DNA of 32,703 nucleotides, from positions 1 to 32,703 of IMG/VR virus record IMGVR_UViG_3300025276_000107, one strand, 5' to 3'. Shown here piece by piece: positions 1 through 32,703 of the stretch. A model generated the notes under the pieces. That model was given only the letters and a program-made list of their open reading frames with translations. It was not told the DNA's origin and ran no database searches. Source of the DNA: a virus. A program made the position numbers and the translations under genes. How positions within the stretch are numbered: the first letter of the stretch is position 1; each line of letters begins with the position of its first letter.

Positions 1-3
1 AAA

Positions 4-129
4 ATGGGTCTTACTTTAAGAGAAGCATCCACCTTACTTGAAATAGACTACCCATTAGTGCAAGAATTAAGCAGCAAATATAACATAGAATTTCCATGCC
101 CAAGGAGGAAGGCAAATGAAAAAAGAAGA
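4..129. repeat. Terminal redundancy, left copy
   Basis: These 126 bases are identical to 32578-32703. Extending outward, bases 1-2 also match 32575-32576, but base 3 (A) differs from 32577 (G), a synonymous AAA/AAG lysine difference. The repeat lies inside a coding frame that is continuous across the junction. This fits an assembled circular or circularly permuted genome better than a packaged direct terminal repeat of T7 type. Confidence 0.9.
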
Positions 130-681
130 GCAAACAATCTCACCGCAGACACAAGCGATACTAAGAGGCCTACGTTTATTGAGTCTTATGGTAAGGGAAG
201 CGGAACAAAACAAAAGACCAAACTTAAAACAAAGACTAGAAGAGATAAAAGCACTCTTGGAAATGATTCAGAGGAGTACCACCAAAGAAGAATTAAAGAA
301 TTAATTAGTACAGTAAGCACGTTCGGAGAAAAGAAAGAGCTTGCCTACGCATACAGAATAAACCTCTTCGAAAGAACGCAAGCTAACAACCACAAGAGAC
401 CACCACTTCCTGAGTACAAAGTTCACAACATACAAACAGCAGCCAGCAAATCTATTAGAGAGCAACGAGTAAGATCAATGGTCAAGCGTAAGCTTATAAT
501 GGATTGCTTTACCAAGGGTAAGACAATGCTCGCTGAAGATGTTGCCTCGTTTACTGGTGAAAATCTTAGGTCTTCAAGTCAGATGCTTGATCTCATGTTT
601 CGAGATGGCAAGTTAAACAGAGAAAGATTACAGTATACTGAGAGAAAGAAAGATTCAGTTTATCTTTACAGTAAATCATAA
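4..681 (+). CDS. C-terminal part of junction-spanning HTH/winged-helix-like protein
   Basis: This frame is open from base 1. On a circular molecule it continues from an ATG at 32536, giving about 239 residues, so the ATG at 4 is probably internal (residue 15). The N-terminal part contains a stretch, LREASTLLEIDYPLVQELS, that looks like a helix-turn-helix. The middle (about residues 45-100 of this frame) is low-complexity, rich in K, T and S. The last 65 residues look like a small winged-helix fold ending DSVYLYSKS. It lies downstream of the strong early terminator, so it may be read through or separately expressed. A second gene (116-304) is embedded in another frame. The family was not recognised; a DNA-binding regulator is an inference from the fold-like pattern. 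Confidence 0.7.
   Translation: MGLTLREASTLLEIDYPLVQELSSKYNIEFPCPRRKANEKRRANNLTADTSDTKRPTFIESYGKGSGTKQKTKLKTKTRRDKSTLGNDSEEYHQRRIKELISTVSTFGEKKELAYAYRINLFERTQANNHKRPPLPEYKVHNIQTAASKSIREQRVRSMVKRKLIMDCFTKGKTMLAEDVASFTGENLRSSSQMLDLMFRDGKLNRERLQYTERKKDSVYLYSKS
116..304 (+). CDS. Nested small helical protein (out-of-frame overlapping gene)
   Basis: This 62-residue frame lies wholly inside the 4-681 gene, in a different frame. It is preceded by a textbook Shine-Dalgarno (AAGGAGG at 102-108, seven bases before ATG), stronger than that of most genes here. The product begins MKKEEQTISPQTQAILRGLR and continues as a charged, probably amphipathic helix with LEEIKALLEMIQR near the end. In the host frame the same bases encode low-complexity K/T/S-rich sequence, which suggests the constraint lies on the nested frame. 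No family was recognised. It could alternatively mark a boundary where two former genes fused around it. Confidence 0.6.
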   Translation: MKKEEQTISPQTQAILRGLRLLSLMVREAEQNKRPNLKQRLEEIKALLEMIQRSTTKEELKN

Positions 682-896
682 TGTACTGGTCTGTCTTAAT
701 ATTAACTTACTATGTAGAAGAGCATACCATACACTCGGAAATCTTCTTCAAAGATATGGCAACCTGTCACTTTGCAAGTGATATATACTACCCACTCATA
801 TCAGAGGAGTATGAATTCTCTATGTCTAGGTGCAGAGAAACAGATTTAATTCGAAGCGAGTTCGGAGAAAGGCCTAAGATAAGACCTAAGACATAA
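681..896 (+). CDS. Hypothetical small protein, last gene of rightward unit
   Basis: A 71-residue protein whose ATG overlaps the stop of the upstream gene (TAATG at 679-683), a translational-coupling junction seen at many genes in this genome. It is rich in aromatic and acidic residues, with a basic C-terminus ending RPKIRPKT. No known family was recognised and no membrane segment is clear. Its last 11 bases overlap the 3' end of the endolysin gene on the opposite strand, so this is where the two transcription units converge. Confidence 0.6.
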   Translation: MYWSVLILTYYVEEHTIHSEIFFKDMATCHFASDIYYPLISEEYEFSMSRCRETDLIRSEFGERPKIRPKT

Positions 897-1344
897 GCTC
901 AAAATGAGGGCCATCAATGAATGGCCTTCTATTTTGTGACCTACGCTCATCAATGTACTCATTCATTGCGTCTTCCATGCTACCACCTTGGTAATGAGCA
1001 ATGTTAGATACAGTCCAAGCAGCACCCCAGCGTATAGGTACGTCTACATCACGCGCAGATTCAGACATAGCGTCAGCAATATCATCATAAAGATTTAATT
1101 CCCAAGAGCTACGAGATCCACAGTAAGCCATCAGATCAACCGCAAGTCCATTAAGGTGCTTCGACTTCATTGTCTGGCTTGCACCCTTCTCAACAAGCTC
1201 CTGTTGCTCCTTAAGGGTACGCATACCGCAGATAACACCAAAGTCTACCTTGGTCAGGTGAATTGCACCCTGAACTACAGCAACAAGCCGTTCGTCTACA
1301 CCAATTAATCTATCTTGGCTGCGTGTTGATAATTTAAATGCCAT
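886..1344 (-). CDS. Endolysin, M15-family peptidoglycan peptidase
   Basis: A 152-residue protein of the D-Ala-D-Ala carboxypeptidase / L-Ala-D-Glu endopeptidase type (peptidase M15), the usual size for a single-domain phage endolysin. Family signatures are CGMRTLKEQQELVEKGAS near residues 39-56, the zinc-ligand pattern SKHLNGLAVD (H63 and D70) and the C-terminal GPHFEL with H147. It cleaves peptide cross-links in the host wall at the end of infection. No signal peptide is seen, so it presumably depends on the holin encoded next to it. An AAGGAAA ribosome site precedes the ATG. It is the last gene of the leftward unit. Confidence 0.88.
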   Translation of the reverse strand: MAFKLSTRSQDRLIGVDERLVAVVQGAIHLTKVDFGVICGMRTLKEQQELVEKGASQTMKSKHLNGLAVDLMAYCGSRSSWELNLYDDIADAMSESARDVDVPIRWGAAWTVSNIAHYQGGSMEDAMNEYIDERRSQNRRPFIDGPHFELMS

Positions 1345-1354
1345 TGTATTTCCT

Positions 1355-1732
1355 TTACTTGCCTACTTGTTTAACGCGTTCGTATGATCTCATGCCAGCT
1401 AACCCAAGCATACCAGTTAGCACCGGCATCATCACAGCCATGTCAGCTTGCGGAATATTAAAGCCAAACCCTGCACAAATTGGAGAGATAAGAAAGTTAA
1501 CCATTAAACCGAGAACACAGACGTACCCACAGAGAGGACGCCACGATGCTTGAAACCAATTTCCTTGTGCCTCTGCTTTATTTACTTCTATCTGCGCTAG
1601 CATCGCCTCCTGTGCGTGTCTGTCAGCCATCGTAGATATATCATGCGCTAACTGTGCAGCCTTATCCTTATCTTGTACAAACTTACCAACAATTTCAGTA
1701 GCTGGGCCAATCAAACTTGAAATAATACTCAT
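1355..1732 (-). CDS. Holin of the 3TM (GTA-holin-like) type
   Basis: This 125-residue protein has an amphipathic N-terminal helix (VGKFVQDKDKAAQLAHDIS and following), then the conserved SWRPLCGYVCVLGLMVNF segment, and a C-terminal part with a further hydrophobic stretch ending LAGMRSYERVK. The SWRP motif, membrane segments and Y/E/K tail are typical of the 3TM holin family also found in gene transfer agents. It would form membrane lesions that release the endolysin encoded just downstream. The ATG overlaps the previous stop as ATGA, so translation is probably coupled. Confidence 0.85.
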   Translation of the reverse strand: MSIISSLIGPATEIVGKFVQDKDKAAQLAHDISTMADRHAQEAMLAQIEVNKAEAQGNWFQASWRPLCGYVCVLGLMVNFLISPICAGFGFNIPQADMAVMMPVLTGMLGLAGMRSYERVKQVGK

Positions 1733-2079
1733 CGATCTTCACCCTTATCATAAGATGTTGAGGGTTTAGGTTTCTTTGCAGACATACTATTGAATCCAAT
1801 AAATCCACAAATTACCCCAGATGCTGCTATCACATAAACAGAAGCAATGTCAGTTATAAGGGAAGCAGCCTTGTCAAACCCCAGCACTGAGGCAAGCAAG
1901 ATAATAAAAGGATAGATCAACATACCAATACAACACCAGACAACTAACATTCGTTCTGTGTTTCTCTTTAGATCTTCGTCTATCATCTCGCGTCTTTTAT
2001 CTTCGAGTGCCAACTCTCGCCACTCATGCCTGTCAATACTCCCATTGGAATCTAAGTCAGCCTTGTCAAATTCTACCAT
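1729..2079 (-). CDS. Two-TM membrane protein with an EF-hand loop
   Basis: This 116-residue protein starts with a perfect canonical EF-hand calcium-binding loop, DLDSNGSIDRHE (residues 8-19; ligands D8, D10, N12, S14, D16, E19). A charged linker follows, then two hydrophobic segments at about residues 45-68 and 75-97 and a basic tail. It sits directly upstream of the holin and overlaps it by ATGA. Position and topology suggest a second holin, an antiholin or another lysis-control protein that senses divalent cation; this is inference. I do not know a named family with this combination. A single EF loop without a partner may bind calcium weakly. Confidence 0.75.
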   Translation of the reverse strand: MVEFDKADLDSNGSIDRHEWRELALEDKRREMIDEDLKRNTERMLVVWCCIGMLIYPFIILLASVLGFDKAASLITDIASVYVIAASGVICGFIGFNSMSAKKPKPSTSYDKGEDR

Positions 2080-2182
2080 ATTTGCCTCTCACGTATTGGA
2101 CTGCAATGTTCCTATCTAAAGTTATTATAACTACTTTCCCGCGCTTGTCATATACAACATACTTTCTGCCCCTTTGTATCAT
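2066..2182 (-). CDS. 38-residue basic protein in lysis region
   Basis: A short frame that fills the gap between its neighbours. Its ATG overlaps the upstream stop (TGATG, minus strand) and its 3' end overlaps the next start codon at 2079. The product begins MIQRGRKYVVYDKRGKVV and ends VRGKYGRI, a pattern of basic residues and beta-prone V/I/Y stretches suggesting a small beta-sheet fold. No family was recognised. The tight coupling on both sides is the main evidence that it is expressed; the ribosome site is weak. Confidence 0.5.
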   Translation of the reverse strand: MIQRGRKYVVYDKRGKVVIITLDRNIAVQYVRGKYGRI

Positions 2183-2658
2183 CACCACTTGCCCTGAGAT
2201 TTTCCTACAAAATAGATTACGACACCTGCTATTCCCAAACCAATGACAGTGATTACTGTTATAATGATACCGTTAATTAAATTGTCTATAAACTCTTGGC
2301 GTTCATACACCAGCGCCCTTTGCTGCTTACGTTGCTGGGCCTCAATGCGGACGATTTCCTTCCAAGAGCTTGGGCCATAATGGAAAGATATAAAATTTTT
2401 TAAATCCGTGCGTTGTTCGTTAAGCTTTTGCTTTGCAGACCAGATGTCCAAAGCATTGGCCTCGGTGTTAGAAAATAATTTGTGATAAAGGGAGGGCTTC
2501 TGAGACTTTTGCTCAAGAAAATCTATATCAGCAGATGCTTTAGCAAACTGAGAGATAGCACCTGTGAAGCTGCTTATTTCTTTTCCAACTTCACAGGCTT
2601 TCTTAATACCTTTGTAGGCACTGGTTGCTAATGTAATAGCAGAGATAGGATCTATCAT
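2182..2658 (-). CDS. Tail-anchored membrane protein, function unknown
   Basis: A 158-residue protein. The N-terminal half is helical (MIDPISAITLATSAYKGIKKACEVGKEI), and the middle is charged and probably coiled coil (residues about 85-125, rich in E, R, Q). A single strong transmembrane segment near residues 128-151 is followed by a short basic tail, KSQGKW. The MIDPI...A...AYKGI opening occurs in unnamed proteins of marine podoviruses (from memory, not searched). Its place between fibre-associated genes and the holin suggests a lysis or envelope role, possibly spanin-like, but no lipobox or signal peptide is present. Confidence 0.7.
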   Translation of the reverse strand: MIDPISAITLATSAYKGIKKACEVGKEISSFTGAISQFAKASADIDFLEQKSQKPSLYHKLFSNTEANALDIWSAKQKLNEQRTDLKNFISFHYGPSSWKEIVRIEAQQRKQQRALVYERQEFIDNLINGIIITVITVIGLGIAGVVIYFVGKSQGKW

Positions 2659-2691
2659 ACATTAATTTAAGATCCTACTGAGATCTTACTC

Positions 2692-2916
2692 CTAGTTAAC
2701 AACCTCTTCTTCTACGACCTCTTCCAAGGATTGAGTTAATAAATTTACAAAGGCTTCCTTGCCTACTTTTAATTGGTCTAAGTTAAACTGAGTTGATGCA
2801 ATCTTACGATCTAAATCAGTAGCATGATTAACCATTAATATTTGGCTATCTGTTAGCTGATCTTCAGTATACTCAGTATCGTTTATCGTAATGACTTGTG
2901 TTTTTTTCTCGGTCAT
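2692..2916 (-). CDS. Small acidic helical protein, DUF6447-like
   Basis: A 74-residue acidic protein with the pattern ITINDTEYTEDQLTDSQ near the start and a helical segment (ATDLDRKIASTQFNLDQLKVG) predicted to form a coiled coil; it ends EEVVEEEVVN. This looks like the small phage family DUF6447, often found near tail-fibre genes. The role is unknown. It lies in the leftward unit between the two fibre-associated small genes and the membrane protein, with short gaps. Confidence 0.7.
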   Translation of the reverse strand: MTEKKTQVITINDTEYTEDQLTDSQILMVNHATDLDRKIASTQFNLDQLKVGKEAFVNLLTQSLEEVVEEEVVN

Positions 2917-2936
2917 TTTGATTTCCTTTTAGGTTG

Positions 2937-3263
2937 TTACCACGGAACCCCCGTAGCTTGGGTTGGTGCTTTAAGCAGCGCTATCTGGGCAGCAAGTCTT
3001 GCCTCAATATCGTCCTTGCCAGCATCAGCTTGCGCCCATGCTATGCAATTAGCCTCTGTTACACTGTCATAAGCAATGAAGTCAGATGCAGATGAGTCAG
3101 GCGTACAGCCAACTCTGCCATAGTAGCTTTCTGTGTGCGTTACTGCATCATCGCCAGTACCTACTGTTTCTGATGCATGGCAACGCCAGTGTATCGTGTA
3201 GATCCCACCAGTTGCGATTGTGTTTTCAACGGTGGGTATAGTCCAAGTGTAAGTTATTGCCAT
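2937..3263 (-). CDS. Fibre-associated small beta protein, DUF7936-like
   Basis: A 108-residue protein that begins MAITYTWTIPTVENT and has a threonine/glycine-rich beta-strand body and a helical C-terminal part ending APTQATGVPW. The MAITYTW opening and terminal PW match a small family (DUF7936) commonly encoded immediately downstream of phage tail fibres. It follows the fibre gene after only five bases, so it may be a fibre accessory, chaperone or cap, but no function has been shown. Confidence 0.7.
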   Translation of the reverse strand: MAITYTWTIPTVENTIATGGIYTIHWRCHASETVGTGDDAVTHTESYYGRVGCTPDSSASDFIAYDSVTEANCIAWAQADAGKDDIEARLAAQIALLKAPTQATGVPW

Positions 3264-3268
3264 TTGTT

Positions 3269-6200
3269 TTATCCTTCTAGTGCTGTTACTTTGGCTTCAA
3301 GAGTTTCTACTTTAGCAATAAGTTGTTGTATAATAGAAACATACATAGCGTCTTTTTCACCAAGTTTAGATGTCAGTGATACTAAATCTGCATCTAAGTA
3401 CTGTGCTTCTACGTGTGCGTTACCATCTCCGTCTGTGGGTTGTAGAGGAGTTGCACCCACCCACTGAGAATCTACACTTTGTAAATCTTGAGCTATGAAA
3501 CCAATTTGATTTGTTTTGCCCATATGAAACTGAGGTTGTTTCCAATTAAACTTTTTAACATTATAAGTTTTAAATGTGTCCCAATCATACGCATAGTCAA
3601 CAATATCTTTTTTAAGTCTGCTATCAGAGTTTGAACCAATACTTGTATCAGTGGCAGTTATAGTACCATTTGCAGCAATCCTAAACTTTTCACTAGAACC
3701 ACTGGCACTTCTTGTGGTTATAATAAAATCTGCGAGTCTATTGCCATCCGTAGCGTCTGGAGATACAAATCCTATAACACCCATGTCTTCATGTGTTACA
3801 CCACCTGTAGAATTAGGAACTCTAAATCCTATGAACGGCCCATTACCAGAAGTCCTAGCAGTGGCTGCTATTACGTTTAAGGCACCAGTTCCTGTAGCAA
3901 CCGCATTCGTAGCACTAACCGTAAATTCTGATTGACCATTGGAAGCAATTAAAACCTTTGTAGCACCAGTATCTGTTGGGTCAGAAGCGGTAGCACCAGT
4001 TTTAAAAACAAAACCACCAGTGTCAGCACCAAAGTTCAAACCACTAGCATTACAAGCCATACCAGCACTTGCTACGCCTGTAGCTGTAAGCATTATTGTT
4101 CCAGATGTGCTACCATCGGCGGCCTTTAGATGAAGGCCAGCCGCAGGGGCCGCTATGCCAATTCCAACGCCACCTTGGGCAAAATGATACGAAGAAGCGT
4201 CAAACCTTAACTGTTTATAGGCATTGTTAGCGACATTGGCAGATTGGATTGCGCCGTAACCCGCAGAATTATCTCCCCACACACCAACTATAATGTCAGA
4301 GCCGACTTTAACAGCTAGGTTTTGGGCAGGGGCCGCTATTCCAATTCCAACCTTACCCGCTGATGTGATGCGTATACGTTCTGTACCAGCAGTAACAATA
4401 TTAACTGCATTTGTAGTAGGTCTGCTTATTCCAGTATCTGGATCACCAGTAAAACTGTACGAGGGAGCTGAAGCCGCACCACCAGCCACTCTTAATTGAC
4501 CTCCAGTACCAACAATTACATCTCTATCTCCGTCAATACTTAACGCAGCAGAATTATCTATATTAAATGATATTGCGTCATCGTGAAAAAGAGCCATTGA
4601 ATTTTGCCCAGAATCTAAAAAGGCAATTTGATTTGCGCTCCCTGATTGATGGTACACAATATTATCAGAGTTTCTTAGTGCAATACTTGGATTTCCTGTC
4701 CCCGGCAGTGCAACTGCTGTAAGTAGTATATCATCTACTGTCGTAGAACCAACAACAGTTATACCTGCCGCTGGAGAAACTAAACCTGTCACACCAAGAG
4801 TACCATCAACAGTTGAGTCATCATTACTAGCAAACCCACCGTTAAACACAGTCGCAGCCGTGGTGGTCAGGATGCCTGTTACTAGGGCAGTTGTTGCCAT
4901 GTTAACAGCACCGTCTATATCTACTACATCAAGGTTGGTTGTCCCGAATACGTCTATGTCACCAGATATGTCTAAGCTTGCGACAACAGTAGTGCCTGTT
5001 AGCGTAGGTGCAGTGAGAGTTTTATTAGTTAATGTATCTGTAGTGGCCTTACCAACCAACGTGTCACTGGCGTCAGGGAATAGAATGTTCCTAGTGCCAG
5101 TAGGATTAACAAGCCCAAGATTAGTTACATTACTGTTTTGATGAATACCTAATGTAGGTGTAGCGCTAGTATTAAACTGAAAGTTATCACCGCCAGAATT
5201 GTTTAAAACATAAAGCTGACCACCATTAGGACGTAAGTTAATATCACCACCAGAAGTAAGTGAAAGAATTGCAAGAGATGTTATCGTCTGATTAGCACTG
5301 TTGTTAATCGCAATTGTTAATCTAGTTGTGCTATCATCTTTAAGTAAGATTGATCCACTACCAGCATCTAAAATAATAGCAGAACTAGAATCTAAAGTTA
5401 TTCCACCAGCGCCATCGTTAGCAATTCTATCTAAAGTAATACTGCCAACATTAGTTATATTTGAATCACTAAAGTCTATAGTTCCAGTAACGTCAAGATT
5501 ACCGCCAACAGACAAGTTGCCAGATATATCCATAAGGCCATCTACATTAACTGTAGTAGCAGCAATCTGTATTTCAGTATCAGCAACTAAATCAAGATGC
5601 CCGTCCGCACCAGACTGAATGTAAATAGCTGAGTCACGAAACTGTACTTTGCCATCAGTGCTAACAGTAATATTAGCGTGGGTAGTTGCACCACCACTGC
5701 TATGAATTGTACCTGACTCATTTGGAAGCAACAATGTTCTAGTTGCACTAGGATCAACTACCTTTAAGAGAGTAGTATTACTATTTTGATACCATTTCAA
5801 ATGTGGGGTTACAACAGAAGAAATTATTCCAATAGTCTGAGTGCCATTAGTAGCAAGAAAATCTGTGCTAGATGAAGCTGGCTTAATAGATATTCCGCTT
5901 GCTGATGAAGCAATAGTAAGATCGCCAGCAGAGGTAATGGTCTGTGCTGAACCGTTAAAGCCAATCGTCATTCTAAGAACGCCAGCATCCTTAAGAAGGA
6001 TTTCCCCTGCGGCAGAGTCCAAGATAATTCCATCAACTATATCAAGAAGAAATGAACCGCTTCCTATAATAGAGGAGTCACCAAAGAACTCCATGCTAGG
6101 AGCGCTAGGATTATGGAATGTAATTCTATTCTGACCGCCAATACCTAAGATGTTAACTTGGTTTCCCAGCGCCTTTAGGGAAATGTCACCGCCAGATAAA

Positions 6201-7012
6201 GAATTAATAGCAGCTGTTGTTACTGAGGCTAGTGTTGAAACACCGCTTACTTCTACAGTAGAGCTAAAGAGTGTAGCGTCTTGCAGTCTTATAGCTTTGT
6301 TACCAGCGTTAAGATCAATGCCGTATGTAGCACTTCCATCAAGTTTTATGTCAGCAGTATTGCCATTTTTTGTTGATTTAATGTCTAAAACTGCACCGTT
6401 AGTAGTTAAACGGCTATCGCTAACAGCAATAATATCAAATTTGCTATTAACATTACCTCCCATTGTTATTGTATTCGTAACAACATCATCAAGAGTAATA
6501 TCAAAATTAGCAGAAGTATCAGCAGTAAGGTTACCATTGGTGTCAAATCCAAATATTTTACCAGCCCTGCTCCCTATCGTAGGAAGAAACAAAGTTATCT
6601 CTGAATCATAAGGCTGTAATCTAATTGCACGATCTGACTTATCTTTCAGATCACCAATCATTGCTGTTATGTTATCTAGCTGTGTATTTAAAGCAGCCCT
6701 ATTTATAGTAGTACCAGCAGTAAAGTCTGTGGTTCTTTCAATAGGTATGTCTCTTACAATGGTAACAATGTGACCCTGAGTAATACCAGTAACAAAAGCA
6801 ATAGCTCCTGTGGCTCCACCGCCACCTGATATTCCATACTCAGTACTTCCAGTACCTTGACCTCGTTCAGCCGCTGCAACTAAGGCTGTTGTTGCAACAA
6901 ATACTGTTATCTCATCGTTGTCTGTAAACTCAAATGGGATTGCAAATGCTGTCTGTGAGCTTGTCGCTGTATAGCGAACGCGCGCATTGTTAGCCGATAC
7001 TGAAATTGTCAT
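3269..7012 (-). CDS. Tail fibre with C-terminal S74 auto-chaperone
   Basis: A 1247-residue fibre. Residues 1 to about 150 resemble the T7 gp17-type N-terminal tail-attachment region (RVRYTATSSQTAFAIPFEF; LNTQLDNITAMIGDLKDK). The long shaft is rich in T, S, G and D, with repeated units such as DSAAGEILLKDAG / DAGSGSILLKDDS, NSNTTLLKVVDPSATRTLLLP / NSNVTNLGLVNPTGTRNILFP, and two VGIGIAAPA motifs. The end is a peptidase S74 domain starting SDSRLKK; S1129 and K1134 have the spacing of the family's Ser-Lys dyad. Self-cleavage before S1129 would release a 119-residue chaperone that trimerises the fibre. Residues 1225-1247 look like a coiled coil. The fibre sets host recognition. Confidence 0.9.
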   Translation of the reverse strand: MTISVSANNARVRYTATSSQTAFAIPFEFTDNDEITVFVATTALVAAAERGQGTGSTEYGISGGGGATGAIAFVTGITQGHIVTIVRDIPIERTTDFTAGTTINRAALNTQLDNITAMIGDLKDKSDRAIRLQPYDSEITLFLPTIGSRAGKIFGFDTNGNLTADTSANFDITLDDVVTNTITMGGNVNSKFDIIAVSDSRLTTNGAVLDIKSTKNGNTADIKLDGSATYGIDLNAGNKAIRLQDATLFSSTVEVSGVSTLASVTTAAINSLSGGDISLKALGNQVNILGIGGQNRITFHNPSAPSMEFFGDSSIIGSGSFLLDIVDGIILDSAAGEILLKDAGVLRMTIGFNGSAQTITSAGDLTIASSASGISIKPASSSTDFLATNGTQTIGIISSVVTPHLKWYQNSNTTLLKVVDPSATRTLLLPNESGTIHSSGGATTHANITVSTDGKVQFRDSAIYIQSGADGHLDLVADTEIQIAATTVNVDGLMDISGNLSVGGNLDVTGTIDFSDSNITNVGSITLDRIANDGAGGITLDSSSAIILDAGSGSILLKDDSTTRLTIAINNSANQTITSLAILSLTSGGDINLRPNGGQLYVLNNSGGDNFQFNTSATPTLGIHQNSNVTNLGLVNPTGTRNILFPDASDTLVGKATTDTLTNKTLTAPTLTGTTVVASLDISGDIDVFGTTNLDVVDIDGAVNMATTALVTGILTTTAATVFNGGFASNDDSTVDGTLGVTGLVSPAAGITVVGSTTVDDILLTAVALPGTGNPSIALRNSDNIVYHQSGSANQIAFLDSGQNSMALFHDDAISFNIDNSAALSIDGDRDVIVGTGGQLRVAGGAASAPSYSFTGDPDTGISRPTTNAVNIVTAGTERIRITSAGKVGIGIAAPAQNLAVKVGSDIIVGVWGDNSAGYGAIQSANVANNAYKQLRFDASSYHFAQGGVGIGIAAPAAGLHLKAADGSTSGTIMLTATGVASAGMACNASGLNFGADTGGFVFKTGATASDPTDTGATKVLIASNGQSEFTVSATNAVATGTGALNVIAATARTSGNGPFIGFRVPNSTGGVTHEDMGVIGFVSPDATDGNRLADFIITTRSASGSSEKFRIAANGTITATDTSIGSNSDSRLKKDIVDYAYDWDTFKTYNVKKFNWKQPQFHMGKTNQIGFIAQDLQSVDSQWVGATPLQPTDGDGNAHVEAQYLDADLVSLTSKLGEKDAMYVSIIQQLIAKVETLEAKVTALEG

Positions 7013-7053
7013 ATGTCACCTCTATGTTTCTTATTTAATAAAATGCGTAGAAG

Positions 7054-7069
7054 ATCAATGTACAAACTA
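7054..7069 (-). promoter_or_regulatory. Conserved late intergenic element, copy 1
   Basis: Read on the minus strand this is TAGTTTGTACATTGAT. Nearly the same sequence (TAGTTTTACATTGAT, one base shorter) occurs at 22008-22022. Both copies lie at the end of a large late gene, 40-50 bases before the next ATG, in two of the longer gaps of the late unit. This suggests a promoter, processing site or binding site. No good sigma-70 -10 box is spaced correctly from it. Confidence 0.4.
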
Positions 7070-7084
7070 GCTAGTACAAACTAG
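7060..7084. repeat. Tandem direct repeat at end of gp16-like gene
   Basis: The 11-mer GTACAAACTAG occurs at 7060-7070 and 7074-7084, 14 bases apart. The second copy contains the stop codon of the gp16-like gene. CTAGCTAG at the centre is palindromic. The arrangement looks like a small tandem duplication of the gene end together with part of the conserved late element. Confidence 0.7.
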
Positions 7085-10000
7085 TAACGACCAAAGGAAA
7101 TAGACCCTAAGTCATTATTACTATCAGTGCCTTCAAGCATATCTTGCATTTCATGAACTAAAGTTCTTATTCCAGTAAGCCCCATAAATGGAAGGTTCTT
7201 TATTATCTCACCAGTACCCTCACCTATTTTTCCATTAATTAAATCTTGAGCGCCTCTAGCAAAGTTAACGGCAATGCTTGGGCCAGCACCAGCAATACTA
7301 GTTACTGCATCAAGTCCGTCAGCCTCCTGAGGAAAACGAGGCTCTAACAATCCACCAGTTAAATTTGGGCCACCAAGAGCAAGGCTTGTAGCCATAGCTG
7401 TATAAAACATATCTGAGTACAAAGCCGCTACACCTGAGTAATCAAAAGATCTAGCCAACTGATCCTGATAGCTCATGTCTACCCAATCAGGCGTTTTAAT
7501 TTGAAGAACCATATACCCTAGACCTAAGGCCGCTGCTGTTCCAGTAAATCTACTTTTTAATTGGTTGTGTGCAAATGCTGCTGTTGTTTTATTTAATGCT
7601 GCAAAAGCATAGCTAAAAAATTGAAATGGTAAGCCAAGAAGTGCGCTCTCAATTCTAGCATATCCTTTAAACTGGCTGTCTTCCTTCATACCAAATTTTT
7701 TTGCAACACGCATAGGAATGTAAGCAATGCCAGCTTCGATAATAGGCTTGTCTGCTGGTGTACCCATAAGAATAGTATTCATAACACCACCACCAAGGGC
7801 AGATCTAAATGTTTTTACTGTTTCTGGGTCTACTCTTGCTTGCTTTTTAAACTCAACTACAGCTAAATCGTTTATAGCGTTTTCATAAGCAGCTTTGCCA
7901 GCTTTAGTTCTCTTGTCAAACCCTAAAGATTTAGCGCTATTAAGAGAGTGCATGATTTCGTGCATCTTAATAAAAGCTACATAATCTTCTGGTGAGGTTA
8001 TAATTCCCTTTTCAAGAGGCGTTACACCTTCAACTCTTGGGTTTTCCCAACCACGCAAAGGATACATTTCATCTATAATATGAGCTTCATCAATAAATAT
8101 CTTGTTGTCACTAGTCCTATAGAAAGCTGGTCTATATCTTTTTAATGCGTCAAAACTTTTAGTTGGCCCAGAAATTATATCAGCAGTAGTAGATGGAAAC
8201 TCTATGCTATTTGTCCAAGCATCTGTGTTTGCTATATACATACCAGACTCAGATTTTTGCCAAGGTGCATTTGCAATCCTTTTAGCATCTTCAAGATCTA
8301 TATTGTAACGAAGCAAATACTCTTGCTCCATTTTTGTTGCCTTGCCTTGTGTCCAGCGAACAGAATAATCGATAAGGCTATGAGAGCGCATCATGCCATC
8401 AAAATCTTTTAGTATTCTAGTAATAGGGCCAAGACCATTTAACATATAAAATGGTTGTTTTGCTTTATCTAAAAGATCAGACTTAAAAGGATTGTTATTT
8501 AAATCATCACTTATTCTTTGCATCCCCATATTCTTAATGTTTTCTAACGCCTCACCAGCAATCCTAATTTCTTTAGCGCCCATTTTTAACTGACTCTTTT
8601 TTAATATGCTAAACAAGCCTTTCATTGTGGGGCCAAGACCATGCTCCATAATAATCTTAGAAGGCTCTGCAAGTGCAGTCTGATATGCTCTACCAAGAAA
8701 GTTTAACTGAGCAAGGTCTCTAAGAATTTTAACAAATTGTGCATCAGCTCTATCAGGACTTCGCATTAACCCACCAGTAACGGCTTGATATAAATGCCGT
8801 ATGTTTTTCATAGCAGCGTGAGATTCTATAACTGTATTTCCAGAAGACATCATTTCAGAAAACGTATCATCCAAAATATCGTCTATTGAGTTTCCATTAA
8901 ACTGACGGGCAAATTCGTATCTAGGGCCAACCCTGCCGACATAAGCCTTCATAACAGCGATAGGGTTAGTAATCATAAAATCAAGAACTAATTCATTAGG
9001 AATATCTATTCCACGATGTTTAAAGTGTTTTGATTTACCAGCCCCGTAGTATGCAATCTCTGGGTCAGCAATGTCTTTGATGCCAAGAATTGTGTCTATG
9101 CTTTCGTTAGCTCTTTTTTTAATAGAAGCTTCGTCTGTTTGCAGTTGTACTCTTTTAGGTTTTTTGTCTCTGCTCATAGTAATAATACTTGGATTATCAG
9201 TGTACCACTTTACTAATATAGCTTCAAAAGCTTCTCTATTTTTATCAATAGCTTCTATATCCCAGTAACGTGGTCTAAATATTTTTTCGTTTGGAGGAAG
9301 AACTTCATCTGGGAAACCTTCTAAGTTTAACCTTGCTTCATCTAACTCTGCTTGAACCCTCATAACGTGAGACTTTAAACCGCTTATGGTATCAAACTTT
9401 TCATTAGCGTTCATTGACCTTTTTTCAAAGAACTCAATTTTTTTATTTGTACTAACAATGCGCTGCTCGCGATCTTTTACAAATTTAATATAATGTTGCT
9501 TAGATCCTATTAAGCCTTGTTCATTTAATCTTTTTTCCCAATTAGAATAAAATCTATCCATTACATTCATAACGCCAGATTCAAAATCATCTGAAGCTTT
9601 AATCCCAAGAATCATTTTTCTATCTACAGACTCAAACCAAGACTCAAAGTCTTTTCTATGAGCAGGGAGCATATAATCCATTCCTTCGGCTACACCCTTA
9701 CCTGTGCTTTCACCCCATATTTTTATTATTTCATCGTAGTGTCTAACCCACTCTCCTTCAAATAACTTTGCGTTTTGATAGGTAGAGTTTTCTACTTTTT
9801 GACCAGCTTTGTTTGCAGCTAACAATATTCCAGAATCGTTAGCTATCTTTAGTGCAGTTAGTTTTACAGAATTTGGTACAGTATCATTTGCAATAACATT
9901 TTTCATTGCTGTTGGTATAGATTTATAAAGAAATGAGTCAGTAAATATATTCTTTGCAATAGATCCATCAGGCTCAACAGCCTCAGGTGTTAAGGGAACT

Positions 10001-10659
10001 GTAGCCTTTTCGTCAGGAACGATTGCTTTCTGCAATCTTTCTATTTCAAGCTCACCTTTTCTTATTGCGTCTGCTTTTCTTACTGCTGGTATTCTTGATA
10101 AAGAAGTAAGTGTACCACCTAATATAAAGCCAGCAGTAAGGTTTATAGCTGTCTCTGATGTAGTACCAACAGGGTCTAAGGGAGCGCGAACTAACTCTTG
10201 CGCTGCAACTACAGCACCAACTGAAGCACCGCCCTTTAAAAAGTTCGCTGCATATCTGCCGCCACGGGCTATTGGTAAACCAATGTAGTTAACTGGATCA
10301 CCAAGCTCTACTGCAAATTGTGTAAACACACCAGAATTGTAAAGTGTTTGTCTTACCTTTTGACCTTTTCTAATCTGTCCAACCAAAGAATCCATATGTT
10401 GCTGGTTCTGAGCGCGTAAAAGCGTCATACCAAAACCTTTTAAATCATCTGGAATATTGTCCCTAGGAACATAGCCCTCTTCAATCTCAGTGTTTAGTGG
10501 CGACCAACCAAACTGAGAAATGCCTTTAAAGTAATCAGCAGCAGGGCCGTACTTATAAGACATAGAAGCGTTATAAGTATCAAAAAAAGTAGGCATTGTT
10601 GATTGGTCTAAAGGGCTTCCCTCTTCAAACTCTGGAACTCTTGTTAATCCATTTTCCAT
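7081..10659 (-). CDS. Internal virion protein, gp16-like, with HEXXH motif
   Basis: This 1192-residue protein is the largest of the three internal virion proteins, in the place of T7 gp16. It is mostly helical, with a charged coiled-coil-like stretch around residues 370-460 and hydrophobic patches (such as INLTAGFILGGTLTSL and, near the end, GTAAALGLGYMVLQI) that could insert into the host envelope during DNA ejection. I see no lysozyme or transglycosylase motif. Instead residues 900-904 read HEIMH, a zinc-metalloprotease HEXXH, and E926 in YENAINDLA could be a third ligand, as in gluzincins. The preceding stretch (RYRPAFYRTSDNKIFIDEA) fits a metallopeptidase beta-sheet. It is probably packed in the capsid and ejected with the DNA. 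Confidence 0.82.
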   Translation of the reverse strand: MENGLTRVPEFEEGSPLDQSTMPTFFDTYNASMSYKYGPAADYFKGISQFGWSPLNTEIEEGYVPRDNIPDDLKGFGMTLLRAQNQQHMDSLVGQIRKGQKVRQTLYNSGVFTQFAVELGDPVNYIGLPIARGGRYAANFLKGGASVGAVVAAQELVRAPLDPVGTTSETAINLTAGFILGGTLTSLSRIPAVRKADAIRKGELEIERLQKAIVPDEKATVPLTPEAVEPDGSIAKNIFTDSFLYKSIPTAMKNVIANDTVPNSVKLTALKIANDSGILLAANKAGQKVENSTYQNAKLFEGEWVRHYDEIIKIWGESTGKGVAEGMDYMLPAHRKDFESWFESVDRKMILGIKASDDFESGVMNVMDRFYSNWEKRLNEQGLIGSKQHYIKFVKDREQRIVSTNKKIEFFEKRSMNANEKFDTISGLKSHVMRVQAELDEARLNLEGFPDEVLPPNEKIFRPRYWDIEAIDKNREAFEAILVKWYTDNPSIITMSRDKKPKRVQLQTDEASIKKRANESIDTILGIKDIADPEIAYYGAGKSKHFKHRGIDIPNELVLDFMITNPIAVMKAYVGRVGPRYEFARQFNGNSIDDILDDTFSEMMSSGNTVIESHAAMKNIRHLYQAVTGGLMRSPDRADAQFVKILRDLAQLNFLGRAYQTALAEPSKIIMEHGLGPTMKGLFSILKKSQLKMGAKEIRIAGEALENIKNMGMQRISDDLNNNPFKSDLLDKAKQPFYMLNGLGPITRILKDFDGMMRSHSLIDYSVRWTQGKATKMEQEYLLRYNIDLEDAKRIANAPWQKSESGMYIANTDAWTNSIEFPSTTADIISGPTKSFDALKRYRPAFYRTSDNKIFIDEAHIIDEMYPLRGWENPRVEGVTPLEKGIITSPEDYVAFIKMHEIMHSLNSAKSLGFDKRTKAGKAAYENAINDLAVVEFKKQARVDPETVKTFRSALGGGVMNTILMGTPADKPIIEAGIAYIPMRVAKKFGMKEDSQFKGYARIESALLGLPFQFFSYAFAALNKTTAAFAHNQLKSRFTGTAAALGLGYMVLQIKTPDWVDMSYQDQLARSFDYSGVAALYSDMFYTAMATSLALGGPNLTGGLLEPRFPQEADGLDAVTSIAGAGPSIAVNFARGAQDLINGKIGEGTGEIIKNLPFMGLTGIRTLVHEMQDMLEGTDSNNDLGSISFGRY

Positions 10660-10677
10660 TTCAAAGCCTTTATTGCT

Positions 10678-13600
10678 TTATTTAAATATATTAAGAATAT
10701 CTTCTAGCCTTAATCCTGGCCTTGATTGTATCCTGTCTATAGTTTGTTCATCTTTATCAAGTTGCATCTCTTCTTCTATTTTAAGTTTTGCATTTTTATC
10801 AGTTAAATAAGACAGGTATTGTTCATCATTTGGATTAAACATAGGCCAATTAACCGGAACATTATTCTCCATAATAAATAAAGGTTTTAATTCTTGGTTT
10901 TTATCTAAAAAATAAGTGTAATAATCAGTGTCACTTCCCCGTGGATTAGGCGCAAGGAAAACTCTTTTAAGACCTGTTACTTCTTCTTCTGTCCCAACGG
11001 CACTACCTAGTTCTTGCATAATCTCAGATACATTAATCTCAGGAAAAAGACTGTAGCCTTCTGGAAGCTGAGACTCAATAACTCCTATAAAAGCTTTCCG
11101 ATCATCATTGTCTGGAAAGACTGCTTCTAAAGAAGACTTGGATCTAAAATCTTTTAAATCAAGATAACGATGGTCAACAACAAATTCTGTTTTAAGATAA
11201 GTTTGATCAAATCTTGCATTAATAAGGTCTACTATATCATCTGGGTTTTTACCTAACAATGCGTAGAACTTTGCAATAGGTTCAAATTCTTTAGCTACAA
11301 GTGGGTTGTCAAAGATATTTAATGTAAAGTTAGAAGCAGCTTTGTTAATACTTTTAGCTTGATTATCTTCATTAGCAGTTGAGTTTAAAATAGTAAGTCC
11401 TATTAACTTTGATTCCGGTCTGCTTAATCTATCAAATAAAGTTGTAGCAATAGAGTTAGTTGTTCTTTCTGGATCAGCTCCTAAAGTTTTTTTTAGCTCA
11501 TTTACCTCTTCTAAGAAAGATTGAGTATCTCCTAGAATATTTCCAAATCTATTAATAAATTGCCCATTTAAAGTTGGGTCTGAATTAAGTGCGCTAAATA
11601 AATCAAGGTATCCATCAATACCCTCAACAGGTTGACCAGATGATATCTGGTTTAAAACATCTACCAAGCCTTGAGGTGGAACTTTTCTTGCAATACTTAA
11701 GATTCTTTGTCTATCAAGTTGCCCGTATGTATTAAATTTAGAAAGATCAACACCAAGGTCATTCATGATTTCTTGGCTTATATTTCTATCATAAGCAGCA
11801 TTAAGATCGCCACCTGAACCAGTAGAGATTTCTTGTTTTTTTGTTGCTTTTCTTATTGCAGTTGTATTTATTGTTTCCTGTTCTTTTAAACTTGTTTTAA
11901 TTTTATTAATTTTATTTATGATTGGTTCTCTAAGTTCTTTAGGAACATTATTAATAATATTGTTAACTGATGCTTGCACACTGCCTTCAACTTGTTCTCC
12001 GTTAAATAATCCACTCGTTTGCAACTGAATAGATATTTGAGTTAAGTCAGCAGAATTTAATTTACCATCTAAAATATCTTGATCCAGCAATCCTTGAAAT
12101 TGAAAGTCATAAGCATCTGCTATTTTTTTATTAGCTGCAACTGATGAAAGTGTTCCATCAGTAACAAAACTTCTAATTTCTTTTAGTATTCCGTCAAATT
12201 CATCTGACTCAAATCCAAGAATTTTTTGATCTAAATTAAATATATCTGCTTGTTTTTGAGCATCAATTTTATGTTGGTTTATAGTTCCTCCAAGAATTTC
12301 GCTCATAAATTTATTATCAGAACTATCGTAAAATCTACTTCCTTTAAGTTCGGCTACTCCAAGTATTTGTTTATCTGTTAAATTTGCAGCGTCACTTGGA
12401 AAACCACTAGCTATATATGCCTTAAGTTGTTTTATATTACCATCTGCCGCAAGGCTAATAAGAAAAGGTCTAATGTATTGTTTCTTTAATTCTGTTTGGT
12501 CAGACTTAAAATCTTCTTTAGTATATTTAGGATCATCAATACTTCTTGTTAAATTAGTATCTATATGACTTCTATAGCTTTGTGACGCAGAAGCAAAAGC
12601 AAGCCTTAGAGATTTTTCTATATTTTCTTTTGCAGAAAATCCTTGATACGCTAAATTACCAACATTAATTTTTGCTCTTCCTGATTCTATTTCAAAAAGT
12701 GCATTAGAACGTATTCGCCTTGCGACTTGAACCGCATCTTCATTTGCCTCAACAACATCATAGGTTGAGGAACTGCTGTTCCCATGGTTTATTAAACTAC
12801 TAAAATCTTTAACGCTAAGTTGACCAGAGAATTTAGAGATCTGTTTAATTGATTTAATTTGATCGGCAGTAAAACCCCTAGAAGAAAGAATGCTAAGAGG
12901 AGATCCAGTTTTAAGATCTCTAATAGTTTTTAACATTATATCTCTTTGGCTTTTAGAGGTAGAGATACTCATCAAATGCTCAACAGTACCAGCAGCAATA
13001 AGCTTACTCATTTGGTCTGTAGCTATTTCAGTAGAGCCTACATTAATTAAACCAGCATCAATCCCATCTTCGTGATTAGATATTTGTTTATTAAAAACAA
13101 TCATACCCCTAGAAGAGTTGTCAAAAATTTCACCAGTTTTAGCAAACTTGTAAAGATCTTTGCTTACATTATTAAGATTAGATCCTATTGAATTTGCTGC
13201 ATCCGCTTGTGACTTTTGAAATACTTGTTTCTTTATATCAAGCTCTGTACTTGCTACCCAGTTGGCGCCAGTTTCTTTTATAAATTCTTTATATTTTCCT
13301 ATAGATCCTTCAGACAAATTAGCAATGTAGTCAGACATTACGTCTTTGTAAGATTCTGGATCTAGTGGATACTTTAGTGCAACTTCCTTAGCTTTAATTT
13401 GTAGCTCATTATTAATAGAGTTTTCGTATCTTTGGTCAAGAACCCTCTGATAAGCCTGTGATGCAATAGTGCCAAATCCAGATGGAGGAGAAGCCAAGGG
13501 CTTAAACGATGTAGTCTCTCCAGTTTCTGGGTTTGTAGTTTTAAAGTCGTTTGAGTCTAAAGCCTTTGCAAAGTCCGTACCTGTTTTCTGGGCTACCTCA

Positions 13601-13740
13601 GATGCTTCTTGAAATGCTATTCTTTGTATTCCAGATGCAGCTTGACTAATTGCGTTCCCAACTTGTTGAGCGCCTACGTTAGATCTAACAACACCAACTG
13701 GTTTATTAAAAACTGTAGTTCTCTGTCTAACAATCGCCAT
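10678..13740 (-). CDS. Internal virion protein, gp15-like
   Basis: A 1020-residue, mostly helical, polar protein beginning MAIVRQRTTVFNKPVGVVRS, with many asparagine and lysine residues. I see no enzymatic motif. Length, position between the gp14-like and gp16-like genes, and the helical composition fit the T7 gp15 role: part of the internal core that forms the trans-envelope ejection conduit. The start codon overlaps the gp14-like stop (TAATG). The identification is by synteny and composition, not by a distinctive motif. Confidence 0.75.
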   Translation of the reverse strand: MAIVRQRTTVFNKPVGVVRSNVGAQQVGNAISQAASGIQRIAFQEASEVAQKTGTDFAKALDSNDFKTTNPETGETTSFKPLASPPSGFGTIASQAYQRVLDQRYENSINNELQIKAKEVALKYPLDPESYKDVMSDYIANLSEGSIGKYKEFIKETGANWVASTELDIKKQVFQKSQADAANSIGSNLNNVSKDLYKFAKTGEIFDNSSRGMIVFNKQISNHEDGIDAGLINVGSTEIATDQMSKLIAAGTVEHLMSISTSKSQRDIMLKTIRDLKTGSPLSILSSRGFTADQIKSIKQISKFSGQLSVKDFSSLINHGNSSSSTYDVVEANEDAVQVARRIRSNALFEIESGRAKINVGNLAYQGFSAKENIEKSLRLAFASASQSYRSHIDTNLTRSIDDPKYTKEDFKSDQTELKKQYIRPFLISLAADGNIKQLKAYIASGFPSDAANLTDKQILGVAELKGSRFYDSSDNKFMSEILGGTINQHKIDAQKQADIFNLDQKILGFESDEFDGILKEIRSFVTDGTLSSVAANKKIADAYDFQFQGLLDQDILDGKLNSADLTQISIQLQTSGLFNGEQVEGSVQASVNNIINNVPKELREPIINKINKIKTSLKEQETINTTAIRKATKKQEISTGSGGDLNAAYDRNISQEIMNDLGVDLSKFNTYGQLDRQRILSIARKVPPQGLVDVLNQISSGQPVEGIDGYLDLFSALNSDPTLNGQFINRFGNILGDTQSFLEEVNELKKTLGADPERTTNSIATTLFDRLSRPESKLIGLTILNSTANEDNQAKSINKAASNFTLNIFDNPLVAKEFEPIAKFYALLGKNPDDIVDLINARFDQTYLKTEFVVDHRYLDLKDFRSKSSLEAVFPDNDDRKAFIGVIESQLPEGYSLFPEINVSEIMQELGSAVGTEEEVTGLKRVFLAPNPRGSDTDYYTYFLDKNQELKPLFIMENNVPVNWPMFNPNDEQYLSYLTDKNAKLKIEEEMQLDKDEQTIDRIQSRPGLRLEDILNIFK

Positions 13741-14213
13741 TATTCATTCCCTGCTTTAGAAGAGGGCGCTTTGACTCTTCTATAATTCATTGCGCCTTGA
13801 CCAATAGTGCCAGCAGCACTGATTGTAGAAGCAAGTAATGTGTTTCTACCCCTACGTCTTTCAGTGCTTGCAGCTATGTCCGACTTTCTTGACTGCATAG
13901 AAGTCTGCATTTCAGCACGACCAAGATCTTCTCCAAACACTTCCTTCTGGTTTTTAAGGAAAGCTTGCACACTTCTATCGTCAATGTCTCTGCCCATTGC
14001 AGCAAACGCAGCTATGTTAGATGCAGTAGCCACATCATACTCAGCCCTTCTTGCTTCAGACTCTTGTAGAGCTTGAGCTTTGTTTAACTTTTTGTCTGTC
14101 TCAATGTTAAACGCATTAAGGTCTGCGGATTTCTTTTCGCCAATCCCGCCAAGTATCTGACCCCCTGCACTTACAGCAGTGCTGGCAAGCATTAACATTG
14201 TCATAGGTTCCAT
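13740..14213 (-). CDS. Internal virion protein, gp14-like
   Basis: A 157-residue protein with a hydrophobic, glycine/alanine-rich N-terminus (MEPMTMLMLASTAVSAGGQI) and a long helix rich in A, E, R and K. A second small-residue segment (TLLASTISAAGTIGQGAM) lies near residues 125-145. The pattern of two small-residue hydrophobic segments around a charged helix is typical of podovirus gp14-type proteins, which form the outer-membrane pore during ejection. Both ends overlap their neighbours as TAATG, so the gp12-gp14-gp15 run is tightly coupled. Confidence 0.8.
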   Translation of the reverse strand: MEPMTMLMLASTAVSAGGQILGGIGEKKSADLNAFNIETDKKLNKAQALQESEARRAEYDVATASNIAAFAAMGRDIDDRSVQAFLKNQKEVFGEDLGRAEMQTSMQSRKSDIAASTERRRGRNTLLASTISAAGTIGQGAMNYRRVKAPSSKAGNE

Positions 14214-16909
14214 TAGACTATTAACTCCACTACTAGCCCGTTTACCTGCAATGGTAATGGTGCATCTTGTTCTATTGTAATTCTAGGACTTCTTGTAAAG
14301 CCTGTCATTTTAACTTCGGTCTTACCTGTTATGGGCTTTAGTATAGTAACGAAGGTAAAGTTTGGATTTAACTTGCTGCCTATAGAAACACTTTTAGTAT
14401 TAACCTTTAATGACTGTGTGTTCTTTAAATCTAATACAACTCTTCCAATTCCTCTAACTTCCCCAGTTACAGGGCCATTGCCTAATGACGCATCAATCTC
14501 ATTCGTTACTATTTTAGAGTGAAACTTTTTCCCAATGTAGGCGTGAGTTCTTGGATTAGTAGATGTCTGTCCATTAACAACGATGTTTTCAACGTGTTCT
14601 GATACGTCTACCTTACCATCGGAGCCAACAGTAAATGTCCCTATATAATCTTGGAAGCTCTCACCGTTGTCTGTCATTATGACGTCTACAACATTGCCAG
14701 CAACATAGGGGCCGCTAACACTTAGTTTGTTTTGGAAGTGAAACGTATACATATAATTGTCTAAGCCAACGTCTCCAGTAAACTCGCACAAGAATAATTT
14801 GTTATTAGAGTCATAAACATTAGCAAACATCCTATCGCCTATAGAGGCTAACGAATTAAACGTGCCTCCCTCTATAGTAATCTTAGTCCAAGAAGCCCTT
14901 CGTTCCGTTCTGTTGGACGAGAACAGGACTAAAGTACCATCAGTGTTTGTAAATGCTGCATACGAGTCAGGCTGATTAAAGCCGCTGTGAGCAACAGTTG
15001 CGTATTTTGGGGAGTTTATTAGGTGAGAGGCTATAGAGGACACAGGAGAGGCGCTGTAGGCTTGCTCTGAATCTGTGAAGATATACTCTCTTACAATCCT
15101 ACCATTAGACTGAACAAATACAGTAGCGCCATCTATCTCAACGGGTTGTGCAAACGATGATCCGTATGGAGTCTGCTTTTTAATCTGTAAGTTTGTTGGC
15201 GTTATGGCCTTGTTCTCGAAGGTAGGAACATAGAACTCACTGCTGTTAGTAAATACTTGTAGGTCACGATTAGATACCAAATGCCTAATGGAGTTTACTG
15301 TGCCTGTTGCAGCGGTTGCAACTATAGCCTCATTATCTAACGCCTCTCCTACATCAAAGTTAAAGAAGCTACCAATCTTACTAAAGAATAAAGTATCGGG
15401 CTGATCTAAGGTTCCACCAAATACTAAGCGATTCTGATGCACAACAACGGCAGCAGGGAATCCCCGCTTTGCCGAAAAGGACTGTTCATCAAAGTCTAGT
15501 GTAGGCGCATGGGTTGCAATCTTTACAAACCCACCGCCATCAATGGATGATGTAGCATCAGCAGCGGCAGTAAATGAGTATGTGTTATCATCAATAATAT
15601 CAGCAATAACTCTTGAGCCATTTAAGTTACCAACAACAATCCCACCAACAGCAGAAGCCTCGGATACAGTTATGGCTTCACCACCAGAAAAACCATGGCT
15701 TGGCTGGCTGACTTCTACAACAGCACTACCAGTATTTGTTCTAAACGGGTTAAGGACTTCTAACCTTGTAGTAAGAGTTTCAAGAATAGTTCCCTTTGCT
15801 TGCTCTGAACTACTAACTGCTGTTATTAATATTTCGTTTCCACCATATCTAATAATTGAACCTATATGAGCAGAGCTTGCGTATAACCCTGTTGGGGTAG
15901 TGTTACCTCTTGAACCAGTAATATCAAAATATGAAACAGATTGTTTATCAGTAACACCTATCTTAACGCTTACGTTTGCGTTGTGTGTGTTCATGTTAAT
16001 TTGTGTAATTGTTTTAAAGAAGGTTGGGAAAATAACTGTTGTATTGTTAGGCCCAGCAATGGTTGCGTTAGTTATACTAATCCCATCTTGGTTTGTTCCA
16101 GTAATAGTAAAATTTAAACCCGAAGCATTTTGTCCTGATGTGATTGTTATCTGCCTAGCTTCAGAAAAAGTAACAGTTCCACTAGACATAAGATCGCCGC
16201 TTAATGTTAATCCAACGCTATTTGATCCACCCTTTAATTCAGTAGCCGGTAGTGCTGCTAACTCTCTAATACCATCATCATCCGCTACAGCAGAAGTCAT
16301 TGTTCTAAGCACTTTATTAGTGCCAGAGGTATCATCGGGGTCTAACTTTGTTCCTTGAGGATGAAACTTATTATAAGGCTGATACGTTTGCTTAATGTCT
16401 GATCTAGTATCAAAGGCAAATGTACTAATCTCAAATGTAGTTAAGCTAGTTCTTGTTAAAACCCTTGGAGCAAACAACGAGTGGCAGATATAAAGTACAT
16501 CTCCAAACTGCGCTGTAGTGTATTCCTTTAAAAATTCTCTATTAAAAGGAACAGCAACGCCGTCTACGCCAGCAGTAATGTTTACGCTTATACTGTTTAC
16601 AGTTCCGTTAGCAGCTAATCTGTAAACCTTTAACGCTTGGTGCTGTATAGATACTAAGTATTGTTCGTTATCATCATACACAAAAGGAACTAAACGTGAC
16701 TGCTCGGGGTAGGTAGCATTATATGTTATGCCATGATTGATGTGATGCTTTAGGCCACTACGTTTAATTAGTGAACCCTCTGCCATAACGACCATGTTTT
16801 GAACTGTAGAAGCAGACGCAGAATAAATAGGTGTATCAACTCTCATCGAGAGAGAATCACTGACTTCACCATACTGAAAGCTGTTTATTGGAACTCTTAC
16901 CTTCTGCAT
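14213..16909 (-). CDS. Tail tubular protein B (nozzle), gp12-like
   Basis: An 898-residue, beta-rich protein. The opening is characteristic of T7 gp12-type nozzle proteins: a short lead, FQYGEVSDSLSMRVDTPIY, then STVQNMVVMAEGSLIKRSGLKH. Later motifs such as HQNRLVFGGTLDQPDTLFFSK and TGTVNSIRHLVSNRDLQVFT are the conserved central blocks of the family. It forms the distal hexameric tail nozzle, attached to the gp11-like adaptor encoded immediately upstream, whose stop overlaps this start (TAATG). Confidence 0.9.
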   Translation of the reverse strand: MQKVRVPINSFQYGEVSDSLSMRVDTPIYSASASTVQNMVVMAEGSLIKRSGLKHHINHGITYNATYPEQSRLVPFVYDDNEQYLVSIQHQALKVYRLAANGTVNSISVNITAGVDGVAVPFNREFLKEYTTAQFGDVLYICHSLFAPRVLTRTSLTTFEISTFAFDTRSDIKQTYQPYNKFHPQGTKLDPDDTSGTNKVLRTMTSAVADDDGIRELAALPATELKGGSNSVGLTLSGDLMSSGTVTFSEARQITITSGQNASGLNFTITGTNQDGISITNATIAGPNNTTVIFPTFFKTITQINMNTHNANVSVKIGVTDKQSVSYFDITGSRGNTTPTGLYASSAHIGSIIRYGGNEILITAVSSSEQAKGTILETLTTRLEVLNPFRTNTGSAVVEVSQPSHGFSGGEAITVSEASAVGGIVVGNLNGSRVIADIIDDNTYSFTAAADATSSIDGGGFVKIATHAPTLDFDEQSFSAKRGFPAAVVVHQNRLVFGGTLDQPDTLFFSKIGSFFNFDVGEALDNEAIVATAATGTVNSIRHLVSNRDLQVFTNSSEFYVPTFENKAITPTNLQIKKQTPYGSSFAQPVEIDGATVFVQSNGRIVREYIFTDSEQAYSASPVSSIASHLINSPKYATVAHSGFNQPDSYAAFTNTDGTLVLFSSNRTERRASWTKITIEGGTFNSLASIGDRMFANVYDSNNKLFLCEFTGDVGLDNYMYTFHFQNKLSVSGPYVAGNVVDVIMTDNGESFQDYIGTFTVGSDGKVDVSEHVENIVVNGQTSTNPRTHAYIGKKFHSKIVTNEIDASLGNGPVTGEVRGIGRVVLDLKNTQSLKVNTKSVSIGSKLNPNFTFVTILKPITGKTEVKMTGFTRSPRITIEQDAPLPLQVNGLVVELIV

Positions 16910-17493
16910 TAGCTACGCCTTTGAGATATAAACCTTGATGTATGTAACTTACGAGTTGTCTGCTGTTGAGAGTCTAAAGTCTTAGCCCTTCTCATTTGGA
17001 TTTCTGCTCTTGCTTCCATAGCAGATGCAAGCTGTGCGTCCCTAGCTACAGAAACAGCAAAGATACCAGCAAGGGCAAGCTCAACAGCGAGGGTAAAGTA
17101 AGGAGGCCAATGTTCTTCGCCAACCCTAAATACATAATCAGCCATCACAACATCAGTTTCAACAGCGTTGCAGAAAGCTTTGTCTGTGTATGTATCGTAT
17201 TTAATTATGGTGTCGTTTATTGTTAATGAGTTTAGCATTAACATATCTGATGGCAGTTGATAAGCAGCATCGTACCTAGAGGTTGCTACGTCCGTTAGCC
17301 TACTAAGCTGTACTTGAGTAGTAGCAAAGCGCCATCTTGTAGTTGTTAAAGACGATCTTGCAATGTCTTCGTAAATAGAATTTGCAACATCAGATTCAGT
17401 AGTCCCGTCAGTGAAGGACTGTATAGCCTCACCACCAATTAAGATTGATGAACGAGAGCATATTTTTATTGCTGTGTTAGCTACGTCTGGCAT
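16909..17493 (-). CDS. Tail tubular protein A (adaptor), gp11-like
   Basis: A 194-residue protein of the usual size for the T7 gp11 family. Typical features are an N-terminal helix (NTAIKICSRSSILIGGEAIQSFTDGT), the pattern SLTTTRWRFATTQVQLSRL, then YQLPSDMLMLNSL and a helical C-terminal part with PPYFTLAVELALAGIFAVSVARD. It joins the portal to the nozzle as a dodecameric ring. The gene is followed by gp12 with a TAATG overlap, the arrangement seen in T7-like tails. Confidence 0.9.
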   Translation of the reverse strand: MPDVANTAIKICSRSSILIGGEAIQSFTDGTTESDVANSIYEDIARSSLTTTRWRFATTQVQLSRLTDVATSRYDAAYQLPSDMLMLNSLTINDTIIKYDTYTDKAFCNAVETDVVMADYVFRVGEEHWPPYFTLAVELALAGIFAVSVARDAQLASAMEARAEIQMRRAKTLDSQQQTTRKLHTSRFISQRRS

Positions 17494-17531
17494 GAGTAAG
17501 TTGGGGGGCTGACTTCAACCCCCCACCCTAT

Positions 17532-17801
17532 TTAATCGCCGTCAGTATTAGTAACGACAACGCCGTTAGTAATATCAACAACAGAGCCATTATTTGCGTT
17601 GACATAAGCATGAGTGATAACAGGCGTTCCACCTGTGGATGTCACTGTAATGATTACATCGTTTACATTCAGCATAGACGCAGATGAGTTAAAGTAACCC
17701 GCTGAGTTTGCTGTAGCAATGGTATCAGAAGATACATAATACCAAAGCCTTTGACCTGAAGCCCCACCAATAAGGTGAAGACCCGCTGCACTATAAGCCA
17801 T
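17532..17801 (-). CDS. Small beta-rich protein, possible head decoration
   Basis: An 89-residue protein with pattern MAYSAAGLHLIGGASGQRLWYYVSS, then a series of short beta strands (LNVNDVIITVTS; TPVITHAYVNANNGSVVDITNG). It is encoded 14 bases after the capsid gene, a common place for head decoration or stabilising proteins, and similar short SAAGL...GYFNSAAGMLNVGD-type proteins are found next to phage capsid genes. The identification as decoration is inferred from place and composition. Confidence 0.6.
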   Translation of the reverse strand: MAYSAAGLHLIGGASGQRLWYYVSSDTIATANSAGYFNSSASMLNVNDVIITVTSTGGTPVITHAYVNANNGSVVDITNGVVVTNTDGD

Positions 17802-17815
17802 ATTAAGTCTCCTTC

Positions 17816-18622
17816 TTAGTTATTATCAAGGACTTCACAGATACCATCGGCATCAATACCGACAGCGCCCATGGACATCATTGATGTTGCAAGGTGTGAA
17901 GCCTTCTCAGCGACATAGTTCACTTCAGTTGAGATATCAGCATTAATGCCAAGCCCAACGGATGAAGTGTGATACGCAATGTTTTTACCAGCCGTTACAG
18001 CAGAAGTAGAGAACACTTTGAATCCCAAGAATTCCTTCATGGTCATGCCACCAGCGAATGGTAGGTTTTGCTCACCAACAAAGTCAGAAGAAGCAAACTG
18101 GCTTATACCGAACAAGTCAGCATAACCCTTTGGGTTCATCGCTAAATAACGCTGTCCGTCTTCTGGAACGTCATTAAGTCCCATAGTTTCAAACAGTGAA
18201 AGAAGATCAGCAATTTCAAGTGCCGAGCTAGTATCATGTATTGCTGTTCCACCAGCAGCGTCCATTGCTGCATAGATGAGTTCATCAGTCTTACGACCAA
18301 GGGCAGCGGCAGCAGATTGAGCAACAGCTTGACGTTCGTTGATGTTAGTCTTCAACTCGTCTAGCTTGTCAATGTACTCTGGTGCATAGAAGTCAGCCAT
18401 AGTGGCTTCAACTGTTGTATGCGCCAACTCCATAGGAGTTACGTTACCATTGCGTGATTTAGTGTTTGCGACGCCTTTTCCAATTACTTGGAATCTAGCA
18501 ACTGAACCAGTAACATTGCTTGTGCGAACAGTGTTCCGTAACTTGGAACCCATACGTTGATAAGCCATGTGTACTTCGGTTTCAAACTGCTTGATAAAGG
18601 CTGTGTCAATAGAATTAGCCAT
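17816..18622 (-). CDS. Major capsid protein
   Basis: A 268-residue protein of the phage capsid family (HK97-like fold, Phage_capsid_2 type). Recognisable parts are the N-terminal FIKQFETEVHMAYQRMGSKLRNTV, the DKLDELKTNINERQAVAQSAAAALGRKTDELIYAAMD helix region, EDGQRYLAMNPKGYADLF and the FLGFKVFSTSAV segment near residue 200. It is shorter than T7 gp10 and follows the scaffold and gp13-like genes. It forms the icosahedral shell. The ATG at 18622 has only weak Shine-Dalgarno character, in contrast with the high expression expected. Confidence 0.9.
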   Translation of the reverse strand: MANSIDTAFIKQFETEVHMAYQRMGSKLRNTVRTSNVTGSVARFQVIGKGVANTKSRNGNVTPMELAHTTVEATMADFYAPEYIDKLDELKTNINERQAVAQSAAAALGRKTDELIYAAMDAAGGTAIHDTSSALEIADLLSLFETMGLNDVPEDGQRYLAMNPKGYADLFGISQFASSDFVGEQNLPFAGGMTMKEFLGFKVFSTSAVTAGKNIAYHTSSVGLGINADISTEVNYVAEKASHLATSMMSMGAVGIDADGICEVLDNN

Positions 18623-18655
18623 TTTTTCAGTCCTATTTTGAAGTTACAGTTACAC

Positions 18656-18689
18656 GGGTATCCACTCTTTCACTTCAGCAAGGGTATCC
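18656..18689. repeat. Short direct repeat upstream of capsid gene
   Basis: GGGTATCC occurs at 18656-18663 and again at 18682-18689 (GGATACCC on the coding strand), 26 bases apart, followed by CCTTTCGGGCCTTTC, itself an imperfect tandem repeat. Both are in the 78-base gap between the gp13-like and capsid genes. They could be binding sites or processing signals for capsid mRNA. No clear promoter was found in the gap. Confidence 0.4.
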
Positions 18690-18700
18690 TTTCGGGCCTT

Positions 18701-19297
18701 TCAGTGCGTAACGGGCCGCAGTAATTCATCATTAACATTATTTGCGTTTGGATTGCAACGTAGAAAATCAACATACTTAGTTGGGCCAACTGTGGAAACG
18801 CCCATAGCCTCAAAGCCTAACCAACTAGCCCAGTTCAACATGAACTCGTAATCAGAGAGTATCGTCATGCTCATATGGCTCTGCGTTCTATCAAAAAACT
18901 TAACTAACATTAAAGAACCACGCGCCATTGCGCTAAAGTTTCCCTTAACATTCTTTGAAAACATGGCAAACATTTGTGGAAAGTCTTGGTCATTGTCGTA
19001 CCATAAGCCACCTACAGCTAGGAACGACTCGTCTTCTCTCCGAGCTATGTAACACTCAGAGAACTTCTGCATTTCTTGTATTGCTTGTTTAATGTCTAAG
19101 TGTCCAAGAAGCTTTAGCTCCCTACGACTTTCTTTACTTAGGTTCTCAACAACCTCGTCAACGTGGTGTTTGGTAAACGGAGTCAGGTAATACTGACCCC
19201 GTGTTATTATCTTAACTTCATTTGTATATTTGTTGGAAGCCGTCGGTAACTTGCTTAACATAGCTTGGGTCTCGATCTTTCCAATATCTTGGGTCAT
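18701..19297 (-). CDS. gp13-like GNAT-fold virion-associated protein
   Basis: A 198-residue protein. The body from about residue 38 (YLTPFTKHHVDEVVENLS; ECYIARREDESFLAVGGLWY; MFAMFSKNVKGNFSAMARGSLMLV; LGFEAMGVSTVG) has the layout of the T7 gp13 family, an acetyltransferase-like fold without clear catalytic function. The ATG at 19297 has GGGAG eight bases upstream, giving an 80-base overlap with the scaffold gene; an internal ATG at 19261 is less well supported. In T7 the gp13 gene follows gp12, so its place between scaffold and capsid is unusual. Confidence 0.72.
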   Translation of the reverse strand: MTQDIGKIETQAMLSKLPTASNKYTNEVKIITRGQYYLTPFTKHHVDEVVENLSKESRRELKLLGHLDIKQAIQEMQKFSECYIARREDESFLAVGGLWYDNDQDFPQMFAMFSKNVKGNFSAMARGSLMLVKFFDRTQSHMSMTILSDYEFMLNWASWLGFEAMGVSTVGPTKYVDFLRCNPNANNVNDELLRPVTH

Positions 19298-19958
19298 TCA
19301 TCATCTCCCGAAGTTGCTGCTCTGAAGCCCCAGCTGTAGGATTAGTGTTACCAGCAAAGGAGCCATCCTTCGTTGATTCCATAATAGCCTCAAGTGCAAT
19401 AATACCTTCATGGCTTTCGCACATTCTTTCTATAGCTGGCATTGATTCCTGTGGGAAAAACTTACTAGCAAACATAGACGCTGCTTGTATCCTGTCATTT
19501 GCATTGTCACCAAGCTTTGCTGACTCTGCTTCTATGTCTGGCTCGTTAGAACCTACTGCTTCGGCATACATCTCTATGCCTTTCTTAAACTCATCTTGGC
19601 TGTACCCATTCTCAAAAGAATGCTCAGACCACCACTTTAGTAGATCGCTATCAACAGCAAGCTCTTCGTCCACAGACTCAGGCAACTGGTAATCGCCTGA
19701 AGATTCAGGTCGCTCGCTAAAGCTTTCTAACTTAATCTCTTCAAGCAGTTTGCTGCGAATGTCTTCTTCTTTGCCGCCAAGTTTAGACTCAAGCTCTTTG
19801 TATGCTTTGGCTAGATCTTCGCCGCTGCTGTATTTTTCTGGCAGCCAATCAGGACGATCTGGCTGGCTATCTTCTGCAATAACGTAATCGCGCTGCTCTT
19901 CAACTAGCGCTGCTTCTGTTGTTTCTGCTGCTTGTGTATTCATTAAGCTGTCGCTCAT
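19218..19958 (-). CDS. Capsid assembly scaffolding protein
   Basis: A 246-residue, strongly acidic, mostly helical protein resembling the T7 gp9 scaffold family. The segment PDWLPEKYSSGEDLAKAYKELESKLG near residues 36-62 is a typical scaffold motif. The C-terminal part, LREMMNDPRYWKDRDPSYVKQVTDGFQQIYK, matches the conserved capsid-binding end. It directs procapsid assembly and is then removed. The start overlaps the Bbp19-like stop as ATGA; the 3' end overlaps the gp13-like gene by 80 bases. Confidence 0.9.
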   Translation of the reverse strand: MSDSLMNTQAAETTEAALVEEQRDYVIAEDSQPDRPDWLPEKYSSGEDLAKAYKELESKLGGKEEDIRSKLLEEIKLESFSERPESSGDYQLPESVDEELAVDSDLLKWWSEHSFENGYSQDEFKKGIEMYAEAVGSNEPDIEAESAKLGDNANDRIQAASMFASKFFPQESMPAIERMCESHEGIIALEAIMESTKDGSFAGNTNPTAGASEQQLREMMNDPRYWKDRDPSYVKQVTDGFQQIYK

Positions 19959-20218
19959 GTCTTCTTACTCCTGTGTGAATGGGCAATGCGCTGCTCAATA
20001 AGGCCAACGATGTATCGCTGCCCCTCTATGTGACGTAGTTCTTCCGTAGTCACGTTAGGCCCATTTACCATTTCTATAGTAACTGAACGTAAGTAGCGCA
20101 AAACTTCCTTGCCCGTTGGTGATCCAAATATGTTAGATAGATTATGGCTAATCTGTTTATCTAAATCAGACTTCCTTTGTATTCCATCTATTCCAATGTT
20201 AACCCTGTGTTCCGTCAA
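19955..20218 (-). CDS. Bbp19-like small head protein
   Basis: An 87-residue protein with the block FGSPTGKEVLRYLRSVTIEMVNGPNVTTEELRHIEGQRYIVGLIEQRI (residues 32-79, given here by its ends), like the Bbp19 family of phage proteins encoded between portal and scaffold. The proposed start is TTG at 20218, with AGGGA upstream and a 20-base overlap with the portal gene; no in-frame ATG precedes the conserved block. Function is not known; a minor head or assembly role is likely from position. Confidence 0.7.
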   Translation of the reverse strand: MTEHRVNIGIDGIQRKSDLDKQISHNLSNIFGSPTGKEVLRYLRSVTIEMVNGPNVTTEELRHIEGQRYIVGLIEQRIAHSHRSKKT

Positions 20219-21755
20219 CCATCTGTCCCTGTTGTTGTTGCTGTTGTTGTTGCTGCTGTGCCATTTGTTGTGCCATTGCAGCTATCTGCTTACGCTGATC
20301 TTCATCTCGTATTAGACTTTCTGGAACACCAAACTTCTTAGCAAGGTGTACTGCCGTCTTCTCGCTATCAACTAATAGCTGAAGCATCTCTGGGCCAAAC
20401 GTACCGCCAACCAATTCTAGAAAACGCGCTACACTTGAGATGTCCTGATTAGCTTGGGCTTGGGCTAGTGGAGATACGGAACGTACCTTTACTTCCCTGC
20501 CATTAACAGTTGGAACCTCAATGCGTCCCTGCTTTTTAAGAATGTAAATAACCCTCTGTAACACAGGCTGCACAAGTTCTGCTTGCAATCTGCCAAACGC
20601 AGAACCCATTCTTCTTGACAGGTCTGCCATTCTTTCAGCTACCTCAGTAGCAGAGGCAGGGGTCTTATCAGGGTTGCCAAGCATATCGTTGTACAGTGCG
20701 CGTTTAATATTCACCCGCATATCAGACAAGACAAGCTGCGCTACATCGAACCTACCAGCAGCTTGGATTGGCTGTAGTCCAGCAGACCCCATAGCTTTAG
20801 GAATGATAGATCCTGGAACTAAGTTAATAGTATCAGGGTTAATAACGCCATCATCTTCCATCTGGTATATGCCAGAGATAGACATCTGAGCGTTCTCAAG
20901 GATAAGTTCTATTGTAAGGTTGGTTGTTTTTATAGCTGATAGGGCGTTTAACAGTGGCCCACGACCATATACTTCACCAGCACACTTAGACCAGCGGAAG
21001 CAAACAAAGGGATTCGAGCCAATACCAGAGAGTTCCTTTGAATATATACATGATTTAGTAGTCATGCAGATAGCATAGTGAAGGTAAGCCTCTTGATTTT
21101 TTTTAGTATAGTCTCGGCAAACTATCTCAAGGACTGTTGTCTCACGCCCAGATCCCATAAACGAAAGGACTTCGCTGTTAAACTTGCCCTTGGGGTACAT
21201 CAGTTCTAGGTGGTCAAACTTTACCTTCTTACGTTCTCTGTAAACGTGGTCAATCTTATCGTCAGGCCCAGTGTCCAAAACAACATGGGGAAGTGGTATA
21301 GCTGAGAATGATACTGGGTTAATAGCATCACCTTCTTCAACGCAAAGAATACCAGTACCAACTGCTAGATCCATAAAGGACTCATGCACTTCTTGGCTGA
21401 AGTTAGAGTTCTGAAGAACCTCAAATACATACTCGGTTACTTCGTCTAGCTCGTTATTGACGGCTTCACGCTGCTCAACTGGAACCTCGCTACCAGCCAT
21501 AAGGTCGGCCCATCGCGCAAAGTTCGGAACAATGCCAGACTGCAAGCGACTAGCAAACTCTTGAACACCTACAACTGCTGTCTCGTCAAAAATTCTATCG
21601 TCCCTGCGCTGACCAGCTTCTTCGTGGTAGAAGGATTCGCGCTGCGGTAGGGCGTACTCATAACATTCCTCAAACAAAGAAACCCAATTCTCGCGGAACG
21701 CCTTTGATTTTATGTAGCTTGCGATATACTTCTTTGCAATTGGATCATCAGCCAT
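20199..21755 (-). CDS. Portal (head-tail connector) protein
   Basis: A 518-residue protein of the T7 gp8-type connector family. Signature parts are the N-terminal YIKSKAFRENWVSLFEECYEYALP with DDRIFDETAVVGVQEFASRLQSGI and PNFARWADLMAG, and the central helix region near PLLNALSAIKTTNLTIELIL, followed by ASATEVAERMADLSRRMGSAFGRLQAELVQPVLQRV. It forms the dodecameric vertex through which DNA enters. The C-terminus carries a run of ten glutamines encoded by mixed CAA/CAG codons. The ATG overlaps the stop of the upstream small gene (TAATG). Confidence 0.93.
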   Translation of the reverse strand: MADDPIAKKYIASYIKSKAFRENWVSLFEECYEYALPQRESFYHEEAGQRRDDRIFDETAVVGVQEFASRLQSGIVPNFARWADLMAGSEVPVEQREAVNNELDEVTEYVFEVLQNSNFSQEVHESFMDLAVGTGILCVEEGDAINPVSFSAIPLPHVVLDTGPDDKIDHVYRERKKVKFDHLELMYPKGKFNSEVLSFMGSGRETTVLEIVCRDYTKKNQEAYLHYAICMTTKSCIYSKELSGIGSNPFVCFRWSKCAGEVYGRGPLLNALSAIKTTNLTIELILENAQMSISGIYQMEDDGVINPDTINLVPGSIIPKAMGSAGLQPIQAAGRFDVAQLVLSDMRVNIKRALYNDMLGNPDKTPASATEVAERMADLSRRMGSAFGRLQAELVQPVLQRVIYILKKQGRIEVPTVNGREVKVRSVSPLAQAQANQDISSVARFLELVGGTFGPEMLQLLVDSEKTAVHLAKKFGVPESLIRDEDQRKQIAAMAQQMAQQQQQQQQQQGQMVDGTQG

Positions 21756-21961
21756 TAGTCAAACCTACCTAAGAATCCTGAGCGCCCACCAGAGAACAAA
21801 GACCTTCTTGTGCCCTTGCCTTTTCTTTTCTCAAGGATGTCAGATATATCCTCGCGTTTTTGCTCTGCGCGATCTACTATTTCTTCTTGTTCGATGTCGT
21901 CAGCTTCTACACGTTGTTCCGCTGATGCCTGTTTTGCAGATGAGCTAGGGCCAAAACACAT
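21755..21961 (-). CDS. Small MCFG-start protein upstream of portal
   Basis: A 68-residue protein beginning MCFGPSSSAKQ, with a charged helix (EQRVEADDIEQEEIVDRAEQKREDISDIL) and a basic, glycine-rich tail, KRKGKGTRRSLFSGG and GFLGRF. Short MCFG...RRSL...GFLGR proteins are common next to podovirus portal or terminase genes; no role is established. A second MCFG protein is encoded at 24048-24239. GGAGAATACT before the ATG is a good ribosome site. Cys2 is near the N-terminus but there is no signal peptide for a lipoprotein. Confidence 0.8.
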   Translation of the reverse strand: MCFGPSSSAKQASAEQRVEADDIEQEEIVDRAEQKREDISDILEKRKGKGTRRSLFSGGRSGFLGRFD

Positions 21962-22007
21962 AGTATTCTCCTTTGTTTATCATTCGTAAGCACAAAAATA
22001 AGAAAAC

Positions 22008-22022
22008 ATCAATGTAAAACTA
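22008..22022 (-). promoter_or_regulatory. Conserved late intergenic element, copy 2
   Basis: On the minus strand this is TAGTTTTACATTGAT; its first three bases are the stop codon of the large terminase gene. It matches the element at 7054-7069 apart from one inserted G. It sits 47 bases before the ATG of the MCFG protein and portal genes. It is a candidate promoter part or protein-binding site for an internal late transcript. Confidence 0.4.
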
Positions 22023-23543
22023 CATCCTTGCCCAGAAGCTAGGCTTCTTTCTTGACTTGTTGCCCCTGTTAAACACATCAAAGTTACGCTTTGCTATCAC
22101 AGGTACAGCTGGTTTCTGGGAGTTCATCAATGCTCTGCCCTCACCAGCGCCTAAAAACAAATACTGTGCCGCATCGTGAACGTGGCTAAACATATTCTTA
22201 TCAGGCTTGTCTGCATATCTCTCACCAGAAACTTCCATGCGCTTGTACGCATACCCACCTTCAAATCCTTTAATAAGCTGTGGGCAACGCCTATCAATTA
22301 AAAGCACTGGCTTACCTTCAGACATCTTGGTTAGCTGGGAAGAGACAGCTTCAAGGCGAAGATCAACAGAGTTGGACGGCGCAGGGTACGCCTTCAAGCC
22401 AGCACCACGCAGAATGTGAAACGGAGTCGATTCATCAGTCTGCGCTCTAAAATCACCAGCTGGGTCACCATATATAATAACCTCACTGGCAGCAGCGAAT
22501 CGAGTTGATAACTCATTACGCATAACTTCTGCAAACCTAACAATACCCATATCAATAGCTACGATCTCAGACTGCAAGAACCAACGCCCTCTTATCTTCT
22601 GACCGAATACGGCGGCTGGAGTAAGACCAAAGTCAACGCCAACGTATACTGGAGTGCCAGCAGCAACTGGTATCTCCTCATCAGCAATGTGGATCTCAGG
22701 CGCAAACATAGGATACACAGGCTTTCCGTCCTGAATGTGGCCCAATCTATTCATAACATACACATCAATCCAGCTTTTAGTCTTACCTTGAATAAGGTTC
22801 GGGTAGTAAGACTTCATCATGTTCTTAGTATTCTCTGCTTTGCCATTAGGCACGTAGTCTTTTATTTCCCCTTCGTCTCCTTTGTCTTCCACCATTCCAG
22901 AGGGCTGCGTAAAGAAGCGCCAGTTCGAAGGTTTAACCAACATCTTAGCTTGCTCACGCGGAATATGATCTGGCACTGGAACCTCTCCAGCCATAATCGG
23001 CCACCAATGATCTTCTTCAGGCGCGTTGGTATCGGCAATAACGCCAGTCCAAGAAGGGCCGCCATCACGCATTGAAGGAAAGCGACCAACACGCATCGTG
23101 CAGGCATCAATAATACTCTTAGGAAGCTCCCTAGCTTCGTTAATCCAGACCCCAGTAAGTTCCAACGATAGTAATTTTTTAACATCTTCTGGCCTATCAA
23201 GAGCTAAGAAAAGGACTTCAAGGTTAATGTCACCTTTTTTAATGTGGTGGGTATATGGCACTGACCAAGTAAACTTACCCCAATCGGATTCTGGAAACCA
23301 ATCAAGCCAAGTCTTAATAGTAGTAGTTCTAAGCTGTGGATTGGTATTGCGGATGATAGCCCAACGGCTATGGCGTATTCCGTCAGGGCTTTTCTCTTGT
23401 TCGAGGGCGCGGCGAAATACTTCAACGCAACAGGCTACAGATTTACCAGAGCCTACTGGCCCTCTTATGCCACGAAAGAACGTGGTGTTTTTCATAAAGT
23501 CTTTTAGAACATCGCCGTCAGGCTTGTATTTAAACTCAGGCAT
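22020..23543 (-). CDS. terL: Terminase large subunit
   Basis: A 507-residue DNA-packaging motor. The ATPase has Walker A GPVGSGKS at residues 28-35 and a Walker B-like GVWINEARE near residues 131-139 with E136 as probable catalytic glutamate. The RNase-H-like nuclease domain starts at about residue 298 with VYVGVDFGLTPAA (D304), YGDPAGDF (D360) and HDAAQYLF (H456-D457). It pairs with the small subunit at 25335-25712, from which it is separated by seven small genes, an unusual distance. The ATG overlaps the previous stop as TAATG. Confidence 0.95.
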   Translation of the reverse strand: MPEFKYKPDGDVLKDFMKNTTFFRGIRGPVGSGKSVACCVEVFRRALEQEKSPDGIRHSRWAIIRNTNPQLRTTTIKTWLDWFPESDWGKFTWSVPYTHHIKKGDINLEVLFLALDRPEDVKKLLSLELTGVWINEARELPKSIIDACTMRVGRFPSMRDGGPSWTGVIADTNAPEEDHWWPIMAGEVPVPDHIPREQAKMLVKPSNWRFFTQPSGMVEDKGDEGEIKDYVPNGKAENTKNMMKSYYPNLIQGKTKSWIDVYVMNRLGHIQDGKPVYPMFAPEIHIADEEIPVAAGTPVYVGVDFGLTPAAVFGQKIRGRWFLQSEIVAIDMGIVRFAEVMRNELSTRFAAASEVIIYGDPAGDFRAQTDESTPFHILRGAGLKAYPAPSNSVDLRLEAVSSQLTKMSEGKPVLLIDRRCPQLIKGFEGGYAYKRMEVSGERYADKPDKNMFSHVHDAAQYLFLGAGEGRALMNSQKPAVPVIAKRNFDVFNRGNKSRKKPSFWARM

Positions 23544-23701
23544 TACTTCTTAGCTTTTTCGTTTTTCTTTGCAATCGTGTGGGCTTGAGAAAAACTTTTG
23601 CCAGCCTTCATTGCCGTTGTCATATTCTTCATATGCTTTGCGCTGTGATGCACCTTATGTTTTTTCAAGGCTGCAACTTGGCTTACTGTTAAGGCTGCCA
23701 T
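23543..23701 (-). CDS. 52-residue basic protein upstream of terL
   Basis: A short protein beginning MAALTVSQVAALKKHKVHHSAK and ending AKKNEKAKK, rich in lysine, histidine and alanine. The ATG follows directly on the previous gene's TAG, and its TAA overlaps the large terminase ATG. The pattern MKNMTTAMKAGKSFSQAHTIA suggests a small helical, nucleic-acid-binding type protein. Such small basic genes are usual just ahead of terminase in marine podoviruses; the role is unknown. Confidence 0.65.
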   Translation of the reverse strand: MAALTVSQVAALKKHKVHHSAKHMKNMTTAMKAGKSFSQAHTIAKKNEKAKK

Positions 23702-23851
23702 CTATGATGTCTTTTTAAGAAGCGTCTTCTTCTTTTTCTTAGGGAAGCCAGCCTTCATGTTGGAATAGGATTTATCGCTGATTGTTGACTTAGCCTTAGA
23801 TCGGCTAGTGCCAGATTTTTTGCGCGCGTTAATGTTATCGTACAGTCCCAT
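23702..23851 (-). CDS. 49-residue lysine-rich protein
   Basis: A short protein beginning MGLYDNINARKKSGTSRSKA, with SYSNMKAGFPKK and a very basic tail KKKKKTLLKKTS. Its ATG overlaps the upstream stop as TAATG and it abuts the next gene with no gap, so it is almost certainly part of the coupled operon. MGLYDNI..RK...GTSRSK-type proteins are found next to packaging genes in other podoviruses (from memory, not searched). A structural or DNA-associated role is possible, but no function is known. Confidence 0.7.
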   Translation of the reverse strand: MGLYDNINARKKSGTSRSKAKSTISDKSYSNMKAGFPKKKKKTLLKKTS

Positions 23852-24051
23852 TACCTTAATCCTTTATCCACACCAAATTTAATCATACGCTCTACTATCT
23901 CAGGGGAGATGCTATCAATAAGCTTATCGCACTCCGCATCTGTAACAAAGCTCTTGCCGTGCTTGGCCTCTACATAAGCGTACTCTGTCTTACGGACAAT
24001 GTGGCGAAGAAGGGCCAGATCGGAGCTAGGCAATGTAGATATAAAACTCAT
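23851..24051 (-). CDS. 66-residue helical hypothetical protein
   Basis: A small protein with the pattern SSDLALLRHIVRKTEYAYVEAKHG followed by TDAECDKLIDSISPEIVERMIKFGVDKGL. Hydrophobic and charged residues alternate as in helices, and no metal-binding or catalytic motif is seen. The start overlaps the previous stop as ATGA and the end overlaps the next ATG as TAATG. Function unknown; it belongs to the cluster of small head/packaging-region genes. Confidence 0.7.
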   Translation of the reverse strand: MSFISTLPSSDLALLRHIVRKTEYAYVEAKHGKSFVTDAECDKLIDSISPEIVERMIKFGVDKGLR

Positions 24052-24239
24052 GTTTGGTTCATCAGTAACGGAGTTAGCAGGGATCTTTTCTGCATACCTT
24101 TGCGCCTTACATCCCTAAGTGGAGAGGAAGCATTTTTGCTTGTCTCTGTGTTAGACTCAAATTTTAAGGATGGAAGAGGATCATATGTCTTCTTCATTCC
24201 TTCGTAGCGGCTTTCCGCACTAGATCCACCAAAACACAT
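24048..24239 (-). CDS. Second MCFG-start small protein
   Basis: A 63-residue protein beginning MCFGGSSAESRYEGM, with a basic segment VRRKGMQKRSLLTPLL near the end. The MCFG opening and basic RSLL-type tail resemble the other MCFG protein at 21755-21961, although the middles differ, so the two may be distant paralogs or share a virion-binding signal at both ends. The ATG overlaps the upstream stop (TAATG). No known function. Confidence 0.65.
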   Translation of the reverse strand: MCFGGSSAESRYEGMKKTYDPLPSLKFESNTETSKNASSPLRDVRRKGMQKRSLLTPLLMNQT

Positions 24240-24508
24240 TATGACTTTTTATTCCTCTTTGCAAAGTTACGAGCAGCCTCAACGGAACCAAAGCCCCACT
24301 TCTTTAATGCTAATGCCTTACGGGTTGGCTCGCCATTCGGCTTCTTCATAGGTCCAGCCATTCCAGCAAACCTTGCAGCGAAAGAAACACGGCGAGGGTT
24401 TGTACCGCTACGCACTGCTGGTTTTAAATTAGCGCCCTCGGTTCTTTTAAAAAATCTACGTCCTTCTGGCGTCAAACCACCAGTAGGGCTTTTGTGTTCG
24501 CTACGCAT
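24239..24508 (-). CDS. DUF6321-like small protein
   Basis: An 89-residue basic protein beginning MRSEHKSPTGGLTPEGRRFFKRTEGANLKPAVRSG (given only for its pattern: SPTGGLT, GRRFF, ANLKP), then SFAARFAGMAGP and a C-terminal WGFGSVEAARNFAKR. These blocks correspond to the phage family DUF6321, often encoded near terminase genes. Function is not established; the high basic content suggests DNA contact. It overlaps the upstream gene by eight bases. Confidence 0.75.
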   Translation of the reverse strand: MRSEHKSPTGGLTPEGRRFFKRTEGANLKPAVRSGTNPRRVSFAARFAGMAGPMKKPNGEPTRKALALKKWGFGSVEAARNFAKRNKKS

Positions 24509-24710
24509 CTTTAGGCTTCAGCTGCTCTCGAAGCATACTTTCGTTTAGGGACTTGAGGCGCTGCTTGTTAATAGCATTTGCGGAGAGAGAAACCCAAGCT
24601 TCGTTCTTCTCGGTTGTAGGATCATCCCCAATAAAAGAACCGTCCTCATCCCTAGCCCTTACCTTCTTGCCGCTAAGATACTTAGGGGCTTTGCTCTTCT
24701 CTTCAGCCAT
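24501..24710 (-). CDS. 69-residue charged hypothetical protein
   Basis: A protein beginning MAEEKSKAPKYLSGKKVRARDEDG and ending REQLKPKDA. The ATG at 24710 is chosen because GGAGA lies about eight bases upstream and it follows the previous TAG by ten bases; an upstream TTG at 24731 would overlap that stop and is less likely. The N-terminal part (KVRARDEDGSFIGDDP) looks like a short beta hairpin and the rest is helical. No family was recognised. Confidence 0.65.
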   Translation of the reverse strand: MAEEKSKAPKYLSGKKVRARDEDGSFIGDDPTTEKNEAWVSLSANAINKQRLKSLNESMLREQLKPKDA

Positions 24711-24720
24711 AACTCTTCTC

Positions 24721-25185
24721 CTATCTACCAACCATATCTTTTACTAATCGTACCTTGTGGCTGCCCATGTCTATTGTAGGATTGCCGGCGTTTCCGCCAC
24801 CGCCACCACGACCAGCTTTAGCAGCACCCTTGCTCTTTCTACCAGTAGAGGCGTTTCTATTCTGACCGCTTTCTCCCGTAACCTTATTAGTAGTGCCGCC
24901 ACGGTTGCTGTTCTTGTCACCCTTTATGCTCTGTAAGTAACCTCTTAAAAGAGTTTTGACCTGACGGATAACAGACTTCTTCTTTTTAATGTCGTCCGCG
25001 TTCGTAGAAGGTTGAGGCCCGTCGTCTCCAAAAGTCATGGTGCGTTTATTGCCTCTACCGCTTAACTTACTAATGTCTTTCTGCTCACTAACAATCACGC
25101 TCTTGAGAAAGCTAATAGCCCTTTTAGGATTGTCTGCGTATTTCTTAGAAGACAGGTCTTCCTTTATTGCGTCCATCGATTCCAT
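24721..25185 (-). CDS. Hypothetical protein with glycine-rich disordered tail
   Basis: A 154-residue basic protein. Residues 1-45 are probably helical (AISFLKSVIVSEQKDISKL). Residues 75-95 are a lysine-rich helix (KKKKSVIRQVKTLLRGYLQSI). Residues 95-140 are disordered, rich in G, N, K and S, with AGRGGGGGNAGN. The end, TIDMGSHKVRLVKDMVGR, looks like a beta strand. It is the first gene after the small terminase, preceded by AAAGGAG and a possible promoter. The role is unknown. Confidence 0.65.
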   Translation of the reverse strand: MESMDAIKEDLSSKKYADNPKRAISFLKSVIVSEQKDISKLSGRGNKRTMTFGDDGPQPSTNADDIKKKKSVIRQVKTLLRGYLQSIKGDKNSNRGGTTNKVTGESGQNRNASTGRKSKGAAKAGRGGGGGNAGNPTIDMGSHKVRLVKDMVGR

Positions 25186-25206
25186 GACATTCTCCTTTAA
25201 CCAAAC

Positions 25207-25234
25207 CCTATACTAGAAAAAATATAACTGGCAA
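25207..25234 (-). promoter_or_regulatory. Possible sigma-70-type promoter in terS-downstream gap
   Basis: On the minus strand TTGCCA (25234-25229) is followed after 16 bases by TATAGG (25212-25207), about 20 bases before the AAAGGAG-ATG of the next gene. The boxes match the sigma-70 consensus only moderately (about 5/6 and 4/6). The surrounding 149-base gap between the small terminase and this gene shows nothing else convincing. Confidence 0.3.
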
Positions 25235-25334
25235 ACCTTTTTCCAGAATAATGTGAGCTGTAGACTATTACAGTAACATACTACCATAGTTTTTGCCCCT
25301 ACCCCCCTCTATCATGTGACACACCAGAAACGAT

Positions 25335-25712
25335 CTACCCTAGATCAATGCTCACTCGTATATCGCCAGCTACCTGTACCTGTGACCTATCTATCGGCTT
25401 GTACCCTGCGCGATCCAGTAGATCCTTGCTTGCTTCTAGCTGTACATACTCAGACTTCGCACCAACTGCTAACCTTCTGACAGTACCAGCGGCTAGTGTA
25501 GCACTCAATCCGAACTCCTCATTCATCCTCTGCATCATGTACTGCTGCACGTGTGCAAGCTTCAAGGCCTTGCTTGCAGTCACTCTTCCAGATTCGCCAG
25601 CAGCATACCCTGCCAGATCTGCGGCCTTACCTATCGTGCAACCATTTGCTACGAGGGTGTCTACTAACGCCGTCTGTTTTGTAGTTAGCTTTCTCTGCAT
25701 TGGAACATTCAT
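25335..25712 (-). CDS. terS: Terminase small subunit
   Basis: A 125-residue protein with an N-terminal helix-turn-helix typical of small terminases (KLTTKQTALVDTLVANGCTIGKAADLAGYA, residues 8-37, given for its pattern), then RVTASKALKLAHVQQYM, a central helical domain (LAAGTVRRLAVGAKSEYVQLEASKDLLDRAG) and a short beta end (VAGDIRVSIDLG). It recognises phage DNA and loads the large subunit. It is the first gene of the leftward unit; the ATG has a weak GGAAGG ribosome site. Codon and base composition are more G+C-rich than those of the virion genes. Confidence 0.85.
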   Translation of the reverse strand: MNVPMQRKLTTKQTALVDTLVANGCTIGKAADLAGYAAGESGRVTASKALKLAHVQQYMMQRMNEEFGLSATLAAGTVRRLAVGAKSEYVQLEASKDLLDRAGYKPIDRSQVQVAGDIRVSIDLG

Positions 25713-25766
25713 TTATTCATACCTTCCATATATCCTATTGCTTGCCCCCCTCACCCTCTCTCCCCC

Positions 25767-25797
25767 CAGATAGCACAATCTGATACTTGCTTGTCAA
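25767..25797 (-). promoter_or_regulatory. Candidate late promoter upstream of terS
   Basis: On the minus strand TTGACA (25797-25792, perfect -35) is followed after 19 bases by TATCTG (25772-25767), preceded by TGC as an extended -10. The spacing is two bases longer than ideal. It lies 55-85 bases upstream of the small terminase ATG and immediately next to a TGACG-N3-CGTCA dyad, which would suit regulation of the late unit. Confidence 0.4.
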
Positions 25798-25801
25798 TCC
25801 A

Positions 25802-25814
25802 TGACGTTGCGTCA
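25802..25814. promoter_or_regulatory. Operator-like dyad TGACG-TTG-CGTCA
   Basis: A perfect 5+5 inverted repeat around three bases. The same dyad with other spacers occurs at 30728-30740 and in degenerate form at 26911, 26933 and 26955. Here it lies four bases from the -35 box of the candidate leftward promoter. It is probably the binding site of a phage-encoded or host dimeric regulator. Confidence 0.6.
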
Positions 25815-25821
25815 CACTACT

Positions 25822-25848
25822 CAGAAAGGTATCATAGTACCTCTTCTG
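25822..25848. promoter_or_regulatory. Inverted repeat in divergent control region
   Basis: CAGAAAGGTA (25822-25831) faces TACCTCTTCTG (25838-25848) around TCATAG. The arms pair for ten bases with one extra C. They are followed by CAGACTA repeated at ten-base spacing (25857 and 25867) and a TTGACA at 25853. This could be an operator or an RNA hairpin. No confident rightward -10 box was found, although TATAAC occurs at 25862. Confidence 0.4.
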
Positions 25849-25922
25849 ACCATTGACAGACTATAACAGACTACACACAGATTGCTCCCAACTTCACCTT
25901 TACAAGTGTATCTCACTCAGCA

Positions 25923-26107
25923 CTAGGATTCCTTAATCAAGGTAACCACCATCCCGTCTTGTCTGCATATCACCCGCAGCCAACAGTTCGCAAGGCGGCC
26001 AAGAGGCCGTTCTTCCTTGCTAACTGCAAGCGCCCAGAGGGCATTGGCTGGAGTGCTATTGGCCTTCACCGAGAGGGCGGTTCCCTCGATTTGATAAGGA
26101 ATCCTAG
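25923..26107 (+). ncRNA. Predicted structured leader RNA of the early operon
   Basis: Bases 25923-25940 (CTAGGATTCCTTAATCAA) pair with 26091-26107 (TTGATAAGGAATCCTAG) as a 17-bp stem with a single bulged A. Inside are a weak CTGC/GCAG hairpin (25963-25979), a strong hairpin at 25984-26026 (CAGTTCGCAAGG with CCTTGCTAACTG, one mismatch, capped by CGGCC-AAGA-GGCCG with a TTCTT bulge), GCCC-AGA-GGGC at 26032-26042 and CGAGAGGG/CCCTCG at 26070-26088. The stretch is clearly richer in G+C than the genome. The AAGGA ribosome site of the first early gene (26096-26100) lies in the closing stem, and the stem ends two bases before the ATG. No known class was recognised. No open frame with a ribosome site uses this region. 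Confidence 0.6.
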
Positions 26108-26109
26108 AG

Positions 26110-26523
26110 ATGATTAAGATAAGCACACTTGCAAAGATGAAGTTGGAAGTAATCAACTATCATACTACAGACAGACCATCTATTGATGGCCCAGTAGTTA
26201 ACGCTGCTTTCCTCACCAAGTTAGGAACAGATGCTTGCTACACATCTAACAACGGCTTGACGTTCAAGAAGAAGCAGCTTGCTGATTCACTTGCAGAATA
26301 CGATCAAGCCTTTGAAGATAAGAACACATACGCTATTGAGCGCACTGAGAAGTGGATCAATACCCTTCAGCCAGAGCTTGCAGAACTTCAAGCTCGCCAC
26401 GATGCAGACTGTGAAGTCTACGCAGCACTTACTGGCGGTGAAGTTTGGCAGCCTAAGAAGAAGCCAGCAACTACAATCACCAAGGCAGCTAACTTCACTG
26501 AACTCAGAAAGCAGGTGGCGTAA
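26110..26523 (+). CDS. First early gene, hypothetical protein
   Basis: A 137-residue protein beginning MIKISTLAKMKLEVINYHTT. It has a short beta-type N-terminus, then KKKQLADSLAEYDQAFEDK and a helical stretch KWINTLQPELAELQARHDADC, with a basic C-terminal tail TELRKQVA. No family was recognised. It is the first gene of the rightward unit, directly behind the structured leader whose closing stem covers its ribosome site (AAGGA nine bases before ATG). A TTCG hairpin follows its stop, so it may be expressed as its own short transcript, as expected for an immediate-early host-takeover gene; that role is a guess. Confidence 0.8.
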   Translation: MIKISTLAKMKLEVINYHTTDRPSIDGPVVNAAFLTKLGTDACYTSNNGLTFKKKQLADSLAEYDQAFEDKNTYAIERTEKWINTLQPELAELQARHDADCEVYAALTGGEVWQPKKKPATTITKAANFTELRKQVA

Positions 26524-26532
26524 GTCACCTCA

Positions 26533-26556
26533 AAGAGAGAGCTTCGGCTCTCTCTT
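26533..26556 (+). terminator. TTCG-capped hairpin after first early gene
   Basis: AAGAGAGAGC, TTCG, GCTCTCTCTT forms a perfect ten-base stem with a UUCG loop ten bases after the stop of the first early gene. The bases that follow (CTACTTGTTAGTTT) are only moderately T-rich, so termination may be partial, or the hairpin may act as an attenuator or mRNA stabiliser. Confidence 0.6.
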
Positions 26557-26573
26557 CTACTTGTTAGTTTAAC

Positions 26574-26591
26574 AAGGAGCTTCGGCTTCTT
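26574..26591 (+). terminator. Second TTCG hairpin, 17 bases downstream
   Basis: AAGGAGC, TTCG, GCTTCTT forms a seven-base stem with one G-U pair, followed by CTTTAAC. Its left arm contains an AAGGAG that could mimic a ribosome site. It stands between the first hairpin and the strong AAGGAGG of the small membrane protein gene. Confidence 0.4.
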
Positions 26592-26611
26592 CTTTAACTA
26601 AGGAGGTTAAC

Positions 26612-26695
26612 ATGGACTACGAAGACATCATCATACTCATCGGTTGGATTATGATTTGTTCAGCAGGTGTTGGGTTCGCAATACTCGGACACTAA
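26612..26695 (+). CDS. 27-residue single-TM peptide
   Basis: A short frame beginning MDYEDIIILIGWIMICSAGV and ending FAILGH, almost entirely one transmembrane helix after an acidic start. TAAGGAGG five bases upstream of the ATG is one of the best ribosome sites in the genome, which is the main evidence that it is real. Tiny membrane peptides in early phage operons often alter host envelope or superinfection, but nothing here shows which. Confidence 0.65.
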   Translation: MDYEDIIILIGWIMICSAGVGFAILGH

Positions 26696-26727
26696 GAAAC
26701 TAAAACGAAATCAAAAAGGAAATCAAA

Positions 26728-26913
26728 ATGGAACCAGAAATAGAATACGATTCTCAAATGCTAATAGCTATGGCAGATAGAATCTTTAATGATCTGTCAT
26801 TCATGCTCATACCTTCTCAACGAAATGAAATGACTGTTGCTTTAACAGTTGCATACAAGCAGGGCAAAGCTGCTGGTTTACAAGAAGCAATCGAACTCAT
26901 TCGTGGAGCATGA
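26728..26913 (+). CDS. 61-residue hypothetical protein
   Basis: A small acidic helical protein: MEPEIEYDSQMLIAMADRIFND, then SQRNEMTVALTVAYKQGKAAGLQEAIELIRGA. An AAAAGGAAA ribosome site precedes the ATG. No known motif. Its stop codon TGA is the first three bases of the first of three operator-like sites (26911), so the gene ends exactly where the next control region begins. Confidence 0.7.
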   Translation: MEPEIEYDSQMLIAMADRIFNDLSFMLIPSQRNEMTVALTVAYKQGKAAGLQEAIELIRGA

Positions 26914-26967
26914 CGCAACGTAACTATTAAAGTGACGTAGGGTAACTTAATCCATAACGCTACGTCA
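26911..26967. promoter_or_regulatory. Three phased operator-like sites
   Basis: TGACGCAACGTAA (26911), TGACGTAGGGTAA (26933) and TAACGCTACGTCA (26955, inverse orientation) are 13-base variants of the TGACG-N3-CGTCA dyad. Their starts are exactly 22 bases apart, about two helical turns, so bound proteins would lie on one face of the DNA. The outer half-sites of the second and third also form a perfect nine-base inverted repeat (GTGACGTAG ... CTACGTCAC). They precede the gene at 27024 and the DUF932 operon. No clear sigma-70 promoter is visible between them and the gene. Confidence 0.6.
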
Positions 26968-26995
26968 CACCCATTGCATTCATACTTTAAATAAA

Positions 26996-27012
26996 GTTTT
27001 GTTAACCAAAAC
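26996..27012 (+). promoter_or_regulatory. Hairpin before ribosome site
   Basis: GTTTTG, TTAAC, CAAAAC forms a six-base stem two bases before AGGAGGG. An overlapping ACTTT-AAAT-AAAGT inverted repeat (26984-26997) lies just upstream. The two cannot both form, which would allow alternative folding near the start of the gene at 27024. Confidence 0.3.
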
Positions 27013-27023
27013 AGGAGGGAACT

Positions 27024-27224
27024 ATGTCAATCAAAGAGCTAATCTTACATGGCGTTACTTCAATAGAAGCAAAACTGCCTAGTACTAATGATACTTTTAA
27101 TAACAGACGCATACGATTCGAGATGGATGATGGTACTAGCTTTACTGTTATCGCATTTGCAGAGCATCGAGAAAACTTAAGATTAAATATGGATTATCCA
27201 TCAGCATTTAAAGGAGAGAAATAA
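27024..27224 (+). CDS. 66-residue hypothetical protein
   Basis: A small alpha/beta protein: MSIKELILHGVTSIEAKLPSTND, then RRIRFEMDDGTSFTVIAFAEHRENLRLNMD. AGGAGGG four bases upstream of the ATG is a strong ribosome site. The beta-hairpin pattern RIRFEMDDGTSFTVIAF resembles many small phage proteins of unknown function. It is coupled to the DUF932 gene by TAATG and lies after the operator cluster, so it opens that operon. Confidence 0.75.
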   Translation: MSIKELILHGVTSIEAKLPSTNDTFNNRRIRFEMDDGTSFTVIAFAEHRENLRLNMDYPSAFKGEK

Positions 27225-28072
27225 TGCTAGACTTCCAATCAAATGATTACAACTTCCCTATCGAAACACAGCCCGTGTTTACACAAGACGGTGACGTTAT
27301 ACCAGATCATCAGTGCATCATACGCACAGACACAGGCAAATCTATGGGCTTACATGGCTCACGATACAAAGCTATACCGCATGACGATGTAGTTAACTCT
27401 ATCTTAGATAGCGTCAAAGCATCTGACCTGTCTTCAGATTACGAACTTAATGTTGACGTAATGGAAGATGGTCGCAAGCTTAGAGGCGAGATCTTATTTA
27501 AAGATTTAGTACAAGAACCAGCAGTCGGTGACTACGTTCAGTTCAGAGTCAGCTTCTTTAATAGTTATGATGGTTCATGGTCATTCGCTCAACAAGCCAA
27601 TGGTCTTAGACTGTGGTGCCTCAATGGCTGCACAAGCCCAGATGTAATAGCTAGGTCTAGGTTCAAGCACACAACATCCCTTAACGTAGACGGCAGCGCA
27701 GCCAAGATAATCACAGGCGCTCAAATGTTTATGACTAAAGCAGAGGAATGGCAGGGCTTCATGAAGGTACGCATTAACAGCGACCAAGTAGAGCAGTTCT
27801 TTCGCTCGACCTTATGCAAGGTAACAACCAAGCAGAAGCAAGTCACCAAGACAAATGAGAAACAACTAGAGAATCTTATCTCAGGTTGGCAAGAAGAAAG
27901 CGCAACGCTAGGCCACAACAAGTGGGCATTGTACAACTGCTTAACAGCATGGGCCACACACACAGAACATTTACGCTCACCTCAAGTAACAAGGTACAAT
28001 CGTGAATCTCTGATTAGCTCAGCCATGAACCATAATCTATGGAACGCAATGAACTCGGAGGTAGTAATGTGA
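27224..28072 (+). CDS. DUF932-family protein
   Basis: A 282-residue protein of the phage/plasmid-like DUF932 family. Typical parts are the N-terminal DFQSNDYNFPIETQPVFTQDG, SRYKAIPHDDVVNSIL, FRVSFFNSYDGSWSFAQQANGLRLWCLNGCTSPD-like core (here given as its two ends, FRVSFFNSYDGS and LRLWCLNGC) and a C-terminal part with NKWALYNCLTAWATH. Its biochemical function is not known; members are often near replication and recombination genes, as here. Start by TAATG overlap. Confidence 0.85.
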   Translation: MLDFQSNDYNFPIETQPVFTQDGDVIPDHQCIIRTDTGKSMGLHGSRYKAIPHDDVVNSILDSVKASDLSSDYELNVDVMEDGRKLRGEILFKDLVQEPAVGDYVQFRVSFFNSYDGSWSFAQQANGLRLWCLNGCTSPDVIARSRFKHTTSLNVDGSAAKIITGAQMFMTKAEEWQGFMKVRINSDQVEQFFRSTLCKVTTKQKQVTKTNEKQLENLISGWQEESATLGHNKWALYNCLTAWATHTEHLRSPQVTRYNRESLISSAMNHNLWNAMNSEVVM

Positions 28073-28275
28073 GAGCTTTAATTTATGGAAGTGTGTACAA
28101 ATCAAGAAGCTCTTGGTGGTACACAACAACAAGAGATGGCAGTGACTTATGTCTCTCATCAAAATTCAAAACAAAATCGATGGCAAAGAAACACGCTCAA
28201 TCAAAGTTAGAAGAAAACAGTATAGATTTCTTATACGTTTATGCATCTAACGATAAGCTAGAGGTAAGATTATGA
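28069..28275 (+). CDS. 68-residue hypothetical protein, GTG start
   Basis: The GTG at 28069 overlaps the DUF932 stop (GTGA) and has GGAGG seven bases upstream, so it is preferred to an ATG 30 bases earlier that lies inside the DUF932 gene. The product has a beta-rich start (RALIYGSVYKSRSSWWYTTTRDG), a lysine-rich middle helix (SMAKKHAQSKLEE) and a final strand IDFLYVYASNDKLEVRL. No family was recognised. Confidence 0.7.
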   Translation: MRALIYGSVYKSRSSWWYTTTRDGSDLCLSSKFKTKSMAKKHAQSKLEENSIDFLYVYASNDKLEVRL

Positions 28276-28493
28276 ATCATCCAATCATAGAAGAAGGCAT
28301 CGCAATACCGCCAGATGGGAGAGCTAGGTCTGGTATAAACAGAGACACACTAGAAGCTATGGACATAGGAGATAGTGTTGAAGGTAACTATATTCTTATC
28401 CAAGGTCTTGCATCACAAGCTAAGACAATGGGTTTAAAAGTAACAACTAGAAAAGTGTCAAGTAATACACGCCGTATCTGGAGGATAGAATGA
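28272..28493 (+). CDS. 73-residue protein, DUF7303-like
   Basis: A small protein with the block GINRDTLEAMDIGDSVEGNYI, then LASQAKTMGLKVTTRKVSS and the ending RIWRIE. The pattern 'M.IGDS..., A...G.KV..R, R.WRI.' is that of a widespread small phage family (DUF7303-like), of unknown function but often next to recombination genes. Start overlaps the preceding stop by ATGA; it also ends in ATGA with the next gene. Confidence 0.7.
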   Translation: MNHPIIEEGIAIPPDGRARSGINRDTLEAMDIGDSVEGNYILIQGLASQAKTMGLKVTTRKVSSNTRRIWRIE

Positions 28494-28696
28494 TACAAAC
28501 AACAGTCACAACAGACAACCTTGCTGGCATAATAGGTAAGTATATGCCTTGGCCCCAGCAACTAGAGGAGGTAGCGGATCAGCTTGAGAAACTTAATCCA
28601 AGGTTTAATCGCAAGCGTTTCGTTGCTCTTGGTACAGCTGCATGGGAAAAGAACTTCCCAAAACCAGAGGATCTTGATGATGAAATCCCGTATTAA
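28490..28696 (+). CDS. 68-residue hypothetical protein
   Basis: A small protein with the pattern MPWPQQLEEVADQLEKLNPRF, then NRKRFVALGTAAWEKN and an acidic end LDDEIPY. Short WP.QL.EVAD..E...PRF..-type proteins occur in phage early regions (from memory, not searched). The acidic tail resembles the C-terminal tip of SSB proteins but ends in Y. Starts by ATGA overlap with the preceding gene. No function is known. Confidence 0.7.
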   Translation: MIQTTVTTDNLAGIIGKYMPWPQQLEEVADQLEKLNPRFNRKRFVALGTAAWEKNFPKPEDLDDEIPY

Positions 28697-28925
28697 ACCT
28701 ACAGAAATAACAACCAATGAATGGGATGAAAGCTTAATTAAAGTAAACTTAGATTCAGATGTATCTAAACAAAATAAAGAAATAATCTTATCTATAGCTA
28801 GAGAAATAGTAGATTCACACAATATAGATTCATACTTTGATATAGAATTATCTATTGTATTGTTAGATACAAACAAAGAAAATGATATTGAGCTTACTGA
28901 TTACAGAGAAGTCCATGGAACATAA
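28677..28925 (+). CDS. 82-residue acidic hypothetical protein
   Basis: Two ATGs (28677 and 28680) follow AGAGG; the first is used here. The product begins MMKSRIKPTEITTNEWDESL and continues as an acidic, isoleucine-rich sequence (QNKEIILSIAREIVDSHNIDSYFDIELSIVLLD), probably alpha/beta. The first 20 bases overlap the upstream gene and the last 11 overlap the next. It is more A+T-rich than its neighbours. No family was recognised; a longer frame upstream would lie inside the previous gene and lacks a ribosome site. Confidence 0.65.
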   Translation: MMKSRIKPTEITTNEWDESLIKVNLDSDVSKQNKEIILSIAREIVDSHNIDSYFDIELSIVLLDTNKENDIELTDYREVHGT

Positions 28926-29094
28926 AGTTGAATGTAAGAAATGTGACGGCAATGGATACATAAGCTGGGAAGTAATAATGCCTCAAGGTTTCACTAGGGA
29001 CATAGGATATCCAGACAGTGAGACTGCTGAGTGTAGAGATTGTGCTGGATACGGATGGATACCATCTCACCTAGTTGTTGACACTGAGGATTAG
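28915..29094 (+). CDS. 59-residue zinc-finger protein, DnaJ-type motifs
   Basis: The ATG at 28915 follows AGAGAAG. The product has two CxxCxGxG motifs, CKKCDGNG (C7, C10) and CRDCAGYG (C40, C43), with 29 residues between, as in a DnaJ-like zinc finger. It probably binds one zinc ion. Proteins of this kind in phage early operons may bind nucleic acid or partner proteins; the specific role is unknown. It overlaps the preceding gene's last 11 bases. Confidence 0.75.
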   Translation: MEHKVECKKCDGNGYISWEVIMPQGFTRDIGYPDSETAECRDCAGYGWIPSHLVVDTED

Positions 29095-29096
29095 AT

Positions 29097-29114
29097 TGCT
29101 GCATTAGTGCAGCA
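29097..29114. promoter_or_regulatory. Perfect dyad ending at an ATG
   Basis: TGCTGCA, TTAG, TGCAGCA is a perfect seven-base inverted repeat; its last base is the A of the ATG at 29114. No Shine-Dalgarno is visible there, so the dyad could be an RNA hairpin that limits translation, or an operator for one of the helix-turn-helix proteins next to it. The half-sites GCTGCA/TGCAGC recur as TGCAGCTGCA at 30752-30761. Confidence 0.5.
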
Positions 29115-29398
29115 TGAAATCATATTTACAACAGCTTCAAAAGCAAGCCAAAGAATATAACATACCTTTGATTAAAGCTTTTGGTAGAGCGTATCTTCCG
29201 TCTTCTACTTACTATAGAACAGTGCAGGGTAAGACAGATATGAGATATGAAACAGCCATAAAGGTACATCATGTCCTTGAAGAATTACACTTACTTCAGA
29301 AAACCCGTGACGATCCCACAAGATTACGAGGTCATGGTACAGATGCTAATAGACGCAAGGTTTACCCAAGGTCTAAGTCAAGAATCATTGGCACATAA
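29114..29398 (+). CDS. Small HTH-like protein overlapping the XRE gene
   Basis: A 94-residue frame. Residues 1-62 look like a compact DNA-binding domain: LQKQAKEYNIPLIKAFGRAYLP, then STYYRTVQGKTDMRYETAIKVHHVLEEL, with STYYR..QGK placed as in a recognition helix. The last 32 residues (TRDDPTRLRGHG and on) are basic and overlap the next gene by 128 bases in another frame, so that tail may be a by-product. No ribosome site is seen; the start is covered by the dyad at 29097-29114. Confidence 0.6.
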   Translation: MKSYLQQLQKQAKEYNIPLIKAFGRAYLPSSTYYRTVQGKTDMRYETAIKVHHVLEELHLLQKTRDDPTRLRGHGTDANRRKVYPRSKSRIIGT

Positions 29399-29519
29399 GA
29401 TAGGCTGCACTGTATCCATCGTACACAAATGGGAGACTCACAAAAGAATACCATCAGGATTTCTATTGTTCTGCTGGTTGGAGGCATTAGGATATGAACT
29501 CACGGTCACGGCTAGGTAG
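29271..29519 (+). CDS. XRE-family HTH transcription regulator
   Basis: An 82-residue protein whose residues 20-75 are a clear XRE/Cro helix-turn-helix: MLIDARFTQGLSQESLAHKIG, then TVSIVHKWETHKRIPSG and WLEALGYELTV. The ATG at 29271 follows AAAGG; a later ATG at 29334 would shorten the overlap with the upstream gene but would cut into the domain. It is a candidate for the protein that binds the repeated TGACG dyads, but this is a guess. No N-terminal effector domain is present. Confidence 0.8.
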   Translation: MSLKNYTYFRKPVTIPQDYEVMVQMLIDARFTQGLSQESLAHKIGCTVSIVHKWETHKRIPSGFLLFCWLEALGYELTVTAR

Positions 29520-29787
29520 AGTTGCTACTTGTATAGCTTGTAAAGAAAAGACACATTACTATGTGGCTGTACTTAAAAATTACGGAGGTTCAACAGCACC
29601 TCACTGGTTTGTCTGCTTCAACTGTTACCAACAAGACAAGTGGCAACAAGCAGTGGACGACAAGGCATACAAGAAAAGTATTCAGCCTAGAAAACCACGC
29701 ACATACAAAAGAAAACCAACAATCAAACCAACTAAAAACGTGTGGGATAAAACCCTGCCAACAAAAAAGGAGCCAATCAAATGGTAG
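29494..29787 (+). CDS. Zinc-ribbon protein with basic tail
   Basis: A 97-residue protein with four cysteines in two CxxC pairs, C13/C16 (CIACK) and C41/C44 (CFNCY), which fits a zinc ribbon. The C-terminal half is very basic and proline/lysine-rich (RKPRTYKRKPTIKPTKN), consistent with DNA or RNA binding. The gene overlaps the XRE gene at its start and the resolvase at its end. It might help the resolvase, which it precedes, but no known family was recognised. Confidence 0.75.
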   Translation: MNSRSRLGRVATCIACKEKTHYYVAVLKNYGGSTAPHWFVCFNCYQQDKWQQAVDDKAYKKSIQPRKPRTYKRKPTIKPTKNVWDKTLPTKKEPIKW

Positions 29788-30251
29788 TCTATGGTATAGA
29801 TCCGGGATTCACAGGTGCTGTCAGTATATACTATACACAGACAGGCAAGCTTGAGTGTTACGATATACCAACATTCAAAAGCCCCAAGGGTAAAACTTTA
29901 ATTAATCTCCATGCACTGCTCGACATATTCAGCCATCCAGAAGATGAATCATCTCTTGCAGTAATCGAACGTGTCTCGGCTATGCCGGGGCAAGGTGTCA
30001 GTAGTACCTTCCGTTTTGGTCAAGGCTACGGACAAATAGAAATGGCTATTGCAGCTTGTAAGATGGCTGTTCAATACGTCAGCCCTGCCGTGTGGAAGAA
30101 GCACTTCGGATTAAACAGGGACAAAGGTGTTAGTCGTTCGCTAGTGACGCAACGTCTTCCACAATATGCCAACCTGTTTGCTAGAGTAAAAGATGATGGA
30201 CGAGCAGAAGCCACACTGATTGCTCTCTATGCAACAGAAAAACTTATCTAA
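29781..30251 (+). CDS. RuvC-like Holliday junction resolvase
   Basis: A 156-residue protein with the RNase-H-like RuvC fold: YGIDPGFTG (D7), VIERVSAMPGQG (E63), QGYGQIEMAI, then VSPAVWKKHFGL and KDDGRAEATLIALYA (D139 and E143). These give the four acidic residues of the active site. It is slightly smaller than bacterial RuvC (about 170 residues). It would cut four-way or branched DNA before packaging. Within its coding sequence (30145-30157) lies a near-match to the TGACG dyad. Confidence 0.88.
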   Translation: MVVYGIDPGFTGAVSIYYTQTGKLECYDIPTFKSPKGKTLINLHALLDIFSHPEDESSLAVIERVSAMPGQGVSSTFRFGQGYGQIEMAIAACKMAVQYVSPAVWKKHFGLNRDKGVSRSLVTQRLPQYANLFARVKDDGRAEATLIALYATEKLI

Positions 30252-30261
30252 GGAGAGAACC

Positions 30262-30474
30262 ATGAGTACCCAAATGAAACAAATCAAAGCTCATCTTGAA
30301 ATGGGCTACCGCATTACAGCATTAGATGCCCTTAACAAATTCAAATGCTTTCGACTTGCATCAAGGATCAATGATCTAAAGCAAGAAGGATATAATGTAG
30401 ATAAAGTTATGGTCGAAACGGAATCAGGTTCGCGGATTGCACAGTATTACAACCCATCATTAGTGCGAGGTTAA
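30262..30474 (+). CDS. Winged-helix HTH_39-like protein
   Basis: A 70-residue protein; the ATG at 30262 follows AAGGAGAG at ideal spacing. The sequence has the pattern QIKAHLEMGYRITALDALNKF, RLASRINDLKQEGYNVD and a final GSRIAQYYN, the layout of the helix-turn-helix family HTH_39: a short helix, 'G..IT...AL..F...RLA.RI.DL...G', then a small wing. It probably binds DNA. Similar proteins are common among phage early genes of unknown target. Confidence 0.82.
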   Translation: MSTQMKQIKAHLEMGYRITALDALNKFKCFRLASRINDLKQEGYNVDKVMVETESGSRIAQYYNPSLVRG

Positions 30475-30475
30475 T

Positions 30476-30730
30476 ATGTACAAAGCTAAGAAAGCTGGCG
30501 ATGCAGCAAGTAGCATTGTCTGGGATGCTCATGTCGCTAAGGCAGCAAGCTCCCCTATCCATGCGTTAGAGTACAAGAAATCTAACTACGTTTTAGTCAG
30601 CGATAAAGTAATCGCAGATAAGATTCGTAGAGGCGATGGCGTCAGCGAGAATTATCTAAAAGGTCTGAGCAAAGAGAGGCTCATGCAATTTCAAGATCTC
30701 ACAGAGGAGGACTTCCAAAAGTACAAGTGA
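30476..30730 (+). CDS. 84-residue basic hypothetical protein
   Basis: A basic protein: MYKAKKAGDAASSIVWDAHVA, then ALEYKKSNYVLVSDKVIADKIRRGDG and ERLMQFQDLTEEDFQKYK. The start follows the previous stop directly, with a weak ribosome site (GCGAGG). Its TGA stop is the first three bases of the perfect TGACG-TTA-CGTCA dyad at 30728. No motif was recognised. Confidence 0.65.
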   Translation: MYKAKKAGDAASSIVWDAHVAKAASSPIHALEYKKSNYVLVSDKVIADKIRRGDGVSENYLKGLSKERLMQFQDLTEEDFQKYK

Positions 30731-30740
30731 CGTTACGTCA
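30728..30740. promoter_or_regulatory. Operator-like dyad before recombination operon
   Basis: TGACG-TTA-CGTCA is a perfect 5+5 inverted repeat overlapping the stop of the upstream gene. Within the next 60 bases come a TGCAGCTGCA palindrome (30752-30761) and CTGCA-CATA-TGCAG (30757-30770). The exonuclease gene starts at 30803 after AAAGGAG. This is the third control region bearing the dyad. Confidence 0.6.
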
Positions 30741-30802
30741 GATTGTATTGATGCAGCTGCACATATGCAGTAGCTATCTAATTATAATAAAAGGAGAAAG
30801 TC

Positions 30803-31588
30803 ATGGAGCGTAAAGGTTTCATAGGTGGTTCTGACTGTGTAAAAATAATGCAGGGGAACTGGTTAGAGTTATGGCAAATCAAGTGTGGCCTCATTGAGCC
30901 AGAAGATTTGTCTCGCAATATTGCAGTGCAGATGGGTACGCTTACAGAGGACTTTAATTTAAAATGGTTTGCTGATGAGTACAAAACAGAGCTTACAGGT
31001 TACCAAAATTCTTACGATCAGTTGATCGGTACAGTCCCAGCCAAGGGTACAATAGATGCTAAGTGTGAGTCAGCCGATGCTAAACTACAAATAGTAGAGG
31101 CCAAGCATACTAACGCTTACAACACTTTAGATAAAGCTATTGATTATTATATGCCGCAGTTGCAGCTATACATATACTTAGCTGATGCAGATGGTTCTTA
31201 TCTCTCAGTAATATTTGGCAACAACAAGTGGGAGTCAGCCTATGTCTCGCGGAACGATGAGTATTTCAATTCTATGTGGGCAGTGGTGTCAGACTTCTGG
31301 GGTTACGTGCTTCGCAAACAAGAGCCAGTTGGTAATGACCAACCAGTACAACTTGGGACTGACAAGATTGAGGTGGACAACATGGTCAAGCGCGACGCCA
31401 CCACCGATAACTTCTTTGTGGACACAGCCTACACTTACAGCACCCTTGAAGCAGACGCCAAGGCATTTGAGTCAGCCAAGAAAGACCTCAAGAACATGGT
31501 CGGATCAAATGAGAGAGAAGTTTACTGTGATAACCTCACAGTCAAACGAGATAAACGCGGATCACTCCGCATAACAAGGAGAGTATAA
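30803..31588 (+). CDS. YqaJ/lambda-exo-like 5'-3' exonuclease
   Basis: A 261-residue protein of the YqaJ viral recombinase family. Seen are FIGGSDCVKIM near the start, MGTLTEDFNLKWF (E49), GTIDAKCE (D85), IVEAKHTNAYN (E99, K101) and YMPQLQLYIYLADADG, which supply the D, E and ExK residues of the lambda-exonuclease active site. It would resect DNA ends, leaving 3' single strands for the ERF protein encoded directly after it (TAATG overlap). A strong AAAGGAG ribosome site precedes the ATG. Confidence 0.9.
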   Translation: MERKGFIGGSDCVKIMQGNWLELWQIKCGLIEPEDLSRNIAVQMGTLTEDFNLKWFADEYKTELTGYQNSYDQLIGTVPAKGTIDAKCESADAKLQIVEAKHTNAYNTLDKAIDYYMPQLQLYIYLADADGSYLSVIFGNNKWESAYVSRNDEYFNSMWAVVSDFWGYVLRKQEPVGNDQPVQLGTDKIEVDNMVKRDATTDNFFVDTAYTYSTLEADAKAFESAKKDLKNMVGSNEREVYCDNLTVKRDKRGSLRITRRV

Positions 31589-32040
31589 TGGAGAAGGAGA
31601 AACAAGTGAGTAAATCAGCAATAGAATGTTTACTTTCAGCGCAAAGGGTTATGAATCCTGTCAAGAAAGACAGTCGTAATCCACACTTTAAGAACACATA
31701 CGCTTCACTAGAAGCAGTGATCGACGCTACGTCTGATACTTTGCAAGCCAATGGGTTTGTAATTATGCAGCCATGCGGAAGAGATGAACTTGGTGCATAT
31801 GTAGAAACAGTATTACTGCATACCTCTGGCCCAAGCTTTTCAAGCAAAGTTTATCTAGTGTTAGACAAACAAAATATGCAAGGATTAGGCTCGGCAATTA
31901 CATACGCTAGACGCTATGGTTTGCTTGGTATGTGCAATCTTGCAACAGAAGATGATGATGGCAACGAAGCAAGTAAGCCATCCACACAAGTAGCTGGTGA
32001 CAAGCTACCACTAAAACAATTATCAGCAGCAACATTCTAA
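31588..32040 (+). CDS. ERF-family single-strand annealing protein
   Basis: A 150-residue protein of the ERF superfamily: KDSRNPHFKNTYASLEAVID, LQANGFVIMQ, LLHTSGPSFSSKVYL and the conserved QGLGSAITYARRYGLLGMCNL followed by EDDDGN. It anneals complementary single strands produced by the exonuclease. The pair is a phage recombination module equivalent to lambda Red. The N-terminal extension is short and the C-terminal tail ends KQLSAATF. Confidence 0.92.
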   Translation: MEKEKQVSKSAIECLLSAQRVMNPVKKDSRNPHFKNTYASLEAVIDATSDTLQANGFVIMQPCGRDELGAYVETVLLHTSGPSFSSKVYLVLDKQNMQGLGSAITYARRYGLLGMCNLATEDDDGNEASKPSTQVAGDKLPLKQLSAATF

Positions 32041-32053
32041 AGGAGCCAGAAGC

Positions 32054-32434
32054 ATGGCAGACCAAGTATATGACGACACAAATAGAGGCGCAGCGTTTAC
32101 GCCCTTTCCTACACAGACACTTATCTTGCAAGGTAAGATGAACATCGAAGGTCAAGATAAAAAAATATGTCTGATTAAAGATGAGACTAAAGATGGCAAG
32201 AGTATCATTGAGATATATGAAAAGATTGCTGTCCTCTTTGAGAACGACAAGGACGGTAACGAGAAACGTCCTGACTTTAGTGGCCCAATGCAGAACAACG
32301 ACCGACTCAAGGTGTCAGGCTGGCGTAGAGAGAAAGATGATAAGCCTTATATATCTTTATCAGTTGGTGATAAGCAGCAAGGCGCTGCCCCTCAAGCAGC
32401 AAGCGCCTTGCCAGATGACACTATTCCGTTCTAG
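32054..32434 (+). CDS. SSB-like protein with acidic tip
   Basis: A 126-residue protein with beta-strand pattern (FTPFPTQTLILQGKMNIEG; KICLIKDETKDGKSIIEIYEKIAVLFEND; NDRLKVSGWRREKD), a glutamine/alanine-rich linker and the C-terminus LPDDTIPF. The last six residues match the acidic tip of bacterial SSB (DDDIPF), which recruits host repair enzymes. The body resembles an OB-like fold but not canonical SSB. Probably a phage single-strand binding protein serving exonuclease and ERF. AAAGGAG precedes the ATG. Confidence 0.78.
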   Translation: MADQVYDDTNRGAAFTPFPTQTLILQGKMNIEGQDKKICLIKDETKDGKSIIEIYEKIAVLFENDKDGNEKRPDFSGPMQNNDRLKVSGWRREKDDKPYISLSVGDKQQGAAPQAASALPDDTIPF

Positions 32435-32442
32435 ACTAGAAG

Positions 32443-32477
32443 GGTTCTCCTTCAAGGCCTCTCTCCTTGGAAGAACC
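32443..32477 (+). terminator. First hairpin after early operon
   Basis: GGTTCT...AGAACC with inner CAAGG/CCTTG pairing forms an imperfect but long stem eight bases after the SSB-like stop. No T run follows directly. It probably cooperates with the stronger hairpin 14 bases downstream. Confidence 0.4.
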
Positions 32478-32490
32478 TCCTGACTCAACT

Positions 32491-32518
32491 GGGCTGCCTT
32501 CGGGCAGTCCTTTTTTTT
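32491..32518 (+). terminator. Rho-independent terminator of early operon
   Basis: GGGCTGCC, TTCG, GGCAGTCC forms an eight-base stem (one G-U pair) with a UUCG loop, immediately followed by eight Ts. This is the clearest intrinsic terminator in the genome. It separates the recombination operon from the junction-spanning gene. Confidence 0.9.
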
Positions 32519-32535
32519 AAACAGAAGAGGCTCAA

Positions 32536-32703
32536 ATGTACGACAAAGAAATAATAAAATGTATCAACGCAGCTAAGATGGGTCTTACTTTAAGAGAAGC
32601 ATCCACCTTACTTGAAATAGACTACCCATTAGTGCAAGAATTAAGCAGCAAATATAACATAGAATTTCCATGCCCAAGGAGGAAGGCAAATGAAAAAAGA
32701 AGA
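32536..32703 (+). CDS. N-terminal part of junction-spanning gene
   Basis: The ATG at 32536 follows AGAGG and opens 56 codons to the end of the window: MYDKEIIKCINAAK, then the same residues as the frame starting at base 4. On the circular molecule the frame continues to the stop at 681, giving about 239 residues. It lies 17 bases after the T run of the terminator. The RBS and in-frame codons show that the true start is here, not at base 4. Confidence 0.8.
   Translation, partial: MYDKEIIKCINAAKMGLTLREASTLLEIDYPLVQELSSKYNIEFPCPRRKANEKRR
32578..32703. repeat. Terminal redundancy, right copy
   Basis: Identical over 126 bases to 4-129. See the left copy for the single mismatch just outside it and for the reading as a circular or circularly permuted molecule. 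Confidence 0.9.

Follow-up and report, generated by a model that had tools for sequence, protein, structure and literature searches.

A foldback that mirrors the first early gene of a marine tailed phage appears to keep its pairing on the template strand

The locus and its neighbouring control sites

The window analysed here is the whole stretch of 32,703 nucleotides of IMG/VR record IMGVR_UViG_3300025276_000107. Both of its ends consist of an identical 126-nt stretch (4-129 = 32578-32703), and it is probably a complete phage genome, either terminally redundant or circular. The element under study is a foldback in a divergent gap. To its left, on the minus strand, lies the gene for the small terminase subunit (25335-25712; PHROG 2538, E 1.8e-12), which leads the leftward operon, and to its right, on the plus strand, lies the first early gene. 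Among the early genes are ones for a DUF932 protein, a RuvC-like resolvase, a YqaJ/RecE-type exonuclease, Erf and, judged by eye, an SSB-like protein. The early proteins that were read and searched, a subset of the open reading frames, included no recognisable polymerase, helicase or primase.

The first early gene (26110-26523, plus strand) encodes a protein of 137 aa, the g137 family, which matched no Pfam or PHROG family. The protein carries two conserved motifs, ARDACYTS and PELxELxxRHxAD, and is predicted to form a long two-helix hairpin; it gave no significant PDB match, the UvsY-like hits being weak (E about 0.4). Its position as first early gene suggests a role in host takeover or anti-defence. 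A terminator-like hairpin, AAGAGAGAGCTTCGGCTCTCTCTT (26533-26556), stands directly behind the gene, which may therefore be a unit of its own.

Several further sites flank the foldback. Adjoining the start side of the terminase gene is a G-rich tract (25745-25767, minus strand; a C-tract on the plus strand) that is conserved in more than 100 contigs. It reads GGGGGGAGAGAGGGTGAGGGGGG on the minus strand, and the form GGGGGGAGAGAGGGAGAGGGGGGC occurs exactly in at least 120 IMG/VR stretches. This polypurine tract is a possible packaging, R-loop or G-quadruplex site. Between the tract and the foldback, comparison of leaders across relatives delimited a conserved control stretch (25792-25876, plus strand) with the elements TGTCAA, a TGACGT-type palindrome, TTGACA (25853), CTATAAC (25861) and ACTACA (25870). 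This stretch is a probable divergent promoter region, and no convincing -10 element was found at normal spacing behind TTGACA 25853. Palindromes of the TGACGT type (GTGACG..CGTCAC) are common to two control regions, 25792-25876 and 26913-26985, perhaps operators for a phage regulator and a second early promoter. No cluster of DnaA boxes was found near the foldback, and outside it the only Rfam hit at E<=1 was SpF01 (7076-7159, minus strand), which scored below threshold.

Anatomy of the foldback

The first-pass annotation had described a leader RNA closed by a 17-bp stem with one bulged A. This stem is present exactly as described: CTAGGATTCCTTA(A)TCAA (25923-25940) pairs with TTGATAAGGAATCCTAG (26091-26107), the right strand holding the ribosome-binding site AAGGA and ending two bases (AG) short of the ATG at 26110. 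The largest enclosed hairpin (25984-26026) is likewise present, and the element is indeed rich in G+C (0.546 vs 0.41 for the window, a value reached by only 0.12% of 185-nt windows). Folding of 25915-26115 as RNA gave -81.3 kcal/mol (z -5.1), and 0/200 shuffles folded as well. An Rfam scan with 4227 families returned none at gathering score and none within the element at E<=1.

The stem is far beyond chance, yet it is merely the middle of a larger object. Self-comparison showed that the inverted repeat extends outward on both sides, pairing 25880-25956 with 26070-26154 and running past the ATG into codon 15. All parts are given here on the minus strand, whose fold is discussed below. The left arm (25880-25956, the 3' arm on that strand) repeats the right arm in inverted and degenerate form, with the ribosome-binding site, the ATG and the first 15 codons included; the arms match at 75% over 85 bp by self-BLAST (85 bp arms) and form helices in the minus-strand DNA fold. 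The right arm (26070-26154, the 5' arm) carries on its plus side AAGGA, the ATG at 26110 and codons 1-15. Between the arms lies the core or tip (25967-26059), in which a P5 stem (25967-25983 with 26044-26059) encloses two hairpins, P3 and P4, to make a three-way junction. P3 (25984-26026) was defined by motif scan, tip list and alignment and reads on the plus strand GTTCGCAA...TTGC(G/T)AAC nn CAAGC; in many relatives its tip on the minus strand is AAGGAGYAAAGCGAAGCGTACCTT. P4 (26031-26043), recognised in the alignment and the minus-strand DNA fold, adjoins the conserved CAAGC linker. Folded as minus-strand DNA, the whole element is a single clean rod (107 pairs) that ends in the three-way junction, and its minimum-energy structure coincides with the centroid.

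Arms that track the first early gene across relatives

Related loci in IMG/VR (L004-L098) were found through the first-gene protein together with the large terminase subunit TerL, and further loci through the P3 motif. The P3 hairpin (GTTCGCAA..TTGCGAAC nn CAAGC and variants) stands 75-108 nt upstream of the first early ATG in 35 loci. Paired arms are kept by nearly all phages with g137-type genes that were examined, and in nearly all of these loci the ribosome-binding site and ATG are paired to the left arm.

In relatives, arms can be as long as 350-490 nt; the left arm then repeats as much as the entire gene in an inverted, degenerate and non-coding form. Most or all of the gene is mirrored in five loci (L028, L035, L079, L088 and L098; 380-490 columns, 79-84% identity), whose copies have stops in all frames, and the arms of L062 span 337 columns. 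The frequency of mismatches is nearly independent of codon position. RNAalifold on an alignment of the core was uninformative, and since the helices outside P3 do not align, an arm-swap test and a mismatch test replaced a covariance model. In the arm-swap test, arms from the same phage paired mostly at -40 to -65 kcal/mol and arms from other phages at about -25. The arms are thus gene-specific and change together across relatives.

The core behaves differently from the arms. L013 and L152 have cores that are 98% identical and first genes and flanks that are unrelated; their left arms pair with their own gene at -26.5 and -29.2 and with the other's gene at -9.9 and -8.5. The core is a module exchanged between phages. 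Exchange of tip modules is also implied by L029 compared with L030 and L036, in which near-identical first genes are preceded by different tip types (P3 104-nt vs 42-nt). In four loci with other first genes (L150, L154, L173 and L177) the core is kept and the pairing ends before the ATG.

No homologues of the leader or the first gene were found among isolate phages; TerL alone led to two, Hodr and MEP301. Pelagibacter phage Hodr, the closest isolate by TerL (64%), has a giant hairpin at the same place with arms 95% matched, an unrelated first gene and a different tip. The Hodr record used (L140, OQ414635) is titled phage EXVC031P Hodr and bears locus tags EXVC032PBaldr, a possible naming mix-up. 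In MEP301 the layout around TerL differs. Among species genomes, the exact P3+CAAGC pattern was absent and the apical motif occurred solely in a Macrococcoides plasmid.

The strand on which pairing is kept

To compare the strands, the arms were aligned with a scoring symmetric for both, and expectations were derived from composition. An A.C mismatch on the plus strand is a G.U wobble on the minus strand, and a C.U mismatch is a G.A. In this set of loci, whose relatedness leaves the pooled counts and p-values only partly independent, 152 A.C mismatches were observed vs 106 expected, and 34 G.U pairs on the plus strand vs 81 expected, a 2.4-fold depletion. C.U likewise exceeded expectation (173 vs 100) and G.A fell below it (51 vs 82). 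Locus by locus, A.C outnumbered G.U in 20 of 25 chosen loci and tied in 5, and the reverse was seen in none. At third codon positions the ratio of A.C to G.U was 106:10. Within the coding arms, 92% of G and 81% of T are retained in the copy, whereas 17% of A have become G and 15% of C have become T, a table that matches the expectation for pairing kept on the minus strand with wobble allowed. The upstream part of the arms of g137 phages shows a weak excess of A.C (31:21), yet a C.U:G.A ratio of 90:10.

The bias extends to wholly intergenic repeats, in which no ribosome-binding site is buried: A.C to G.U was 75:28 against 1.3:1 expected (p=7e-4, subject to the same relatedness of loci), and the minus strand folds far better than the plus. 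With DNA parameters, the window's element folds at -78.2 (z -12.0) on the minus strand vs -63.8 (z -9.5) on the plus, and after correction by shuffles the minus strand is better in 23/26 loci (p=2.7e-5 over related loci). RNA folding also favours the minus strand, in 34/35 loci with composition contributing, and RNA-parameter MFE z-scores cannot settle the strand because composition favours minus.

Of three readings considered, the one that appears to fit these patterns best is that pairing is kept on the minus strand, which serves as template for the early operon. General strand-biased mutation was set aside, as the gene's third-codon composition hardly differs from that of other early genes. 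Selection against plus-strand pairing for the sake of translation would leave unexplained the same bias, and the large minus advantage, in wholly intergenic repeats. A directional copying error, in which the minus-strand right arm is the template for renewed synthesis of the left arm, would produce an identical signature and would itself need a foldback of the minus strand.

The tip motif on plasmids and likeness to known systems

The apical hairpin motif recurs between genes on several plasmids, with similarity over 25-30 nt (E 2e-4 to 0.4). These include Yersinia pWKY, a Pseudochrobactrum plasmid, where it adjoins mobC, and Lactococcus pQA518, where it adjoins a rep gene. Macrococcoides plasmids hold several copies inside larger branched hairpins. 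Three of them (L282, L283 and L289) carry similar 200-280-nt branched hairpins before successive operons in one orientation, and these hairpin families look like unannotated single-strand promoters or origins. On the F plasmid, a perfect 49-bp inverted repeat with GCAAGGGTACGCTTCGCC in its loop (about 56480-56720; L287 6480-6720) precedes the antirestriction gene and is distinct from the Frpo that lies in front of ssb. The motif is in another intergenic repeat of F and on other plasmids, and not in the ssb Frpo itself, whose strand bias is weak (A.C 8:5 and 9:4).

The leading regions of conjugative plasmids contain Frpo/ssi hairpins, single-stranded promoters that act on the template strand (PMC7736820, PMC11541004). 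The phage element shares with them a long hairpin that is imperfect, belongs to the template strand and stands upstream of the genes first expressed on entry (PMC7736820, PMC11541004), and a P3-like tip hairpin is found in such plasmids (F, Yersinia, Macrococcoides). In position and strand signature it thus agrees with the Frpo definition, whereas no convincing -35/-10 hexamer pair, such as Frpo carries (with UP elements) in its duplex stem, was found conserved across loci in the stem or leader of the phages. It also differs in belonging to a tailed double-stranded-DNA phage and in having arms that track, and may span, an entire gene; gene-length arms exceed any known Frpo. The ssoA (CS-6) of rolling-circle plasmids likewise places a hairpin tip on the strand that should become single-stranded (PMC10378824); the AAGCGT of many phage tips resembles CS-6 TAGCGA/T, and the related hairpin of Lactococcus pQA518 lies beside a rep gene. 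The phage tips read AAGCGT, GAGCGT or CAGCGT, however; TAGCGT itself was seen in the Yersinia plasmid variant alone, and no Rep protein or nick site was recognised in the phage.

Other likenesses concern RNA. In ColE1 RNA II, as on the phage minus strand, a folded stretch is followed by a G-rich tract, and the phage apparently lacks replication genes of its own; no promoter, RNA I-type antisense or RNase H site was identified in the phage. Lambda N-type early leaders have an RNase III stem that heads the early operon and buries the ribosome site. The phage stem stands at the same place and also buries such a site, with the difference that its pairing appears to be kept on the opposite strand and is gene-specific. 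Eukaryotic hairpin-RNA loci and hpRNA transgenes offer another parallel, an inverted gene copy in which changes spare RNA pairing and break the DNA palindrome (PMC9263138), whereas here the carrier is a bacterial virus without RNAi. A literature search on pelagiphage inverted repeats, RNase III early leaders and GCGAAGC with replication origins found nothing, and the literature searched held no description of a self-renewing, gene-tracking hairpin.

Proposed mechanism and alternatives

We tentatively favour, at somewhat short of even confidence, a strand-specific single-stranded-DNA hairpin of the Frpo/ssi kind at the head of the early operon. The minus strand, which is the template of the early genes, would fold into the long imperfect hairpin with its three-way-junction tip once it becomes single-stranded at this locus, for example when displaced in replication. 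The exchangeable tip and the short hairpins might then be read by host RNA polymerase, primase or the primosome, so that an RNA starts on the single strand. This RNA could prime the complementary strand, serve as early mRNA, or both, like the Frpo/ssi hairpins of conjugative leading regions. Complementarity of the stem to whichever gene follows would be maintained by selection, or foldback synthesis may renew the 3' (left) arm on the template of the right arm. That the folded molecule would be DNA is our best guess because of the folds with DNA parameters, the mini-hairpins described next, the failure to find a conserved leftward promoter, the plasmid motif and the Frpo/ssi precedent. Mini-hairpins of the form C-GNA-G (N = A, G or C) are unusually stable in DNA; the minus strands contain 27, vs 8.6 in shuffles (maximum 18), and the plus strands 2. 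The window's own P3 tip has a different loop without GNA.

The main rival is a hairpin RNA transcribed leftward from the minus strand, which we judge unlikely when its three versions are taken together. It could be the 5' leader of the late or terminase transcript, its self-folding masking an antisense stretch from annealing to the early mRNA; a structured primer RNA like that of ColE1, with an R-loop at the G-rich tract that precedes the terminase gene; or a separate antisense RNA that regulates the first early gene. Minus-strand pairing with G.U tolerated is a classic sign of RNA, and the G.U enrichment fits RNA at least as well as DNA; the better RNA folding of the minus strand (34/35 loci, composition contributing) and the conserved G-tract downstream on the same strand point the same way. 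Against this, no conserved sigma-70 promoter was found on the minus strand to the right of the right arm, arms of full gene length would need a promoter beyond the entire gene, and the mini-hairpins are of the DNA type. We know of no purpose for gene-length arms in bacteria, which also counts against a leftward RNA.

Distinctly less probable is an early-mRNA leader on the plus strand, of the kind proposed in the first-pass annotation, that sequesters the ribosome-binding site and ATG; it could be processed by RNase III or respond to a protein, and would be comparable to the lambda N leader. What stands of that proposal is that the early operon begins with a conserved structured element, previously undescribed, whose arms co-change in homologs; the burial of the ribosome-binding site and ATG in nearly all g137-type relatives and the plus-strand fold (z -5.1) agree with it. 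Action on the plus strand fares poorly: a working strand should gather wobbles rather than mismatches, and G.U on the transcribed plus strand is depleted 2.4-fold (A.C to G.U 106:10 at codon position 3). Burial of the ribosome site is no better as the purpose of the element, given that the minus bias holds in wholly intergenic repeats and that a ribosome-site switch has no need of whole-gene arms. The plus-strand leader is probably a by-product. Should plus-strand transcription begin to the left of the left arm, the ribosome site would stay buried, and an effect on translation is possible.

The arms may also have no function of their own: during replication the gene start would repeatedly be duplicated in inverted orientation, or copied by foldback, and the copy would then decay, with the core alone functional. 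We consider this quite unlikely, if a little less so than the plus-strand leader. A range of arm lengths from intergenic-only to whole gene, the 95% matched arms of Hodr, as if lately renewed, and the retention of the core where the arms end before the gene (L150, L154, L173 and L177) all suit it, and foldback copying with wobble misincorporation could also yield one-sided mismatches. Plain decay, by contrast, predicts equal numbers of A.C and G.U, third codon positions show no general strand-biased mutation, and paired arms persist in nearly all g137-type phages examined. Least probable, and very much so, is a palindrome acting in double-stranded form as a cruciform, packaging site or protein-binding site. 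The element does occupy a divergent control region next to the terminase gene, and its tip is palindromic, but a cruciform or protein site would be strand-symmetric, and all tests show strand asymmetry.

The single-stranded-DNA hairpin can be extended to a fuller account, in which the non-coding inverted copy is renewed from the first early gene, the template strand folds over part or all of that gene, and the exchangeable tip, which plasmids share, sets off RNA or DNA synthesis on that folded single strand. In its entirety this account is clearly less likely than not.

Significance

A non-coding arm that fits the neighbouring gene even where that gene differs is rarely met with, and the locus also cautions that what looks like a leader hairpin on the plus strand may act on the opposite one. 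If the proposed model is true, a widespread and mostly uncultured group of marine phages would carry a control element made of single-stranded DNA (or of antisense hairpin RNA), and tailed phages would be linked to the leading-region hairpins of conjugative plasmids. It would also hint at how phages without recognisable replication genes begin copying or early expression.
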